Assembly: GCF_002288265.1 (NCBI RefSeq)
Contig: NZ_CP016778.1
Span: 1-64,000, forward strand
DNA from: Candidatus Planktophila versatilis
GTDB lineage: Bacteria; Actinomycetota; Actinomycetes; Nanopelagicales; Nanopelagicaceae
Direction of reading: 5' to 3'
DNA: 64,000 nucleotides
The notes beneath the pieces are model-generated. The model saw only the letters and a list, made by a program, of their open reading frames with translations. It was not told the origin of the DNA and ran no database searches. Below are positions 1-64,000 of this stretch, piece by piece (the first letter of the stretch is position 1; each line of letters opens with the position of its first letter). The translations under genes were made by a program, and so were the position numbers.

Positions 1-174
1 TCTGCCCCTTCTGCGCTCTGATAATTGTGGATAACCGCTTGCTATTTCCTCCAATGAGGTCTACTTTGCGGGTTCTCCACAGGTTTCCGTCGAAATCGGT
101 CTAATTTGAGGCTAAACCTCACCTTTAGACCACAGCCTGTGGATAACATTGTGGATAAGCCTGGGGGTTGGTAG
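1..174. other. oriC: DnaA-box cluster upstream of dnaA (part of oriC region)
   Basis: Three exact TGTGGATAA boxes (reverse of the E. coli consensus TTATCCACA) lie at 26-34, 138-146 and 150-158, and a weaker TTCTCCACA at 73-81. The two rightmost boxes are 12 bp apart, immediately before dnaA, so they probably serve both DnaA autoregulation and origin function. The window begins inside this region, so its left limit is not visible. Together with the dnaA-dnaN gap this forms a bipartite origin candidate. Confidence 0.75.
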
Positions 175-1578
175 ATGGCAGTTGTAGATCTCGAACTCTC
201 CCAGTTATGGGGCCGCGTGGTCGAGCATGTTTCGGTGGGTGAACCTCAACACCGAGCATTCTTGGCGATGACCAAACCTTTAGGCCTTCTACAAAAAGAG
301 GGTGGGGCGACCAGTCTCCTGGTTGCCGCCCCGAACGCTTTTGCAAAAGATGTACTTGAATCCCGTCTTCGCAATGTGATCAATGAAGTGCTCACCGCCG
401 AACTTGGCGAGAAAGCAAATATTGCAGTGATGGTCGATGAAACGATCGAGCTGGCCGATCTGCCCGCTCCTGCTGTTGCTGTTGAGGTAATCCCCTCTCG
501 TTCAGGTATGGGCCGCGACATCTCTGATGTTCCTAAATCAGATGAGTTATCACAATTAAATGCGCGCTATATCTTTGAAACATTTGTTATCGGCTCTTCC
601 AACCGCTTTGCCCATGCTGCAGCGGTGGCGGTGGCTGAGGCACCAGCTAAGGCTTATAACCCGCTCTTTATCTATGGGGAATCTGGTCTTGGAAAGACTC
701 ACTTACTACACGCTATTGGTGCCTATGCCAAAGAGCTTTATGGCAATGTGCGCGTTCGCTACGTCTCTTCGGAAGAGTTCACCAATGACTTTATTAACTC
801 TATCCGCGATGATAAAGCTACCGCTTTCCAGCGCCGCTACCGCGACCTAGATATTTTGCTGGTTGATGATATTCAGTTTTTAGAAAATAAAGAGCGTACT
901 CAGGAAGAGTTCTTCCATACCTTTAATACTTTATATAACGCTAATAAGCAGATTGTTATTTCATCAGATCGCCCACCTAAGCAGTTAACAACTTTGGAAG
1001 ATCGCCTGCGTTCACGATTTGAGTGGGGTTTGATTACAGATATTCAACCGCCTGAACTTGAAACCCGTATTGCGATTCTCCGTAAAAAAGCTGCCCAAGA
1101 TAAGTTAAACGCCCCGGATGATGTTCTTGAATTTATCGCAAGTAAAATCTCTACCAATATCCGCGAGCTTGAAGGTGCTTTGATTCGCGTTACCGCTTTT
1201 GCATCGCTAAACCGCCAGCCAGTTGATATGGGCCTTGCTGAAATTGTGTTAAAGGATTTAATCCCCACCAATGTTGCAGCTGAGATAACAGCCCCAACGA
1301 TCATGGCTCAGACTGCGGCCTACTTCAGCCTTACCCTCGATGATCTCTGTGGCACTTCTCGTTCTCGCGCATTAGTTAACGCTCGCCAGATTGCGATGTA
1401 TCTATGCCGTGAGTTGACCGAGTTATCGCTACCTAAAATCGGGCAGACTTTTGGCGGGCGCGATCACACAACAGTGATGCACGCCGACCGAAAGATCCGA
1501 GAGTTGATGGCCGAGCGCCGCTCGATCTATAACCAGGTAAATGAGTTAACGACGAGAATCAAGCAGCAGACGAAGTAG
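175..1578 (+). CDS. dnaA: Chromosomal replication initiator protein DnaA
   Basis: This is the AAA+ initiator that binds DnaA boxes in ATP form, melts oriC and helps load the replicative helicase. The 467-residue protein has the usual length. A poorly conserved N-terminal domain and linker run to about residue 125. The AAA+ core has the P-loop GESGLGKT near residue 168 and Walker B-like [10 protein letters not shown]. The C-terminal domain IV carries the signature [11 protein letters not shown] around residue 435, which reads the DnaA box. The ATG at 175 follows the double DnaA box. The gene is flanked by DnaA boxes on both sides and followed by dnaN and recF, the classical origin order, so identification is secure. 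Confidence 0.98.
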
Positions 1579-1944
1579 GTAGGGGTTAGGCGCTAATTGT
1601 CCGTTTTCACCCTCTTTACCCCCAAGGTGTGGATAAAGTGTGGATAACTGTGGATATGTAGGGTAAATATGTGTGTAAAGCAGGTACTACTAGAGAAGGT
1701 GTAGGGGTGTTGATATGGATCTAGCGTTTATTCACCTATTCACCCACAGCTTTACTGGGGTTTTCCACACCATTGTGGGGTTAAATCTAGGCTCTGACCT
1801 GGGGTTTTACCTCTTACCCACAGTTTTGCTCTGCGGTTACTACTACTACCTTTATATATATAAATCCCGTTTCCAAGCGGACCATCCCCAAATTAGAGTT
1901 AGTTCACTACATACAACCAATCTGATGAGTGCGAGGGCTACGGC
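1579..1944. other. oriC: dnaA-dnaN intergenic region, probable core oriC
   Basis: Three DnaA boxes sit in tandem at 1628-1636, 1639-1647 (both TGTGGATAA) and 1649-1657 (TGTGGATAT), spaced by 11 and 10 bp, so they face the same side of the helix. Opposite-strand or weaker boxes occur at 1761-1769 (TTTTCCACA) and 1814-1822 (TTACCCACA). An AT-only stretch near 1851-1863 (TTTATATATATAAA-like) is a candidate unwinding element. This arrangement between dnaA and dnaN is the usual actinobacterial origin position. A small reading frame at 1715-1948 overlaps the right part. Replication direction was not tested by skew. Confidence 0.8.
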
Positions 1945-1948
1945 GTGA
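1715..1948 (+). CDS. Small hydrophobic ORF overlapping the dnaN start (uncertain)
   Basis: A 77-codon frame starts at ATG 1715 behind a G-rich stretch (GGTGTAGGGGTG) and ends with a TGA that overlaps the dnaN GTG as GTGA at 1945-1948. The product would have one or two hydrophobic segments, the clearer at about residues 24-50 with a YYYYLYIY run, and no recognised domain. The stop/start overlap is the pattern seen between real coupled genes elsewhere in this window. However, the frame lies inside the probable origin and contains two DnaA-box-like sequences, which could alone shape its codons. It could be a real leader gene coupling dnaN translation, or chance. Confidence 0.3.
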   Translation: MDLAFIHLFTHSFTGVFHTIVGLNLGSDLGFYLLPTVLLCGYYYYLYIYKSRFQADHPQIRVSSLHTTNLMSARATA

Positions 1949-3075
1949 AATTTACAGTGGATCAAAATTCTTTAACTGATGGGGTGAACTGGGTTTCTCG
2001 TTCGCTCTCCACCCGCCCAATTAAAACCGAACTCCTTGGAATCAAAATTGATGCAACCGGCGATGAGGTCTTTCTCTCCGGCTCTGATTTAGAAACATCG
2101 AGCAAAGCACACTTCGCAGCCGACATCGCTAATAAAGGCGCGGTACTTGTTCCAGGAAAACTACTAGCAGAAATTTGTAGATCACTTCCTAATAAACCAA
2201 TAACTATTACATTAGACGGCACCCGAGTGCTTGTGACATCAGGCGCGGCTAAATTCACCCTCCCCACACTTTCACTCTCTGAATATCCAAACCTTCCAGA
2301 ACTTCCTGAAACAACCGGCAGTGTGGCAAGTGACACTTTCGCAACAGCGGTAGCACAAGTTGCAATAGCAGCCGGGCGCGATGATTCACTACCAACATTA
2401 ACCGGTGTCCATGTTGAAATAAATGAAGACACCATCACGCTAGCTGCAACAGATCGCTACCGTCTAGCGGTGCGTGAGTTTAATTGGAGCCCGGCTACAC
2501 CCGGTGTTTCAACAACAGCTCTCATGCGCGCTCGCACTTTAGCTGATGCCGCTAAATCACTTGTTGGAACAAAAAACGTATCACTCTCTTTTGCACCAGC
2601 AACATCGAATGATCGCCTGGCTGGATTTTCTGGCGATGGTAAAACAATGACATCAAGAATGTTAGATGGAACATTTCCTCCATACCGCCACTTACTGCCA
2701 ACAGAGATGACAACCACAGCTGTTGTTGAGGTGGCGCCATTTTTAGATTCAGTCCGCCGAGTTGCGCTAGTAACTGATAAAACAGTTCCACTACGCCTTG
2801 AGTTTAAAGATGGCGGAGTATCACTTGAAGCTGGCGCGGGCGAAGAAGCGCAAGCAACAGAGACAATTGATGTGCTGCTCAACGGTGAACCTATTTCTAT
2901 TGCTTTTAACCCGGTCTTTCTAGCAGACGGGCTCCAAGCAGTTGGCACACCTTTTGTGCAGATCTCATTTACTGGTTCAAATAAACCAGCGATTCTCACC
3001 GGGCGCACCGAACCAAATGGTGCATCTATTGATAATTACCGCTATCTCTTAATGCCAATGCGCTACGCCTCATAA
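1945..3075 (+). CDS. dnaN: DNA polymerase III beta subunit (sliding clamp)
   Basis: DnaN dimerises into the ring that tethers DNA polymerase III to the template. The 376 residues match the family length and should hold three repeated clamp folds, each about 120 residues. The C-terminus YRYLLMPMR is the typical ending of bacterial clamps, and ATDRYRLA in the middle is another conserved block. The start is GTG at 1945, preceded by GAGGG, and overlaps the stop of a small upstream frame by four bases. It lies directly between the origin and recF, as in most actinobacteria. Confidence 0.97.
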   Translation: MKFTVDQNSLTDGVNWVSRSLSTRPIKTELLGIKIDATGDEVFLSGSDLETSSKAHFAADIANKGAVLVPGKLLAEICRSLPNKPITITLDGTRVLVTSGAAKFTLPTLSLSEYPNLPELPETTGSVASDTFATAVAQVAIAAGRDDSLPTLTGVHVEINEDTITLAATDRYRLAVREFNWSPATPGVSTTALMRARTLADAAKSLVGTKNVSLSFAPATSNDRLAGFSGDGKTMTSRMLDGTFPPYRHLLPTEMTTTAVVEVAPFLDSVRRVALVTDKTVPLRLEFKDGGVSLEAGAGEEAQATETIDVLLNGEPISIAFNPVFLADGLQAVGTPFVQISFTGSNKPAILTGRTEPNGASIDNYRYLLMPMRYAS

Positions 3076-3088
3076 AGTAAAAACAACA

Positions 3089-4174
3089 ATGCGCGTCACC
3101 AAGCTAGCGCTGACAAATTTTCGTTCATACCCACATCTTGAACTTGAATTTCCAGCAGGCCCTATTACTTTTGTCGGCAATAACGGCAGCGGTAAAACAA
3201 ATATTGCTGAGAGTTTGATCTATCTTGCCTACCTTTCATCCCACCGCGTTGCTAACAATCAACCACTGATCTCACTCGGCGCAGACCAAGCAATCATCCG
3301 TGCTGAAATTGAAAGTCAGGGTCGCACACTGCAAGTCGACCTTGAGATCAACGCGACAAAAACAAACCGCGCAAGAATTAACGGCAATCCAGTTAAATCA
3401 CAACGCGAGATATTAGGCGCACTACAAATTATTTACTTCTCCCCAGAAGATTTAGATTTAGTGCGAGGGGACCCCACCCACCGCCGTGATTTCCTGGATA
3501 AATTACTTATTACACAATCACCGCGCTTAGCAGGTGTGATCTCTGATTATGAGCGAGTGGTCAAACAACGAAACACACTGCTAAAAACCAGGGCGCCAGA
3601 GAGCTCACTCATCCCATGGACGGAACAACTTATTTCCTATGGCGCACAGTTATCGGCAGAGCGCATCAAATTAGTAGATGACCTAAACCCTTATGTGGCG
3701 GCAAATTATGAAAACCTCAATGAAGTGAAACCGGCTTCAATTTCATACAAATCATCGACAGATAATTTATCGGCAGATATTGCCCACAACGCAGAAATGT
3801 TGACGGAGCGACAGATAGAAGTAGCACGACAAGAACAAGATCGTGGTGTTTCCCTAATTGGTCCACACCGTGATGACCTACATCTACAACTCGGTGATTT
3901 CCCAGCAAAAGGTTATGCCAGCCACGGCGAATCGTGGTCGATGGCAATCTCACTTCGTATTGGTGCCTATAACTTACTTAAGTCAGAGGGAGCAGAGCCC
4001 GTACTTATCCTCGATGACATCTTCGCCGAGCTAGACACCACCCGCCGCCAACAACTCACATCGGTGACACAGATGGCTGAGCAAACATTTATCACAGCAG
4101 CTGTTGAATCAGACCTACCAGCCGAACTACTATCTGAGAAGTTCTATGTGAAGCCGGGGGTTGTTACCAAGTGA
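3089..4174 (+). CDS. recF: DNA replication and repair protein RecF
   Basis: RecF is an SMC/Rad50-like ATPase that helps load RecA at single-strand gaps. The 361-residue protein has an N-terminal LxLTNFRSY motif, Walker A GNNGSGKT near residue 30 and a Walker B region LILDDIFAELD close to the C-terminus, the split ABC-type nucleotide site of the family. It begins 13 nt after dnaN, and its TGA overlaps the GTG of the next gene as GTGA, so dnaN-recF-dciA are likely co-transcribed and translationally coupled. Confidence 0.96.
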   Translation: MRVTKLALTNFRSYPHLELEFPAGPITFVGNNGSGKTNIAESLIYLAYLSSHRVANNQPLISLGADQAIIRAEIESQGRTLQVDLEINATKTNRARINGNPVKSQREILGALQIIYFSPEDLDLVRGDPTHRRDFLDKLLITQSPRLAGVISDYERVVKQRNTLLKTRAPESSLIPWTEQLISYGAQLSAERIKLVDDLNPYVAANYENLNEVKPASISYKSSTDNLSADIAHNAEMLTERQIEVARQEQDRGVSLIGPHRDDLHLQLGDFPAKGYASHGESWSMAISLRIGAYNLLKSEGAEPVLILDDIFAELDTTRRQQLTSVTQMAEQTFITAAVESDLPAELLSEKFYVKPGVVTK

Positions 4175-4638
4175 GTGAAAAACCCCAAAGCAAACGAGAT
4201 TTTGCAGTAGATCTCTTTCGAAGCTATAAAACCGGATTTGTTAAAAAGAAGAAAATTGTCGAGCAGCGCTCAAACACCCCCGGAGATCCAACTCTAATTT
4301 CTAATGTGTTGAGCGAACTTATCGAAGAACGCGATTGGAATTCCGGGCTAGCTGAAGGAACCCTCTTTGCCACCTGGGCCCAAGTAGTTGGCGCCGACAT
4401 TGCCCAACACACCACCCCACTTTCACTTCTAGATGGCCGCCTGCTCGTGCAGTGCTCATCAACTGCTTGGGCAACCCAACTAAACCTTGTAGGGCCCTCT
4501 CTGCTTGAGACCATCAGGTCTAGCGCCCCGGGCGCCCTTGTGGAATCACTGGATTTCATCGGTCCAACTGCCCCTAGCTGGAAGCGCGGCCTACGCACGA
4601 TCTCCAATGGCCGCGGTCCCCGCGACACCTATGGCTAG
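4171..4638 (+). CDS. dciA: DciA family (DUF721) helicase-loading protein
   Basis: The 155-residue protein carries a DUF721 core from about residue 50 to 125, recognisable by the TWAQVVG and ACxSTAWATQL-like segments (here VQCSSTAWATQL). DciA is the ancestral bacterial operator of the replicative helicase DnaB, and the family is regularly encoded after recF in actinobacteria. The first 45 residues are Lys/Arg-rich and probably disordered. It starts with GTG overlapping the recF stop. The gyrase genes that commonly follow it are not here; the next gene is dnaK. Family assignment is firm; the loader role is known for homologues. Confidence 0.88.
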   Translation: MSEKPQSKRDFAVDLFRSYKTGFVKKKKIVEQRSNTPGDPTLISNVLSELIEERDWNSGLAEGTLFATWAQVVGADIAQHTTPLSLLDGRLLVQCSSTAWATQLNLVGPSLLETIRSSAPGALVESLDFIGPTAPSWKRGLRTISNGRGPRDTYG

Positions 4639-4677
4639 CCCCAGGGAATAAACCCCCGCTCCTTCCAGTTATACCCC

Positions 4678-4729
4678 TTGAAACCTGAGTCGACTCGACT
4701 CAACTCTTTGCGTAGAATCGACTCAGGTT
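4678..4729 (+). promoter_or_regulatory. dnaK promoter region with HAIR-like HspR operator
   Basis: CCTGAGT at 4684-4690, seven bases, then ACTCAAC at 4698-4704 matches the HspR-associated inverted repeat CTTGAGT-N7-ACTCAAG with one mismatch per half. A perfect 12-bp inverted repeat, AACCTGAGTCGA (4682-4693) and TCGACTCAGGTT (4718-4729), spans the same area with a 24-bp gap, giving a third half-site. TAGAAT at 4713-4718 is a -10 candidate, so bound repressor would cover it. The HspR gene is the last gene of the downstream operon, which predicts autoregulation. Confidence 0.78.
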
Positions 4730-4789
4730 ACAAACCTCGACCCACCCTGGCTCGAGTGGAAATAACGAAATTAAAGAAGGAGCAAGACC

Positions 4790-6625
4790 ATGGCTAGAGC
4801 AGTCGGAATCGACCTTGGAACTACAAATAGCTGCGTATCAGTACTTGAAGGCGGAGAGCCAACAGTTATTGCCAACGCAGAAGGCGCTCGCACCACACCA
4901 TCGATCGTCGCCTTTGCAAAAAATGGCGAAGTTCTTGTTGGTGAAGTAGCTAAGCGTCAATCAGTGACAAACGTTGAACGCACAATCCGTTCCGTTAAGC
5001 GTCACATGGGTACTAACTGGTCAATCGATATCGATGGCAAGAAGTACACATCACAAGAAATTTCAGCACGCGTTCTACAAAAACTAAAGCGCGATGCAGA
5101 GGCTTATCTCGGTGAAACTGTCACAGATGCTGTTATTACCGTTCCGGCCTACTTCAACGACGCGCAACGTCAAGCAACAAAAGAAGCTGGCGAAATCGCC
5201 GGCCTTAACGTGCTTCGCATTATCAATGAGCCAACAGCTGCCGCACTTGCCTATGGTTTAGATAAGGCAGATAAAGAACAAACCATTTTGGTATTTGACC
5301 TTGGTGGCGGAACATTCGACGTTTCACTTCTTGAAATCGGCGACGGTGTTGTTGAAGTAAAAGCGACTAATGGCGATAACAACCTTGGTGGAGATGATTG
5401 GGATCAAGCACTCGTTGATCACCTTGTGAAGACATTCGGTTCTGCAAACGGCATCGATCTCACAAAAGATAAGATGGCGATGCAACGTATTCGTGAAGCT
5501 GCTGAAAAGGCGAAGATTGAACTTTCATCTTCCCAATCAGCAACTATCAACTTGCCATACATCACCGTTGACTCTGAGAAGAACCCACTGTTCCTCGATG
5601 AAACAATTACCCGCGCACAATTCCAAACACTTACCGCAGACCTACTTGAGCGCTGCAAGAAGCCATTCCAAGCTGTCCTTAAGGATGCTGGAATTCCTAT
5701 TGCAAACATTCAATCAGTGGTACTTGTTGGTGGGTCAACTCGTATGCCAGCAGTGGTTGATTTGGTACGCGAGCTCACCGGCGGAAAAGAGCCAAATAAG
5801 GGCGTAAACCCCGATGAAGTAGTCGCAGTGGGCGCATCCCTTCAAGCTGGAGTACTTAAGGGTGAAGTAAAAGATGTGCTTCTCCTTGATGTGACACCAC
5901 TTTCACTTGGTATCGAAACAAAGGGTGGCGTGATGACAAAACTCATCGAGCGCAACACAACTATTCCTACCAAGCGCAGTGAAATCTTCACCACAGCTGA
6001 TGACAATCAGCCCGCTGTTCAGATTCAGGCCTACCAAGGCGAACGCGAAATGGCTGCTTATAACAAGAAGCTAGGCATGTTCGAGCTCACCGGAATCGCA
6101 CCAGCACCTCGTGGAGTTCCACAAGTTGAAGTGACATTTGATATCGATGCCAACGGAATCGTTCATGTATCTGCAAAAGATCTCGCAACCGGCAAAGAGC
6201 AAGGTATGACCATCACAGGTGGCTCTGCTCTTTCTAAGGACGAGATTGCACAGATGATGGCAGATGCTGAAGCACACGCTAATGAAGATAAGCAGCGTCG
6301 TGAAGAGGCAGAGATCCGCAACACCGGAGACTCACTTGTCTATCAGACCGAGAAGTTCTTAACAGAGAACGCAGATAAGTTCACCGAAGGTGAAACTGCA
6401 ACAAAGAAGACGGAACTAGATGAGGCACTTGCTGAACTTAAGACTTCTCTTGGCGGTGCCAACTTCGAATCAATTAAGTCAAATACTGAGAAAGTTTCGA
6501 CAATCTCACAAGCACTCGGTGCGCTCATGTATGCAAATGCAGGAGCTCAAGCTGATGGCGCATCAGCAGGGTCGGAAGATCATGTTGAAGACGCTGAAGT
6601 TATTGATGCCGAAGAAGCTAACTAA
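4790..6625 (+). CDS. dnaK: Molecular chaperone DnaK (Hsp70)
   Basis: DnaK binds exposed hydrophobic peptides in an ATP cycle driven by DnaJ and GrpE. The 611-residue protein begins with the nucleotide-binding signature [13 protein letters not shown]. It contains the [10 protein letters not shown] phosphate loop and the linker/substrate domain start [14 protein letters not shown], and ends with an acidic tail ([14 protein letters not shown]). An AAGGAG ribosome site lies just before ATG 4790. It is the first gene of dnaK-grpE-dnaJ-hspR, and its TAA shares one base with the grpE ATG. The upstream HAIR-like repeat implies heat-inducible repression by HspR. Confidence 0.98.
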
Positions 6626-7125
6626 TGTCAGAAACGACAGAGGAAGTTGTTGAAGAAACAACACCTGTTGTAGAAGAAGTTGTAGAGGAGGCTGCGCCGG
6701 TTCTCGAAACAGACCCGGTTGCAGCTCTCACAGCTGATTTACAACGACTTCAAGCAGAGTATGCCAACTACCGAAAGCGGGTAGAGCGCGATCGCACCCT
6801 GGCCCATGAACTAGCAATTGGTTCTGTTCTCACCGAACTTCTTGCAATTTTAGACGATGTTGACCGCGCAAGTGAGCACAATGAACTCACCGGCGGCTTT
6901 AAGGCGGTGGCAGATCAGTTAACTGCAATTACCAACCGCATTGGGTTGGAAAAATACGGCACTGAAGGTGAAGCTTTCGATCCACAAATTCACGAAGCTT
7001 TATTACACGACACATCACCTGAAGTCAGCGTTCCTACTGCATCAAAGATTTTGCAACCAGGTTATAAGTTCAAAGAACGCATCTTGCGCCCGGCACGCGT
7101 TGCAGTGACTGACCCAGAAAACTAA
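6625..7125 (+). CDS. grpE: Nucleotide exchange factor GrpE
   Basis: GrpE releases ADP from DnaK. The 166-residue protein has the expected layout: an acidic, Val/Glu-rich disordered N-terminus to about residue 30, a long coiled-coil helix (ADLQRLQAEYANYRKRVERDR), and the C-terminal beta domain with the conserved region EAFDPQIHEAL. The start ATG at 6625 overlaps the dnaK stop by one base, giving tight coupling. The dnaJ gene follows after 6 nt. Confidence 0.95.
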   Translation: MSETTEEVVEETTPVVEEVVEEAAPVLETDPVAALTADLQRLQAEYANYRKRVERDRTLAHELAIGSVLTELLAILDDVDRASEHNELTGGFKAVADQLTAITNRIGLEKYGTEGEAFDPQIHEALLHDTSPEVSVPTASKILQPGYKFKERILRPARVAVTDPEN

Positions 7126-7131
7126 TTAGTT

Positions 7132-8055
7132 ATGGCTGCCAAGGATCTCTATGAGAAGGATTTCTACCAGGTCCTTGGCGTCGATAAAAAAGCTAGCGCC
7201 GATGAAATTAAGAAAAAATACCGCTCCTTAGCACGCGACCTACACCCTGATAAAAATCAAGGAAATGTTACGCTAGAAGAGAAGTTCAAGGCTGTCTCTG
7301 AGGCCTATGACATTCTCTCTGATTCAAAAAAACGCGCAGAGTATGACGAAGCACGTTCCATGTTTGAACGCGGTGGATTTAGAGCACCTACCGGTGGACA
7401 AAACTTCCAAGGTGGAGACTTCAATGACATCTTTGGCGGCGGTAACCCACAAGATATCTTCGCTAATCTCTTTGGCGGCGGCGGCCGACGCGGGCCGCGC
7501 AAAGGCTCTGATCTACAAACAGAGTCAGCTATTACATTTAAAGAGTCAGTATTTGGCACAACCCTTGATCTCAAACTCAACACCGATGGCAATGGGCCAC
7601 AGAACATTTCGGCTCGCGTTCCTGCCGGAGTAAATGATGGCGCCAAGATTCGCGTAAAAGGAAAAGGCGCACCAGGTGAAGCAGGCCCTGGAGATCTCTT
7701 TATTCAACTACAAGTTAAGCCTCACCCAATCTTTTCTCGCAAAGGCGAAAACTTAGTTCTCACACTCCCTGTAACTTTTGCCGAAGCCGCACTGGGTGCT
7801 GATATTAAAGTTCCCACACTTGCCGGAGATGATGTCACTGTGCGATTAGCAGCCGGAACACCCACAGGTCGGGTCTTGCGGGTAAAGGGGCGCGGAATTA
7901 AGAAGGGCGCAATTACTGGTGACCTACTTGTCACTATCGAGGTGCAAGTGCCTCGAAAGACAGAAGGTAAGGCGCAAGAGGCAATCAAAGCATTTGCCGC
8001 AGCAACTGCACACGAAGATGTGCGCGCCGAATTTATATCTAAGGCAAAGCTATGA
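7132..8055 (+). CDS. dnaJ: DnaJ-family co-chaperone lacking the zinc-finger domain
   Basis: The J domain occupies about residues 8-75 with the HPD tripeptide in LHPDKN, which stimulates DnaK ATPase. A Gly/Phe-rich region follows (about 80-125), then two C-terminal beta-barrel peptide-binding domains (about 130-290). At 307 residues it lacks the four CxxCxGxG repeats of type I DnaJ; no such cysteines are visible, so it is a type II (CbpA-like) co-chaperone placed in the canonical dnaJ position. It overlaps hspR by four bases (ATGA). Whether a zinc-finger DnaJ exists elsewhere in the genome cannot be seen here. Confidence 0.93.
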   Translation: MAAKDLYEKDFYQVLGVDKKASADEIKKKYRSLARDLHPDKNQGNVTLEEKFKAVSEAYDILSDSKKRAEYDEARSMFERGGFRAPTGGQNFQGGDFNDIFGGGNPQDIFANLFGGGGRRGPRKGSDLQTESAITFKESVFGTTLDLKLNTDGNGPQNISARVPAGVNDGAKIRVKGKGAPGEAGPGDLFIQLQVKPHPIFSRKGENLVLTLPVTFAEAALGADIKVPTLAGDDVTVRLAAGTPTGRVLRVKGRGIKKGAITGDLLVTIEVQVPRKTEGKAQEAIKAFAAATAHEDVRAEFISKAKL

Positions 8056-8444
8056 CAAAAGATTTGCCACAAGAAGATCATCCAGATGATGATGCTGGAC
8101 TTTATGTAATTTCAGTTGCAGCAGAACTTTCCGGGCTGCACCCACAAACACTTCGTCAATACGACCGTTTAGGTTTGGTCTCACCAGATCGCACAGTAGG
8201 ACGCAACCGCCGCTACTCACTTCGCGATATTGCATCCCTTCGCATGGTGGGCCGTCTTGTCGGTGAAGGAATTAATCACGCAGGCATCAAGCGAATTATT
8301 GAGTTAGAGACTGCCGTTGCAAGTATGGCGATGGAGGTTGCAAAGCTGCGCATTGAAGTAGATGCACTGCTGGTGGAGAATCCACCAAAAAGGTTGGCAA
8401 CACGTAATAAGAGCGATGTCATCATTTACAAAGAAGAGAATTAA
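8052..8444 (+). CDS. hspR: HspR, MerR-family heat-shock repressor
   Basis: The 130-residue protein carries an N-terminal MerR-type winged helix: VAAELSGLHPQTLRQYDRLG at about residues 19-38, and a following RRYSLRDIASLR wing. A predicted helical segment follows. In actinobacteria HspR represses the dnaK operon by binding HAIR repeats, with DnaK as co-repressor. Its position as fourth gene of this operon and the HAIR-like operator at 4684-4704 fit that loop. Its stop overlaps the last bases of the convergent DUF1501 gene, leaving no room for a terminator between them. Confidence 0.93.
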   Translation: MTKDLPQEDHPDDDAGLYVISVAAELSGLHPQTLRQYDRLGLVSPDRTVGRNRRYSLRDIASLRMVGRLVGEGINHAGIKRIIELETAVASMAMEVAKLRIEVDALLVENPPKRLATRNKSDVIIYKEEN

Positions 8445-9676
8445 GCGTTCAAGAATTTAGTTCGTCCAGCCCACTTTCCTAAAACCGGTTCCACCGGTGA
8501 TTTCAATACACCTTCAAGCAGTGTCGCATAAACATCTCGAAAGTCGGTCGTCACAGCCAAATCGCCTTTGATGAGATTTTTTAATGAAGGTTGGTCTCCA
8601 TAAAATCCACCTGTCACTCGGTCGCCAATGATAAACATTGGCCCTGATGTTCCATGGTCTGTTCCTTGGGATCCGTTTCCAACCACGCGACGCCCAAATT
8701 CACTGTAAACCACCACTGTTACATCACTAGCTCGAGTGGTGGACTTCAGCTGGGTAAAGAAGCGCGAAATTGAATCAGAAACAACCCCCAAGAGTTCTGC
8801 TTGTGCGTTCGCCTCATTAGCGTGTGTGTCAAACCCACCTAACGAAACTGACCACACTCTTGTTGGAGCTCCGGCCGAAATCAATTTAGAGACCACATCT
8901 AACTGTTGTGCGAGATCGCTATCGCCCCCGGCATTCCCGCCATTAACTGTAGGCAAATCAGGAATGGAAGGAGCAGGTGCTTTCAAAATAGGCTGAATAG
9001 TTGACGAGACCGAGAAAAGATTGCGCATAGAGGTAGCAGCCGCAGCCATGAGTGGAGAATCAGTCCTTGACTTACTAGCTAGTTTCAAACAATTTTTACC
9101 AATTGAACCCTTAGGAATGAGTAGTCCACCGAGAGGTAATACCGAACCAGATCTTTTAGCCCCTGCAAATAACGGGGGCAACACAGAACCTAGCGAGATT
9201 GCAAGCATTGAATCTTCTGCCTGACCATCAATCCACCTGCCAAGCCACCCGGTATTGATCTGATTAGTAGGTGAGGCACTCTGCCACTTTGCCATGGATG
9301 AAAAGTGAGAGCGATCAGGATTTGGGTAACCAACTCCACGAATGATTGCGACTTTTTTCTGGTCCCACAAAATTTTAAGATTTTTCATTGCAGGATTCAG
9401 GGCCAACTCTGCATCCAATGGCAACATCGTTTCTGGGCTATATGAAATTTCGGGACGAGATGAAAAGTAGATTGGATCTGTATAAGGAATTACTGTGTTT
9501 AACCCATCATTTCCACCGTAGAGCGTGACCATTACAAGAATTGGGGTGCCTGCGGCGAGTGGTCGACTTATTGCTGCTTGGGCAATTTCATCAACACTCA
9601 GTAGCGAAGCGCTAGCACCAACAGCCACAGTGCCGGCGGTTAACCTCAGGAATTTTCTACGGGTTATTGTGTCCAT
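8441..9676 (-). CDS. DUF1501 family protein with Tat signal
   Basis: This 411-residue protein starts with MDTITRRKFLRL followed by a hydrophobic Ala/Gly stretch, a typical twin-arginine export signal, so it is probably folded in the cytoplasm and exported. The body shows DUF1501 features: LYGGNDGLNTVIPY near residue 54, GYPNPDRSHFSSMAKWQS near 115, and the C-terminal TVVVYSEFGRRV and GTDHGTSGPMFIIG. The family resembles alkaline-phosphatase/sulfatase folds, but its substrate is unknown. A strong AGGAGG site precedes ATG 9676. It lies 9 nt after the DUF1800 gene; such pairs recur in many bacteria, suggesting a joint extracytoplasmic function. Confidence 0.88.
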   Translation of the reverse strand: MDTITRRKFLRLTAGTVAVGASASLLSVDEIAQAAISRPLAAGTPILVMVTLYGGNDGLNTVIPYTDPIYFSSRPEISYSPETMLPLDAELALNPAMKNLKILWDQKKVAIIRGVGYPNPDRSHFSSMAKWQSASPTNQINTGWLGRWIDGQAEDSMLAISLGSVLPPLFAGAKRSGSVLPLGGLLIPKGSIGKNCLKLASKSRTDSPLMAAAATSMRNLFSVSSTIQPILKAPAPSIPDLPTVNGGNAGGDSDLAQQLDVVSKLISAGAPTRVWSVSLGGFDTHANEANAQAELLGVVSDSISRFFTQLKSTTRASDVTVVVYSEFGRRVVGNGSQGTDHGTSGPMFIIGDRVTGGFYGDQPSLKNLIKGDLAVTTDFRDVYATLLEGVLKSPVEPVLGKWAGRTKFLNA

Positions 9677-9685
9677 GTCATCCTC

Positions 9686-10984
9686 CTAGGCATTCACTAC
9701 ATACTCGGGGCTACACAGCGCCAAGACGGCAAATTCCATCGGGTCACTTAATGAGTTACGTAGAGCGCTTTGAGTTCTCGGGCTCCATTGCGCAACACCC
9801 AACCAGTCGGCACTGGATAGAACTCGACGTTCAACTGGAATCTCTAACAATCCTCTTAATTGGCTCTGCTTTACCAACCATGTAGCAAAAGCAATCCGAT
9901 ATTGGGCAGATGCTGAAGATAACCAAGCCTCCCCAGCAGGCCACCCGCCAACACTTGGTGGGTATAACGGAATCTGCCCTAACTTATTTAAATAATTCTT
10001 CAACTGAGCAGAAGTTTTTAACTTAGATGGAGTCAGTTCCAGAGCTCGCGCGGCGGAGATAAACCAATCCACTGGGGATTTAACCATTGCATTTTTAGGA
10101 TCTCGCATCGCAGAATCGTTTGCTACGGCTGCTACCACGCTGGAAATTTCCCGATCAGCAAATGATTGGATCCCAACGAAATTATTTGGCATCGCTTCTG
10201 TGCTTGATATGAAGCGATACCAAAGCCTTTCCGAGATGAAACGAGCACAGTCATCTCTTGCTACTAGAAAATCTGAGACTTCTTCGCCAGTAAAATGCTT
10301 TGTGGTCCCCAACAAAGTCACTGCCTTTGAATCATGCCGCTTGAGGTTGAAGGTAACGGTGCCAGAACTGTTTGCGACTTGATATCCAGTCAATGAGCGC
10401 GCTATAGCTTTAACATCATCTTCGGAATATCGGTTTACGCCAAGAGTAAATAGCTCCATGAATTCACGGCCAAGGTTTTCGTTAGGCGACTTGAAGGTGC
10501 TCTCTTGACCATCTAACCAATATTGCAAGGCACCGTCAGTGAGCATTGCCCGCGACATCTCAGCAAAGTTACCTAAAGCATATTTTCGAAAAGTCTCATT
10601 CTGTTTATACATAGGCAGCGGATGGTTTATCTTCGAAATCGAAGTGGCCCAATGGCCGTGCCAAAACCAAGTCATTCGCTCCGTGAGCCCGTTATCACCA
10701 AGGGCCATCCGATCCATCCACCAAGAAATAAGGTTTTCTGTCTGGGTTTTCATCCCAACAATAAAGGGGATTATTTCTGTATTATTTGGCTCAGGCCGTT
10801 TACCCAGATCCGTAAAAGTTGGAAGCGTGATTGACGCTAATCCAAAATCCGCACTGGGAACTGTTAAGAGCGAGTCACGTGTCGCTGGGACACCCTGCTT
10901 CAAGTAAGTAGTGAATTCACCAACACGTGGCCCAAAACCAAACCGGTGCACTAACCGAGAAGTCTCTAATCGGTCTAAGTTCAC
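9686..10984 (-). CDS. DUF1800 family protein
   Basis: The 432-residue protein shows the DUF1800 pattern: an N-terminal RLVHRFGFGP segment, a central GREFMELFTLGV with NENLGREF, and KSPVDWFISAARALEL followed by PPSVGGWPAGEAWLSS. No catalytic role is established for the family. The start is a GTG at 10984, preceded at exactly 6 nt by TAACGT (minus strand), the leaderless promoter pattern seen across this window. No classical signal peptide is evident. It is transcribed with the DUF1501 gene downstream and divergently from pyrE, 44 bp away. Confidence 0.86.
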   Translation of the reverse strand: MNLDRLETSRLVHRFGFGPRVGEFTTYLKQGVPATRDSLLTVPSADFGLASITLPTFTDLGKRPEPNNTEIIPFIVGMKTQTENLISWWMDRMALGDNGLTERMTWFWHGHWATSISKINHPLPMYKQNETFRKYALGNFAEMSRAMLTDGALQYWLDGQESTFKSPNENLGREFMELFTLGVNRYSEDDVKAIARSLTGYQVANSSGTVTFNLKRHDSKAVTLLGTTKHFTGEEVSDFLVARDDCARFISERLWYRFISSTEAMPNNFVGIQSFADREISSVVAAVANDSAMRDPKNAMVKSPVDWFISAARALELTPSKLKTSAQLKNYLNKLGQIPLYPPSVGGWPAGEAWLSSASAQYRIAFATWLVKQSQLRGLLEIPVERRVLSSADWLGVAQWSPRTQSALRNSLSDPMEFAVLALCSPEYVVNA

Positions 10985-10996
10985 GAGACCACGTTA
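10985..10996 (-). promoter_or_regulatory. Leaderless -10 for DUF1800 gene
   Basis: Minus strand TAACGT (10991-10996) ends 6 nt before the GTG start at 10984, so transcription should begin at or next to the start codon. No ribosome-binding sequence is present. Confidence 0.5.
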
Positions 10997-11016
10997 ACAA
11001 TGAAGTACTGAAGCGG

Positions 11017-11022
11017 TAAGGT
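11017..11022 (+). promoter_or_regulatory. Leaderless -10 for pyrE
   Basis: TAAGGT ends 6 nt before the pyrE ATG at 11029 and there is no purine-rich ribosome site in between, as expected for a leaderless transcript. Confidence 0.55.
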
Positions 11023-11028
11023 TCAAAC

Positions 11029-11562
11029 ATGAATTCTAAGGGTATTCTCCGGGAACAAATCCTCAACAAAGCTGTTGTCCACGGCAAAGTGATCTTGTCT
11101 TCCGGTATCGAAGCTGATTACTACGTAGACCTTCGCCGCGTCACACTCGATCATGTGGCAGCCCCGCTTGTGGGTGAAGTGATGTTGGAGCTAACGAAAG
11201 ATTTAGATTACGAAGCAGTAGGTGGCCTCACACTTGGCGCCGACCCGGTTGCAACAGCGATGATGCATGTGGCAGCGCGTAACGGTAAAAACATTGATTC
11301 TTTTGTAGTTCGCAAGGCCGAGAAAGCACATGGCCTACAACGACGCATTGAAGGACCAGATGTAAAGGGAAAGAAAGTTCTGGCTGTGGAAGATACTTCA
11401 ACGACAGGCGGCTCAGTTCTCACCGCCGTTGAAGCACTGGTAGAAGCGGGTGCGATCGTTGTGGGAGTTGCTGTCATTGTGGAACGTGGGGCTAAACAGA
11501 AGATTTTGGATGCAGGGTATAAGTACTACGCAGCTTATTCGCTACAAGATTTAGGCCTGTAG
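11029..11562 (+). CDS. pyrE: Orotate phosphoribosyltransferase
   Basis: PyrE transfers the ribosyl-phosphate of PRPP to orotate to give OMP, step five of pyrimidine synthesis. The 177-residue length fits. The PRPP-binding motif is VLAVEDTSTTGGSVLTAVEA near residue 125-144, and the flexible loop RKAEKAHGLQRRIEG precedes it. Other pyr genes are absent from this window. It has a leaderless-type start, and its TAG is directly followed by the convergent dedA stop with no spacer. Confidence 0.95.
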   Translation: MNSKGILREQILNKAVVHGKVILSSGIEADYYVDLRRVTLDHVAAPLVGEVMLELTKDLDYEAVGGLTLGADPVATAMMHVAARNGKNIDSFVVRKAEKAHGLQRRIEGPDVKGKKVLAVEDTSTTGGSVLTAVEALVEAGAIVVGVAVIVERGAKQKILDAGYKYYAAYSLQDLGL

Positions 11563-12213
11563 TTACTTCATATACCGCTTAGATTGCCACTCTCTAAAGA
11601 TTTCAATAGCCATCGGCACTAGTGAAATCAACACGATTAGGCCAGCGACACTATAAAGATAATAATTTGCCGAGTTACCTAAAACATCACCTAAGAGATA
11701 ACCAACCCCAATTGCAACCTCTGTCCAGATAATTCCACCGATAGCGTTCCAGGTTGAGAATGTTTTTCTATCTAATTGCACAACACCGCAGACCGGGTTA
11801 ATAAGAGTTCTTCCAAAAGGAATAAAACGTCCGAAAACCAAAGCTTTCCGAGGGCCATACTTTCTTAACCACTTTTCAACAGTTTGCACCATCTTTTGGT
11901 TAAAGAAACGACTATCTGGACGATCGAAGAATTTTCTGCCGTAGGTCCGGCCAAACCAATAACCAACCTCACCACCAGTTATTGCAGCTATTGGTGCGAG
12001 AATAAACAACAACGGTGTGGATAATTTAGCGTCTCCCAAAATATCGGCACCTGCGCCAGAAGCAGCAATACCTGCTAGAAAGACAACCTCACCGCCGGGA
12101 AAGACTAAACCAATTAAAAGCCCGGTCTCCATAAAAATAATGCCAAGCACCCCAATCAACCCTAAAGTGGCAACCACAGAATTGGCGTCCAAAAGGTTTG
12201 TCAGGAATTCCAT
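11563..12213 (-). CDS. DedA/SNARE-associated family membrane protein
   Basis: Read from ATG 12213, the 216-residue protein starts MEFLTNLLDANSVVATLG and contains the DedA signature: FMETGLLIGLVFPGGEVVFLAG (residues about 27-48), GYWFGRTYGRKFF, and FGRFIPFGRTLINPVCG around residue 120, with four to five membrane segments. DedA proteins support membrane lipid and undecaprenyl-phosphate recycling; one subgroup are UndP flippases. The frame is open further upstream to 12417, but that part overlaps the divergent GH32 gene and shows no DedA similarity, so the shorter start is preferred. Confidence 0.88.
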   Translation of the reverse strand: MEFLTNLLDANSVVATLGLIGVLGIIFMETGLLIGLVFPGGEVVFLAGIAASGAGADILGDAKLSTPLLFILAPIAAITGGEVGYWFGRTYGRKFFDRPDSRFFNQKMVQTVEKWLRKYGPRKALVFGRFIPFGRTLINPVCGVVQLDRKTFSTWNAIGGIIWTEVAIGVGYLLGDVLGNSANYYLYSVAGLIVLISLVPMAIEIFREWQSKRYMK

Positions 12214-12224
12214 GAGTCCGAGGG

Positions 12225-12230
12225 TAAGGT
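12225..12230 (+). promoter_or_regulatory. Leaderless -10 for the GH32 gene
   Basis: TAAGGT lies 7 nt before the GTG at 12238, in the 24-bp gap between the divergent dedA and GH32 starts; the hexamer is identical to the pyrE one. Any -35 contact would fall inside dedA. Confidence 0.4.
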
Positions 12231-12237
12231 AACGGCC

Positions 12238-13536
12238 GTGATTACGCATCCTTCTGGCGCGCTCGGTGATGAAAAATATCGTCCGCAATTTCACTTCGCC
12301 CCTGAAAAAAATTGGATGAATGACCCCAACGGACTTATTTACTACAAAGGCGAATACCACCTCTTCTTTCAACATAACCCAACAGAGAATGTGTGGGGAA
12401 ATATGTCGTGGGGCCATGCAGTAAGCCCTGATTTATTTTCATGGCAAGAGCTACCTGTGGCTATTACCTGCACAGAAGAGACCGGGATATTTTCCGGAAG
12501 TACAGTTATTGATTACACAAATTCAACAGGCTTTGGAAGCGTAGAAAACCCGGCAATGGTTGCGATCTACACCGAGCATAAGAATGACAAAAGCAAGCAA
12601 TCTCAATGCTTAGCCTTCAGTCTTGATAACGGTAGAACATTTACCAAATATGAAGGAAATCCAGTTCTTGACATTAGCTCCCCAGATTTTCGCGACCCTA
12701 AAGTGCAGTGGATAAATGACCAATGGCTGATGACAATTGCACGACCAGATCTGCACCAGATTTCTTTCTTCACTTCACATAACCTCAAAGAGTGGAAACA
12801 CCTCAGCGATTTTGGCCCAACTGCAGAAGTCGGTGGATGTTGGGAGTGCCCAGACCTATTTCAACTAGGGGATAAATGGGTTCTTATCGTTTCACTCAAC
12901 CCAGGTGGTTATCAGGTTGGATCTGGAACGCAATACTTTCTTGGACAGTGGAATGGAAAAGAATTTATCGCAGATGATGTGAAAACAAGATGGCTTGACT
13001 ATGGCCGCGATAATTATGCTGGCATCACATTTAACAACGCACCGCAAGATCGCAGAATATTTCTCGGCTGGATGAGCAATTGGGAATACGCCCACACCTT
13101 TCCTACCCAACCTTGGCGAGGGGCCATGACGTTACCGCGCGAACTTTCACTACACGGCGATCGCATTATTCAAACTCCAATTAACCATCCCAACGGTTTT
13201 CCTGAAGTTTCATTTACAACATCAGATGGCGCAATTCGCATCTGTGAAAACAATGAACGATATGTTGAAATCGGAGTGCGCAACCAAAAGTTATATGTAG
13301 ATACATCGCGTGCATGGGGCGATCTAGCTGCACCGACGCTGCAAGAGATTGCAATCGAAAAAGGCGAGATTGATATTCGCGTAATTGTCGATCGCGGTTC
13401 AGTTGAAGTCTTTGCAGTTGGTGGGGCAATCGTCCTGACGAACTTGGTCTTCGTTGAGACCGCCCTAACCGCAGTCCAGCCCCTTGCTGGCGCAAATAAC
13501 CTCAAGGCCGCAGGACTGCAAACCACCCACGCGTAA
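12238..13536 (+). CDS. Glycoside hydrolase family 32 (sucrose/fructan hydrolase)
   Basis: The 432-residue enzyme shows all three GH32 active-site motifs: WMNDPNG with the nucleophile Asp near residue 28, FRDPK near residue 147, and ECPD with the acid/base Glu near residue 205. A five-bladed propeller and a C-terminal beta-sandwich fill the usual length. No signal peptide is present, so it acts in the cytoplasm on imported sucrose, sucrose-6-phosphate or short fructo-oligosaccharides. The adjacent ABC importer and LacI regulator support sugar catabolism, and import by ABC rather than PTS argues for the unphosphorylated sugar. Exact substrate cannot be read from sequence. Confidence 0.92.
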   Translation: MITHPSGALGDEKYRPQFHFAPEKNWMNDPNGLIYYKGEYHLFFQHNPTENVWGNMSWGHAVSPDLFSWQELPVAITCTEETGIFSGSTVIDYTNSTGFGSVENPAMVAIYTEHKNDKSKQSQCLAFSLDNGRTFTKYEGNPVLDISSPDFRDPKVQWINDQWLMTIARPDLHQISFFTSHNLKEWKHLSDFGPTAEVGGCWECPDLFQLGDKWVLIVSLNPGGYQVGSGTQYFLGQWNGKEFIADDVKTRWLDYGRDNYAGITFNNAPQDRRIFLGWMSNWEYAHTFPTQPWRGAMTLPRELSLHGDRIIQTPINHPNGFPEVSFTTSDGAIRICENNERYVEIGVRNQKLYVDTSRAWGDLAAPTLQEIAIEKGEIDIRVIVDRGSVEVFAVGGAIVLTNLVFVETALTAVQPLAGANNLKAAGLQTTHA

Positions 13537-13539
13537 ACT

Positions 13540-13556
13540 GCAAAAATCCGCAAAAA
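13540..13556 (+). promoter_or_regulatory. GCAAAAA direct-repeat element upstream of sugar-binding protein gene
   Basis: Two GCAAAAA copies start at 13540 and 13550, exactly one helical turn apart, in the 135-bp gap before the binding-protein gene. The same two-copy arrangement with 10-bp period occurs at 17840-17856 upstream of the lacI-type gene, sharing CTGCAAAAATC. A regulatory site for the locus is likely; it is not the usual LacI-family palindrome. Confidence 0.55.
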
Positions 13557-13671
13557 AGCGTTGTAGGAGCGTTATTGCCCAACCTCTCAAACCCTTCGCA
13601 TCTGGCTTTATCGTTTTCCCACAGTCGGCCAACCTAGGACGCCGGCTAACCGTCGAAAGGAAACACTTCAT

Positions 13672-15009
13672 ATGAAGAAGTCAATGAAACTCGGAGCACT
13701 CGCTCTAGCTTCAACGCTTTCTTTGTCATTGATTGCGGTTGCTACACCATCAGCATCTGCAAACACATGCCCAAGAAAAGCGACAGTAACAATGCTCGGA
13801 ACAATCAAGCCTGAAATTCAGGATCAGTTCCTTGCAGCAGTTGCTGATTACAATAAGTCACAAAATTGCTACACAGTTAAGTCAGTTCCTGGCGATCGCA
13901 AGCTCACATTCCTTCAGAACGTGACACCAATGTATGCAGCCAAGAACGCACCAACAATCATGTACACACTTCAAGAGATTCCAGATATGGCCGACAAAGT
14001 TTTGGATCTCAAGTTAACACCTCTTGCACGTCTTGTCTCTAAGAGCCTGCTTGCATCAGGTAACGTCAACGGACGTCAAGTTGGTGTTCCATCAACAGCT
14101 GAAGCTTTCGGACTTCTTTACAACAAGAAGGTTCTTGATAAGGCTGGCGTAGACCCATCGAAGATTGCAACTCGCGCAGACCTCGAAGCTGCATTCAAGA
14201 AGATCGAAGCTGCCGGTAAGAAGCCACTTCACTTCTCAGCTATCTGGTGGTCACTTGGTGCACACTTCACAAATATCTTCCACACCAATGTAGGAAAGAC
14301 AAAAGAAGCTCGCCTTGCAGGCTTGGATGCTCTTGTAGCTGGAAAAGCAAACCTTGCAGATAACGCTACCTTCAAGAACTGGGTAGCGACCATGGATCTT
14401 CTTAAGAAGTACAACGCAGGCAAGGTAAATCTCACAGATACCGAATATGACGCTTCAATCGCCAACCTTGCAGGAGGCGACTTCGGATTCATGTTCCAAG
14501 GTAACTGGACAGAGCCAAACTTGATCACAGCCTCAAAGGGCGATGATTTTGGTCTTATGCCTCTTCCAATCAGCAACAACGCTAAGGATTACGGAAACGA
14601 TTCAATTCCTGTCGGTGTTCCTGGCTACTTCATGATCGATGCACAGCAGTCAACAAAGTGGCAGCAAAAGGGTGCACTCGACTTCCTAACCTGGCTCTAC
14701 ACATCTCCTGCAGGACAGAAGCGTGTAGCTGGTCCAGTTGAAGAAGGCGGCATGAACTTCATCCCTGTTTACAAGGGCTTCAAGATCGAGCCAAAGACTT
14801 ACATGGCGAAGGAAATTTCAAAATTTGCTTCAGCAGGTAAGACTCTTGACTGGATGAACTCTTACTACCCAGCTGGCCTCCAAGAGGAAGTTGGAAAGGT
14901 ATCTATGCAGCAGTACTTCACCGACAAGATCAGCGCAGCTGACCTTGCTAAGGCGATTGAAGCTGCATGGAAGGGCAAGCCAAAGACTTGGCGTGGAGAA
15001 GCTGCTTAA
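13672..15009 (+). CDS. ABC sugar transporter, substrate-binding protein
   Basis: The 445-residue protein begins with a Lys-rich end, a hydrophobic stretch and ASANTC, a Sec signal peptide with likely cleavage after residue 30. The mature part has the family-1 solute-binding fold: AVADYNKSQNCY, GVPSTAEAFGLLYNKKVLDKAGVDP (typical sugar-binding hinge region), and FMFQGNWTEPNL. It would deliver an oligosaccharide to the permeases that follow. GAAAGGAAAC before ATG 13672 is a good ribosome site. A hairpin after the stop may raise its level over the permeases. Codon use appears strongly biased, consistent with high expression. Confidence 0.92.
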   Translation: MKKSMKLGALALASTLSLSLIAVATPSASANTCPRKATVTMLGTIKPEIQDQFLAAVADYNKSQNCYTVKSVPGDRKLTFLQNVTPMYAAKNAPTIMYTLQEIPDMADKVLDLKLTPLARLVSKSLLASGNVNGRQVGVPSTAEAFGLLYNKKVLDKAGVDPSKIATRADLEAAFKKIEAAGKKPLHFSAIWWSLGAHFTNIFHTNVGKTKEARLAGLDALVAGKANLADNATFKNWVATMDLLKKYNAGKVNLTDTEYDASIANLAGGDFGFMFQGNWTEPNLITASKGDDFGLMPLPISNNAKDYGNDSIPVGVPGYFMIDAQQSTKWQQKGALDFLTWLYTSPAGQKRVAGPVEEGGMNFIPVYKGFKIEPKTYMAKEISKFASAGKTLDWMNSYYPAGLQEEVGKVSMQQYFTDKISAADLAKAIEAAWKGKPKTWRGEAA

Positions 15010-15050
15010 TTTAGCTTCAACCACTTTAACGTCTGAAAAGAAGTAAATAG

Positions 15051-15088
15051 AATCATCCCGGGGCGAGGAAACTTGCCCCGGGATGATT
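15051..15088 (+). terminator. Intercistronic hairpin between binding protein and permeases
   Basis: AATCATCCCGGGGC (15051-15064) and its exact complement GCCCCGGGATGATT (15075-15088) form a perfect 14-bp stem with a 10-nt loop. No T-run follows, so partial termination or 3'-end protection of the binding-protein mRNA is more likely than full termination; such hairpins commonly set a high binding-protein to permease ratio. Confidence 0.8.
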
Positions 15089-15110
15089 TCACTTAGGAAG
15101 GGGGATTCGA

Positions 15111-15980
15111 GTGACTCGAGCAAGATCAATAAAGAAATTTTTGAAATTTGCTGGCCTTCCACTTGCAATCTTCATCATCGTTCTCGTAGTGCCCTTTGTA
15201 AATGGTTTCTATTACTCCTTTACAGATTGGGATGGTTTCAAAACCACCAAATTAGTTGGATTTACTAATTACACAGAATCATTTGCAGATCCAAGATTCT
15301 GGTCAACCCTAAAATTCACCGCGCTATTCGTTGTGGTATCACTTGTTTTGGTCAATGCGGTTGCGTTTGGGTTGGCACTCATTGTTACCTCAAAGCTCCG
15401 AAGTAAAAATCTCCTGCGCACCTTCTTCTTTGTACCAAACCTCATCGGTGGCGTTATCCTCGGTGTTATTTGGCAATTTATCTTCAATAGTGCGCTCGTT
15501 GCAATTGCTGAGAAATATGATTGGGAGCCCTTTAAAGAATCCTGGCTACAAGATACAAACAAGGCATTCTGGGCGCTAATCATCGTCACCATCTGGCAAT
15601 CATCTGGTTACATGATGATTGTTTACATTACAGGGCTCATCTCAATCGAAAAAGATCTCATTGAAGCCTCTGAAATCGATGGCGCATCTCCACTGCGCGC
15701 GCTCTTTTCCATCAAGATTCCACTGATGGCACAAGCCTTTACCATCGCGCTCTTCTTAACGCTGCGAAGTGGCTTTATGGCCTACGACGTCAACGTGGCA
15801 CTCACCGGCGGTGGACCATTTCGCACAACTGAGCTGATTTCACTCCACATCTTTGAAGACGCTTTCGCTGAAGGTGATTTCGGTACTGGCCAAGCTAAAG
15901 CGGTCATTATGTTCTTAGTAGTTGCCCTGGCAGCTCTTGTCCAAGTAACGATCTCAAAGAGATACGAGGTCCAACGATGA
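15111..15980 (+). CDS. ABC sugar transporter permease (MalF type)
   Basis: The 289-residue membrane protein has six predicted segments and the binding-protein-dependent EAA loop at about residues 182-205 (EASEIDGASPLRALFSIKIP), where the ATPase docks. The family is carbohydrate uptake transporter 1. The GTG at 15111 follows AGGAAGGGGG. Its end overlaps the next permease start by four bases (ATGA), so the two permeases are translated together. No ATPase gene is present in the locus, so the energy subunit must be shared from elsewhere. Confidence 0.92.
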   Translation: MTRARSIKKFLKFAGLPLAIFIIVLVVPFVNGFYYSFTDWDGFKTTKLVGFTNYTESFADPRFWSTLKFTALFVVVSLVLVNAVAFGLALIVTSKLRSKNLLRTFFFVPNLIGGVILGVIWQFIFNSALVAIAEKYDWEPFKESWLQDTNKAFWALIIVTIWQSSGYMMIVYITGLISIEKDLIEASEIDGASPLRALFSIKIPLMAQAFTIALFLTLRSGFMAYDVNVALTGGGPFRTTELISLHIFEDAFAEGDFGTGQAKAVIMFLVVALAALVQVTISKRYEVQR

Positions 15981-16801
15981 AGACTCGCACACGTTGGGGT
16001 AAGCGAGCCACATTCGCAGTCGGCATTACTCTCGCCTTCGCCTATTTCTTCCCATTTTTCTTGGTCTTTGTTAACTCAGTAAAGTTGAAGTATGACATTT
16101 TAGAAAACCCATTGTCTTTCCCAGCGCCTATTACTTGGGATAACTTTCAGCAAGCCCTCACCAAGATGGAATTTTTCCGCTCACTTACCAACTCACTCAT
16201 CATCACGGTCTTTAGCGTCTCATTATTGATTGTCTTCTCTTCTATGCTTGCCTACTACTTAGCGCGCACCAAGACAAAGTCATCAAAGTACATCTTCTTG
16301 GGGCTTGTTGCTTCAATGATTGTTCCCTTCCAAGCTTTGATGATTCCATTCATGGCGCTCTTTGCTCCATTTGTTTCCTGGAATAATCGCGCCTCCCTTG
16401 TCTTTTTCTATATTGGTTTCGGCGTCGCACTGTCTACATTTTTATATCACGGTTTTATCTCCACAATCCCTACCGAGATTGATGAGGCAGCATCTATTGA
16501 TGGCGCTTCAGATATGGAGGCATTCTGGAAAATTATCTTCCCAATGATGCGACCTATCACCGCAACGGTTGCCATTATTAACGCTCTTTGGATCTGGAAT
16601 GACTTCTTATTGCCGCGTCTTGTGCTCACAAGAGAGACACAGACGCTGCCGTTATCTACCTATCTCTTCTTTGGGCAGTATTCAATTGAATACGGACAAG
16701 CGATGGCCGGACTTGCACTCGCTGTTATCCCAATCGTGATCTTCTATTTGATCCTGCAAAGGCAGTTCATTTCAGGTATTTCGCAGGGTGCCATCAAGTA
16801 A
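15977..16801 (+). CDS. ABC sugar transporter permease (MalG type)
   Basis: The 274-residue permease has about six membrane segments and the EAA loop EIDEAASIDGASDMEAFWKI near residue 168-187. A C-terminal NALWIWNDFLLPRLVL segment is typical of MalG-like subunits. It pairs with the upstream permease to form the channel for the sugar delivered by the binding protein. The stop lies 17 nt from the convergent lacI-type stop. Confidence 0.92.
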   Translation: MKTRTRWGKRATFAVGITLAFAYFFPFFLVFVNSVKLKYDILENPLSFPAPITWDNFQQALTKMEFFRSLTNSLIITVFSVSLLIVFSSMLAYYLARTKTKSSKYIFLGLVASMIVPFQALMIPFMALFAPFVSWNNRASLVFFYIGFGVALSTFLYHGFISTIPTEIDEAASIDGASDMEAFWKIIFPMMRPITATVAIINALWIWNDFLLPRLVLTRETQTLPLSTYLFFGQYSIEYGQAMAGLALAVIPIVIFYLILQRQFISGISQGAIK

Positions 16802-16818
16802 AGCGCACGGTCAAGTAA

Positions 16819-17823
16819 TTAGTTAATCTTCAATACCGATTGGCGCTGCACTAGTTCAATCGGCACAACCATCTGCCTTACGACAGACTCTGGTTTTTCA
16901 ATCAACGCCATCACTTGCGATGCTGCAAGCTGGCCTAAGAAGCGCACGGGCTGCGCAACTGTTGTCAGCCCGAGCGTGACACCGAAATCATGTCCGTCAT
17001 AACCCACAATTGAAATATCTTCAGGTACGCGCATACCTTTCTTGCGCAGCGCCTGAAACACACCAAAGGCCATCTCATCTGATTCACAGAAGATCGCTGT
17101 GGGTAACTTCTTACGGGTTAAGAATTCCTCCATCGCAATCTCAGAGGTTGTACTAGTGAAATCTGAATACAGTTCATTTCTTGGGTTGAATTCAAGGTCG
17201 TTCGCCTGCAAGACCTCCATAAATCCCTGCAAGCGTTGGTTAGCCACTCTAAAGTCGAAGGCTGGTTCTTTCTGCCCAGTCATAATCGCAATATCGCGAT
17301 GGCCCATATCAACCAGGTGCTGGGTTGCAATTCTGCCGCCCAGCACGTCATCAATCGAAACCGATGAACAGAGCTCGCTGGCTACCCCCAGCAACGAAAC
17401 TGGAATACCGAGACTCAATAAACGCTCGAATTCTTTCTCGCTAGGCGGAAGAGAAATCACAATCAACCCATCGACCTTATCGACCAACTTCTTCTGCATC
17501 ATCACACGTTCACGCGCATCAACCTGGGCAAAGTTATAGAGCAGCAGATCAAGACCTGCTTCACGTAGCGCCTGTTCAACTCCAGAAATTGATTGTGAGA
17601 AATACCAACGCGAAATAAAGGGCGCGATCACACCGATCGTATTTGTCTTCTCGTTTTGCCCACGCGGCAATAAATCTGGGCGGACCGGATAATCTAAATC
17701 GCGAGCTGCATCAACAATCTTCTTACGGGTCTTCTCGTTGACATGATGGATTCCCCGCAGAGCGCGCGAGACAGTGGCCGGTGAGACCCCAGCCTTCTTC
17801 GCGATTTCGACGATGCCCGACAT
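16819..17823 (-). CDS. LacI-family transcriptional regulator
   Basis: The 334-residue protein opens with a LacI helix-turn-helix, IVEIAKKAGVSPATVSRALR (residues 4-23), and a hinge helix, then a periplasmic-binding-protein-like sugar sensor (about 60-330). It probably controls the adjacent GH32-ABC genes in response to their sugar and itself: its own upstream region carries the same GCAAAAA double repeat as the binding-protein promoter. Convergent with the permease genes. Effector identity is unknown. Confidence 0.92.
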   Translation of the reverse strand: MSGIVEIAKKAGVSPATVSRALRGIHHVNEKTRKKIVDAARDLDYPVRPDLLPRGQNEKTNTIGVIAPFISRWYFSQSISGVEQALREAGLDLLLYNFAQVDARERVMMQKKLVDKVDGLIVISLPPSEKEFERLLSLGIPVSLLGVASELCSSVSIDDVLGGRIATQHLVDMGHRDIAIMTGQKEPAFDFRVANQRLQGFMEVLQANDLEFNPRNELYSDFTSTTSEIAMEEFLTRKKLPTAIFCESDEMAFGVFQALRKKGMRVPEDISIVGYDGHDFGVTLGLTTVAQPVRFLGQLAASQVMALIEKPESVVRQMVVPIELVQRQSVLKIN

Positions 17824-17839
17824 AAGAGTTAAAGGCTAT

Positions 17840-17856
17840 GCAAAAAACTGCAAAAA
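17840..17856. promoter_or_regulatory. GCAAAAA direct-repeat element upstream of lacI-type gene
   Basis: GCAAAAA copies start at 17840 and 17850, 16 bp upstream of the regulator ATG (minus strand), with the same 10-bp period as at 13540-13556. The shared element at the two ends of the sugar locus suggests one regulator bound at both. Confidence 0.55.
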
Positions 17857-17974
17857 TCAATACCTCGATCCACGCGGGAGTTTTCCCCGTAATAGATATG
17901 TATATGTACACTCGGGCAATCTGCGCGCCTTGCCCTCGAATGGGGCGCCCTGACTCTCCAACGGAGGAGAACCC

Positions 17975-20260
17975 ATGAGAGCTTCTGCTGCTCTAAGTAA
18001 TGTCCAAGTAACAGGGACTAACCTAAATATCACTTACATCGTTTTGGCGGTGGCACTTGCTGCCCTTGGTATCGCCTATGCGTTGCGCCAGCAAGTACTT
18101 GCAGCCAACGATGGCACTGAGAAGATGCGCGAGATCGCTGAAGCTGTTCAAGAAGGAGCGGCGGCATATCTAGCCCGCCAGTTCCGCACCCTTTCTTATT
18201 TTGTAGGAATTGTTTTCTTCCTACTCTTCGCATTACCCGCCGACACAACTGCTATTCGCGTTGGTCGCTCCATCTTCTTCCTTGTTGGCGCTGGCTTCTC
18301 AGCTTTGGTTGGTTATAACGGTATGTGGCTGGCAGTTCGCGCCAACGTGCGCGTTGCTGAAGCTGCTCGTCAGAAAGATGGCACCAAGGCTGTTCAGATT
18401 GCTTTCCGCACAGGTGGCGTTGTTGGTATGACAACGGTAGGTCTAGGCCTAGTAGGAGCCGCACTCGTTGTTATTTTATTCCGCGAGAACGCACCTGTTG
18501 TTCTTGAAGGATTTGGTTTTGGTGCTGCGATGCTCGCGATGTTTATGCGCGTGGGTGGCGGAATCTTTACTAAGGCAGCTGATGTGGGAGCAGACCTCGT
18601 CGGTAAGGTTGAAAAAGGTATTCCAGAAGATGACCCACGAAATGCGGCAACAATTGCAGATAACGTGGGCGATAACGTCGGTGACTGCGCTGGTATGGCA
18701 GCAGACTTGTTCGAGTCATATGCGGTAACACTGGTTGCAGCGTTGATCTTGGGTAAGGCAGCTTTCGGTAACGAAGGTCTGATCTATCCGCTCATCGTTC
18801 CGGCAATCGGTATCGTCACAGCGGTAATCGGAATCTTCGCAACTCGCTTGCGTTCAACCGATAAGTCAGCAATGACAGCTATTAATCGCTCATTTTTCAT
18901 GTCAGCGATTATCTCTGCTGGCCTCACCGGCCTTGCAACATTTACGTACTTGCCAGGTAAGTTCAACTTGCTTACTAACTTCTCACCTACGGTGCTAGAA
19001 GAGGCAGGCAATATCAATCCACGCGTGCTGGCTTTTGGCGCAGTTATTATCGGAATCGTCCTTGCTGCTGCAATTCAAGTACTTACCGGCTTCTTTACTG
19101 AGACCGGCAAGCGCCCAGTAAATGATGTGGCAGCTTCCTCACAAACAGGTGCGGCCACAGTAATTCTGGCTGGTATCTCAGTTGGTTTTGAATCAGCTGT
19201 CTACTCTGCAATTCTGATTGCATCCGCAGTCTTCGGCGCCTTCTTACTCGGCGGCGGATCTGTTGTTCTCTCACTCTTTGCTATCGCACTAGCAGGAACC
19301 GGACTGCTCACGACAGTGGGTGTCATCGTTGCAATGGATACCTTCGGACCTATCTCAGATAATGCACAAGGCATCGCTGAAATGTCAGGTGATGTTAAGG
19401 GTGAAGGTGCACAGATTCTTACCTCACTGGATGCAGTCGGAAATACAACCAAGGCAATCACAAAGGGAATCGCAATTGCAACCGCAGTATTAGCTGCAAC
19501 GGCGCTCTTTGGCGCATTTACCGATGCCATTAAGGAAGCTGTCATTAAGGCAGTGGGTGAGGGCGCAGATGTTGCACTTGAATACCAAGGCATCCTTGAT
19601 ATTGCATCGCCTCGAAACCTCGTTGGTTTGATTATTGGAGCCGCAGTTGTCTTCCTCTTCTCAGGACTAGCGGTGAATGCGGTATCACGCGCGGCAAGTG
19701 CCGTTGTTGTTGAAGTTCGTAATCAATTCAAGATGCACCCAGGAATCATGAACGGCACTGAAAAGCCGGAATATGGTCGTGTGGTTGATATCTGTACTCG
19801 CGACTCACTTCGTGAATTGGTAACACCAGGTCTGCTAGCAGTCATGGCGCCAATCGCAGTGGGATTCGGTCTTGGCGTTGGTGCACTCGGTGCCTACCTA
19901 GCTGGTGCAATCGGCACTGGAACGCTAATGGCAGTCTTCCTATCTAACTCAGGTGGTGCATGGGATAACGCAAAGAAGATGGTTGAAGATGGTCACTACG
20001 GTGGCAAGGGCACAGAGGCACATGCTGCAACTGTTGTCGGAGACACCGTGGGAGATCCATTTAAGGACACCGCGGGTCCTGCTATTAACCCACTAATTAA
20101 GGTGATGAACCTGGTTGGCTTGTTAATTACTCCAGCAATTGTCAGCTTCGCACTTCCGGCGCAATCATCGATGTCGCTAGTGATTGCACTCGTTGCAACA
20201 GCGATCATTATTGGAGCGCTGATTCGTAATCGTCGTCAATCGACAACTATCGAATACTAA
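17975..20260 (+). CDS. hppA: Membrane-bound proton-pumping pyrophosphatase
   Basis: This enzyme couples PPi hydrolysis to ion transport across the membrane. The 761-residue protein has about 16 membrane helices and the PPi-binding signature DVGADLVGKVE near residue 203, followed by DNVGDCAGMAADLFESY, and a C-terminal GDTVGDPFKDTAGPA acidic cluster. The diagnostic position in GNTTKAIT (about residue 493) is Lys rather than Ala, which in this family marks potassium-independent H+ pumps. GGAGGAG precedes ATG 17975; TACACT at 17907-17912 is a possible -10. It recovers energy from PPi made in biosynthesis, useful in oligotrophs. Confidence 0.95.
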   Translation: MRASAALSNVQVTGTNLNITYIVLAVALAALGIAYALRQQVLAANDGTEKMREIAEAVQEGAAAYLARQFRTLSYFVGIVFFLLFALPADTTAIRVGRSIFFLVGAGFSALVGYNGMWLAVRANVRVAEAARQKDGTKAVQIAFRTGGVVGMTTVGLGLVGAALVVILFRENAPVVLEGFGFGAAMLAMFMRVGGGIFTKAADVGADLVGKVEKGIPEDDPRNAATIADNVGDNVGDCAGMAADLFESYAVTLVAALILGKAAFGNEGLIYPLIVPAIGIVTAVIGIFATRLRSTDKSAMTAINRSFFMSAIISAGLTGLATFTYLPGKFNLLTNFSPTVLEEAGNINPRVLAFGAVIIGIVLAAAIQVLTGFFTETGKRPVNDVAASSQTGAATVILAGISVGFESAVYSAILIASAVFGAFLLGGGSVVLSLFAIALAGTGLLTTVGVIVAMDTFGPISDNAQGIAEMSGDVKGEGAQILTSLDAVGNTTKAITKGIAIATAVLAATALFGAFTDAIKEAVIKAVGEGADVALEYQGILDIASPRNLVGLIIGAAVVFLFSGLAVNAVSRAASAVVVEVRNQFKMHPGIMNGTEKPEYGRVVDICTRDSLRELVTPGLLAVMAPIAVGFGLGVGALGAYLAGAIGTGTLMAVFLSNSGGAWDNAKKMVEDGHYGGKGTEAHAATVVGDTVGDPFKDTAGPAINPLIKVMNLVGLLITPAIVSFALPAQSSMSLVIALVATAIIIGALIRNRRQSTTIEY

Positions 20261-20284
20261 GAGCGAGTAACTTCCCCTACACGC

Positions 20285-23044
20285 ATGGCTAAAGTCTTTA
20301 AGAAGCTGGTGATTGTTGAATCACCGGCAAAAGCGCGCAAGATTGGCGGCTACCTCGGCGATGGTTACATCGTCGAGGCTAGCGTCGGTCATATCCGCGA
20401 CTTGCCGCAGCGAGCTGCTGATATTCCTAAAGAAGTAAAGAAGTTAGCTTGGTCGAAAGAGGGCGTCGATATTGAAAATGATTTCGCACCTTTATATGTC
20501 ATCAACCCTGATAAGAAGGCGAAGGTTGCCGAACTTAAAGAGTTGATGAAAGAGGCAGATGAGATCCTGCTGGCAACGGATGAAGACCGCGAAGGTGAAG
20601 CGATTGCTTGGCACTTAGTAGAAGTTCTGCAACCAAAGATTCCGATTAAGCGGATGGTCTTTAATGAAATTACCGAAGAGGCGATTAAGGCTGCCGTCGT
20701 TAACACCCGCGATCTTGATTACAACTTAATTGATGCCCAAGAAACAAGGCGCGTGCTAGACAGGCTTTTTGGATATCGGCTTTCACCAGTGCTTTGGAAG
20801 AAAGTGATGCCACGTATTTCAGCTGGGCGCGTGCAATCTGTTGCCACCAAGTTGATTGTGGAGAAAGAACGCGAACGAATGGCATTCATTTCCTCCTCTT
20901 GGTGGGATCTCAATGCCAAAACTGATCTTGGCTTTACCGCGCGGCTACTTTCGGTAGATGGCAAGAAAGTAGCTGCCACCAGTGACTTTGGGGCAGATGG
21001 CGCGGTAAAAGAAAAGTCCCTAAAAGATATTTTGTTATTGGATGAAAAACAGGCAACTGCACTCACCGAGAGCCTTAAGAGCACACCACTGACTGTGAAG
21101 TCGATGGAAGAGAGTCCGCGTACTGAACGTCCTAAGCCGCCATTTACTACATCGACTATGCAACAAGATGCGGGTTCACGTCTTGGGTGGGGCGCGCAAA
21201 TTACGATGCGTATTGCACAGCGCCTCTATGAAAACGGCTACATCACCTATATGCGTACCGATTCCATCAATTTATCTGACCAAGCAATCAAAGCTGCCCG
21301 CGCCTCAGCTGCTTCGCTTTATGGCAAAGACCATGTTTTCGAGACTGCTCGTGTGTATCAAGGAAAGACAAAGAATGCACAAGAGGCCCACGAAGCAATT
21401 AGACCGGCAGGTGATGTCTTTAAGACACCAGGTGAGTTAGCACCAGAGCTATCACGTGATGAGTTCGCACTCTATGACTTGATTTGGAAGCGCACTGTGG
21501 CATCGCAAATGGCTGATGCTAAGAAGATGCAGATGCGGGTTGATTTTGATGCAACGACAGCCGATAAGAAGGCAACCATCTTTCGCGCCAACGGCTCTGT
21601 TATTACCTTTGCTGGATTCCTCGCTGCCTATGACGATATTGCAACTGATGAAAGTAAAGATGAAGAATCTGAAGATCGCCGCCTGCCTGCAATGACAGTG
21701 GGCCAGTCGGTCAAAGTCGAGGAATACTCTTGTGAAGGCCACGACACAAAGCCACCAGCGCGTTATACCGAGCCAACTCTTGTGAAGAAGTTGGAAGAGC
21801 TTGGTATTGGCCGGCCATCAACATTTGCCTCCATCATTCAAACGATTCAAGACCGCGGCTATGTCTCAAAGCGTGGGCGCGCACTTGTGCCAACCTTCTT
21901 AGCATTTTCAGTCACAGGCCTATTAGAGGCTCACTTTACGAAGCTGGTGGATTATGACTTCACCGCATCAATGGAAGAAGATCTCGACAAGATTGCAGCA
22001 GGGGAAGCGGGCCGCGTTGATTGGCTCCGTGATTTCTACTACGGCGTCAATGGTGAGCCAGGACTTAATGAGTTAGCACTTGATCTCGGTGTGATTGACG
22101 CCCGAGCGACAAACACCATGAATCTATCTGACACTATTGAAATTCGGGTGGGGCGCTTTGGCCCTTATCTGCAAGAGAACCTACCTGATCAAGATCGCAA
22201 GCTGGCCAATATTCCAGAAGGTTTAGCACCAGATGAGCTCACACTTGCGAAAGCAATTGAGTTACTTGCCGCTCCATCAGGTGAACGCGAGTTAGGTGTT
22301 GACCCTAAGACAAACTTTGAAGTAGTTGCAAAATCGGGTCGCTTCGGTCCATACATCACTGAAATCTTTCCGGCGGAGCCGGTAGAACTTATCGACAAAG
22401 GTGAACCGAAGAAGAAGCGCAAAAAGAAAGATGCACCAAAGCCAAAGACGGCATCGCTTTTATCAACAATGAATCTAGACACCATCACACTGGATGATGC
22501 CTTGCAACTACTTTCACTGCCGCGCGTGCTGGGAACTAATAGCGCTGGCGATGAAATCACGGTTCAGAACGGTCGCTATGGCCCATATCTCAAAGCTGGC
22601 GCCGATTCGCGCACACTGACATCTGAGGATCAACTCTTTTCAATCAACCTAGATGAAGCACTTGAGATTTATTCAAAGCCAAAAGAGCGACGACGTGGTG
22701 TGGCAAAGCCGCCACTAAAAGAACTCGGTGTTGATCCGGGCAGTGAAAAACAAGTCATCATTAAAGATGGTCGCTTTGGTATGTATGTCACCGATGGCGA
22801 GACCAATGCAACGCTACGTCGTGGTGACACCCTGGAAGCGATGACACTTGAGCGTGGCCTAGAACTACTGGCCGGACGCCGTGCGTGGGAGGCAGAAAAT
22901 GGCCCATCTCCAAAGAAGTCACGGAAGAAAGCAGTAAAAGCAAAGCCAGGTGCAACTGCGCCAACGCTCACCAAGAACACAGTGAAGAAAGCTGCAACAA
23001 AGAAGAAGGCGGCTAAGAAGGCGAGCGGTAAGGCTAATAGTTAA
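20285..23044 (+). CDS. topA: DNA topoisomerase I
   Basis: TopA relaxes negative supercoils by single-strand passage. The 919-residue protein has a TOPRIM domain at about 7-130 (VIVESPAKARKI, TDEDREGEAIAWHL) and the catalytic Tyr in YITYMRTDS (about residue 322). Instead of zinc fingers the C-terminus carries at least four topo-C repeats marked by GRFGPY/GRYGPY/GRFGMY between residues 620 and 840, then a Lys/Ala-rich tail, the actinobacterial form. It starts 24 nt after hppA and may share its transcript. A small inverted repeat covers the stop. Confidence 0.96.
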   Translation: MAKVFKKLVIVESPAKARKIGGYLGDGYIVEASVGHIRDLPQRAADIPKEVKKLAWSKEGVDIENDFAPLYVINPDKKAKVAELKELMKEADEILLATDEDREGEAIAWHLVEVLQPKIPIKRMVFNEITEEAIKAAVVNTRDLDYNLIDAQETRRVLDRLFGYRLSPVLWKKVMPRISAGRVQSVATKLIVEKERERMAFISSSWWDLNAKTDLGFTARLLSVDGKKVAATSDFGADGAVKEKSLKDILLLDEKQATALTESLKSTPLTVKSMEESPRTERPKPPFTTSTMQQDAGSRLGWGAQITMRIAQRLYENGYITYMRTDSINLSDQAIKAARASAASLYGKDHVFETARVYQGKTKNAQEAHEAIRPAGDVFKTPGELAPELSRDEFALYDLIWKRTVASQMADAKKMQMRVDFDATTADKKATIFRANGSVITFAGFLAAYDDIATDESKDEESEDRRLPAMTVGQSVKVEEYSCEGHDTKPPARYTEPTLVKKLEELGIGRPSTFASIIQTIQDRGYVSKRGRALVPTFLAFSVTGLLEAHFTKLVDYDFTASMEEDLDKIAAGEAGRVDWLRDFYYGVNGEPGLNELALDLGVIDARATNTMNLSDTIEIRVGRFGPYLQENLPDQDRKLANIPEGLAPDELTLAKAIELLAAPSGERELGVDPKTNFEVVAKSGRFGPYITEIFPAEPVELIDKGEPKKKRKKKDAPKPKTASLLSTMNLDTITLDDALQLLSLPRVLGTNSAGDEITVQNGRYGPYLKAGADSRTLTSEDQLFSINLDEALEIYSKPKERRRGVAKPPLKELGVDPGSEKQVIIKDGRFGMYVTDGETNATLRRGDTLEAMTLERGLELLAGRRAWEAENGPSPKKSRKKAVKAKPGATAPTLTKNTVKKAATKKKAAKKASGKANS

Positions 23045-23064
23045 TTAATCCGAGGTGGATTAAT
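23044..23064. terminator. Short inverted repeat between convergent topA and vapC stops
   Basis: ATTAATCC (23044-23051), a 5-nt loop and GGATTAAT (23057-23064) form a perfect 8-bp stem overlapping both stop codons. It is AT-rich and lacks a long T-run, so a bidirectional terminator is plausible but weak. Confidence 0.4.
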
Positions 23065-23437
23065 AGAGAGTCAACTTTAATTTCTGCGCATTTGTCACCA
23101 TTTGCTTATCCAGAGTGATCACTCCGTCAATTAATGGTGAAATAGTTTCAGCTGTTGCCAGATGAATTGCATCTGCGGCTTTCACGGTAATCTCACTGGA
23201 ATAACTTTCAGCGCGGTTAAGAATTGTATTGCTGATATCAACAAAGGAAAATTGAGTTAACAACTGCTGAGCACGAGGTAATAGCAAATCGTTGAACTTA
23301 GTAACAGCCCGAAGCACCTCAACACTGGAAAGTCGAGAGGTAACAGGATGGTCCTTTAACACACTAGATAACTCAATACTGTTTGGTTCTTCGAAAACCG
23401 AGGCGAGAATTACCGAGCTATCAACATACCAACTCAA
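23060..23437 (-). CDS. vapC: PIN-domain toxin, VapC family
   Basis: The 125-residue protein fits the PIN ribonuclease fold: YVDSSVILA with Asp at residue 6, SVEVLRA with the conserved Glu near 39, AADAIHLATAE with Asp near 88, and GVITLDKQM with the fourth acidic residue near 109. VapC toxins cleave specific RNAs and are held by a co-encoded antitoxin. Its ATG overlaps the upstream antitoxin stop by four bases (ATGA), the usual TA arrangement with the antitoxin first. Confidence 0.88.
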   Translation of the reverse strand: MSWYVDSSVILASVFEEPNSIELSSVLKDHPVTSRLSSVEVLRAVTKFNDLLLPRAQQLLTQFSFVDISNTILNRAESYSSEITVKAADAIHLATAETISPLIDGVITLDKQMVTNAQKLKLTLY

Positions 23438-23805
23438 TAGCGTGCTTCTTCACGCTCTTTGAGAAACTCTGCTAAGAGACTTCTTCCATCGGGGTTTGGT
23501 AGTGGCTCGAAAACCTTTGGATCAAATTTAGCCTTTGCTGGAGTTATGAGCCCGGCATCAATGAGATCTTGAAGTGATGTCGGTTTAATAGCGCGAATCT
23601 CTGCAACTGGTTTTCCCCATTCGGTAACGATGACAATTTCACCGCTCTTTACAAGACCAAGTACTTTTGAGGCTTCTTGACGGAGTTCTCGGACACCGAC
23701 AGACAATTTCTTTGTGAGCATATCTTCAAAGAGAGAAGATTTTTTAGCTTTTGAAGGTGCCTTCTTCACTGCACGGGTTGCACTTTTTTTCGCTGATGTG
23801 GCCAT
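23434..23805 (-). CDS. Antitoxin, Phd/YefM-like
   Basis: Starting at ATG 23805, the 123-residue protein has a Lys/Ala-rich N-terminus of about 25 residues. A Phd/YefM-type fold follows: VGVRELRQEASKVLGLVKSGE, then IVIVTEWGKPVAEIRAI (about residues 36-75). The C-terminal tail would bind and block the PIN toxin. An earlier in-frame start (23847) is open but would lie within the operator; TACATT five nt before ATG 23805 supports the shorter, possibly leaderless, start. The long basic N-terminal extension is unusual for Phd/YefM. Confidence 0.82.
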   Translation of the reverse strand: MATSAKKSATRAVKKAPSKAKKSSLFEDMLTKKLSVGVRELRQEASKVLGLVKSGEIVIVTEWGKPVAEIRAIKPTSLQDLIDAGLITPAKAKFDPKVFEPLPNPDGRSLLAEFLKEREEARY

Positions 23806-23810
23806 GGCTA

Positions 23811-23841
23811 AATGTAGCACAAAAAGTAAAAGTGCTACATT
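23811..23841 (-). promoter_or_regulatory. Operator-promoter of the vapC toxin-antitoxin operon
   Basis: AATGTAGCAC (23811-23820) and GTGCTACATT (23832-23841) are a perfect 10-bp inverted repeat with an 11-bp spacer. On the minus strand the inner copy contains TACATT, a -10 candidate ending 5 nt before ATG 23805. Antitoxin bound here would block its own promoter. Confidence 0.7.
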
Positions 23842-23894
23842 ATCCACAGCCCCAGCTATTTACCCCCATTAATAGGAGTTTTTAGCTGCGCCGA

Positions 23895-23900
23895 TACACT
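23895..23900 (+). promoter_or_regulatory. Leaderless -10 for galE
   Basis: TACACT ends 6 nt before ATG 23907, and the context GATACACTTCC resembles GATAGACTTCC before the tmk fusion gene at 24903-24913. Confidence 0.55.
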
Positions 23901-23906
23901 TCCGTA

Positions 23907-24875
23907 ATGACCCCCGAGAGATGGCTGCTCACAGGTGGCGCTGGCTATATTGGCGCCCATATCGCAGATGAACTCATCTGCAATGATAAATCTGTAGTCA
24001 TCATTGATTCGCTCTATCAAGGCCTGGAATCCCGCATCACCTTCCTGCGGGCAAAACATAGCCTGGAGATTCCCTTTATCAAGTGCGATATCCGTGATTA
24101 CAACGAGATTGAAAGCTTAATCCGCGAATACAAGATCGATGGCATCATTCACACCGCGGCCCTAAAAGCTGTCGGTGAATCAATGGAAAAACCAGATGAG
24201 TATTTCCAAGTAAACCTAGAAGCAACTAATGAATTAATCGAAATAGCAAAGCGCAATGGAGTGAAGAAATTTATCTTCTCATCTACGGCGGCCGTCTATG
24301 GCAGTCCAGACACCATGGATCCATGCAAAGAAGATGGCCCGAAGGCACCCATCTCTCCTTATGGAGATTCAAAGTATCAAGCAGAATCAAAGGTGACCGC
24401 TTTTATTAATACACCCGGTAACCATGGAACATCACTGCGTTTCTTTAACGTGGTGGGTACAGCAGCACAAGAGCTACTCGATAACTCGGTCGAGAACTTA
24501 GTTCCCATTGTTCTAGGCAAATTAAATAAAGGCCAAGCTCCAGAGATCTTCGGCACCGACTACCCCACCGCCGATGGCACCTGTGTTCGCGATTATGTCG
24601 ATGTTCGAGATATTGCCCGCGCACATTTAGCGGCAGCCGATGCCACAACCCCACTGCCACCAGCGATGAACATCGGCACGGGGCGCGGGGCATCTGTGCG
24701 CGAGATCATTGATTTAGTTCTGCAAGCAACGAATAAGACTGAGACTGAAGTAATTAAGAGTCCGCGCCGAGCAGGAGATCCAGCGTTCTTATGTGCTGAT
24801 GTAACGCTAGCAAAAAGTGCGATGGGCTTTAGTTCTAAGTACTCACTAGAAGAGAGCATCCGCAGTCTGTTCTAG
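23907..24875 (+). CDS. galE: UDP-glucose 4-epimerase (GalE-like)
   Basis: The 322-residue short-chain dehydrogenase has GGAGYIGAHIADEL as NAD-binding glycine motif (residues 8-21). It also shows FSSTAAVYG with the catalytic Ser/Thr, and YGDSKYQAE with the Tyr-x3-Lys pair near residue 152. Closest to the GalE branch interconverting UDP-glucose and UDP-galactose, possibly also N-acetylated forms. It would supply sugar donors for the surface glycans encoded further right. The leaderless -10 and lack of a ribosome site fit ATG 23907. Confidence 0.88.
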   Translation: MTPERWLLTGGAGYIGAHIADELICNDKSVVIIDSLYQGLESRITFLRAKHSLEIPFIKCDIRDYNEIESLIREYKIDGIIHTAALKAVGESMEKPDEYFQVNLEATNELIEIAKRNGVKKFIFSSTAAVYGSPDTMDPCKEDGPKAPISPYGDSKYQAESKVTAFINTPGNHGTSLRFFNVVGTAAQELLDNSVENLVPIVLGKLNKGQAPEIFGTDYPTADGTCVRDYVDVRDIARAHLAAADATTPLPPAMNIGTGRGASVREIIDLVLQATNKTETEVIKSPRRAGDPAFLCADVTLAKSAMGFSSKYSLEESIRSLF

Positions 24876-24904
24876 GCTCTAAAGTCCTTATCTGATGCGC
24901 CCGA

Positions 24905-24910
24905 TAGACT
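24905..24910 (+). promoter_or_regulatory. Leaderless -10 for MFS-tmk fusion
   Basis: TAGACT ends exactly 6 nt before ATG 24917; no ribosome-binding sequence lies between. Confidence 0.55.
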
Positions 24911-24916
24911 TCCCTC

Positions 24917-27010
24917 ATGCCAGCTAGCCTGCCCACACCTGCTGCTCCAAAGCAGGATGCCACCCGCAGCGTCCTTGCTATCCCGGCATTTCGCAAACTC
25001 TGGAAGGCGATGGTCTTCTCTTCCTTAGGTGATTGGCTTGGTCTGCTAGCAACTACTGCCCTGGCCGCACAACTTTCTGGCGGTTCTTATGCCACCGCAA
25101 ACTTTGCTATCGCTGGTGTCTTTATTGCGCGATTGTTACCCGCAGTATTTCTTGGTCCCATTGCTGGAGTATTTGCAGATCGCTTTGATCGCCGCCGCTT
25201 GATGGTTGTCATCGACATCCTGCGCGCCGCCCTCTATATCTCTATCCCAATCGTGCACACCTACTTCTGGCTCTATGCCGCCATGATCTTGGTTGAATGT
25301 CTAACGCTCTTCTGGTCACCAGCAAAGGAAGCATCAGTACCTAATCTTGTCCCACGCGATAAGTTAGAAAATGCTAATCAGGTCTCACTCCTAGCTGCCT
25401 ATGGCACCGCACCCATTGCTGCAATTCTCTTCACACTTCTTACCTTGGTCTCAGGTGCCCTTGCAACGATTAGCCCACTGCTACCAACTAACTCAGTAGA
25501 TATCGCCCTCTACTTCAACGCTCTCTCCTTCCTCTTTGCCGCCTACACAATCCGTGGTCTAAAAGAGATTCCAAAAGGCGCCGCCTCTAAAAAAGATGCC
25601 GAGCAGAACATCGGCCAATCACTTCTACAAGGTTGGAAGGCTGTCTCGCAATCAAAGATTATTCGTGGGCTCATCATTGGCATGATTGGCGCCTTCTCAG
25701 CAGCAGGCGCCGTCATTGGCCTTGCTCGTACATTCGTAGGAGACCTTGGCGGCGGCGATGCCGCATATGGTGTGCTCTTCGGTGCGGTTTTCACTGGCCT
25801 TGCCATCGGTATTGCATTTGGTCCAAAGATATTCGCCCAGTTCTCTCGCCGTCGCTTATTTGGCGCTTCTCTTTCCACCGCCGGCTTCTTCCTTGTGTTG
25901 CTGGCACTGATTTCAAATCTCACACTTTCTGTCATCATCGTGATCTTCCTCGGTGCCTTTAGCGGCATCACCTGGGTCACCGGCTTCACCATGCTCGGCA
26001 TGGAAGTACACGATGATGTTCGAGGTCGCACCTTCGCCTTTGTGCAATCACTGATTCGCATTACCTTGGTAGCAGTTCTTGCCACCGCGCCAATCATCGC
26101 CGCCACCATTGGTGAACACAGGTATGAATTCCAGAACACCACCCTTGACTACAACGGCGCCCAGATCACTATGTTGCTCGCAGGTCTTATCGCAGCACTG
26201 ATTGGTTACATCTCCTACCGCCAGATGAAAGACCGCCCACAAGTATCGCTCTGGTCCGATATCGTCGCAGCGTTGCAAGGAGAACTTGGCGCCATCACTG
26301 GCGCCCAAACCCAGAGCATCTTCATCGCCTTTGAAGGGGGTGAAGGCACCGGCAAGTCAACCCAATCCAAGTTACTTGCTAAGTGGTTAGAACAAGAAGC
26401 TGAGACCGTGCTTCTTACAAGAGAACCCGGTGGCACCACACTCGGAAAAGATCTGCGCACCATCTTGCTCGGCCACGAAACTGGAGCAATCAGCCCACGA
26501 GCAGAGGCGCTGCTCTATGCCGCAGATCGCGCCCACCATGTTTACTCTGTTATTCGCCCAGCACTTGATCGCGGTGAAGTTGTTATCTCAGATCGCTACT
26601 TTGATTCATCGGCTGCCTACCAAGGAGCAGGAAGAGTTCTTATTCCAGGTGAGGTAGCGCGCATCTCTAGATGGGCGACAGAAAGCTTGTATCCAACACT
26701 GACAATCCTGATCGACTTGCCTGCAGAAGTTGGGCTAGCTCGCCTGCAATCACTAGATCGGTTAGAGGCAGAGCCAAAAGAATTCCACGAACGCGTGCGC
26801 CAAGAGTTCTTGCAAATCGCCATGATGGACCCAGAGCGCTACTTCGTAGTTGATGGCACCCAGTCAGTGGAGGAGATCCACAAACAAATCATTGAACGAG
26901 TAGCAGAGCTTCCAGCGCTCAAGCGCAACGCAGCTGGCCCGCAACAAAATCGTTTACTGCGCCCAGTTCGTTTTGCGACGAATGCTGTCACGCATCGGAT
27001 AAAGAAGTAA
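24917..27010 (+). CDS. tmk: Fusion of MFS-type membrane transporter and thymidylate kinase
   Basis: The 697-residue protein has two parts. Residues about 20-440 form a 12-helix major-facilitator-type domain with FADRFDRRRLMV between helices 2 and 3. Residues about 467-680 are a complete thymidylate kinase: P-loop FEGGEGTGKST near 472, the DR(Y/F) motif in SDRYFDSSAAYQGAG, and TREPGGT. The kinase converts dTMP to dTDP and is essential, and no second tmk is visible here. Membrane-attached Tmk fusions are known in some actinobacteria. What the transporter half moves is unknown. The holB gene starts directly after the stop. Confidence 0.9.
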   Translation: MPASLPTPAAPKQDATRSVLAIPAFRKLWKAMVFSSLGDWLGLLATTALAAQLSGGSYATANFAIAGVFIARLLPAVFLGPIAGVFADRFDRRRLMVVIDILRAALYISIPIVHTYFWLYAAMILVECLTLFWSPAKEASVPNLVPRDKLENANQVSLLAAYGTAPIAAILFTLLTLVSGALATISPLLPTNSVDIALYFNALSFLFAAYTIRGLKEIPKGAASKKDAEQNIGQSLLQGWKAVSQSKIIRGLIIGMIGAFSAAGAVIGLARTFVGDLGGGDAAYGVLFGAVFTGLAIGIAFGPKIFAQFSRRRLFGASLSTAGFFLVLLALISNLTLSVIIVIFLGAFSGITWVTGFTMLGMEVHDDVRGRTFAFVQSLIRITLVAVLATAPIIAATIGEHRYEFQNTTLDYNGAQITMLLAGLIAALIGYISYRQMKDRPQVSLWSDIVAALQGELGAITGAQTQSIFIAFEGGEGTGKSTQSKLLAKWLEQEAETVLLTREPGGTTLGKDLRTILLGHETGAISPRAEALLYAADRAHHVYSVIRPALDRGEVVISDRYFDSSAAYQGAGRVLIPGEVARISRWATESLYPTLTILIDLPAEVGLARLQSLDRLEAEPKEFHERVRQEFLQIAMMDPERYFVVDGTQSVEEIHKQIIERVAELPALKRNAAGPQQNRLLRPVRFATNAVTHRIKK

Positions 27011-28168
27011 GTGAGCTCTGTCTTTGATGACCTAGTAGGTCAAGAACACATCATTGAAATTCTAGAAGCAGCAGTTGCGGCAAGCCGCACAGGTGAAGAA
27101 TCACAAGAGATGACACACGCTTGGCTCTTTACCGGACCCCCAGGATCTGGTCGATCAAGTGCCGCGGTTGCTTTTGCGCAAGCACTGATTTGTTCAAAGG
27201 ACGGTTGTGGCACCTGCTCTGATTGCAATGCAGCAAAGACCCACGGTCACCCCGATGTTGAAATCATTCGCACTGAAGGACTGTCGATCAAGGTAGAAGA
27301 AGTGCGCGAGCTTCTTACCCGCGTTGCCTGGGCGCCTTCCATGGGCGGCTGGCGAGTAGTTGTCATGGAAGATGCTGACAGACTCACTGAATCAGCTGCC
27401 AACGCGCTGCTTAAGGCGGTTGAAGAGCCTGGCACGAGAACAGTCTGGTTGCTCTGTGCTCCTACTCTGCATGATCTCTTGCCCACCATCCGCTCTCGTT
27501 GTCGCCACCTGCAACTGCGCACGCCATCACTCCAAGCTGTTACCAACGTGCTTGTCGCAAGAGACAAGATTGCACCAGCGATGGCAGATTTCGCGGCACG
27601 GGTAAGTCAAGGGCATATTGGACGGGCTCGGTATTTAGCAACCAATGAAAGCGTGCGCGGTAACCGCGCTCGCATCATGGCCTTACCACTTCAACTTGGT
27701 TCATTGGCTGCAGCATTTGCTGCGGCGCAAACACTGGTCGACCTAGCAACAGCAGAGGCAAACACTTCTAGTGATGAACGAGATGAGAAAGAGATTGAAA
27801 AGCTGCAAGAGGCTTATGGAAAAGGTGCAACTGGTCGTGGCATGGCAACAGGTGGGGCCAAGGCGGTAAAAGAGTTGGAGAAGGAACAGAAGTCGAGATC
27901 AACAAGGATGGTGCGCGACTCCATCGATGGCGCACTTCTTGATATCGCCACCTTCTATCGCGATGTGATGATGGTGCAATCAGGTAATACAGAATCAATG
28001 ATTAACACTGATATGCGAGAGGCAGTAGAGAGCTACGCCGCTAAATCACCAGCACACTCAACCATAAACAAGATCACCGCCATCATGGAAGCACGCACCA
28101 ACCTTGCACATAATGCCGCCCCATTAGTTACCTGCGAAGCTCTGATGTGCCGACTGGCAAGAGCGTAG
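27011..28168 (+). CDS. holB: DNA polymerase III subunit delta'
   Basis: The 385-residue AAA+ protein is part of the clamp loader. It has FDDLVGQEHIIEIL near the start, a P-loop-like GPPGSGRSS near residue 42, and a zinc-binding cluster of four Cys (CSKDGCGTCSDC, residues about 61-72). DADRLTESAANALLKAVEEP is the signature of delta' and gamma subunits. GTG 27011 directly follows the tmk fusion stop, and the next gene again starts immediately after its stop. The tmk-holB pairing is common in bacteria. Confidence 0.93.
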   Translation: MSSVFDDLVGQEHIIEILEAAVAASRTGEESQEMTHAWLFTGPPGSGRSSAAVAFAQALICSKDGCGTCSDCNAAKTHGHPDVEIIRTEGLSIKVEEVRELLTRVAWAPSMGGWRVVVMEDADRLTESAANALLKAVEEPGTRTVWLLCAPTLHDLLPTIRSRCRHLQLRTPSLQAVTNVLVARDKIAPAMADFAARVSQGHIGRARYLATNESVRGNRARIMALPLQLGSLAAAFAAAQTLVDLATAEANTSSDERDEKEIEKLQEAYGKGATGRGMATGGAKAVKELEKEQKSRSTRMVRDSIDGALLDIATFYRDVMMVQSGNTESMINTDMREAVESYAAKSPAHSTINKITAIMEARTNLAHNAAPLVTCEALMCRLARA

Positions 28169-29671
28169 ATGCAGACTTTCTCCACAAATCCAGGTAAAGC
28201 CCTATCAACTCGCACAGGAAAAATCACAGCAGCTATCACAGTTTTTGCCCTCGCACTCTTTTCAACAGTTTCCTATATTCAATCAAGACCAGAGATACCC
28301 ACGAATCTTGCTGCCTACTATGCCCAACAGCTGCAATGGCAAAGTTGTTATGAAAACTACCAATGTGCAGATCTTCTTGTACCCATTGACTACACAGAGT
28401 TAAGGACCGGCACCTTTAACATCTCGGTCCTGAAATACCCAACAACGGGTGAGAAAAAGACTGGCAGCCTGATTGTTAATCCCGGCGGCCCAGGTGGTTC
28501 AGGTGTGGACTACGCATACGCAGCCGAATATCTCTTTAGCCCGACAATACTTAATGCCTATGACATTGTGGGCTTTGACCCGCGTGGGGTCGGGCGCAGC
28601 GAGCCCATCGTTTGTTTGAGCGATAATGAGTTAGATGCCAACTACGCCTCTGATTCAAAGCCAGATAACGAGCAAGAGTTCGCACAAATCTTGATTGAAT
28701 CAAAGAAGTTTATTCAACAGTGCGAAGAGAAAAACAAGCACCTGACCTCATTTAGCACAGCAAATGCCGCCCGCGATATGGATATCTTGCGAGAAGCAGT
28801 AGGTGATAAACAACTGAACTACATGGGTAAGTCCTATGGCACCTTCCTTGGCACCCTCTATGCCCAATTCTTTCCAGAGAACGTGGGGCACATGGTGCTA
28901 GATGGCGCAGTAGATCCCACTATCTCTAATTTCCGGCAGGGGCTCACACAAGCAGTTGCTTTTGATAAAGCATTTGCAGCCTTCGCTGCAGATTGCAACA
29001 CAAGGAGTAAGTGTCCGTTACCGAAAGAGAAAAGCGCCGCGATAGATGAGATGAAGAAAATTTTGAGCCAAGTGGCCAAAAAACCAAATAAGAGACTCTC
29101 CGAGTCGCTAGTTCTGCTGGGCGTTGCAGCAGCGCTCTATGACAGCGCAACCGGGTGGCCAAAACTGCGCATAGCGATTAGAGATGTAATGAACGGCAAA
29201 GGCGATAAATTCTTAGCGTTAGCCGATGAATACACGGGGCGCACGCAAGATGGCAACTACACTGCCAATGAATTTGACTCAGGTGCGATTATAGATTGTT
29301 TAGATTTCACAGATGCACGCAGTGTTAAACAAATGAAAGAAGATGCAATGGTATTTGCAGAGCAAGCACCACTCTTTGGTCCCTACCTCGCCTATGGCGG
29401 GCTGGTCTGTCAGTACTTTGACACACCTCAAGCCACAGAGGTTGTGCCCACAAAGACTGCCAACCCGATTGTCATCATTGGCACGACAGGTGACCCAGCC
29501 ACGCCTTATGAATGGGCGCAGGGGTTGCACCGGATCCTGACGAATTCCGTTCTTATCTCGTTGTCAGGGGAGGGTCACACGGGGCAAGGGCAGGATAATA
29601 AGTGCGTTGATGGACAGGTGGATGATTTCTATTTAGAGAGTAAAACCCCATCACGCACGACTTGCAGTTAA
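28169..29671 (+). CDS. Exported alpha/beta hydrolase, tripeptidyl-aminopeptidase-like
   Basis: The 500-residue protein has an N-terminal hydrophobic segment (about 18-35) acting as signal or anchor. An alpha/beta hydrolase domain follows with GGPGGSGVDY (oxyanion region), nucleophile Ser in GKSYGTFLG near residue 223, the acid in TTGDPATPY near 435, and His in GEGHTGQ near 470. This layout is that of secreted proline/tripeptidyl peptidases and related esterases common in actinobacteria. It follows holB without a gap, so co-transcription is likely though functionally unrelated. Likely role: trimming peptides outside the membrane. Confidence 0.85.
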   Translation: MQTFSTNPGKALSTRTGKITAAITVFALALFSTVSYIQSRPEIPTNLAAYYAQQLQWQSCYENYQCADLLVPIDYTELRTGTFNISVLKYPTTGEKKTGSLIVNPGGPGGSGVDYAYAAEYLFSPTILNAYDIVGFDPRGVGRSEPIVCLSDNELDANYASDSKPDNEQEFAQILIESKKFIQQCEEKNKHLTSFSTANAARDMDILREAVGDKQLNYMGKSYGTFLGTLYAQFFPENVGHMVLDGAVDPTISNFRQGLTQAVAFDKAFAAFAADCNTRSKCPLPKEKSAAIDEMKKILSQVAKKPNKRLSESLVLLGVAAALYDSATGWPKLRIAIRDVMNGKGDKFLALADEYTGRTQDGNYTANEFDSGAIIDCLDFTDARSVKQMKEDAMVFAEQAPLFGPYLAYGGLVCQYFDTPQATEVVPTKTANPIVIIGTTGDPATPYEWAQGLHRILTNSVLISLSGEGHTGQGQDNKCVDGQVDDFYLESKTPSRTTCS

Positions 29672-29674
29672 CCT

Positions 29675-29980
29675 TTATTTTGTAGCGAGCACCAAATCAA
29701 CTGCGCGCCTGAGGAGTTCTGATTCAGAAATCTTCTCAGCTTTTGCTCTCTTCTTAATTGCAATCTTTTTAGCTTTAGTAACCCTGAATTGAACGATAGG
29801 AGACTCTTCTTTCTTATTTGAAAGTGATGGGCGACCTCTAAACTTCTTGGCGGTCTCTTCACCCAGTTTTGCTGCGCGCGCCTCGGTTAGCCTTTTCCCT
29901 TTATAAAGAACCTTTTCTTGATCGAGATTGATAGAACCGCCCGATGTGTAAATGAGTTTCTTACTCTCCTTCTTTGCCAT
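29675..29980 (-). CDS. Small basic protein with ribbon-helix-helix-like end (probable antitoxin)
   Basis: The 101-residue protein is rich in Lys. Its second half, PIVQFRVTKAKKIAIKKRAKAEKISESELLRRAV (given here as positions 63-96), fits a ribbon-helix-helix pattern: a short beta strand with alternating residues followed by two helices. It overlaps the upstream small gene by 20 bases and is second in the pair, an order used by BrnT-BrnA type systems. No firm family match from reading alone. Confidence 0.6.
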   Translation of the reverse strand: MAKKESKKLIYTSGGSINLDQEKVLYKGKRLTEARAAKLGEETAKKFRGRPSLSNKKEESPIVQFRVTKAKKIAIKKRAKAEKISESELLRRAVDLVLATK

Positions 29981-30215
29981 AGTTCTTCACCCTTCTAGTC
30001 GGCATTACATGAATTACTAAAAAGTAATCTCCTAAGTCAATTCCTGTGATTTCAAGTTCACGACCCCTTGAATCAACCCCCACCCAGCTTCGCTTATTAA
30101 AGTCTTCAGGATCGACCTGAAAGTCATAAAGGTTTATGACATAGAGAGCATGAGCTCTACCAATCTTGTGCTTGCGCGCAGATTGGGAGAAGCGCACTAT
30201 CTTTTTCATAAGCAC
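29961..30215 (-). CDS. Small protein, probable BrnT-like toxin
   Basis: The 84-residue protein has ARKHKIGRAHALYVI near the N-terminus. The core WVGVDSRGRELEITG / YFLVIHVMPTRRV follows, resembling small ribonuclease-like toxins of the BrnT/RelE-like fold and their pairing with CopG-type antitoxins. The start is GTG 30215, 8 nt after TACACT; ATG 30209 is an alternative. A perfect 9-bp inverted repeat lies just upstream. The toxin role is inferred from size, pairing and operator rather than from an identified catalytic residue. Confidence 0.6.
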   Translation of the reverse strand: MLMKKIVRFSQSARKHKIGRAHALYVINLYDFQVDPEDFNKRSWVGVDSRGRELEITGIDLGDYFLVIHVMPTRRVKNYGKEGE

Positions 30216-30223
30216 ATTCTTAA

Positions 30224-30247
30224 AGTGTATTTCTGTAGTACAGAAAT
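30224..30247 (-). promoter_or_regulatory. Operator-promoter of the second toxin-antitoxin-like pair
   Basis: ATTTCTGTA (30229-30237), one base, TACAGAAAT (30239-30247) is a perfect inverted repeat. On the minus strand TACACT (30224-30229) abuts it as a -10 candidate, so a dimeric repressor bound here would occlude the promoter. Confidence 0.6.
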
Positions 30248-30381
30248 GTCAACACACCACAACTTGAGGCCATGGCTTCAGTCTTTCTCCTCTTGCTGAC
30301 AGCTAACGAGCAGGAGAGGAACACCTGTGGATGCCAACTGACCTGGCTAGGAAGTGGTCATTTGCACCCCCTGCCATGGTG

Positions 30382-30387
30382 CAGAAT
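30382..30387 (+). promoter_or_regulatory. Leaderless -10-like site before the glyoxalase-like gene
   Basis: CAGAAT lies exactly 6 nt before ATG 30394. It deviates from TANNNT in the first base only and supports the shorter start. Confidence 0.4.
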
Positions 30388-30393
30388 TCCCCC

Positions 30394-31038
30394 ATGCGCT
30401 TAGATCATGTTTCTTATGTGACTTCCCACGACCAACTAGCTGACACTGTGCAAAGACTAGGTTCACGCCTAGGTAGCACATTTGTAGATGGTGGTATCCA
30501 CCCACGCTTTGGTACGCGTAACTTCACAGCTTCACTTAAGAACGGTCAATACATAGAAGTTGTATGTCCTCTTGATCACCCAGCAACAGAACAAACTCCT
30601 TGGGGTAAGGCAGTATCAAAGAAAGCCAACGAAGGTGGCGGTTGGTTCACCTGGGTATTTAGTACAAAGGACATTGCACCGATAGCTTCAAAGTTCGGCC
30701 GCGACGCAGTTGAAGCACATCGCACCCGCCCCAATGGAACAGATTTAAAGTGGAAGCAGATTGGCGTTAAAGAGATTGCGGATACTCGCGAATTCCCATT
30801 CTTTATTCAATGGCTATCTGCTGATCATCCATCACAAGATGGAACACCGTTGGCTGAAATTGAGAAGATTGTAATTGCAGATAAAGATCAGCTTGCCGAC
30901 TCTTGGTTCAAAGAAGACATTCTTGCTTCACTCGGAGATGTTAATATTGAATGGGTTGATCCATCATCAAATGACGACCAGTCAGGAATAATTTCGGTAC
31001 ATCTTGCAACTCCAAGCGGTGTTGTTATTCTGGATTAA
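30394..31038 (+). CDS. Glyoxalase-like (VOC superfamily) protein
   Basis: From ATG 30394 the 214-residue protein starts MRLDHVSYVTS, the standard opening of glyoxalase-like domains in which the His can bind a metal. A repeated beta-alpha-beta-beta-beta pattern follows, with GTRNFTASLKNGQYIEVVCP in the first module. The substrate is unknown; the closest family by pattern is the glyoxalase-like domain often annotated as VOC family protein. An in-frame ATG at 30331 would add 21 residues without similarity. It stands alone as the last gene before the glycan island. Confidence 0.75.
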   Translation: MRLDHVSYVTSHDQLADTVQRLGSRLGSTFVDGGIHPRFGTRNFTASLKNGQYIEVVCPLDHPATEQTPWGKAVSKKANEGGGWFTWVFSTKDIAPIASKFGRDAVEAHRTRPNGTDLKWKQIGVKEIADTREFPFFIQWLSADHPSQDGTPLAEIEKIVIADKDQLADSWFKEDILASLGDVNIEWVDPSSNDDQSGIISVHLATPSGVVILD

Positions 31039-31271
31039 TGAACTCTGGGTGAGATTGTTTTTGACAAACCGCTATCTCCATTAAAAGTTCCAGTTAAACT
31101 GTCAATATTGCCTAGTTGCAGGACAAATCTCTTCATGAGGAAAAGTTGATTAAATCCATTTAAATTTGGCAAAGTTCTATTAATTGCTTGAAGCCATTTA
31201 ATCCGGTACCCACCTCATCCATCATGAATTGGAGTAGTATTGGGACTAAGACCAATGAATTAGAGGCAACC

Positions 31272-32258
31272 ATGGACTACTTTGATAATAGCTCAATACT
31301 TATTACGGGTGGAACAGGCTCACTAGGAAAAAGCCTAATTGCCAAGTTATTAACTGAATCAAGCGCCCGCCGCATCGCGATTTACTCAAGAGATGAATTA
31401 AAGCAACTTCAACTAAAAGCACTTTTTGGTGACAACCCACGTCTACGCTGGTTTCTAGGTGATATTCGAGATCTTGAGCGAATGAAGCGTGCAATGCATG
31501 GCGTTGATTTTGTGATTCACGCGGCAGCACTCAAGCAAGTGGACACAGGTGAGTACAACCCTATGGAGTTTATTAAGACGAACGTTCTTGGTAGCCAGAA
31601 CGTGATTGAAGCTGCGATTGATTGCGGAGTAAAAAAGGTCGTAGCGCTCTCAACAGATAAGGCTTCTTCGCCGATTAACCTTTACGGAGCCACGAAGCTC
31701 ACAGCAGACAAGTTGTTTATAGCGGCAAACAATTATAGCCAAGGATACGGAACTGCATTTAGTGTAGTTCGATACGGAAATGTAATGGGGAGCCGCGGAT
31801 CTGTAATCCCACTCTTTCGAGATTTGTCTGACAAGAAAAAACCTTTACCGATTACAGATTTTCGGATGACCAGATTTCTGATTAGTTTAAATATGGCTTC
31901 CAATTTTGTCTTGGACTCGTTTGGGATTATGCAAGGCGGAGAGTTATACGTGCCTCGAATTCCAAGCATTAGAATTGTGGATTTAGCCAAGGCCATCAGT
32001 GGCGAGAGTGAATTGGTTGAAGTTGGAATCCGCCCCGGAGAGAAGTTACATGAGGAAATGATTTCACAGGAGGACATTAGGAGGACTATTCAAGTATCCC
32101 CCGAACGTTTAGTTGTTCTCCCAACCGTCACGGAATATAATTTCAGCATTCCTGCAGGTATTTTTATTGAGGATGAACATGCCTATGCGTCGAATACTAA
32201 CAACCTATGGATGTCTGAAGTGGATCTAAAAAAGTACATTGAAGAAATTGGGGCATGA
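31272..32258 (+). CDS. pseB: PseB/CapD-like UDP-GlcNAc 4,6-dehydratase
   Basis: This 328-residue short-chain dehydrogenase has GGTGSLGKSL near residue 11 for NADP, HAAALKQVDTGEYNPMEFI, STDKASSPINLYGATK containing the catalytic Tyr-x3-Lys, and a C-terminal VGIRPGEKLHEEMIS. This is the pattern of PseB, which converts UDP-GlcNAc to a 4-keto-6-deoxy sugar with C5 inversion. GAGGCAACC before ATG 31272 is the ribosome site; an earlier ATG adds unrelated sequence. It opens a five-gene operon with stop/start overlaps and probably performs the first step of nonulosonic acid synthesis. A CapD/WbjB-type role for another deoxysugar cannot be excluded. Confidence 0.85.
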   Translation: MDYFDNSSILITGGTGSLGKSLIAKLLTESSARRIAIYSRDELKQLQLKALFGDNPRLRWFLGDIRDLERMKRAMHGVDFVIHAAALKQVDTGEYNPMEFIKTNVLGSQNVIEAAIDCGVKKVVALSTDKASSPINLYGATKLTADKLFIAANNYSQGYGTAFSVVRYGNVMGSRGSVIPLFRDLSDKKKPLPITDFRMTRFLISLNMASNFVLDSFGIMQGGELYVPRIPSIRIVDLAKAISGESELVEVGIRPGEKLHEEMISQEDIRRTIQVSPERLVVLPTVTEYNFSIPAGIFIEDEHAYASNTNNLWMSEVDLKKYIEEIGA

Positions 32259-33106
32259 AGCTACTCGTTTTAGGAAGTAGGGGCTTCCTAGGAAGTCACT
32301 TGATGCGCGTTGCCAGCGCAGGAGATTCAAACAAATTATCAGTTACGGGAATCTCAGAAAAGTTTCGAAGTGAAATTGATATCCAAGCGCTTAACCTTGA
32401 TGGGTTTGATGTAATTGTGTATTGCGCCGCCCTCGCAAATCTTGAGGATTGCGAAGTAGATCCGGAGTATGCGTTTTGGGTGAATTCAGAAATTCCAAAG
32501 CTCCTATGTCAAAAGATTCAAGGAACAAAATCCAAGTTTGTGTATATCTCGACCGATGCGATTTTTGATGGCAGTAAGAGTTTTGTCGAAGAAAATGATT
32601 CTCCAAACCCTAAATCTGTATATGGTAAAAGTAAACTGCAAGGCGAGGTAAACGTATCGGAATTAGACGGGCGCAGCCTTATATGTCGTGTGAACTTCTT
32701 TGGAAGTAGTCCCAAAAACAACTCACTTTTTGATTATTTTTACGATAATCTGATTGATAGAAAGAAAATCATAGGTTTCTCAAACATATTCTTTACTCCG
32801 ATCTCCGTTAATACCCTATCCCGCACGATTTTGGATTTAATCATGGCAGAAGCACAAGGAATTTATCATGTGTGCGGCTCTGAACGTATTTCAAAGCTTG
32901 ATTTTGGAATCATGATTGAGAACTTAGTTTTGGGCACTTCGGGGCTTGTAGAACCTTGTCTTTTCACCCAAACGCCCACGGGCCCAGCTAGAAGTTTGGA
33001 TTTAAGTATGTCAATCAAGAAGCTGATCAATCTTGGGATATCTTTACCACCACTCAGCAGTCAATTAGTTGAAACTATTCAAAAGAGAAGGATTACATTA
33101 ACGTGA
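32255..33106 (+). CDS. RmlD-like sugar nucleotide reductase (SDR)
   Basis: The 283-residue protein has GSRGFLGSHL near residue 7 as dinucleotide motif. It also carries CAALANLEDCEVDPEYAFWVN, ISTDAIFDG and YGKSKLQGE (Tyr-x3-Lys), the pattern of dTDP-4-dehydrorhamnose reductases. RmlD-type enzymes reduce a 4-keto group of a nucleotide sugar. Placed between PseB-like and NeuB-like genes, where an aminotransferase (PseC) would be expected, it may reduce the PseB product instead. It overlaps both neighbours by four bases (ATGA before, GTGA after). The reductase class is firm; the substrate is inference. Confidence 0.78.
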   Translation: MKLLVLGSRGFLGSHLMRVASAGDSNKLSVTGISEKFRSEIDIQALNLDGFDVIVYCAALANLEDCEVDPEYAFWVNSEIPKLLCQKIQGTKSKFVYISTDAIFDGSKSFVEENDSPNPKSVYGKSKLQGEVNVSELDGRSLICRVNFFGSSPKNNSLFDYFYDNLIDRKKIIGFSNIFFTPISVNTLSRTILDLIMAEAQGIYHVCGSERISKLDFGIMIENLVLGTSGLVEPCLFTQTPTGPARSLDLSMSIKKLINLGISLPPLSSQLVETIQKRRITLT

Positions 33107-34167
33107 AATTCACCAACTCTAACTTCGACCTTTTCCCGAAAGCCACATATTTTATTGCGGATATTGCGGCTAACCATGATGGTTCACTAGATAGGGCTAA
33201 GGCGCTGATCAAACTTGCGGCGGAATCAGGAGCAAACGCTGCTAAATTCCAAAACTTTCGTGCTGAAACAATTGTATCCTCGAAGGGTTTCCAGGAGCTT
33301 GGAAAGAAACTTACCCACCAAAGCAAGTGGACTAAAGATGTAGTTGAAGTATATAAAGAGGCGGAACTTCCTTTGGAATGGACTGAGGAGTTAATCAGCA
33401 CTTGTGTGGAGTTTGGGATCGACTACTTTACTGCTCCTTACGATCTTGATTATATTGATTACTTCAGGACAAAAATGCCGGTGTTCAAAATAGGTTCAGG
33501 TGATATCACTTACCTCGAGTCTCTAAATAAAATCGCTGCGACAGGATTACCTGTTCTCTTGGCAACTGGCGCGAGTTCTCTTGAAGATGTGAAGCTTGCC
33601 GTAGAAATTTTGTCCCAGAATTCTTCTCAGATTGTGATTATGCAATGCAATACAAACTACACAGGTTCTGAGGACAATTTTAAGTATCTCAACCTTGAGG
33701 TGATTTCACAGTACAAGGAGATTTTCCCAACGTGTGGATTAGGGCTTTCAGATCACACCCCTGGGCATATTTCGGTCCTAGGCGCAGTGACACTAGGTGC
33801 AAGATTTATTGAGAAACATTTTACCGACGATAAATCAAGGCCTGGCCCAGATCATGGATTTTCTCTAGATCCTCATGATTGGAAATCGATGGTGGGCAAC
33901 ACGCGCATTCTTGAGAAATCACTTGGTGATGGATCAAAAAAGGTTGAAGATAACGAGCTTGAGGCTCAAATAGTCCAGCGGAGGGCTCTTAGATTCGTTA
34001 GCGACCTACCACGGGGCCATGTTATCTCGCAAGGGGATTTGATTGCCCTACGGCCAATCCCGGAAACCGGGATTAGTCCGATGGATGCAAGTTTGGTTTT
34101 AGGGAAAAAAATTCGAGAGCAAGTTAAAGCGGACGAACTAATAACTTTTGACAAAATAGATGATTAA
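33103..34167 (+). CDS. NeuB-family nonulosonic acid synthase
   Basis: The 354-residue protein joins a TIM-barrel synthase (about 1-275) and a C-terminal antifreeze-like SAF domain (about 290-350). It shows FIADIAANHDGSLDRAKALI near residue 17, KFQNFRAETI, FKIGSGDITYLE, LLATGASSLEDV, and SDHTPGHISVLGAVTLGA with FIEKHFTDDK. NeuB/PseI/LegI enzymes condense phosphoenolpyruvate with a hexosamine derivative to give sialic-, pseudaminic- or legionaminic-type acids. Which sugar is used cannot be told from sequence; the neighbouring PseB and PseF types suggest a pseudaminic-like product. GTG start overlaps the previous stop. Confidence 0.9.
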   Translation: MKFTNSNFDLFPKATYFIADIAANHDGSLDRAKALIKLAAESGANAAKFQNFRAETIVSSKGFQELGKKLTHQSKWTKDVVEVYKEAELPLEWTEELISTCVEFGIDYFTAPYDLDYIDYFRTKMPVFKIGSGDITYLESLNKIAATGLPVLLATGASSLEDVKLAVEILSQNSSQIVIMQCNTNYTGSEDNFKYLNLEVISQYKEIFPTCGLGLSDHTPGHISVLGAVTLGARFIEKHFTDDKSRPGPDHGFSLDPHDWKSMVGNTRILEKSLGDGSKKVEDNELEAQIVQRRALRFVSDLPRGHVISQGDLIALRPIPETGISPMDASLVLGKKIREQVKADELITFDKIDD

Positions 34168-35155
34168 AATTTTGTATCTTTCAGGGACGAGTAATCCACA
34201 CGATCTACGCATTGTTAAGGCACTAACTGAAGATTTCACTGTTGATACTCTCCTAGACTTCAACTCTAGTAGAAGAATCGCCAAGTCTTATTCCGAGACG
34301 GATTACGATTTTTTGGTTTTCTCCTCACTCGATCTAAAAATCCCTTGGAGTGAAATCAACTATAAATTCGCATACGGATTGTGTATGGCCGTAGAGATTA
34401 ACGAAGTCGGACCCCATTCAGAAGAATTCGCTGTAATTCAGTCAAATATTAAGAATTCCACCTTGGTCAATGTTGACAATGATTATGTACAAAGTGAAAT
34501 GAATAGGAAGTATGAAGTTTCATGCAACATTACTAATTTCAAGTATGGAAGTGACTTATCAGTGTTTCATGGCAGAGCTCAGAAAATTCAAAGCCCGCCT
34601 CGGATTTTATGTAACCGAAATTGGACGGCAATTCATCAAAACCAATTAGTACTGAAGGCACTTAACGCACTACACCAAGATGGAATAGCCTTTCATGGCT
34701 ATTTCTTGCAACCTCCAGATGATCAACTTGAGACGCTCAGAGAATTTGATGAACTCTTAACCTCGGGAAAAATTGAGTTTATGAATTTTCTGAGCCCTAC
34801 TGAGATGGTAAGAAAACTTAACTCAGTAGATATTTATGTGTCTGGAACTAAGAGCGATGGAACTTCTGTATCTCTATTGGAAGCAATGGCATGCCAGAAA
34901 ATAGTATTGGTGTCTAATCACCCAGCTAACTTACAAGTTATTAAGGTGGGAGTTAATGGTTTTACCTTTGAAAAAGACAAAAGTGAAGACATTTACGAGG
35001 GCTTATTGAATATTCTAGGATTAAGAAAAAGAACAATCCGTAAAATTCAAAGAAATGCGAGGCGTTATGTGTACAGACATGGAAATTGGTTAAATGAATC
35101 CCTTAAGATGAGGAATGAAATTAAGAATCAATTTTTAGCAAGTGAGGCCGTATGA
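34160..35155 (+). CDS. Glycosyltransferase, GT4-like
   Basis: The 331-residue protein has a GT-B C-terminal half. SVDIYVSGTKSDGTSVSLLEAMACQKIVLVSNHPANLQVI near residues 235-275 corresponds to the GT4 donor-binding region with the E-x-x-x-C/A-x(3)P-like block. The N-terminal acceptor half is divergent. It is embedded between nonulosonate synthase and CMP-sugar synthetase genes with overlaps of 8 and 4 nt, so it may transfer the activated acid or a neighbouring sugar; GT4 enzymes normally use nucleoside-diphosphate sugars. Confidence 0.78.
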   Translation: MIKILYLSGTSNPHDLRIVKALTEDFTVDTLLDFNSSRRIAKSYSETDYDFLVFSSLDLKIPWSEINYKFAYGLCMAVEINEVGPHSEEFAVIQSNIKNSTLVNVDNDYVQSEMNRKYEVSCNITNFKYGSDLSVFHGRAQKIQSPPRILCNRNWTAIHQNQLVLKALNALHQDGIAFHGYFLQPPDDQLETLREFDELLTSGKIEFMNFLSPTEMVRKLNSVDIYVSGTKSDGTSVSLLEAMACQKIVLVSNHPANLQVIKVGVNGFTFEKDKSEDIYEGLLNILGLRKRTIRKIQRNARRYVYRHGNWLNESLKMRNEIKNQFLASEAV

Positions 35156-35844
35156 ATTTACCAATTGCAGTAATACCTGCGCGCGGGGGGAGCAAGAGAA
35201 TCCCAAGAAAAAATATTCGTGATTTCTCTGGGCTACCAGCGATTTCGTATGCAATTACTGCGGCCAGAGAATCTCAAATATTTTCCGAAGTTATAGTCAC
35301 CACTGATAATGAAGAGATTGAAGGCATCTCACGAGAGTTTGGTGCGACGATCGTAATCAAAAGACCAAGTAATTTAGCTGATGACATTACCCCTACTGTT
35401 CCAGTAGTGGCTCACGCTGTTGAGAGTTATTTGAAGGACCACAATACCAATTTGCTGGAAGTGTGTTGTATTTATCCAATCAATCCATTTCTGGAGATCT
35501 CTGACCTAAAAAGCGGGCTTGAAATTCTTCGCGCGAATCCGCAAGTTTCATATGTAAATGCAGTATGTTCCTATCCATATCCAATTCAACGAGCAGTAAC
35601 GGTGACGGACGGCTGGGTTAATATGATTAATCCCCAAAATGCATTAACAAGAAGTCAGGACCTTGAAGAAACTTACCATGATGCAGGGCAGTGGTATTGG
35701 GGAAAATCAGATACTTGGCTACGGCAAGATAAACTGCTTTTCAATTCGAAGGCATTTACCGTCCCACGATGGCGCTGCCAAGATATTGATACCGAAGAAG
35801 ATTGGAAATGCGCCGAGCTTCTTTTTAAGGCATCCAAGAAATAG
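35152..35844 (+). CDS. CMP-nonulosonate cytidylyltransferase (PseF/NeuA family)
   Basis: The 230-residue enzyme begins with the NeuA-type CTP-binding motif AVIPARGGSKRIPRKNIRD (residues 6-24), followed by FSEVIVTTDNEEIEGI and ITPTVPVVAHAVESYL. It activates a nonulosonic acid with CTP before transfer. Length and the DAGQWYWG segment favour the PseF branch (pseudaminic acid cytidylyltransferase); NeuA/LegF remain possible. ATG overlaps the preceding stop. It closes the five-gene operon. Confidence 0.88.
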   Translation: MNLPIAVIPARGGSKRIPRKNIRDFSGLPAISYAITAARESQIFSEVIVTTDNEEIEGISREFGATIVIKRPSNLADDITPTVPVVAHAVESYLKDHNTNLLEVCCIYPINPFLEISDLKSGLEILRANPQVSYVNAVCSYPYPIQRAVTVTDGWVNMINPQNALTRSQDLEETYHDAGQWYWGKSDTWLRQDKLLFNSKAFTVPRWRCQDIDTEEDWKCAELLFKASKK

Positions 35845-35963
35845 TCTCTTTCCCCCAAATAGGAAACTTTGGTCCATGCCCCACTTGATTTGGCCTGATT
35901 ACAGCAACTCTGGTCATTCAAAAAGAGACGCAGAATTCATTAATTGCAATCCACGGGCTAGTC

Positions 35964-37340
35964 ATGCACAATCGTGTGGTGAAAATACAGTGGTACCGAA
36001 GTGCAACCGTAGGAATTTTTTCCGATTCTGGAAACAGCATACTGTGTGATCCCTGGATGACAGATGGCGCTTTTATTGGCTCTTGGTACCATTGGCCCCC
36101 GCTTGAAGGATTTGAATTTGACTTCTTGGTCTCGAAAAATTGGGATGCAATTTATATCTCACACTTTCATGCTGATCACTTTGACAGGAAGTTACTAGCT
36201 GCAATTATTCGCAATAACGCAGTTGTCAAAGTACTGATCCCGGAGTATTCAAATAAGTGGTTAAGAAGAGCCGTACTAAATTGCGGAGTAACCCCCAATA
36301 ACTTAATCGAAATCCCTAATAACAAATCTGTACAGTTTAAAGATTTCAGCATTAGGATGTTTGTTGCCGATTACTGCAACCCACAGATGTGTGGAGCCTC
36401 AATTTCATGCGTCTCATCACCAAGGAAGCAGAGTGCTAATGATTCGGTGGCACTGTTTGAAGCCGATGGGCAAAGAATCCTTAATGCAAACGACGCTCTA
36501 GCTGTGCAAAGTGCCCAAAGACTATGGCCCGTTGTCGGGGAAGTTGATCTTCTATTGGGACATTTCGGCGGGGCAGGACCGTTTCCACAGTGTTTTGCGG
36601 ACTTGAACAAATTGGAAAAACTGGAAAATGCAAGGGAAATGGGGCAGACATTTGTCGGTCGACTTATTGAAACAGCCGGACGTCTGAATGCGAAATTTAC
36701 GATGCCGTATGCGGGGCAATATGTTTTGGGTGGAAGTTTGACAGAACTCAACGAGTACAGGTCTGTCATACCGCTAAGTCAAGTTTTAAGCTGTATTGCT
36801 GATTCGGGTGTGACAACACCTGTCTCAATGCTTCCTTTTGGTGAATTCAATCTAACCCAAAGCTCACTAAGTGAAGAGTGGCGAGAACCACCTGCATCAA
36901 TTCAAGAAGCGTATTTAGAGAAAATTAAGAAAGTATTGTTTCCATACCAAAAGTTTGAGGAAGATTGGCCAGGGGCAAAAGTTTCACTCAATCGGGCGCT
37001 TCAAAGAGTGAAGAATGAGTTTGATGCTTACGTAGAGGAGGGAGGATCAGGGTCTATTTCCTCTATCACTATAATGACAGAAGGTGTTAGCAAAACAATC
37101 AATTTTGGTCTAGGCCAAAGCACGTTATCGGAAAGTCCTCAGTACGAGAATCACTCGACAATCCAGTTGGATTCAAGGCTCCTGAAGCGCCTTCTCATCA
37201 GAAAGGCTGGGTATCAGGGATTCACGCAATATCACTTTAATCAAGCAGAGATTGGAAGCCATTTGACGTGGTCTCGCAAAGGCCCCTATCCCAGTGAAAC
37301 GCAGTTCTTGAATTTCTTGCAAGATATCGCCCAGTCATAG
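35964..37340 (+). CDS. CMP-Neu5Ac hydroxylase-like metallo-beta-lactamase-fold protein without Rieske domain
   Basis: The 458-residue protein carries the metal-binding motif IYISHFHADHFD near residue 70. It matches, in order, blocks remembered from animal CMAH: ILCDPWMTDGAF with a nearby Trp, IYISHFHADH, GQRILNANDA, LLLGHFGGAGPFP and FTMPYAGQYVLGG. CMAH hydroxylates CMP-Neu5Ac to CMP-Neu5Gc but needs an N-terminal Rieske 2Fe-2S domain, which is absent here: the match starts at about residue 5. The gene lies 119 nt after a CMP-nonulosonate synthetase. It probably acts on the same CMP-sugar, as hydrolase or with a separate redox partner. The fold is firm; the reaction is not known. Confidence 0.75.
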   Translation: MHNRVVKIQWYRSATVGIFSDSGNSILCDPWMTDGAFIGSWYHWPPLEGFEFDFLVSKNWDAIYISHFHADHFDRKLLAAIIRNNAVVKVLIPEYSNKWLRRAVLNCGVTPNNLIEIPNNKSVQFKDFSIRMFVADYCNPQMCGASISCVSSPRKQSANDSVALFEADGQRILNANDALAVQSAQRLWPVVGEVDLLLGHFGGAGPFPQCFADLNKLEKLENAREMGQTFVGRLIETAGRLNAKFTMPYAGQYVLGGSLTELNEYRSVIPLSQVLSCIADSGVTTPVSMLPFGEFNLTQSSLSEEWREPPASIQEAYLEKIKKVLFPYQKFEEDWPGAKVSLNRALQRVKNEFDAYVEEGGSGSISSITIMTEGVSKTINFGLGQSTLSESPQYENHSTIQLDSRLLKRLLIRKAGYQGFTQYHFNQAEIGSHLTWSRKGPYPSETQFLNFLQDIAQS

Positions 37341-37709
37341 TTACGGGGAATTCGAAGATTTCCCGAAAGGTTTAACGAAAAGAATTTCAAGTCAAGAACT
37401 CAAGATCTTTAAGATTCTTATCACGATGCCAGGAGCTATTACCTCGGTAAGGTGGGAAATTGGCAGGGCGGCCAAGCAATCCTCCCATTAAACTGTAATT
37501 TCATTGAGCTTCAGGGAACTGAGCCAACTTGACGTGGGCTACGAAGAAGCTTGGAAACTATTTGGGATGAAGCAAATCACCCATTACGGACTTTAATTCA
37601 ATTACTAGTTTACCCCATATTTTTATCGCGCATGCTTGGTAAAAATGCGTAGAATATGACACCCTCGAAAATAAAAGTTTATCAATCCAATCGGAACAAA
37701 GGAGACCAA
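37341..37709. other. Non-coding gap after the nonulosonate locus
   Basis: About 370 bases without a convincing frame on either strand. No strong hairpin, repeat or -10/-35 pair stands out. AAAGGAGACC directly before 37710 is the ribosome site of the next gene, so its promoter should lie in this gap. Confidence 0.5.
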
Positions 37710-39293
37710 ATGAAAATATGTCTCTTTATGCCAAACAGTGCGATCCTTCCACATTTTTTTGCTGAATTGAGAATTGCTGACATTATTCAGACAAAAACGA
37801 ATCATGACGTTCAACTAATCACATGTGACAGTTTTTTTGAAAATTCCTGTACATCTTCAAGTTATCTAGGCGATAATTCTAATGAGTTAAACTCAACATC
37901 AAAAAGTTGCATTGCATGTCATCGGGCGGTTCAACGAGGGGGTGTTGAGGATTTTGATAACTATAGTTTAGGTGAATTTTTTACCAAAGAATCAATAATT
38001 GAATACGAAAAAGCCCGAGATTTGGTCAACTCAAACCCAATAGATTTTGAGTATCTGAGAGTTCCTCTTGGTCGTATATCTTTGTATGAACTAGTCCTCG
38101 AGTTTAAGAAAATCGATCTGCAATTTACAACAGCACAGCAAGCAAAAGTGCAGAGTTACACACGCAATTCCTTAAAAACTTTTCTCGCTGCCCTTAATTT
38201 TTTCGAATGCCACCGCCCTGACAAAGTAATTCTGTTTAATCCGCAGTATGGGGTACCGGCAAGTTTTGCAAAGGCTGCCGAACTTATGGGAATCCCGGTC
38301 TATTCTGTTTCTTTCACTGGAGTTTTGGGAGAAATGAGACAATTCGTAAGGAGTTGGAGTTGGAACGACAATAAACTTGTGAGCCCTTTTCGAAAGGAAT
38401 GGTCCGAGGGTAGTTATTTTCCAACACGGAAGGATTTAAGGCGTTTAAAGAGAGAACAAAGATTCATTCGAACAGGTCAGTCGCCGTGGACTTATTCACA
38501 GCCGGCGTCTAAGTTGACGACAGAAGATACATTCTTGATACCACCTGGGTGCAAAATTATCCTAGCTGTAATGAATAGTACTGATGAGGTGTTTGCAGCG
38601 AAGGTCTCAAACCTCATACCTGAAAGCATGGCTAACAGTAAGGTCTTTCAAACACAAGAGGATTGGATAGAGAGATTAATTGAAGAAGTCTCAAAGATGG
38701 AAGATACCTATCTGATAGTGCGACCCCACCCGAGAGAATATCCCAATAAGAGGGAAAGTGTTACGGCGTTGACCTCTGAGCGTCGAGTTAAAATCCTTCA
38801 AAACTTGCCACGCAATGTTGTAGTTGATGCACCTGCATTAAAGTTTCCATTAGAAAATCATTTCAAATCAGTCAGTGTCCTGACCACTGGATGGTCTTCC
38901 GTAGGATTAGATTGGCAGATCCGAGGAAAGCCAACTGTTACATATGATTGCAACTTGACTGGATACCCGGCTCAGACTCATTACTCAGGAGATAGTGTGG
39001 ATGAGTATTTCACGAATTTAAGAACTGCACTTTCTGGTAATTCAGATTTGAACGATGCCCACACAAGAAATGCCACAAGCTGGTACTGCTTTTCAAACTT
39101 CAAGAAAAGTATTCGAATTGGATCATCCCTGTTGGACGAGAAGGTAGTTGGAACCCTACTGACTAAGTCGAAAATTTCTGGAATCCTCTCACGCCTATTT
39201 CCCGTTTTTTATCTACGACTTCAACTGTCCAGAACAATCACCTATTCGGATTGGAAAGGAATTCTTCGACTCTTCGAGATAGTCGATGCATGA
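37710..39293 (+). CDS. Capsule-polysaccharide-synthesis-like glycosyltransferase
   Basis: From ATG 37710, chosen because of AAAGGAG eight bases upstream, the protein has 527 residues. The C-terminal half has a GT-B type nucleotide-sugar region: YLIVRPHPREYPNKRES around residue 345, followed by VSVLTTGWSSVGLDWQIRGKPTVTYD. This is typical of the capsule synthesis/export (KpsC/KpsS-like) and polysialyl- or CDP-glycerol-transferase-like families. The N-terminal half, containing several Cys, is divergent. No membrane segment is obvious. It is a likely surface-polymer transferase of unknown specificity. Confidence 0.65.
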   Translation: MKICLFMPNSAILPHFFAELRIADIIQTKTNHDVQLITCDSFFENSCTSSSYLGDNSNELNSTSKSCIACHRAVQRGGVEDFDNYSLGEFFTKESIIEYEKARDLVNSNPIDFEYLRVPLGRISLYELVLEFKKIDLQFTTAQQAKVQSYTRNSLKTFLAALNFFECHRPDKVILFNPQYGVPASFAKAAELMGIPVYSVSFTGVLGEMRQFVRSWSWNDNKLVSPFRKEWSEGSYFPTRKDLRRLKREQRFIRTGQSPWTYSQPASKLTTEDTFLIPPGCKIILAVMNSTDEVFAAKVSNLIPESMANSKVFQTQEDWIERLIEEVSKMEDTYLIVRPHPREYPNKRESVTALTSERRVKILQNLPRNVVVDAPALKFPLENHFKSVSVLTTGWSSVGLDWQIRGKPTVTYDCNLTGYPAQTHYSGDSVDEYFTNLRTALSGNSDLNDAHTRNATSWYCFSNFKKSIRIGSSLLDEKVVGTLLTKSKISGILSRLFPVFYLRLQLSRTITYSDWKGILRLFEIVDA

Positions 39294-39295
39294 GC

Positions 39296-40243
39296 TCAGA
39301 AATAATTTTTATGAAGTTTTAAAATACGCAAGAAGCCTGGCTTTAACTTCAGACGTTTAGTGATTGCCGAGTTGTTGAATCGCAGCAGTGCCAGCGCATC
39401 TCCAAATTGTCCATACATGCACAATACAAAAAAGGCAACCTTTTGAAACTCAAAGTCGCAAGAGTGAAGATCCTTGTGGTTAAGCACGAAGAGGGCATCG
39501 CATTCATTTAGATATCCAAAGTTTTCAATTCTCCTAGGTCTTTTAGGTCCATGCGAGTAAATAGGTTTGAGTGCAACAAGTTCATACCCAAAACTTTCCA
39601 AGTACTGCTGTACGGCCGATAGCTTTGTTCCACCAGCGGAGAACGGATAGCTTAAAAGTGAGGCTTCGAGCTCAATCGCTACAATTTTTTTCTTTGCAAG
39701 CAAGTCAGATGCGCCAAGAAGGATTTCATGTTCTGCGCCCTGGGCATCAATCTTGAGTACGATAGGCCGGTCAAAATCTTCTTCCCGAATCAAATCACCG
39801 AGGCGGTTAGTCTCAATTCTTACTTTTGTAAATGGGAAGAAATAGTCATAAACATCCTCAGAAATTCGGGGAGCAAGATTTGGGGAGACGAAGGGCTCAA
39901 ACATAGTTGAACCACTATCAACGTTTGTAATGAATAGGTCCTTCACGCCACCAGTTGCGCTTAAGGCCGTGGGATAGACGACTACTTCTGCAGCCACCTT
40001 GTCCCCTTCCGCATATTCAAGGTTTTTTTCGTTTGGATCAATTAGGTAAAGTGTGCTGCCTGCTATTCGTGTTGCAAGAATCCAATTCTGATTATAAAAA
40101 TAAGATGCCCCGATATCAACAAATAATCCACGGGGATTAACAGATTTCCAAAACCTTATTAATCTAGGGTTTCTGAAGATTATGAGCGAATAAAACCTAG
40201 AGCCCATTGAGCGGATTCTGTTAATTTGTACTCCTTTGAACAA
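39296..40243 (-). CDS. FkbM-family methyltransferase
   Basis: The 315-residue protein shows the FkbM SAM-dependent fold: RGLFVDIGASYFYNQNW near residue 38, LYLIDPNEKNLEYAE, and FDRPIVLKIDAQGAEHEILLGA near residue 162, followed by IVAIELEASLL. The family O-methylates sugars or other small acceptors. It starts at TTG 40243 (AAAAGGG upstream), overlapping the preceding gene by 23 nt; ATG 40207 is an alternative start. Co-transcribed with the upstream oxygenase-like gene, it may decorate a glycan of this island. Confidence 0.82.
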   Translation of the reverse strand: MFKGVQINRIRSMGSRFYSLIIFRNPRLIRFWKSVNPRGLFVDIGASYFYNQNWILATRIAGSTLYLIDPNEKNLEYAEGDKVAAEVVVYPTALSATGGVKDLFITNVDSGSTMFEPFVSPNLAPRISEDVYDYFFPFTKVRIETNRLGDLIREEDFDRPIVLKIDAQGAEHEILLGASDLLAKKKIVAIELEASLLSYPFSAGGTKLSAVQQYLESFGYELVALKPIYSHGPKRPRRIENFGYLNECDALFVLNHKDLHSCDFEFQKVAFFVLCMYGQFGDALALLRFNNSAITKRLKLKPGFLRILKLHKNYF

Positions 40244-41411
40244 GCCTGTTGACCCTTTTCAAAATCCTCTCTATCTTCTCAATGAATGTAGGTTTAGGCC
40301 AAAAAACAACTTGGAGGACTATCCTCTCGCCGGCCTCAATCAAACCTCCCCGGTGAAGCAATCTGGAGCCATCAAAGACCACGAAAGTACCCGCTGGCCC
40401 AAGGAGTACTTCTTCCCTTTCGGCAATTTGAGATTCGAACTCGCTTCCCGCAAGAATATCCCATCCGAAATGCGAATTAAATCTAAGAGTTTCTGGAAGT
40501 TTCATGAAATGTTTCCTGAAGTTTCTTGAGCTCATAGATTGATGATAACTTTTTGAGTAATAATCATGAAGTTTTGAAGTCGGATTATTCCCAACAGATC
40601 CTATAACTCTCCCGATGATATCTTGTAACGTATTGTTCTCAAGCTGATCATAAATATGAGGGTAACTGCAAGTCGGACCGTTACCTTCTGTAACATCCGA
40701 GAGATAAACAATTGCTTTAGGCGCAAAGATTGATTCGTCGAGATGGGCATACATGGTTTTTGGAGTAGCAACCCCTTCGATAGCGTTCTTCCACCAAGTA
40801 GATCCAGAGACGCTCAACTCCAAAGAAACTCCGACGTACGAATACCTTATTCCAACATAATTCGAAATTCGATGAAAAGTTCCGTTTTTCTTAAACTCAC
40901 TATTTAGAATAGATGAAATCTTGGAAACCGTTTCACCGTCATTAACACTCAAATCACTTCTCTTCATTTGGCCCGCTGCAGCACGATTTCTGAATATCTC
41001 TACATCATGCAGTATCAGATTGGAAAGCTGGCTAAGGGTTCTCTCGTCAAGACGACCGTAGTAATAAGCCTCACTCCCCAATGCTGCTCCTAACTCATCG
41101 CTAAATTGACTTCCCACCACTCGAGCTCTAAAGGAAAATTCATCATCAAGATAAGTTTCAACTTGGTCAAACAACTCAAAAAGAAAGAGAGCTAAAAACT
41201 CATCTTCAGGGCATTGAGATGACAACTCGTGAACAATCTCCTTAAGGAGATTCTTAGATTCACGAAATCGAGCACTTGTTATTTTCTCCCGAGAGCTCCC
41301 TAGAGTGGAATTGAATTTATCCAACAGTATCGGGTTGAGCGTTAAAGCAGGCTCAGTGAATCTGAAAGCATCATGCTTCAAATAATTATGCTGGTATAGA
41401 TTTTGCAGCAA
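40221..41411 (-). CDS. Phytanoyl-CoA-dioxygenase-like Fe(II)/2-oxoglutarate oxygenase candidate
   Basis: In the 396-residue protein, MYAHLDES near residue 224 offers the His-x-Asp pair. VFDGSRLLHRGGLIEAGERIVLQVVFWP near residues 349-376 offers the distal His and the Arg that binds 2-oxoglutarate, the facial triad layout of PhyH-like oxygenases. Substrate unknown; in polysaccharide clusters such proteins hydroxylate sugars or lipids. The start is TTG 41411 behind GGGAG; no in-frame ATG gives a better choice near the N-terminus. It overlaps the FkbM gene. Confidence 0.65.
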   Translation of the reverse strand: MLQNLYQHNYLKHDAFRFTEPALTLNPILLDKFNSTLGSSREKITSARFRESKNLLKEIVHELSSQCPEDEFLALFLFELFDQVETYLDDEFSFRARVVGSQFSDELGAALGSEAYYYGRLDERTLSQLSNLILHDVEIFRNRAAAGQMKRSDLSVNDGETVSKISSILNSEFKKNGTFHRISNYVGIRYSYVGVSLELSVSGSTWWKNAIEGVATPKTMYAHLDESIFAPKAIVYLSDVTEGNGPTCSYPHIYDQLENNTLQDIIGRVIGSVGNNPTSKLHDYYSKSYHQSMSSRNFRKHFMKLPETLRFNSHFGWDILAGSEFESQIAEREEVLLGPAGTFVVFDGSRLLHRGGLIEAGERIVLQVVFWPKPTFIEKIERILKRVNRLVQRSTN

Positions 41412-42129
41412 CTCTCAACTCCCAACTATTAAAGGACGCCACTAAGTATACCGCAGAATGACACAGAACCCTCTGGGATGAATATAAACTGAGTACCGCT
41501 TGTTATTCTATTCCCGAAGCTGAATCTAGAAAAATTATCTGAGGGGATACCTCTACCCAAGAATTTACAAGGCGTAACTGCATGATCATTGAGATGAAAA
41601 GTGCTTCACTAATATCCACAATTCCTATTTGGTTGATTACGTGAAGATTCAAACAGAAATAATTTTTTAGGTTGGAAGTTCCATGAAAATTCATTCCAGC
41701 CCACTTTTTCACATGAAAAGTACCTTCAGACTTCTCAGGGTCAAACTCGACAAAACAATGTTCAGGTTCGAGTATTTAGCTTTTGTGACAAAAGAATGGT
41801 TTCCATTGATCCTAAGTTCGAAACCCAGATTCCAATTGAAGCAATCTTTACCGCCGGTCAATCAAGCTTTACTCGGGTTAACGTTCAGGGAGAAATTTAG
41901 TTCAAGGAATCCTTCCTGCTGCTCCAAGGGTCTGCCCTATGCTCGTATTTTAAATTTGAAACCTTAATCGACGCTTTTGCTAAATTATGAAATTAAATGG
42001 GTGAATTTTTGCTAGCGAAACCAAAGATTTTAAGGTCTCAAATTCCGCGACCTGGCGTACTCTTGCGAATTAGCGAAATCCTAGGGTCGGAAACTTCGAG
42101 ATTGATGACAGGAGGGTATCTAGATTCAA
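41412..42129. other. 718-bp region without a convincing gene, possible decayed coding sequence
   Basis: Only short frames exist. A plus-strand stretch at about 41745-41900 reads NVQVRVFSFCDKRMVS, then IDPKFETQIPIEAIFTAG, to a stop at about 41900, and the same frame continues with protein-like residues afterwards to another stop near 41990. It lacks a start and matches no family I recognise. It may be a remnant. GGAGGG before 42130 is the next gene's ribosome site. No terminator or tRNA seen. Confidence 0.35.
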
Positions 42130-44193
42130 ATGCTGCAATTATTCAAATCTAAATCCTTCAGATATTCCGCTGCATTCTTTTTACCGACAGTGGCCATAGT
42201 AAGTAATTCACAGAGCCTCACACTCCACAATTCAAAGTCTTTCGAGACAGTTGAAAGTCTATTTATGTTCTCAATCGCTTTATGTCTAGTTTTCTTAGGA
42301 ACAATTTTTAGGGGGTTAAGAACTCGAGAAATGTTAATGACAGCCGCCGAGACTAAGTTAAGTTTGAATATTTTTGCGTACGTCATCTCGTCAGCGATAA
42401 ATATGATTACCCCCTTCAGATTGGGGGAGGTTATGCGAATTCTCTACCTAAGACGAGTCACAAAAGTTTCAGGTTATTACATTGCGCTAGTCGTTGTTAT
42501 CGAGAGAACAATTGATTTGATCCTGATTACCCTAGTAAGCCTTTTAATGCTAAATACTTCAGAATCCCAAAAACATTTTATCGCACTAATAATCGGATGC
42601 TTCTCGGTTATTCTGTTTATCTTAATCTCCCTCATGGTGAGGCCACTCCTGAGAATGATCTCCTCAATCACTTCAAATTTGAGCGAGGATTTACAATGGA
42701 AAACTAAACATTCGCTCTGGGTGGCCATGTATGGATTCAAGAAGTTCGTTTCTTCGCCACGGAGTATTTTGCTGTACATGGGATATACGTTAGTTTCATG
42801 GACATTTTATTTTGGTGGTGTCTGGATAAGTTTCAGAAGTATTCTCAATAATCAATTTGAGATTAGTCAAATCGTTGCTCCATTTACCGATTACCTAACG
42901 CTTGCCAAGCAATCCATCCACAATTTTGAACGTCATTTCTTGAACATTGGATTGAACCTAAGTAGTGAGAACATCACCGAACTGAGTTTAGTGGCGTGGG
43001 TAGTGCTAAATTTACCAATTCTAGTTATTGCCCTTACATCACTCATTTGGTTCAAACGAATTACGAGAGTAAAAAATGAAACAGACTCACTGCTTTCGAA
43101 ATTCTCGATGTTCGACTCTGACTCAAGAAACATTGTTGACTACTACATTAGCTCGGATCCAACATTAAGAAAATTGCACGAGTTGGAATTCAAAGAGAAT
43201 TTTCAAATATTAAAAATATACAAGGGTGGAAGCCAAGCCCTAACTTGTGTCGTTAAGCAAGAAGGTGGCGTACTAGAAGTATTGAAATCGACTTCTTCAT
43301 TGAACGAAGAAAAACTCAAAATGCAATATCTTTGGTTAGTCAAATTCAAGTCACACCCAGAGATAGTTTCCGTGTATAAAGAACTGAGAAATTCACATGT
43401 TTACGGGTATTCGATGCAACTAGCTGATGATTTTGTGCCATTTTACGATTTTATTCACTTAGAGGCACTCTCCAAAAGCGAAGAAATACTGAGAAATATT
43501 CATGTTTTTTTAAGAGACCATATCTACGTTGAGCTAGTGCAAAACTCAGACGAGAGTGTTTACGCGACTTATTTCGAGAAGCGGATCATCGATGCTGTTC
43601 AAAATGCTAAGTCAAGCGACAGGCAATTCTCTTTATTGTGGGACAAAACCGAAATTGTGATAAATGGAGAATTGCGTATCAACGCGAATGTGATTCTCAA
43701 GCAAAACCGGGAACATATCGAGAGAGCAATGAGAAATTTCACGAGATCTGAAAATATCCACGGAGATCTCACGGTTGACAACATTTTAATTGATCCAGTC
43801 AGTAACAAATTTCTTCTAATTGACCCTTCGGACGATAATACATTGCGCGGGCCTGTTCTTGATTTTGCGCGCTTACTTCAATCTTTAGAAGGAGGTTATG
43901 AATTTCTAAACCATTCCAACGAGAAACCAAGATACGAGCTAAGCGACACGCCTACAATAACATTTGTTGACCAACGAACACATAGGTATGAACAGTTGGC
44001 TGAAAGCGTGAGGGATTTGGCCAAGAGCTATCTAACAGAGTCTGAGAATGAAAATTTGGATTTACACATTGGATTACTCTATTTGCGAATGCTCCCTCAT
44101 CAAATCAGGATAAATCCCGAAAGAACTTTGATTTACTATCTAAAGGCGGTTGAGTTCTTAAATAGATGGCATGTTAATTTGGAAATGAGGTAG
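42130..44193 (+). CDS. Fusion: flippase-like (LPG-synthase TM/UPF0104) membrane domain plus APH-fold kinase
   Basis: The 687-residue protein has eight or so membrane segments over residues 1-320, with LSLNIFAYVISSAINMITPFRLGEVMRILYLRR at about 75-107, the hallmark of the UPF0104/AglD/LPG-synthase membrane family. Residues about 350-687 form an aminoglycoside-phosphotransferase/choline-kinase-like domain: LEVLKST with the ATP Lys, and ENIHGDLTVDNILI (catalytic HGDxxxxN) followed by FLLIDPSDD (metal-binding Asp). The kinase probably phosphorylates a small molecule or sugar. The next gene is a nucleotidyltransferase that could activate the product. Natural substrate unknown. Confidence 0.8.
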   Translation: MLQLFKSKSFRYSAAFFLPTVAIVSNSQSLTLHNSKSFETVESLFMFSIALCLVFLGTIFRGLRTREMLMTAAETKLSLNIFAYVISSAINMITPFRLGEVMRILYLRRVTKVSGYYIALVVVIERTIDLILITLVSLLMLNTSESQKHFIALIIGCFSVILFILISLMVRPLLRMISSITSNLSEDLQWKTKHSLWVAMYGFKKFVSSPRSILLYMGYTLVSWTFYFGGVWISFRSILNNQFEISQIVAPFTDYLTLAKQSIHNFERHFLNIGLNLSSENITELSLVAWVVLNLPILVIALTSLIWFKRITRVKNETDSLLSKFSMFDSDSRNIVDYYISSDPTLRKLHELEFKENFQILKIYKGGSQALTCVVKQEGGVLEVLKSTSSLNEEKLKMQYLWLVKFKSHPEIVSVYKELRNSHVYGYSMQLADDFVPFYDFIHLEALSKSEEILRNIHVFLRDHIYVELVQNSDESVYATYFEKRIIDAVQNAKSSDRQFSLLWDKTEIVINGELRINANVILKQNREHIERAMRNFTRSENIHGDLTVDNILIDPVSNKFLLIDPSDDNTLRGPVLDFARLLQSLEGGYEFLNHSNEKPRYELSDTPTITFVDQRTHRYEQLAESVRDLAKSYLTESENENLDLHIGLLYLRMLPHQIRINPERTLIYYLKAVEFLNRWHVNLEMR

Positions 44194-44195
44194 TT

Positions 44196-44933
44196 TTGAT
44201 CAAATCACAAAGTCCTATCCAAATCGTTATGCCGATGGCCGGCTTAGGATTGCGGTTTCAAAATGAGGGAATTAAGACACTCAAACCTCTAATCCCTGTG
44301 AAAAACATCCCAATGTTCGTGCACGCATTCGAATCAACAGCAAAATTTAATAGCACAAAACTACACGCTGTAATTTTGAAAGAACACCAAGAACTACACG
44401 AGCTAGACAAGAAACTAAATCGTCTATACCCAAACTTAGAGTTAACGATTCTAGATTCTCGAACACGAGGAGCAGCGGAAACAATCCTGGCGGCAAGTCC
44501 TCGTTTAGAGATGGATGACCCATTATTAATCCTTGACTGTGACATCGCCTTCAATTGCGATGAGCTTGAATCGATGGTCAATACAGGAGCTTTTCATGAT
44601 TTTGACGGTGTTTTACTTTACTTCGAATCACAAATTCCTTCGTATAGCTACCTAGAAAGAGATCATGATTCCATATGTGTGAGAATAATCGAAAAAAAAG
44701 TGATCTCAAATCATGCAGTTATTGGAGCATACTTCATCTCAACTGCTTTAAATTTTTTTGAAAGCGCCAAACAAAGAATTGAACTCTACGATGTAGGAAG
44801 AGAATCAGAGATTTACATCTCATCGGTAATAAACCAAATGATTGAAGAGGGAGCCAGGTTTTTAACTCTTAAAGCTGAATTCGCAAATTTCGGAACCCCA
44901 GATGATTTAAGAAGATATAGTCAGGAAAACTAA
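44196..44933 (+). CDS. Sugar-1-phosphate/small-molecule nucleotidyltransferase
   Basis: The 245-residue protein begins IVMPMAGLGLRFQNEGIKTLKPLIPVKNIPMFVHAFES, the nucleotide-binding start of NTP-transferases (GxGxRF...KPxxP) at residues 10-47. It has LLILDCDIAFN with the metal-binding Asp near 112. It starts with TTG 44196, two bases after the kinase-fusion stop. By analogy to kinase-cytidylyltransferase pairs (such as LicA/LicC for phosphocholine), it may convert the kinase product to an NDP- or CDP-activated donor. This pairing is inferred from order and family only. Confidence 0.78.
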   Translation: MIKSQSPIQIVMPMAGLGLRFQNEGIKTLKPLIPVKNIPMFVHAFESTAKFNSTKLHAVILKEHQELHELDKKLNRLYPNLELTILDSRTRGAAETILAASPRLEMDDPLLILDCDIAFNCDELESMVNTGAFHDFDGVLLYFESQIPSYSYLERDHDSICVRIIEKKVISNHAVIGAYFISTALNFFESAKQRIELYDVGRESEIYISSVINQMIEEGARFLTLKAEFANFGTPDDLRRYSQEN

Positions 44934-44935
44934 CA

Positions 44936-45637
44936 TTGAATAACGAAAAAATCGCCCCTATTCTGGAACTTATTATTCCTTGCTATAACGAAGCATCGGG
45001 ATTGAACGGACTTCTCGAAATCTGCACTTTTGCGACTCAAACTTTTCCGGTTGCATTCATTCTGGTCAATAATGGATCGACTGACGAAAGTGAAATCTTT
45101 TTTCAAAAAATTGATTCAACTCGGATACGGACACTTTCTATTAAAACAAATTTGGGTTACGGAAATGGCGTTAAGCAAGGATTGTTGATAGCTACCGCTC
45201 CATACATTGGTTGGCTACACGCAGATATGCAAATTAACTTGGATGGATTTCTGCACGAGTTATTCAAAGAGGGATTTACTGGTGATTTTTTCTATAAAGG
45301 AAAGAGAACCGGCCGCAAATTTTCTCAACTTATCTTTACAATTGGCATGTCGTCCGTCATGTCATTTATGTTCCATAAACCCTTGAATGATATCAATGGC
45401 CAACCTACGATTTTTTCAAGTAGTTTGTTGCAGAGATTAGAATTCGCACCAGACGATTTTACTTTTGACCTTTTTGTTTATTTGGTTGCAAAAAAGAATG
45501 GCTATAAGATCAGAAGAATTCCGGTCGCGATGCAAGAGAGAAAGCATGGTCAGTCCAGTTGGAACACCGGAATTTGTTCAGCATTAAAGCTTTCCAGGAA
45601 GATGTTCTCTTCAGCAAGGAAGATAAAAAGTAACTAA
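44936..45637 (+). CDS. Glycosyltransferase family 2, dolichol-phosphate-mannose-synthase-like
   Basis: The 233-residue protein shows LELIIPCYNEASGLNGLL (GT2 start), ILVNNGSTDESEIFF, and YIGWLHADMQINLDGF with an Asp-rich metal site near residue 92. The length and late HGQSSWNTG block fit DPM1-like enzymes that move one sugar to polyprenyl phosphate. It starts with TTG 44936 right after the nucleotidyltransferase, completing a three-gene unit: flippase-kinase, nucleotidyltransferase, lipid-linked sugar transferase. Confidence 0.82.
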   Translation: MNNEKIAPILELIIPCYNEASGLNGLLEICTFATQTFPVAFILVNNGSTDESEIFFQKIDSTRIRTLSIKTNLGYGNGVKQGLLIATAPYIGWLHADMQINLDGFLHELFKEGFTGDFFYKGKRTGRKFSQLIFTIGMSSVMSFMFHKPLNDINGQPTIFSSSLLQRLEFAPDDFTFDLFVYLVAKKNGYKIRRIPVAMQERKHGQSSWNTGICSALKLSRKMFSSARKIKSN

Positions 45638-45756
45638 AGTCGACACAGAAAATAGATTTCCAGATTTTCCATCCAGAATCCCAATAGATTCGGCAACTTG
45701 GGCCATGGAACAGATCAATATTGTGATTCCTGCTCAGAATGTTGAATGGGTTTGAA

Positions 45757-45762
45757 TACAAT
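45757..45762 (+). promoter_or_regulatory. Leaderless -10 for large membrane protein gene
   Basis: TACAAT ends 6 nt before GTG 45769; an upstream in-frame ATG at 45739 would place the start codon ahead of this promoter. Confidence 0.5.
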
Positions 45763-45768
45763 ACGTGG

Positions 45769-47739
45769 GTGAACATGGGAAAAAGCAGTCAAGTGCTTGG
45801 CAGGTATACCCAATATCTAGTAAGCATTTTGATCTGGGTGGGATTGTCCAGTTATCTTCTTTCAAATATAGATCAAAATTGGTGGCAGTACCGGGATGAT
45901 TCGATCATTAATTTAAGTGGAGCTAAGAACTTTGCTCTTTCGGGAACAATTGGGCTTTCTTACGGAAGCCGCGTGGAAGCGTTCTCCAGCCCCCTCAATA
46001 TTGCTCTTCCAATCCTGGTTTTTAAATTAAATCCACATTTGGATTTCAAAGAATATTTAGATTTGTTCATTCCATTTACCCTATTCTTGTTAGCACTAGT
46101 TATGACCTGGACGCTTAGACGATTCTTTGTTGGTTCAAGACTAGATGGAGCCAAGATAATTTTAATCAATTTAGCAACCTATAGCTTAGCGGCAAGTTCC
46201 TGGACTACTTTTGGCTGGCTGATCTCAGGGATGGAAAACATTCTCTGCGCAGTGTTATTGGTTGCATTAATTGGTACCACTGCTACGGGACCTGACTCGA
46301 AATACAGTACCGCTATAGTAATTGGGCTTCTCGGAATTGCCAGAATTGAATTCTTTGTGCTCTTAATGCCGGTAATAGTATTAATTGCCCTCAACCAAAT
46401 TACTGAAAAGAAAAATCGGCTTAAATTCCTTTCAGTAATTTTAGCGATCTGGGCTATGACCCACATCGGGCGCTTCATTTATTTTGGACATTTTCTGCCA
46501 AACACCGCAACAGCGCTAGGAAAAACCCTCACAATTTCTTCGGGTCTTTACCTATTAATTCAAAATCTAATTGTTTTGACTATTTCCATTAAACCAGAAG
46601 GTCTTAGGAATCGTACCAGATACTTAAAATTTCTATTGGCTTTCTTTTTCTTGCTAGTTTGCGGCTCAAAAGCACAAGAGGTTGATTACGCAGGAATTTA
46701 TAAATTAGTATTCCTGGGTTCTCTCATCTTTGCCGCGGGGATAAACTTACTTCTGTTGAGCAAGTCCCGTACTTTTATTTTTCATCACCTGCTCGCCTGG
46801 TTGATGATCTTGATGCCTTTGAATCACTACGTTTTATTCGGGCCGGCGCGACTCAGCGCCTTTAGGATCGTTGTAATTTTTCTAATCCCGATAGTCCTAT
46901 CGGGAATAATCCTAATAACTCAACAGTATTCCAGGAGTTACTCAAGAATATTTGTTTTACTCTTCTTTATCGTATTGGCAATTTCTGCAATCTTGTTGAG
47001 CAAGATTGATTACACCCGCAACTTATGTTGCTCCATCTATCCCAGTGACTCTAAAATCCGCTCAGTGGCCAATGATTATTTCCCTAATGTCGGAGAGGCC
47101 AAACCGAAAGTCATTGTTGCTAATCCCGATATTGGGAAAGTGTCATTTACAAAAGAATATGTAAATTTGGACTTGGGTTTAATAGGAGAGCCACTACTGG
47201 CAAGAATCGCAAGAAGCACCCCAGAATTGGTTGAAACTTACATAGTTGACTACACATCCCCAGATATTTTCGAAGTTCACGGATTCTGGTCTTGCATTTA
47301 TGAGCCCGTTTTGAATAGTGAAAAATTCAAGACTAACTGGGGATTGCGATGGAGGGGCCAAGTATCTAACGAGTTTAATGTTCCGCAACAGCTTCAATGC
47401 CCCGAGAAAGGTGTCTACACAATTTGGGGCAAGAAAATCTCCAGTAAGGAGGATTCATTGAGCGTATTCCTCGCACTAGGCGGAGCTGAACGGATAATTC
47501 AGAGGGTGAATTCAGAAATCCGAGAATGCTTGCAAGCAGGAGAGGAAAACTATCGATGCGAGTATGTAGCAAGGGCGATTCTTCGAAACAGGGCAACTTT
47601 ATTGGAAAAGAATTTGTTAAGTGACGCTCTTGACGCTCTACGCCCGTCACCTTCATTTGAGTTCGATAAATTGAGAATTTCTGAACCTCGAGGCTGGCAA
47701 ATAAAAGCTCAGAAGGAATTTTCAAAACTTGTCCGCTAG
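45769..47739 (+). CDS. Large polytopic membrane protein, GT-C-like
   Basis: The 656-residue protein has about ten predicted membrane helices up to residue 410 and a soluble C-terminal part of about 230 residues. The first external loop contains WWQYRDDSIINLSGAKNFAL near residue 32. An Asp pair after the first helix is typical of GT-C glycosyltransferases acting on polyprenyl-linked donors. GTG 45769 was selected from the leaderless promoter. No firm family match. It may transfer the sugar charged by the upstream GT2, which would explain their adjacency. Confidence 0.65.
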   Translation: MNMGKSSQVLGRYTQYLVSILIWVGLSSYLLSNIDQNWWQYRDDSIINLSGAKNFALSGTIGLSYGSRVEAFSSPLNIALPILVFKLNPHLDFKEYLDLFIPFTLFLLALVMTWTLRRFFVGSRLDGAKIILINLATYSLAASSWTTFGWLISGMENILCAVLLVALIGTTATGPDSKYSTAIVIGLLGIARIEFFVLLMPVIVLIALNQITEKKNRLKFLSVILAIWAMTHIGRFIYFGHFLPNTATALGKTLTISSGLYLLIQNLIVLTISIKPEGLRNRTRYLKFLLAFFFLLVCGSKAQEVDYAGIYKLVFLGSLIFAAGINLLLLSKSRTFIFHHLLAWLMILMPLNHYVLFGPARLSAFRIVVIFLIPIVLSGIILITQQYSRSYSRIFVLLFFIVLAISAILLSKIDYTRNLCCSIYPSDSKIRSVANDYFPNVGEAKPKVIVANPDIGKVSFTKEYVNLDLGLIGEPLLARIARSTPELVETYIVDYTSPDIFEVHGFWSCIYEPVLNSEKFKTNWGLRWRGQVSNEFNVPQQLQCPEKGVYTIWGKKISSKEDSLSVFLALGGAERIIQRVNSEIRECLQAGEENYRCEYVARAILRNRATLLEKNLLSDALDALRPSPSFEFDKLRISEPRGWQIKAQKEFSKLVR

Positions 47740-48065
47740 TTTTGTTTTGAGGGAATTTTACCCTCGGGGGTCCAAACAATTCCAAAATGGCAGATCGTCA
47801 ATTTCACTTCAAGTCTTATGATTAATCCCCTAAACAAGGAAGGGAAGAATTCTGGGCCTGCCAAAGGATTGGATCAAAGTAAGGACCGAATCTTGCCAGA
47901 CTCACAACCTCCAAGAAAGACTAAACGAGGGATTCTCAAGTAAGACATCTAAAATGAAATAGGCTGATAAATTGTCCTAATGTCACCACCCATCTCTCTG
48001 TTGATTCCAGAGGTACTCTTTAAAGAAAGCGCTGCTGAAAACCGAGAGAAAGTAACTTTTCTGAT
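47740..48065. other. Non-coding gap before the second glycosyltransferase group
   Basis: About 325 bases with no supported gene. GAGGG (47749-47753), a 7-nt loop and CCCTC (47761-47765) make a short stem that could act as a weak terminator, though no T-run follows. TAACTT at 48053-48058, 7 nt before the next ATG, is a leaderless -10 candidate. Confidence 0.4.
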
Positions 48066-48974
48066 ATGACAAAAACGGGAAGACCACCCATCGCCGTGTT
48101 TGGTTTTATAAGACACGAAGAGCTGTCTAATTGTTTATCTTCTCTTGAGAATAATGAGGGAGCAAGTGAGTTTCCAGTTTACATATTTATCGATGGCCCA
48201 CGAACAGAATCCGATCTAGAGCCCCTAAAGAAGTCTTGTGCTGTTGCATCAGGAGTGTGGGGATTTAAGAGTGTCGAAGTAAAGTTTAATAATAGGAATT
48301 TGGGGCTTTCAAATTCAATAAGAGCAGGACTGGATTCAATTTTCAAACTCCATGATTCAGTGATTGTAATTGAAGATGACCTAGTTCTGCATTCCAAGTT
48401 TTTAGATTTCATGGTTATAGGCCTCGAGAAGTACTCATCTGAGAAATTGGTAGCAAGTGTTCAAGGCTTCTCTTTAATTAATCAAACGTCTGATCAAAGC
48501 TATTTTATTCAAGGAGCTGATTGCTGGGGTTGGGCCACCTGGCGAGATAGGTGGGAAAGTATTTGCTGGGATTCTGATGCCCTTATAACCCAAATCAAAA
48601 AATCAGGAAAAACGAAGGCATTCAATTTTGAAAATACTTATAACTTTATGCGGTTGCTTGAATTGAACTCAAGAAAAGAAATCGATTCATGGGCAATTCT
48701 CTGGCAAGCAAGCATGTTTTTGCAAGGCAAAATGAGTCTCTACCCTCCGTTTAATCTGGTCCTTAATGAAGGATTCGGCAATGGCGCAACCCACAGCGAA
48801 TTAGTTCCTCAAAATTTACCAATGTTATCCACCAGAAATTCATGGACTTATCCAACTAAGGTAATGATGGATGCTGGAAACTACGAAAAAGTAGTCAACG
48901 CCTACTCGGGATTCATTCCCAAGCGCCATCTGCTGAGGAGAATTAAGCGGTGGTTTCAGAGAATAATTGGATAA
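48066..48974 (+). CDS. Glycosyltransferase, GT2-like (GT-A fold)
   Basis: The 302-residue protein opens with PIAVFGFIRHEELSNCLSSL and has VIVIEDDLVLHSKFLDFM near residue 101, the DxD-type metal site. It continues with FIQGADCWGWATWRDRW. This is the pattern of hypothetical sugar transferases related to GT2 and N-acetylglucosaminyltransferase-I-like enzymes. Donor and acceptor are unknown. It precedes an aminotransferase gene by 37 nt, with its own leaderless-type -10. Confidence 0.72.
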   Translation: MTKTGRPPIAVFGFIRHEELSNCLSSLENNEGASEFPVYIFIDGPRTESDLEPLKKSCAVASGVWGFKSVEVKFNNRNLGLSNSIRAGLDSIFKLHDSVIVIEDDLVLHSKFLDFMVIGLEKYSSEKLVASVQGFSLINQTSDQSYFIQGADCWGWATWRDRWESICWDSDALITQIKKSGKTKAFNFENTYNFMRLLELNSRKEIDSWAILWQASMFLQGKMSLYPPFNLVLNEGFGNGATHSELVPQNLPMLSTRNSWTYPTKVMMDAGNYEKVVNAYSGFIPKRHLLRRIKRWFQRIIG

Positions 48975-48999
48975 TCAAGATTAAGTGCACTGCGCCTGA

Positions 49000-49005
49000 T
49001 AAATT
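49000..49005 (+). promoter_or_regulatory. Leaderless -10 for the first DegT aminotransferase
   Basis: TAAATT ends 6 nt before ATG 49012; no ribosome site is present. Confidence 0.5.
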
Positions 49006-49011
49006 AGCTTT

Positions 49012-50124
49012 ATGACTAAACCAATTCCTCTCTCACTACCAAGTGTCGGTTTCTTTGAGGCTTTGGCAGCTTTCAAAGCAGTCCGATCAGGGTGGCTGAC
49101 TCAATTTGGTGGCGAGGTTCACCAAATGGAAAAAAATATTAATGATTTCTACTCTGGGAACTCAGACAGGCAGATTCAAACAACCAGCACTTCAAACGGA
49201 ACTACTGCACTCCATCTGGCACTTCTTGCACTGGGAGTTTCCCCTGGAGACGAAGTAGTTATTCCGAATTTAAGTTACATTGCAGTCGCTAATGCGGTTC
49301 TGTACTGTGGGGCCAAGCCAGTCGTTGTCGACGTTTCAAGAGATTCATGGAATATCGACTTAAATGGTTTACTCTCCTCTATAACGCAAAAGACGAAGGC
49401 TGTTGTACTTGTCGACAACTATGGAGTGCGAATCAACTCAGAAGTTTTCAGAAAAACTCTACCAAGAAATATTGCGATTATTCATGATTGTGCTGAATCT
49501 TTTCCTGCTCAAGTAACAAAAAATGGGATAGGTGGAGCAGACCTCGTCACGCTTTCCTGCTACGCAAATAAAGTACTTACAGCAGGCGAAGGTGGCGCCG
49601 TAATTGGAAACCCTGAAGCCATTGAACGCATCAAGATTCTAAAAAACCAAGCGCAGAACCCAAAACAGAAGTTTAGTCATTCAGAATTAGGCTTTAATTA
49701 CAGAATAACCAATATGCAGGCAGCTGTATTTAACGTGCAATGGCGTAAGCGTGAGAGACTCCTTAAGAGGAGGCAAAAGATATTTCAGTGGTATTTCGCA
49801 GCCCTTAGTGCTTCATCAATAAAATGGGACACCAGTTTTCGTAATGATTCGACCCCTTGGCTTTTCACTATTTTAGTAGAAAACTCAAATGTGAGTATTA
49901 CAAAGGTAATAGAACTTCTCAAAAAAGATGGAGTTGAATCTAGACCTGGATTCACGCCTATCGCAAGCACTGCGTACCTTGTGGACAAAATCCGAATTTC
50001 AGGAAGTCTAATTCACTCTAACGAGTTGAGTAAATCAATTATTAGTCTCCCTACATATCCGAAGCTACGGCAGAGAGACATAAAAAAGATCGTCAATGCC
50101 CTTCAACTGGCTATTGGCCATTGA
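49012..50124 (+). CDS. DegT/DnrJ/EryC1/StrS sugar aminotransferase (1)
   Basis: The 370-residue PLP enzyme has TSNGTTALHLALLALGVSPGDEVVIPNLSYIAVANAV near residue 62, and DCAESFPAQ. The Schiff-base Lys lies in SCYANKVLTAGEGGAVIG near residue 190, and ELGFNYRITNMQAAV near 225. Such enzymes transaminate 3- or 4-keto nucleotide sugars; the NK-x-TxGEGG form is typical of perosamine-synthase and PseC-like 4-aminotransferases. It could supply the aminotransferase missing from the nonulosonate operon 15 kb upstream or serve another sugar. It overlaps the next gene by four bases. Confidence 0.87.
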   Translation: MTKPIPLSLPSVGFFEALAAFKAVRSGWLTQFGGEVHQMEKNINDFYSGNSDRQIQTTSTSNGTTALHLALLALGVSPGDEVVIPNLSYIAVANAVLYCGAKPVVVDVSRDSWNIDLNGLLSSITQKTKAVVLVDNYGVRINSEVFRKTLPRNIAIIHDCAESFPAQVTKNGIGGADLVTLSCYANKVLTAGEGGAVIGNPEAIERIKILKNQAQNPKQKFSHSELGFNYRITNMQAAVFNVQWRKRERLLKRRQKIFQWYFAALSASSIKWDTSFRNDSTPWLFTILVENSNVSITKVIELLKKDGVESRPGFTPIASTAYLVDKIRISGSLIHSNELSKSIISLPTYPKLRQRDIKKIVNALQLAIGH

Positions 50125-51284
50125 GTCAAGTGTTAAAAGTATTAGTTGATTGTTCTGAACTAAACCCAGCTAATCCAGGAGGGGTTCGTTCGTACACTCT
50201 GAATGTTACAAAGGCCCTTGCACAAAACCCTAAGGCTGATGTCTCCGTCCTTATAAATGAACAATCAAGAGAAATTTTCCAAGAAATCGCAAAACTCATC
50301 CCCAGTGAATCTTTTTATGTTATCAAGAATGCAAACTTTCTTCTGAAAGTAACATTGGCAATCTTGGAAAGACTTGGACTTTCTAATATTCATATTTCCC
50401 TCAAATCCATGCGGGTAAGAAGTGTCCTAAATCAGAACTCGACAGACATCGTCTATACGCCTACAACTTTCCTTAATTATGATTATGGGAGAACTCCAAG
50501 CGTAGTGACCATCCATGACATTCAGGAAAAGGATTTTCCGGAGAATTTTTCACGTCGGATTCGGAAGTATCGAGATTTCAGAAACCGAATCACACTGAAG
50601 TATGCCTCTAGTATTCATGTTAGCTCTAGTTTTATCGAAAGTACTATTTCAAGGAGTTACCCCTCTCTATATCATCAAGAACTTTTCTGCGTGATTCCTG
50701 AAGGTGTAGAGATTTCAAGGTATAAAGACCACGACTGCAAAAAGAAAAGGCAAATAATTTTTCCGGCTAGATCCTGGCCTCACAAAAACCATCTGACTTT
50801 ATTCAAGGCCATGAAGGGCGTTGGTGTTGACGATATGCCAAACATTATTGTAACTGGGGCAGCCCAGCAGGATTTCAAGAAAATCTTTCCAAATCCGTCA
50901 AATCGAATTGTCTTTAAAGGTGTGGTTTCCGAGCAGGAGCTCACAGATTTATACAAGGAAAGCTTTGCCGTGATTTCATGCTCACTTTACGAATCAAGCA
51001 GTCTACCGATTTTAGAGGGAATAGCGGCGGGGTGTATTGGCATCGCGTCCTCCATACCTGCACATCTCGAGATGGCGGAGCACTTAGATCTTGAACTCTT
51101 TGAGCCCACAGATTCAGATGAGTTGTCGCTACTTATCCGCAAGCTCACCAAAGATTTTGAGAGAGAATTGAACAATCGGGGTAGGAATAATCAGAAAATC
51201 TTACGATATGACTGGATGAACGTGGGAGATAGCTTAGTAATGGAGTTCGCAAAGAGAATGGATATCAAAGCAAATGAGCATTAG
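50121..51284 (+). CDS. Glycosyltransferase family 4
   Basis: The 387-residue GT-B protein has LNPANPGGVRSYTLNVTKAL near the N-terminus. It has IIFPARSWPHKNHLTLFKAM near residue 210 and VISCSLYESSSLPILEGIAAGCIGIASSIPAHLEM near residue 285, the GT4 donor site with the E-x7-E-like block (ESSSLPILE). TTG 50121 overlaps the upstream stop; GTG 50130 is another possible start. It sits between two DegT aminotransferase genes and probably transfers an amino sugar. Confidence 0.87.
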   Translation: MSQVLKVLVDCSELNPANPGGVRSYTLNVTKALAQNPKADVSVLINEQSREIFQEIAKLIPSESFYVIKNANFLLKVTLAILERLGLSNIHISLKSMRVRSVLNQNSTDIVYTPTTFLNYDYGRTPSVVTIHDIQEKDFPENFSRRIRKYRDFRNRITLKYASSIHVSSSFIESTISRSYPSLYHQELFCVIPEGVEISRYKDHDCKKKRQIIFPARSWPHKNHLTLFKAMKGVGVDDMPNIIVTGAAQQDFKKIFPNPSNRIVFKGVVSEQELTDLYKESFAVISCSLYESSSLPILEGIAAGCIGIASSIPAHLEMAEHLDLELFEPTDSDELSLLIRKLTKDFERELNNRGRNNQKILRYDWMNVGDSLVMEFAKRMDIKANEH

Positions 51285-52530
51285 GAAACTGATTTCAAAC
51301 TCTGACATTCTACGAAAAGTCATTGTGCGCACACTTCCAGCCCGATTGAAATTTGCACTGGGGTTATTCCCTGTTTCTTTAGGAAAAGAACGAAAGAGAC
51401 TTAATGAAGTCTTGAGTAGTGGAAGTTGGAATATGTCCTATGGTCCGACGCCAGCCCATCTCAAGCTTGAAAAGGAATTTGCGGAATATATAGGTTCCTC
51501 TGAGGCCGTGGCGGTATCAGGTGGTGGAGTAGGGATTCAAATGTCTATTCGAGCACTAGGGTTGGGGCGAGAATCCGAAGTGCTGATGCAAATTGATACG
51601 TGCTCAGCTGTGCCAATGGCGGCATTAAATTCACAGGTAATCCCTAGATTCTTCGATGCAGACATGGATACGTTTTTATCAAACCCAGACTCGGTAAAGT
51701 CTAAAATTGGACAGAACACACAAGCGGTCATCGCATCCCATTTGTGGGGCAATTCAGATGATTTGAAAACGCTCTCCAACCTAGGAGGAAATTCTGAAGT
51801 CGTTCTAATTGAGGATTGCTGTTTGGCGCTAGGGACTGAGTTTGGCGGAAAGAAAGTTGGCACCACAGGTAAAGTCGGAATATTTTCATTTGGCTCAACC
51901 AAGCCTGTTCAAGCAGGTGAGGGAGGGATTATTGTTACAGATGACCTAGATCTTGCTCGAGAACTCAGAGCAATGAGGAACTGGGGTGAGCGGACCAAAG
52001 AATTTGGAATAAGAGATGTGAACGAACTGTCGTGGAACGGCCGAATTTCGGAGTTTTCGGCGGCTGTTGCGATCGAACAAGTCCGAAATTTCCCATCGAT
52101 TCTGAATACCATTCGTGAGAATGTCGCAGTTTTTGATAAATTTCTTAAGGAAAACGGACTTAACATGGAAATCAATTTAGGAAATTCAACGAGTTTGAGT
52201 GATCCATCCTTTTCACAGGTTGTACTAAAGTTAAATGGCTTCTCTGAAAAAAGTAAGGCGGAATTACTCCAGCACCTAGCGGACTGTAAAATTACAGCTT
52301 TTCATGCCAATTTTGAGCCCATTTCTACGCTTTCACTCTTTAAAACAGGGGATTGGACGAAATGGATGAATAACCCCCAGTGGAGCACGAAAATGGAAAT
52401 GGAAGAGAGCCAGTACCCAAACTCCTTCGAGATTTTTCGCCAAAAAGGAATTGGACTTTCTAGAACAAACTTCCAATCAAAGTACACAACAAAGAGATTG
52501 ATATCTGCACTCGAGAGTTTTTCGGCTTAA
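51274..52530 (+). CDS. DegT/DnrJ/EryC1/StrS sugar aminotransferase (2)
   Basis: The 418-residue PLP-type protein has AVSGGGVGIQMSIRALGLG near residue 76 and EDCCLALGTEFGGKKVG near 183. SFGSTKPVQAGEGGIIVTDD near 209 holds the probable Schiff-base Lys, followed by NWGERTKEFG and LSWNGRISEFSAAVA. It diverges more from the norm than the other DegT copy: cysteines replace the usual small residues near the cofactor Asp (EDCC). It overlaps the GT4 stop by 11 nt. Likely a keto-sugar aminotransferase; substrate unknown. Confidence 0.8.
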   Translation: MSIRKLISNSDILRKVIVRTLPARLKFALGLFPVSLGKERKRLNEVLSSGSWNMSYGPTPAHLKLEKEFAEYIGSSEAVAVSGGGVGIQMSIRALGLGRESEVLMQIDTCSAVPMAALNSQVIPRFFDADMDTFLSNPDSVKSKIGQNTQAVIASHLWGNSDDLKTLSNLGGNSEVVLIEDCCLALGTEFGGKKVGTTGKVGIFSFGSTKPVQAGEGGIIVTDDLDLARELRAMRNWGERTKEFGIRDVNELSWNGRISEFSAAVAIEQVRNFPSILNTIRENVAVFDKFLKENGLNMEINLGNSTSLSDPSFSQVVLKLNGFSEKSKAELLQHLADCKITAFHANFEPISTLSLFKTGDWTKWMNNPQWSTKMEMEESQYPNSFEIFRQKGIGLSRTNFQSKYTTKRLISALESFSA

Positions 52531-52547
52531 GTACACAAACATAGGCC

Positions 52548-53513
52548 TTAGAACTCCTTGTAAACCTGAGCGGCAGTTCTATCTTGGGCGAGTTCGTAGA
52601 TTCGTCCTACAAACTCTCCCAACAATCCTAATGTTGCGACTAAGAAACAATTTAAAGCGGTTACCAAAAGGACAATGGAAGTCCATCCCGGAATGGTAGA
52701 GCCCGAAAACCATAAGAAAAAGAAAAGTAGCGCCAAAATGGTGAGAAGCATCGAAAGCAGTAGTGCCGCCCCCGATATAAGTCTTAATGGTTTAGAGGAG
52801 AAACTCAAAAAAGAGTCGATTGCAAGGCGAAACATATCTTTCAATCGATATTTAGATTCCCCCGCATATCTGGAATCTCTACGAATTTCTAGCAGCTTTA
52901 CTTTCAAACCCAAATAAGGGATGAGTACACGGAATACCTTCATTGAAGAATTCATCGAGTTTATGAGGTCTACTGATGATCGATTCATCAATCGATAATC
53001 AGCCGCGTGAGCTGTTACGTTTACACCAGTTAACTTTCTAATTACCCAGTAATACACAGCAGCAGAGTTTCTTTTGAAAATAGTGTCAGAAGATCTATCA
53101 GCCCTCACCGTCTGAATAACATCAATTTCATTCTTAAAGGAATTTGCCTCTAAATAAGTTCTGATTAACTCAGGTATGTACTCTGGAGGATCCTGAAGAT
53201 CACCATCTATTGAAATAACTAAATCACCTTTGGAATTTTTCAAACCTAAGGAGAGGGCAGCCATGTGTCCCCAATTTCTCTTAAAACTAAGAACTCTTAA
53301 TTTTCCAATCTCCGATTTTGCATCAAGAAGAACAGATAAAGTGCTATCTCGCGACCCATCATCCACAGCGATAATTTCCGATCGGTGCTTTAGGTTTGAC
53401 AAAACATCATCAATCCTACGCAAAGAACTTAATGCAACATCTTCCTCATTGAAAAATGGAACTATTACAGAGACAGATGGCAATTTACTGCTTGACTCTC
53501 CTTTAATACCCAC
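52548..53513 (-). CDS. Glycosyltransferase family 2 with C-terminal membrane helices (ArnC/GtrB-like)
   Basis: The 321-residue protein has SVSVIVPFFNEEDVALSSLRRI at residue 13 and VISIDGDLQDPPEYIPELI near 94 with the DGDLQDPPE motif of polyprenyl-phosphate glycosyltransferases. Two C-terminal membrane helices (about 230-300) complete the fold. It would load glucose or a modified sugar on undecaprenyl phosphate. It follows the large membrane-protein gene on the same strand by 4 nt, a GtrB-plus-GT-C type pair, so the two probably cooperate in late glycan or protein modification. Confidence 0.87.
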   Translation of the reverse strand: MGIKGESSSKLPSVSVIVPFFNEEDVALSSLRRIDDVLSNLKHRSEIIAVDDGSRDSTLSVLLDAKSEIGKLRVLSFKRNWGHMAALSLGLKNSKGDLVISIDGDLQDPPEYIPELIRTYLEANSFKNEIDVIQTVRADRSSDTIFKRNSAAVYYWVIRKLTGVNVTAHAADYRLMNRSSVDLINSMNSSMKVFRVLIPYLGLKVKLLEIRRDSRYAGESKYRLKDMFRLAIDSFLSFSSKPLRLISGAALLLSMLLTILALLFFFLWFSGSTIPGWTSIVLLVTALNCFLVATLGLLGEFVGRIYELAQDRTAAQVYKEF

Positions 53514-53517
53514 CCTC

Positions 53518-54885
53518 CTAACTTACCAATTCACAGTCAATTAGGTCAGAGGCGTTGACATTAGAGACCCAACGCACGTACGTTGCTCGGATCCAGGGCC
53601 AGGTTTGCACATCTTCAACTCCCAGATTAAAGAAGGGATAGTGTATTTCTGGGTTGCTCAATTTAGCATCAGCATCTTCCCTGAGCGCACAAATATTTGC
53701 TAAATTCGAACTGGACCAATTTCTACCGGACTGCAAAACTGAAAAGTCGGCACGCGCAATCAAGACAATCATTAGCACAACCGAAACTTGGACAATTCTT
53801 GAGGCGTAACTAGGTTTAAAAAAGTTAGTTCGGTTTCCTAGCCGTAACCCAATAGTAAATGAGGCGCATGGAAGAAGTATCAAGAGCCCTAAAGACTGAT
53901 GCCAGGCAGGATAAGCGAAAGTCGCACCCAAAATTAATGAAAAAAACAGCGCGAAGAAAAGCATCTCAACGTAGTTCCACTTTACAAGAATGGGGCCCTC
54001 TGATTTGAGTTTATTCTTGACTAGGTATCCGAGAGCTAAAAAAATATAGAGTGCCGGGTGTGTAAGTAGATCCACGGTAAAAATTGAAACTGACTTAGAA
54101 AATCGAATTACAAATTCTGGAAACGAACTTGGAATCCCATCATCGGTATTCTGTGTTGCCCGGGTCCAGAAACCAGGCGAAGCAATGATTGTTATTGCGC
54201 CAATTAGCACTCCAGATAATAGCAATCTGAGTTTAAGTAATGAGTAGTCGTGTGAGAATTTACTAGGAAAGACCATCAGCAGGAATGTTGCGATTGCGAT
54301 TGCGAGCGACTCAGCAATATTGGAGTTACCTGCAAAAAACCCCAGCACAAATATCACAAACACATTGGAGGACTTCTTTGAGGTGAGATAAACTCCGAAT
54401 AGTGCAAAGATTATTGGCCACACGTGAACTGCACTTGCGCTAGAAAAAAAATATGCCCCAATTAAACCAGGACTAAAAATTCCTTCAAAAGCGAACAGAG
54501 TGCCAAGAATTAAGAATAGCGAGATGGTTCCAGGCAAGCCGAATCCGTCAATTCGAATTTGAGACACAGCAATCCAAGCACTTACTCCGACCAAAAGAAA
54601 AGTGAAAACCGAAAAGATAGCAATCGAGAAGAAATTAAATGAATTCAGTGCGGAGGATATGGCTCCCGCATTCAAAATCATAGGAGTTAAATTCCCACCA
54701 TGCGTCTCCCAGACTAGGTTTAAGTAGCCAAAGAATCCTTTTTCAGAAATATCAGCGAGTAGGGAGTAGTCATCCTGTACGGGCCGTGCGCTCATTGCAA
54801 AGACTGTTAAATGAAAGAAGATCAAAACTGAGCCAAGAATTATCTGCCATTTCTTCCATTGATTGTCTAGAATCGCTCTCAACAC
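53518..54885 (-). CDS. Polytopic membrane protein, possible GT-C transferase
   Basis: The 455-residue protein has about ten hydrophobic segments. A first external loop contains SARPVQDDYSLLADISEKGFFGYLN near residue 30, where an Asp-Asp pair matches the catalytic site position of GT-C enzymes, and a C-terminal soluble tail (about 385-455). GTG 54885 is preceded at 6 nt by TAGAGT. No firm family name; DUF6056-like is possible. Paired with the ArnC/GtrB-like gene, it may receive the lipid-linked sugar outside the membrane. Confidence 0.62.
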   Translation of the reverse strand: MLRAILDNQWKKWQIILGSVLIFFHLTVFAMSARPVQDDYSLLADISEKGFFGYLNLVWETHGGNLTPMILNAGAISSALNSFNFFSIAIFSVFTFLLVGVSAWIAVSQIRIDGFGLPGTISLFLILGTLFAFEGIFSPGLIGAYFFSSASAVHVWPIIFALFGVYLTSKKSSNVFVIFVLGFFAGNSNIAESLAIAIATFLLMVFPSKFSHDYSLLKLRLLLSGVLIGAITIIASPGFWTRATQNTDDGIPSSFPEFVIRFSKSVSIFTVDLLTHPALYIFLALGYLVKNKLKSEGPILVKWNYVEMLFFALFFSLILGATFAYPAWHQSLGLLILLPCASFTIGLRLGNRTNFFKPSYASRIVQVSVVLMIVLIARADFSVLQSGRNWSSSNLANICALREDADAKLSNPEIHYPFFNLGVEDVQTWPWIRATYVRWVSNVNASDLIDCELVS

Positions 54886-54897
54886 GTTAAAACTCTA
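54886..54897 (-). promoter_or_regulatory. Leaderless -10 for the GT-C-like/GtrB-like pair
   Basis: On the minus strand TAGAGT (54892-54897) ends 6 nt before the GTG at 54885. No ribosome site lies between. Confidence 0.5.
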
Positions 54898-54950
54898 GCA
54901 CCGGCGGACTGATTCCTTACAACCTAGAACGCGAGAAAAGAGATGAATAA

Positions 54951-55871
54951 ATGTCTTTGATCCCGTTATTAACTGCGGTAATGCCGGTTACAAAAATGAG
55001 CGGCAAGCTAGATGATTTTAAGTCCACCGTCTCTCAATGCAAAGAGTTAGGAGTAGGGCTTGTGGTTGTGCATGACATGCGCGATTCCAAGACGGGACCT
55101 GAGCTCAAATCATTATTACACGACTATGGCCCAGTTAATTCTATTTATTTAGAAGATAAATATGGAAGTGCGGCTGCAGCAAGAAATGCGGGGCTAAAGC
55201 AGTGCAAGAGCACTTGGGTTGCTTTCTGGGATTCCGACGATACTGTCTATGTCAAACAATTTCTGACGATGGTACAAACTGCCGAATATGAAAATTCCGA
55301 AGTAGCGATTGGGAAAATTTCTGTGAGGTCTTCCGAGTGGAACGCTATTGAGGTGGAATCCCCTCCTCTAATTAATGACCAGACTCTGGACTTGCAAATC
55401 TCAAATTTCCCAGCGTTTACAAGAATGAGCTTTAAGAAGTCGATTTTGGGCGAAGATCCATTTCCAGAAATACATTTGGGCGAAGATCTAATGTTTCTTT
55501 TATCGGCAAATCTTTTTTTGAGAAGAATTACATTAATAAATGAAGTTGTATACCGCTATCAAGTGGGTGATGCGAGCCAGGCAACGAAAAGACATGTAGG
55601 CGATGCCCCATACATTCTCCTCCTCTCGAAGATGGCAATATTTCTGCAGTTAGCTGGGGAAAGAGATAAAAGATTCAATCTCGCTTTCGTGGACAAATTG
55701 TGGATGTCATTAATAAGGAAAGCCTTGAGGGGAGAAGTTTCCCTCCAGGGAATTATGGTCATATTTAAGGTAGCGATTTACAACCTGAGGTATCCCTCAA
55801 AAGCATTTCAAATATTGCACTTCTTCTTGACCAATCGACCGAGTGTTGTGGTTGTAATCCATGGAAAATAG
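54951..55871 (+). CDS. Glycosyltransferase family 2
   Basis: The 306-residue protein has LTAVMPVTKMSGKLDDFKSTV at the start, EDKYGSAAAARNAGLKQCKSTWVAFWDSDDTVYVKQF near residues 63-100 with the DSDD metal motif, and HLGEDLMFLLSANLF near 177. It is a typical GT-A sugar transferase of unknown specificity. It overlaps the GT11 gene by 11 nt and is divergent from the membrane-protein pair at 54885. Confidence 0.82.
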   Translation: MSLIPLLTAVMPVTKMSGKLDDFKSTVSQCKELGVGLVVVHDMRDSKTGPELKSLLHDYGPVNSIYLEDKYGSAAAARNAGLKQCKSTWVAFWDSDDTVYVKQFLTMVQTAEYENSEVAIGKISVRSSEWNAIEVESPPLINDQTLDLQISNFPAFTRMSFKKSILGEDPFPEIHLGEDLMFLLSANLFLRRITLINEVVYRYQVGDASQATKRHVGDAPYILLLSKMAIFLQLAGERDKRFNLAFVDKLWMSLIRKALRGEVSLQGIMVIFKVAIYNLRYPSKAFQILHFFLTNRPSVVVVIHGK

Positions 55872-56811
55872 AGTCATTCTTTCTGGTGGGCTTGGGAATC
55901 AAATTTTTCAGTATGTTGCTGGAAGAGTCATATTTGATCAATCTCAAATAATTCTAGATTATTCGCTACTAAATCCAAGGTTGTTAAAGAATGGTTTACC
56001 CGAGATTGCTGACCTGATGCTTTCCAAGAATGTGACCTGGGAATGCCCGAAGAGGTCCCTGCTACAAAGAAAATTAGCGGAATTGATTTTAAAAGGTAGC
56101 TCAATACGGGCTGACCATTCAGTTAGACGGCGGGCTTTAATCAAGATTTTTCCTTACTTCTGTCTCCTTGTGGGGCATCTATTCTTTAAAGGTTCAAAAA
56201 TTCTAGCTCCGAGAGGAATTGGCTATTCAGAGATTTCGATCAGCAGGCATAAATCTCATTTATTAATTGGGAACTTTCATTCTTATAGCTGGTTTGAAAA
56301 AAATCCTTCGCAGTTTAGAGGTGAATTGAGTTTGCAGATAGGTTTAGAGGGAATAGAAGCATTTAGATTAGCTTCAAGGATTGAAAGGCCCCTAGTTGTC
56401 CAAATGAGATTTGGTGATTTCCTTGATATCGAAGAATTGAACGTTATAACCCGCGATTATTTTGCTAATTCTTTAACTCTCGCTCGATCACGCTCTCCAA
56501 ATTCTAAAGTATGGATTTTTTCAAACGACTTTGAAAAAGCACGTGATTATTTGGGCGAGGCTTACTCGGATGAATTCAAAGAGATTAACCCAAAAGGCTT
56601 TACATCCGCTCAAATTCTGGAATTACTCAAATTAGGTACTGGCTACATAATTTCAAATTCAACTTTTGGGTGGTGGGGTGCTTACATGACACAGACCCCC
56701 CATTCTCTAGTCTGCGTTCCAGCTAATTGGTATGCAACTATGATTACACCAAGAAATCTGATACCGAGCTCCTGGGAGAGAATCCCATTAGGCCAAAGAA
56801 ATGATGACTGA
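55861..56811 (+). CDS. GT11 family (alpha-1,2-fucosyltransferase-like)
   Basis: The 316-residue protein starts with VILSGGLGNQIFQYVAGRVIF, the GGLGNQxFQY signature of GT11. It has VVQMRFGDFLDIEE near residue 178 where the family normally reads HxRRGDY, and ISNSTFGWWGAYM near 275 (usual STFSWWGAYL). The family adds fucose or a related deoxysugar from GDP-L-fucose in alpha-1,2 linkage. The altered first motif keeps one Arg, Gly and Asp but loses the second Arg, hinting at a different donor. No GDP-fucose genes are visible in the window. Confidence 0.82.
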   Translation: MENRVILSGGLGNQIFQYVAGRVIFDQSQIILDYSLLNPRLLKNGLPEIADLMLSKNVTWECPKRSLLQRKLAELILKGSSIRADHSVRRRALIKIFPYFCLLVGHLFFKGSKILAPRGIGYSEISISRHKSHLLIGNFHSYSWFEKNPSQFRGELSLQIGLEGIEAFRLASRIERPLVVQMRFGDFLDIEELNVITRDYFANSLTLARSRSPNSKVWIFSNDFEKARDYLGEAYSDEFKEINPKGFTSAQILELLKLGTGYIISNSTFGWWGAYMTQTPHSLVCVPANWYATMITPRNLIPSSWERIPLGQRNDD

Positions 56812-56819
56812 GGTAACTT

Positions 56820-58634
56820 ATGAACTTCATGACCAATGACCTTAGACGAGCCTCAACGATCCTGACCCGAAGAGATAAACAGAAAATAGCTATTGTTGTT
56901 GGACTTAACATTGTCCTAGGTTTTCTAGACTTGCTTGGAGTTGCCGCTGTTGGTTTGGTGGGCGCGCTAGCAGTGATTGGGTTCGGTGCTTCTACGCCAA
57001 GCCCCAGGATCAACCAATTAATGGAATTTTTAAATTTGAATAACCTCGAGTTCCAACTGCAAGTGGCAATTCTAGGAATTGTGGCCGGTGTTGCATTCAT
57101 AGTACGAACTATTTCCTCTATATATGTAAACAAAAGAATTATGTTTTTTTTCAGCCGGAAAGGAGCCTCTCTCGCGAACGAACTGTTTGCGAAGGTGCTC
57201 AACCAAAATCTCACTGGTCTAAGGCGTCGCACCACTCAGGAATACAACTATTTATTTGGTGAGGGAATCACAAATTTAACAATAGGTACTTTGGCAACTG
57301 CTTCAACAATAGTTTCTGACCTGATTCTTCTGGGCATACTTCTTGCTGGAATCTTATTTGCTGATTTCGGCTTGGGAGTAACTATTTTGTTCACATTCGG
57401 CGGCCTTGGATATTTCTTAAATCGCTTGACTGGCAGAAGAGCTAAGGCAATAGGAACAAAAGATGCCGCCCTGAGTTTGAAGTCGTATTTAGCAATCCAC
57501 GATTCAATTTCTGGCTTTTCCGAGCGCTATGCCGGAAACACACTTGGCTCTTCCGTGAGTGATTTTCACGTGCTTAAGAATCAACATTCCGAGGTCTTAG
57601 CTCAAAGACAATTTCTTCCCATACTTAGCAAATATCTGATCGAGAGTGCGGTGATTTTTCTAGCTCTTGGTGTTGCTGCTTTTCAGTTCCTTGTAGGAAG
57701 TGCAGGGCAGGCAATAGGCGCCCTCTCCATATTTCTAGGAGCCGGGTCGCGAATTGCCCCTGCGGTTTTGCGCATCCAACAAAGTCTTGTGACATTTCGT
57801 GCGAGTTCCAAGTCAACGGAGTTGACCTTAGAGTTGATTTCAGAGCTAACGCATTTAGCCCCGCTCGTTGGTTCCGAAGCAAATCTTATTTTGGAACATA
57901 ACGGCTTTAAGGGAACTGTTGAGATTTCTAGTGCGAGTTTTAAGTACCCGAAGACATCAAGTTTTGTGCTAGATGACATTTCGCTCCAAATACCTGCTGG
58001 ATCTTTTGTTGCAATTATTGGGCCATCAGGTGGAGGTAAATCTACGTTAGTCGACGCGATGCTGGGTTTAGTTGATCTAGATAAAGGCTTGATATCGATT
58101 AGCGGCGAAGAGCCAAAGGTCGCAATCAGTAAATGGCCGGGTGCAGTGGCTTACGTTCCGCAGTCGATAGTTCTCACAAATGAGTCGATGATTCAAAATG
58201 TGATCTCAGGTTACGCTGAAACAGAATCCAACCGCCGGCGCGCCTTAAAAATGTTGGAGCTCGTCCACTTAAATGAAATTGCGATTGCACTCCCAAATGG
58301 ATTCGACTCCGAGATCGGAGAGCGAGGAGAAAAATTGAGCGGGGGTCAAGCCCAGCGACTCGGTTTGGCGCGCGCACTTTTTTCAGGCCCCCAACTTCTA
58401 TTTTTGGACGAAGCCACGAGCGCTTTAGATGGAGAAACCGAAAAACTTGTTTCTGAGACATTAGTGAAATTGCGCGGTAGAACCACAATCATCACCATTG
58501 CACATCGATTGAATACGGTGAAGAAAGCGGACCTTGTGGTTTACCTTGAAAATGGGCGACTCCGATGCTCTGGAAGTTTCGAAGAGGTTAGTAGTCAGGT
58601 GCCGGGACTCGCCTCACAGATTCAGTCTAAATAG
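56820..58634 (+). CDS. ABC exporter, ATPase and membrane domain fused (PglK/MsbA-like)
   Basis: The 604-residue half-transporter has six membrane helices over about residues 20-320. Its ATPase has Walker A IGPSGGGKST near residue 400, the LSGGQAQRLGLARAL signature near 503, and Walker B LLFLDEATSALD near 525, then a switch His in IAHRLN. It should act as homodimer. At the end of a glycan gene set it is a candidate flippase for lipid-linked oligosaccharide, as PglK is. Wzx-type flippases are not seen in the window. It follows the GT11 gene by 8 nt. Confidence 0.88.
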   Translation: MNFMTNDLRRASTILTRRDKQKIAIVVGLNIVLGFLDLLGVAAVGLVGALAVIGFGASTPSPRINQLMEFLNLNNLEFQLQVAILGIVAGVAFIVRTISSIYVNKRIMFFFSRKGASLANELFAKVLNQNLTGLRRRTTQEYNYLFGEGITNLTIGTLATASTIVSDLILLGILLAGILFADFGLGVTILFTFGGLGYFLNRLTGRRAKAIGTKDAALSLKSYLAIHDSISGFSERYAGNTLGSSVSDFHVLKNQHSEVLAQRQFLPILSKYLIESAVIFLALGVAAFQFLVGSAGQAIGALSIFLGAGSRIAPAVLRIQQSLVTFRASSKSTELTLELISELTHLAPLVGSEANLILEHNGFKGTVEISSASFKYPKTSSFVLDDISLQIPAGSFVAIIGPSGGGKSTLVDAMLGLVDLDKGLISISGEEPKVAISKWPGAVAYVPQSIVLTNESMIQNVISGYAETESNRRRALKMLELVHLNEIAIALPNGFDSEIGERGEKLSGGQAQRLGLARALFSGPQLLFLDEATSALDGETEKLVSETLVKLRGRTTIITIAHRLNTVKKADLVVYLENGRLRCSGSFEEVSSQVPGLASQIQSK

Positions 58635-58691
58635 CGTCAAAGAACACCCGACTGGGAATAACGGGTTTTGGGTTTGTGTGAAATGTCCGTT

Positions 58692-58719
58692 TTGTACCCT
58701 TCCCGCGACAAACTAGGAT
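58692..58719 (+). promoter_or_regulatory. Promoter of the membrane-anchored sigma factor gene
   Basis: TTGTAC (58692-58697), 16 bp, TAGGAT (58714-58719) is a good housekeeping-type -35/-10 pair. It leaves an untranslated leader of about 70 nt before GTG 58797, with AAGGA as ribosome site. Confidence 0.5.
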
Positions 58720-58796
58720 GGGATTCGTAGTAGCAGATAGAGGCAGCGACGGCTGAGCTCTTCAAGACAAAACCGGTTAAAGTAAGGATCACTCAA

Positions 58797-60134
58797 GTGG
58801 CACTTAGCGTATGGACAGTTGCTGAACTGGGGGCTTTTTACACTGAGCACCGTTCAGAGCTTCTCTCGCATGCCAATCGAGTATTGAAAGACTCAGCTAA
58901 AGCTGAAGAAATCACTCAAGACTCACTAATCAAGTTCATGTTGGCTGCCCCTGAGCTTGAATCTTCAGAGCATGCTCTGTCATACCTACACCGCACCATC
59001 GAAAACCTCTGCATCGACTACTTCCGCATGGAAGGGCGCCGCCCAAACCTTGTGGTTTTAGATGATGCCCAGGCTGAAGTGGAAGCTACATGGCAGGTAT
59101 CGGGAGATCACTCAGCAGTTCTTTCACAAGCAGAAGATGCCGCAATCATTCGCCAGGCTCTAGCCCTGCTTTCCCCTGCCGAGCGCGCAGCCCTCGTTAT
59201 GTGGGAGATGGAAGGTCGCTCAACTTCAGAGATCGCAGCAGAGCTTGGTATCAAGGAATCTGCCGTGCGCCACACTGTTTCTCGCGCCCGCACATCACTT
59301 CGTCGCGTTCTTTCAGAACTTGTTATCGACCACGAGCGTGGCCTTACCGCCCTCGACATGCTCTCAACCACCTATAAAAAGGCAGCAGATCTTGCAGCTA
59401 AGTCTTCAAAGGTCGCACTTTCTCTGCTCTTGGTAGTCACCGCTTTCCTTGGTTTTAACTCACTTACGGGGCGCGAAGGCGTTCTGCCAACAGCCACAAC
59501 CCAGGAGCCAACAGCCAAAGTTGCTGCCCCTAGTGAAGCAACGGAAGCAGCATCTCCTACACCATCTATCTCAATGCCAGCTAAGAAGTCTTCAACTATG
59601 GTCTCTGGAGTCTTCATCAAGGGCGCTAAGGCCACCTGGCCTGGCCTTGATTCAGAAGGCCTCCCAACAGCTTTCACTGTCACAGGTGAGAACGGAACCC
59701 TCGGCAAGATCCGCATTAACCGCAATATCCCCGAGGCAACCGAGCAAGGCACAATTTTGGCTACCCAAGCAATTACCTACCAGGGTGGACCAAACGTCTC
59801 CATCGATCAGAGCATCACAGTCGATGGCAACGGCACGAAGTATGAGGTTCAATACGTCTCATTCGGAATCAACGGGGTCTGGGCGGTAGCGGAAGCTCGC
59901 GCCACGAGCGTCGATTTTGAGCGTATGTCCAATGGCCAGTACCTTACGACCGTTACAATTTCCCTACTCTCAACCCCAACTTCAGAGTTGTCTATACCCG
60001 TGGGCAACCGCGGCTATGACGTGGTTGGCGCACCTAAGACGATTACAACTCGTCTCTTGCTCAACGCGAGCAAGACCCAAATTTTGGCCCAGGCAATTTT
60101 AATTCCTGAGCCTGCACAAAAGGCAAAGGGCTGA
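58797..60134 (+). CDS. ECF-type sigma factor with transmembrane segment and external domain
   Basis: Residues about 10-80 form sigma region 2 (SHANRVLKDSAKAEEITQDSLIKFML), and about 110-170 form region 4 (LLSPAERAALVMWEMEGRSTSEIAAELGIKESAVRHTVSRAR). After a short linker, residues about 203-222 are a membrane helix (KVALSLLLVVTAFLGFNSL). Residues 223-445 form a Thr/Pro/Ala linker plus a beta-rich external domain. So the sigma factor is tethered and could sense the envelope directly, replacing a separate anti-sigma factor. The next gene encodes an exported surface protein, a plausible target. GTG start with AAGGA 10 nt upstream. Confidence 0.85.
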   Translation: MALSVWTVAELGAFYTEHRSELLSHANRVLKDSAKAEEITQDSLIKFMLAAPELESSEHALSYLHRTIENLCIDYFRMEGRRPNLVVLDDAQAEVEATWQVSGDHSAVLSQAEDAAIIRQALALLSPAERAALVMWEMEGRSTSEIAAELGIKESAVRHTVSRARTSLRRVLSELVIDHERGLTALDMLSTTYKKAADLAAKSSKVALSLLLVVTAFLGFNSLTGREGVLPTATTQEPTAKVAAPSEATEAASPTPSISMPAKKSSTMVSGVFIKGAKATWPGLDSEGLPTAFTVTGENGTLGKIRINRNIPEATEQGTILATQAITYQGGPNVSIDQSITVDGNGTKYEVQYVSFGINGVWAVAEARATSVDFERMSNGQYLTTVTISLLSTPTSELSIPVGNRGYDVVGAPKTITTRLLLNASKTQILAQAILIPEPAQKAKG

Positions 60135-60294
60135 TCACGTGTTACATCAGCTAACAAATAAGTTTCTTCACCGCGTCCGGATACACGGTGGAGAATTTGA
60201 TTCATCAGCACGTGCGATGAATCGAGCGGAGTTGGGAAACCAATTCCAAGCCGACCTGCGGAAATTCCGTGGATCGACTATCGAAAGGAAACAA

Positions 60295-62157
60295 ATGTCT
60301 ACAAAGACAACTTTCAAGCGCGTAGCGCTTGTAGCAGTTGCGACTTTGGGTCTCGGTGTTCTTTCTGTTGTGCCATCAAGCGCGACAGTAAACGCAGACT
60401 CACTCGTTGTATCTTCAGCTACAGCAACACAAACAACAGCTGAAACGGCAACTGCTACTTCAGCTACAGCAACACTTCAATTCCTAGGTGCTGCACTTGA
60501 CTCAATGTCAGTGACAGCATCTTTGGTCTCAGGTCCAGCTACATCAACAGCACTTCCTTATCTTCAATTAGCTGAAACAGCTTCAGCAACAATTGATACT
60601 AAGACTGCTGTTCAGTGGACTAACTCTGCTGTAGGTTTTGGAACTGGTCCAAACACAGCTTCTGTTGTAACTAATGCATCAGGTGCAGTTGCTCAGACTT
60701 CAGCAAAGTGGAAAGTATACCTATCTACAAATGGAACAGCCGCTCCATCAGTTGCTGGTACATATGTTGTTAAGTTGACTCCTGCGAACGTTTCAACAGG
60801 ATCACTTAACGGGTCAGCTCAAACAATCACAATTACAGTTTCTAAGTCCACTGCAGACATTGCAACTGGCGGAACAGTAATTCTTAACCGCGGTGAGACT
60901 AATACTGCAACAACAGATGCCGTTGTAACAGCTTCAAAGGAAGCTGCAACAACACCAGATGCTGCTGCAACACTTGTGGTAGCTCTTAAGAACTCAGCTG
61001 CCGGAACACCCACTGAATCCTACACAGCATCAATCACAGGACCAGGAACTCTTGGTGGAGTTGCTCTATCGAACATCTCATCAAGCAATAACTCACTGGG
61101 TCGAGCAATCTCAGTTAAGTTTGACCATGTTGTTCAGGTATTTGCTGATGGTTCATCAGGTGTTGCTACCGTCACAATCTCAACAGCCTCTGGCGTTGTG
61201 ATTGGAACAAAGTCAATTACCTTCTACGGTGATGCATCAACTATCACAGCTAAGACAACAGCGCTTACAACTGGAACAGTTGCAAAGATTGGGTCAAACG
61301 CGAAGTTGATCTCATTCACAGTAGCTGACGCAGCTGGAACAACTGTAAACACAGGTAGCTACTACCTTGTTTCAGCAGCAGCAGCAACAATTAGCAATAC
61401 ATACACAGCATGTAATGCTTGGAACGCAACTGACGGATACACATGTGACGTCGCTGGCGTTGCAAAGGGAACAACAAACGTCTACGTAACCAACAAGCCA
61501 TCAGCGACTGACACAACTGTTACAACAGTTATCAAGTCAGCTGATGTAGCAGTACGTGTTGGAACAACGACACCTGCTTCAGTATCTGTAGCACTTGATA
61601 AATCAGCATATGCTCCAGGCGAGAAGGCAACACTTACAGTCACACTTAAGGATGCCGATGGCAACGTAGTTCCTTCAGGAGACTACACAGGCATCTTCGC
61701 GACTGGCGGAATTGCACCTTCTTATCTCCTTACTGGAGATACAACGACAGCTACAGGTCTTCTAGCAGCAGTTGATGGCGTAAAGACATACACCCTTTAC
61801 ATGCCAAACACAGAAGGATCAGTCGACTTTAAGTGGACAACTGGTTCAACAACTGCAGGAGCTCTAGCAGGTCTCGCACTTGCTAACCAGGCTAAAGCAG
61901 GCATAATCACTGTTGATGTTTCATCAACAGGTTCAGCGGCAGCACTCGATGCAGCTAATGAGGCTACAGATGCAGCTAACGCAGCAACTGATGCAGCACT
62001 AGCCGCAGCAGATGCAGCAGATGCAGCAACAGCAGCAGCAGAAGATGCATCAGCTGCAGTTGCAACACTTGCTAAGTCTGTTAACACAGCACTAGGCAAC
62101 CTCAAGAAGCAGATCACAGCGTTGACTGCTCTTGTTAACAAGCTCCTCAAGAAGTAA
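60295..62157 (+). CDS. Secreted Ala/Thr/Ser-rich surface (S-layer-like) protein
   Basis: From ATG 60295, preceded by GAAAGGAAAC, the 620-residue protein has a clean Sec signal: basic start, hydrophobic core, cleavage after VPSSA near residue 30. The body is Thr/Ser/Ala-rich with beta-sandwich features, including an Ig-like stretch near residues 425-470 (VALDKSAYAPGEKATLTVTL). The C-terminus (about 545-620) is an Ala/Asp/Asn-rich helical repeat with a pattern like AATDAA, ending in LKKQITALTALVNKLLKK, a coiled coil. Strong codon bias and a strong terminator suggest abundant expression. S-layer or stalk function is inference; no family recognised. The frame is open upstream to 60139, without a signal peptide there. 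Confidence 0.82.
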   Translation: MSTKTTFKRVALVAVATLGLGVLSVVPSSATVNADSLVVSSATATQTTAETATATSATATLQFLGAALDSMSVTASLVSGPATSTALPYLQLAETASATIDTKTAVQWTNSAVGFGTGPNTASVVTNASGAVAQTSAKWKVYLSTNGTAAPSVAGTYVVKLTPANVSTGSLNGSAQTITITVSKSTADIATGGTVILNRGETNTATTDAVVTASKEAATTPDAAATLVVALKNSAAGTPTESYTASITGPGTLGGVALSNISSSNNSLGRAISVKFDHVVQVFADGSSGVATVTISTASGVVIGTKSITFYGDASTITAKTTALTTGTVAKIGSNAKLISFTVADAAGTTVNTGSYYLVSAAAATISNTYTACNAWNATDGYTCDVAGVAKGTTNVYVTNKPSATDTTVTTVIKSADVAVRVGTTTPASVSVALDKSAYAPGEKATLTVTLKDADGNVVPSGDYTGIFATGGIAPSYLLTGDTTTATGLLAAVDGVKTYTLYMPNTEGSVDFKWTTGSTTAGALAGLALANQAKAGIITVDVSSTGSAAALDAANEATDAANAATDAALAAADAADAATAAAEDASAAVATLAKSVNTALGNLKKQITALTALVNKLLKK

Positions 62158-62195
62158 TCGCCTAATACGCGAAAACTTCTAGAAAAGCTCTAGAA

Positions 62196-62240
62196 CCGAA
62201 ACCCGGTTCTCCTTTGGGAGAGCCGGGTTTCGGCCTTTCT
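62196..62240 (+). terminator. Strong rho-independent terminator after surface-protein gene
   Basis: A 17-bp stem (62196-62212 with 62217-62233, one G-U pair) encloses the 4-nt loop TTTG and is followed by CCTTTCT. It separates the surface-protein transcript from the O-antigen-ligase-like gene, whose -10 starts 13 bp later. Confidence 0.9.
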
Positions 62241-62245
62241 ATCGT

Positions 62246-62251
62246 TAGGAT
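62246..62251 (+). promoter_or_regulatory. Leaderless -10 for O-antigen-ligase-family gene
   Basis: TAGGAT ends 6 nt before ATG 62258, directly after the terminator, with no ribosome-binding sequence. Confidence 0.6.
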
Positions 62252-62257
62252 TAGCCC

Positions 62258-63958
62258 ATGTTCACTAAGGCATCAGAGAAGACAGCATCACTATTAATCC
62301 TGGTTGGGGCGCCATTTGTCTGCCTCTTCATTACCCTGGAATCTGTAACGGACCCGGTTAATGCGACCAAGTTAACTGCGGCAGGTGCTTTAGGGTTCGC
62401 ACTATTTTCTATTTTTATCGCCTTTGCAGGCAAAGGCAATTTCTTACAGTTTAAGTATTTCCTAATTGCAGCTTGTCTATTCTTGTTAGCGTCAATTAAT
62501 GCAGCCCTAAATAGCAGCTCGCCTATGGCTCAAAATATTTATGGAGCATACGGACGCAACACCGGCTTAGTTGCATATTCGGTCCTCTCAATGGTTGCAA
62601 TAGGAGCCTTGTTACTGCGATCAGAGTCAAGTTTTTCAAGAATTATTTGGGGCCTTCAATTTGCTGGTCTAGTCAATGTGATTTATTGCGCTTGGGTGAT
62701 TTTATTTGGAGATTTTCTCTCATGGAATAACCCTTATGGCAATATTTTAGGTTTATTTGGAAACCCGAACTTTATTTCTGCATTTCTTGGAATGTTTATA
62801 ACCACGCTCATGGCGTTTTCTGTGGCAAAGACCGCGAGTTGGAAATATCGAGTAGTTGCAGTTCTGGTTGGAGCTATTGCATTTTATGAAGTGGTGGACT
62901 CACACTCAATACAAGGAATTGTTGTGACTGCAGGCGGAATCGCGATTGTCGGATTCTTTGCCATCCGTGCCTACTTAAAGAATCTGTTGTTTACGTATGG
63001 GTACCTTCTCGCCGTAGGAATTGTCGGTGTATTTGCAATTTTAGGGACTTTGCAGAAGGGCCCACTTTCCTTCGTGTATAAAACTTCAGTCTCTTTGCGA
63101 GGTGAATACTGGCGTGCGGGGTTGACCATGGGCATGGACCATCCTCTTACTGGCGTGGGCATGGATTCCTATGGTGATTGGTATCGGCGTGCTCGTTCAG
63201 AAAGTGCGGCTACCGTATTGCCGGGACCGAAGACAGTGACAAACGCTTCGCACAATGTAGTCATCGATTTCTTCGCTTATGGCGGCTGGCCTTTGCTCCT
63301 TGCATACTTAGCCATGTTGACGTTAGCGGCAATTGCCATTGTGAAAGTATTACTTCGCACAAAGAGCTACAACCCAACATTTGTAGCCATGGTTTCTGCT
63401 TGGACATGTTATGAAGTGCAATCACTTATCAGTATCAATCAAATTGGACTTGCGATTTGGGGCTGGTTATTAACAGGTGCCCTCATTGCCTATGAATACA
63501 CCACCAGATCTAGCACAAGTCAAGTGAAAGCCCCGACGGCAGGCCCAGTGAGGTCTAAACAGAGCGTTTCTACTGGCGTCATCTCTCCACAGCTAGTTGC
63601 TGGAGTCGGAGCCCTCATTGGCATTCTTATTGCGGTTCCGCCTATGAGCGCTGATACTAAATGGAGATCAGCTACTAGTTCAGGGGATGCAACAAAAGTT
63701 CTTGCAGCACTTGATTCGGGTTATCTTTCACCGAGTGATTCAGCGAGATATGCACAAGCCGTACAACTCTTTGCCTCCAATAACTTGATGGAGCAAGCGC
63801 ACGATATTGCTCTTAAGGCAATTGAATTTAACCCTGATTACTTTGATGCATGGCGAGTGCTTTACTACTTGTCTAACTCTACAGAAGCTGAAAAGGTGCA
63901 GGCACAAGAGAATATGAAGCGCCTTGACCCACGCAATCCGGATGTTCTTGCGCCATAA
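62258..63958 (+). CDS. O-antigen ligase/polymerase (Wzy-C-like) family membrane protein
   Basis: The 566-residue protein has about 12 predicted membrane helices to residue 470. A large external loop contains LRGEYWRAGLTMGMDHPLTGVGMDSYGDWYRRARS at about 285-318, the WzyC-type motif with G-x-G-x-(D/N). ASHNVVIDFFAYGG near 325 contains the conserved His. Residues 475-566 are soluble and helical, TPR-like (AQAVQLFASNN ... ALKAIEFNPDYFDAW). Such proteins polymerise or ligate lipid-linked glycans, or attach glycans to proteins. It follows from the glycan genes upstream and directly abuts a nucleotide-sugar dehydrogenase gene. Confidence 0.82.
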   Translation: MFTKASEKTASLLILVGAPFVCLFITLESVTDPVNATKLTAAGALGFALFSIFIAFAGKGNFLQFKYFLIAACLFLLASINAALNSSSPMAQNIYGAYGRNTGLVAYSVLSMVAIGALLLRSESSFSRIIWGLQFAGLVNVIYCAWVILFGDFLSWNNPYGNILGLFGNPNFISAFLGMFITTLMAFSVAKTASWKYRVVAVLVGAIAFYEVVDSHSIQGIVVTAGGIAIVGFFAIRAYLKNLLFTYGYLLAVGIVGVFAILGTLQKGPLSFVYKTSVSLRGEYWRAGLTMGMDHPLTGVGMDSYGDWYRRARSESAATVLPGPKTVTNASHNVVIDFFAYGGWPLLLAYLAMLTLAAIAIVKVLLRTKSYNPTFVAMVSAWTCYEVQSLISINQIGLAIWGWLLTGALIAYEYTTRSSTSQVKAPTAGPVRSKQSVSTGVISPQLVAGVGALIGILIAVPPMSADTKWRSATSSGDATKVLAALDSGYLSPSDSARYAQAVQLFASNNLMEQAHDIALKAIEFNPDYFDAWRVLYYLSNSTEAEKVQAQENMKRLDPRNPDVLAP

Positions 63959-64000
63959 ATGAAAGTTTCGATAATCGGGCAAGGTTATGTGGGCCTTACC
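63959..64000 (+). CDS. Nucleotide-sugar dehydrogenase, N-terminal fragment (cut by window end)
   Basis: Fourteen codons are visible, ATG at 63959 directly after the previous TAA, reading MKVSIIGQGYVGLT. The GxGYVGL dinucleotide motif is typical of UDP-glucose/GDP-mannose dehydrogenases that oxidise C6 of a nucleotide sugar to a uronic acid. Which sugar is used cannot be determined from this fragment. The rest lies beyond the window. Confidence 0.7.
   Translation, partial: MKVSIIGQGYVGLT

What the first reader, a model, noticed from the sequence alone, without database searches (positions are those of the whole stretch)
35964..37340. CMAH-like enzyme without its Rieske domain next to a CMP-nonulosonate synthetase
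The protein matches, in order, the conserved blocks I recall from animal CMP-Neu5Ac hydroxylase (DPW...GAF, IYISHxHxDH, ILNxxD, FGGA..FP, CPFAGxFV-like MPYAGQYV) but has no N-terminal 2Fe-2S domain. It directly follows the nonulosonate operon. It may be a bacterial enzyme that modifies a CMP-activated sialic-acid-like sugar by a different chemistry or with a separate electron carrier. The motif order is seen; the homology is from memory; the reaction is inference.
Basis: partly seen in the sequence, partly recalled or inferred. Interest (0 to 1): 0.78.

Follow-up and report, generated by a model that had tools for sequence, protein, structure and literature searches.

The report
Rieske-less CMAH/NamH-type enzyme, sialic-acid-like pathway
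A freshwater-type actinobacterium carries, beside its genes for a sialic-acid-like sugar, a metal enzyme from the same family as the animal sialic-acid hydroxylase and a mycobacterial cell-wall sugar hydroxylase but without their electron-carrying iron-sulphur domain, and the same trimmed enzyme turns up almost only in microbes and phages that make such sugars.

Summary
It is a full-length member of the superfamily of CMAH and NamH (Rv3818, UDP-MurNAc hydroxylase: MBL, SCP2-like, C-terminal Rieske). A profile of Rieske-less relatives scores NamH-type proteins at 118-140 bits, recalled mouse CMAH at 90 and UlaG at 9.5. All six shared candidate metal ligands are kept (H67, H69, D71, H72, D160, D177), and the hydrolase motif-5 His is replaced by P-x-A-G. 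Co-occurrence with nonulosonate synthesis is strong: 16 of 17 genomes with a Rieske-less relative carry NeuB, against 0 of 18 NamH genomes. In the order all three carriers are NeuB-positive, against 19/296 overall. In two phage lineages the gene sits directly behind neuB. The window clade shares an invariant D-x-C-x-P-x2-C-G-x4-C insertion with haloarchaeal plasmid relatives. Best explanation: an iron-dependent hydroxylase, fed by a separate electron donor, acting on the N-acyl group of an activated nonulosonate or its precursor. The chemistry is inferred, not shown; a hydrolase is the main rival. It does not replace the missing PseG. New variant of a known kind.

The parts
35964..37340 (+). 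Rieske-less CMAH/NamH-superfamily protein (458 aa): MBL domain plus C-terminal SCP2-like-position domain
36048..36056 (+). D29-P30-W31 block, invariant in all relatives and in recalled CMAH
36162..36179 (+). H67-x-H69-x-D71-H72 metal-binding motif
   Evidence: Pfam Lactamase_B_3
36369..36410 (+). D136-x-C138-x-P140-x2-C143-G144-x4-C149 insertion, invariant in the window clade and haloarchaeal clade (9 sequences), absent in NamH, CMAH and other Rieske-less clades; candidate metal, Fe-S or disulphide site
   Evidence: AF2 pLDDT <50 at 137-151
36441..36443 (+). D160, invariant acidic residue, candidate metal ligand shared with NamH and CMAH
36483..36494 (+). N174-A-N176-D177 (ILNxxD block), D177 = MBL motif-4 Asp
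36573..36593 (+). A204-GPFP-Q-C210 block (FGGA..FP)
36705..36716 (+). P248-Y-A250-G251, at the place where UlaG has PFHH (hydrolase motif-5 His)
37212..37322 (+). C-terminal block (GYQGFTQYHFNQAEIGSH...LNFL), colinear with the SCP2-like domain end of NamH and with WDDLYIG...RDPDVY of recalled CMAH
   Evidence: (P 0.001 each)
31272..32258 (+). pseB, UDP-GlcNAc 4,6-dehydratase (TIGR03589 448 bits)
32255..33106 (+). RmlD-like 4-keto reductase in place of the PseC aminotransferase
33103..34167 (+). NeuB/PseI-type nonulosonate synthase
34160..35155 (+). GT4-like (GT-B fold) protein, glycosyltransferase or possible UDP-sugar hydrolase
   Evidence: same order in L127
35152..35844 (+). pseF, CMP-nonulosonate synthetase (TIGR03584 271 bits, over cut-off)

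Best explanation
It is a Rieske-less branch member of the CMAH/NamH superfamily that tailors a nonulosonic acid. Upstream genes make the sugar: PseB dehydrates UDP-GlcNAc, the RmlD-like reductase reduces the 4-keto group, NeuB condenses the freed sugar with PEP, PseF makes the CMP form (inferred from families). That product should keep one N-acetyl group, at C5, the group CMAH oxidises in CMP-Neu5Ac. The MBL domain holds iron on H67, H69, D71, H72, D160 and D177 and hydroxylates the N-acyl group of the CMP-sugar, or of a UDP precursor as NamH does, giving an N-glycolyl or similarly hydroxylated nonulosonate. Electrons come from a separate carrier (the genome has five Rieske-domain proteins elsewhere) or through the three-Cys insertion beside the active site. 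Shown: superfamily membership, missing Rieske, conserved ligand set, co-occurrence with NeuB. Inferred: metal, O2 chemistry, substrate and electron route.
For: Homology: Rieske-less profile against NamH-type 118-140 bits and recalled mouse CMAH 89.8 bits, UlaG 9.5; hhalign to recalled CMAH 99.4% over 394 columns against UlaG 70% over 194. NamH identity: Pfam SCP2_Rv3818 plus Rieske on L053 and L066; NamH = UlaG domain + C-terminal Rieske (PMC10050696). 18 of 24 family-conserved columns are shared by recalled CMAH, including all six candidate ligands; motif-5 His is lost. Pathway: NeuB in 16/17 genomes of Rieske-less relatives, 0/18 NamH genomes; 3/3 carriers in the order NeuB+ against 19/296 (p 2e-4); nonulosonate genes in the flanks of 8/17 loci against none of the control loci; operon PseB-PseC-SpsF-CMAH-like in L045; phage L134 NeuB end overlaps the CMAH-like start. 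Oxygenase precedent without Rieske: FrsH and CmlA diiron monooxygenases are among the best solved-structure sequence hits (PMC7794379, PMC7785958). Most carriers belong to aerobic lineages (general knowledge).
Against: No biochemical evidence. Foldseek ranks UlaG-type lactonase folds slightly above CmlA/FrsH, and SaxA hydrolase scores as well as FrsH with the Rieske-less-only profile. A relative occurs in a Harrisonbacteria genome, a lineage expected to be anaerobic. No redox partner gene lies beside the gene. NeuB background is high in some taxa (9/14 control genomes). Literature says loss of the Rieske domain erases animal CMAH activity (PMC8227644).
Confidence: 0.5

Rival explanations
1. 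A hydrolase of the nonulosonate pathway: the UlaG-like MBL fold kept hydrolytic chemistry (N-deacylase, lactonase, phosphodiesterase or editing hydrolase on the CMP- or UDP-sugar), and the Rieske domain was only ever added in the NamH and CMAH lines.
For: Foldseek top hits are UlaG-type; SaxA and NAPE-PLD appear in profile searches; no redox partner nearby; a member in a probably anaerobic CPR bacterium.
Against: The family lacks motif-5 His (P-x-A-G instead) and has an acidic 3-His/3-Asp set shared with the oxygenases NamH and CMAH; UlaG scores far below CMAH and NamH.
Confidence: 0.3
2. It replaces PseG/NeuC as the UDP-sugar hydrolase, which this complete genome lacks.
For: No PseG and no Epimerase_2/NeuC in the 1.33-Mb single-contig genome.
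Against: PseG or PseG-like genes coexist with the CMAH-like gene in L043, L046, L047, L058 and G124; G126, G135, G255 and G256 have NeuB, no PseG and no CMAH-like gene; the window-type PseB-RmlD-NeuB-GT4 order exists without it in G256.
Confidence: 0.06
3. Generic glycan-island enzyme acting on some other amino sugar; the NeuB link is mostly shared habitat in surface-glycan islands.
For: Haloarchaeal relatives lie in glycan islands near glmS/glmU/glmM without NeuB in the flanks; L036-L039 have no sugar genes beside them.
Against: L036-L039 genomes all carry NeuB elsewhere; phage NeuB/CMAH-like cassettes; 3/3 carriers in the order NeuB+.
Confidence: 0.12

Closest known systems
NamH (Rv3818, UDP-N-acetylmuramic acid hydroxylase)
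   Same: MBL domain with all candidate ligands, C-terminal SCP2-like-position domain, bacterial, acts on a nucleotide-activated N-acetyl sugar; 118-140 bits to the Rieske-less profile
   Different: The window protein lacks the C-terminal Rieske domain, does not hit Pfam SCP2_Rv3818, carries a three-Cys insertion, and sits in a nonulosonate context; NamH genomes examined have no NeuB
CMAH (animal CMP-Neu5Ac hydroxylase)
   Same: All reader-listed blocks and 18/24 conserved columns, colinear C-terminal block; CMP-nonulosonate context
   Different: No N-terminal Rieske domain; 25% identity over the best segment; CMAH sequence recalled, not fetched
CmlA / FrsH diiron beta-hydroxylases
   Same: MBL-fold oxygenases without Rieske domain, significant profile hits
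   Different: Different N-terminal region and substrate (carrier-bound amino acids); remote similarity
UlaG L-ascorbate-6-phosphate lactonase
   Same: MBL fold, HxHxDH, best Foldseek matches (2wym, 3bv6)
   Different: Weak sequence match (9.5 bits), keeps a His where the family has P-x-A-G, no C-terminal domain match

Membership tests
CMAH/NamH superfamily (MBL + C-terminal domain) | Conserved blocks DPW, HxHxDH, D160, D177, A-x3-P, P-x-A-G | tested here: met
CMAH/NamH superfamily (MBL + C-terminal domain) | Profile similarity well above other MBL families | tested here: met
CMAH (CMP-Neu5Ac hydroxylase proper) | N-terminal Rieske [2Fe-2S] domain | tested here: not met
   Pfam scan, motif search
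CMAH (CMP-Neu5Ac hydroxylase proper) | Hydroxylation of CMP-Neu5Ac with cytochrome b5 | not testable with these tools
   needs biochemistry
NamH | C-terminal Rieske domain | tested here: not met
   present in the NamH-type proteins
NamH | Pfam SCP2_Rv3818 domain | tested here: inconclusive
   no Pfam hit, but colinear weak profile match P 0.001
UlaG / hydrolytic MBL | Motif-5 His at the end of the fold | tested here: not met
   P-Y-A-G instead of PFHH
CmlA-type diiron oxygenase | Bound diiron centre | not testable with these tools
   ligand set plausible; metal not measured
Nonulosonate-pathway gene | Co-occurrence with NeuB | tested here: met

The most novel reading that the evidence does not exclude
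Rieske-less CMAH/NamH-type enzymes form a widespread bacterial, archaeal and phage family that hydroxylates nonulosonic acids, so microbes do make N-glycolyl-type or otherwise hydroxylated sialic-acid-like sugars; the Rieske domain was fused later and independently at opposite ends in CMAH and NamH; and the window/haloarchaeal branch uses its own three-Cys site for electron delivery or metal binding.
Probability: 0.3. Interest if true: 0.82.

Novelty: new variant of a known kind. Interest (0 to 1): 0.64.

Why it matters
A review states that known microbes cannot make Neu5Gc (PMC6481270), and CMAH had no reported structure and an unexplained mechanism (PMC4819959). A stand-alone MBL core that tracks NeuB across phyla gives a small test system for how this fold might activate oxygen, a candidate gene for unrecognised nonulosonate variants on aquatic bacteria and phages, and a route to the origin of animal CMAH by Rieske fusion.

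Tried and rejected
PseG replacement was rejected from co-occurrence. UlaG membership was rejected on sequence and motif-5 grounds. A neighbouring ferredoxin or Rieske gene was sought and not found. Peri et al. 2018 on CMAH distribution is not held. The deep tree leaves CMAH on a very long branch, so no claim is made on which clade it joins. Viral scans with A1 and L041 found nothing. BFVD fold search gave only generic MBL matches. Three weak Polynucleobacter hits (L144-L146) were not counted as members.

Full report
Observation. The ORF at 35964-37340 on the + strand encodes 458 aa and is intact. Pfam gives only Lactamase_B_3 (1.3e-5) above its cut-off and NCBIfam only sub-threshold UlaG (7.6e-6); no Rieske domain appears at E up to 10. 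Upstream lie PseB, an RmlD-like reductase, a NeuB-type synthase, a GT4-like protein and PseF, overlapping end to end; the gene follows after 119 bp. The window is a 64-kb stretch of a 1.33-Mb single-contig genome, 100% complete. Relatives in the same family and order carry titles from Nanopelagicales and actinobacteria, so this is most likely a freshwater Nanopelagicales genome (inference).

Relatives. In the order, 3 of 296 genomes carry the gene. A scan of 84,980 species found 62 loci. Fifteen Rieske-less relatives were extracted at 416-453 aa, two more are short or cut off (L047, L058), and the actinobacterial relatives read in full at 516-529 aa carry a Rieske domain at the C-terminus. Two of the latter were scanned and hit Pfam SCP2_Rv3818 and Rieske, which identifies them as NamH, the UDP-MurNAc hydroxylase; NamH is described as an N-terminal UlaG and a C-terminal Rieske domain (PMC10050696), and CMAH as a distant homologue of the prokaryotic N-glycolylmuramic genes (PMC6481270). 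Haloarchaeal plasmids and three distinct phage contigs also carry Rieske-less forms.

Is it CMAH-like? A profile of 16 Rieske-less proteins scores NamH-type proteins at 118-140 bits and mouse CMAH at 89.8 bits, with no shuffled CMAH in the hit list; E. coli UlaG scores 9.5 bits. hhalign aligns 394 columns with CMAH at 99.4% and 194 with UlaG at 70%. Of 24 columns conserved in at least 90% of relatives, 18 agree with CMAH, including H67, H69, D71, H72, D160 and D177. Where UlaG has PFHH the whole family has P-x-A-G or a close variant, so the usual motif-5 His is missing. The C-terminal block also aligns with NamH and CMAH, weakly in isolation (P about 0.001).

Structure. The AlphaFold2 model of the window protein is good (pLDDT 84, pTM 0.85). 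Foldseek gives UlaG-type structures first (E 4e-12), then CmlA and FrsH diiron hydroxylases (1e-10) and NAPE-PLD. No CMAH or NamH chain appeared in the solved-structure searches, and a 2016 review states that no CMAH structure had been reported (PMC4819959). Sequence profiles place FrsH first when NamH members are included or for the Cys clade alone, but SaxA hydrolase is equal or better with the Rieske-less-only set. The fold alone therefore does not decide the chemistry. A model of a NamH-type protein was also made (pLDDT 83) but coordinates could not be inspected, so ligand geometry was not measured in either model.

Context. In the flanks of 17 Rieske-less loci, 8 hold nonulosonate genes, against none around the control loci, with family assignments over or near cut-off for PseB, PseC, PseG, PseI and NeuB. 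At genome level NeuB is present in 16 of 17 Rieske-less genomes and 0 of 18 NamH genomes. The background is 6% in the order, 26% in the genus of the Polynucleobacter locus and 9 of 14 in the named control genomes; even at the last rate, 16 or more of 17 has a probability of about 0.006 (own arithmetic). The two genome groups differ in phylogeny, so the 0/18 contrast is not a controlled one. All three carriers in the order are NeuB-positive (p 2e-4), and in G124 a Pse-type cluster (PseG-like, PseB, PseC-like, NeuB/PseI, PseF) lies within about 16 kb. Two phage contigs with terminase and portal genes have neuB directly upstream, in L134 overlapping by one base. Phage-encoded nonulosonate tailoring has a precedent in EpaA-EpaB (PMC12053666).

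The Cys insertion. The four window-clade members and the five haloarchaeal proteins read here share D-x-C-x-P-x2-C-G-x4-C at residues 136-149, at about 26-40% overall identity to the window protein. It is absent from NamH, CMAH and the other Rieske-less clades. It sits next to the MBL motif-3 position, in the least confident part of the model. It could bind a metal or Fe-S cluster standing in for the Rieske centre, or be structural; nothing here decides that.

Mechanism. The most likely reading is an iron-dependent hydroxylase with an external electron donor, because the ligand set is acidic and shared with two known N-acetyl hydroxylases, and because MBL-fold oxygenases without a Rieske domain exist (CmlA, FrsH; PMC7785958, PMC7794379). 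The predicted product of PseB, RmlD-like, NeuB and PseF keeps one N-acetyl group, at C5, the place CMAH oxidises. Whether the substrate is the CMP-sugar or an earlier UDP-sugar is open; haloarchaeal relatives near glmS, glmU and glmM fit UDP-sugars. A hydrolase remains a serious rival. PseG replacement is unlikely, since several loci hold both genes and several NeuB-positive genomes hold neither.

Evolution. Rieske domains sit at opposite ends in CMAH and NamH while Rieske-less forms span several deep clades. Independent fusion onto a Rieske-less core is the simplest reading, but the root and the CMAH branch are unresolved.

Verdict. Real, well-supported family and pathway link, unproven reaction. 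New variant of a known kind; interest 0.64.

Noticed in passing
31272-35844 and L127:7409-11315: PseB, RmlD-like reductase, NeuB and GT4-like operon without PseC, PseG or NeuC in a complete genome; the same gene order occurs in G256. It suggests a 7-hydroxy, 9-deoxy nonulosonate and a GT-B-fold protein as possible UDP-sugar hydrolase.
   Followed up: partly
L132:6602-9212, L134:2725-9227: Tailed-phage contigs encode NeuB directly followed by a CMAH-like gene; L134 also has a PseB-like SDR, SpsF, a class-III aminotransferase and a GNAT gene.
   Followed up: partly
36369-36410; L103-L107: Three-Cys insertion D-x-C-x-P-x2-C-G-x4-C shared by Nanopelagicales and haloarchaeal plasmid proteins.
   Followed up: partly
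L103, L105, L108: Haloarchaeal plasmid CMAH-like genes lie in glycan islands near glmS, glmU and glmM.
   Followed up: no
24917-27010: One ORF appears to fuse an MFS-type transporter with a thymidylate kinase; a similar ORF appears in related genomes.
   Followed up: no
42130-44193: A 687-aa ORF looks like a membrane (LPG-synthase/flippase-like) domain fused to a kinase-like domain in the glycan island.
   Followed up: no
L145:1465-2856: Polynucleobacter protein with a related but distinct Rieske-less MBL architecture (DPW, HEHPDH, NINDC), possibly a further family in the neighbourhood of CMAH.
   Followed up: no
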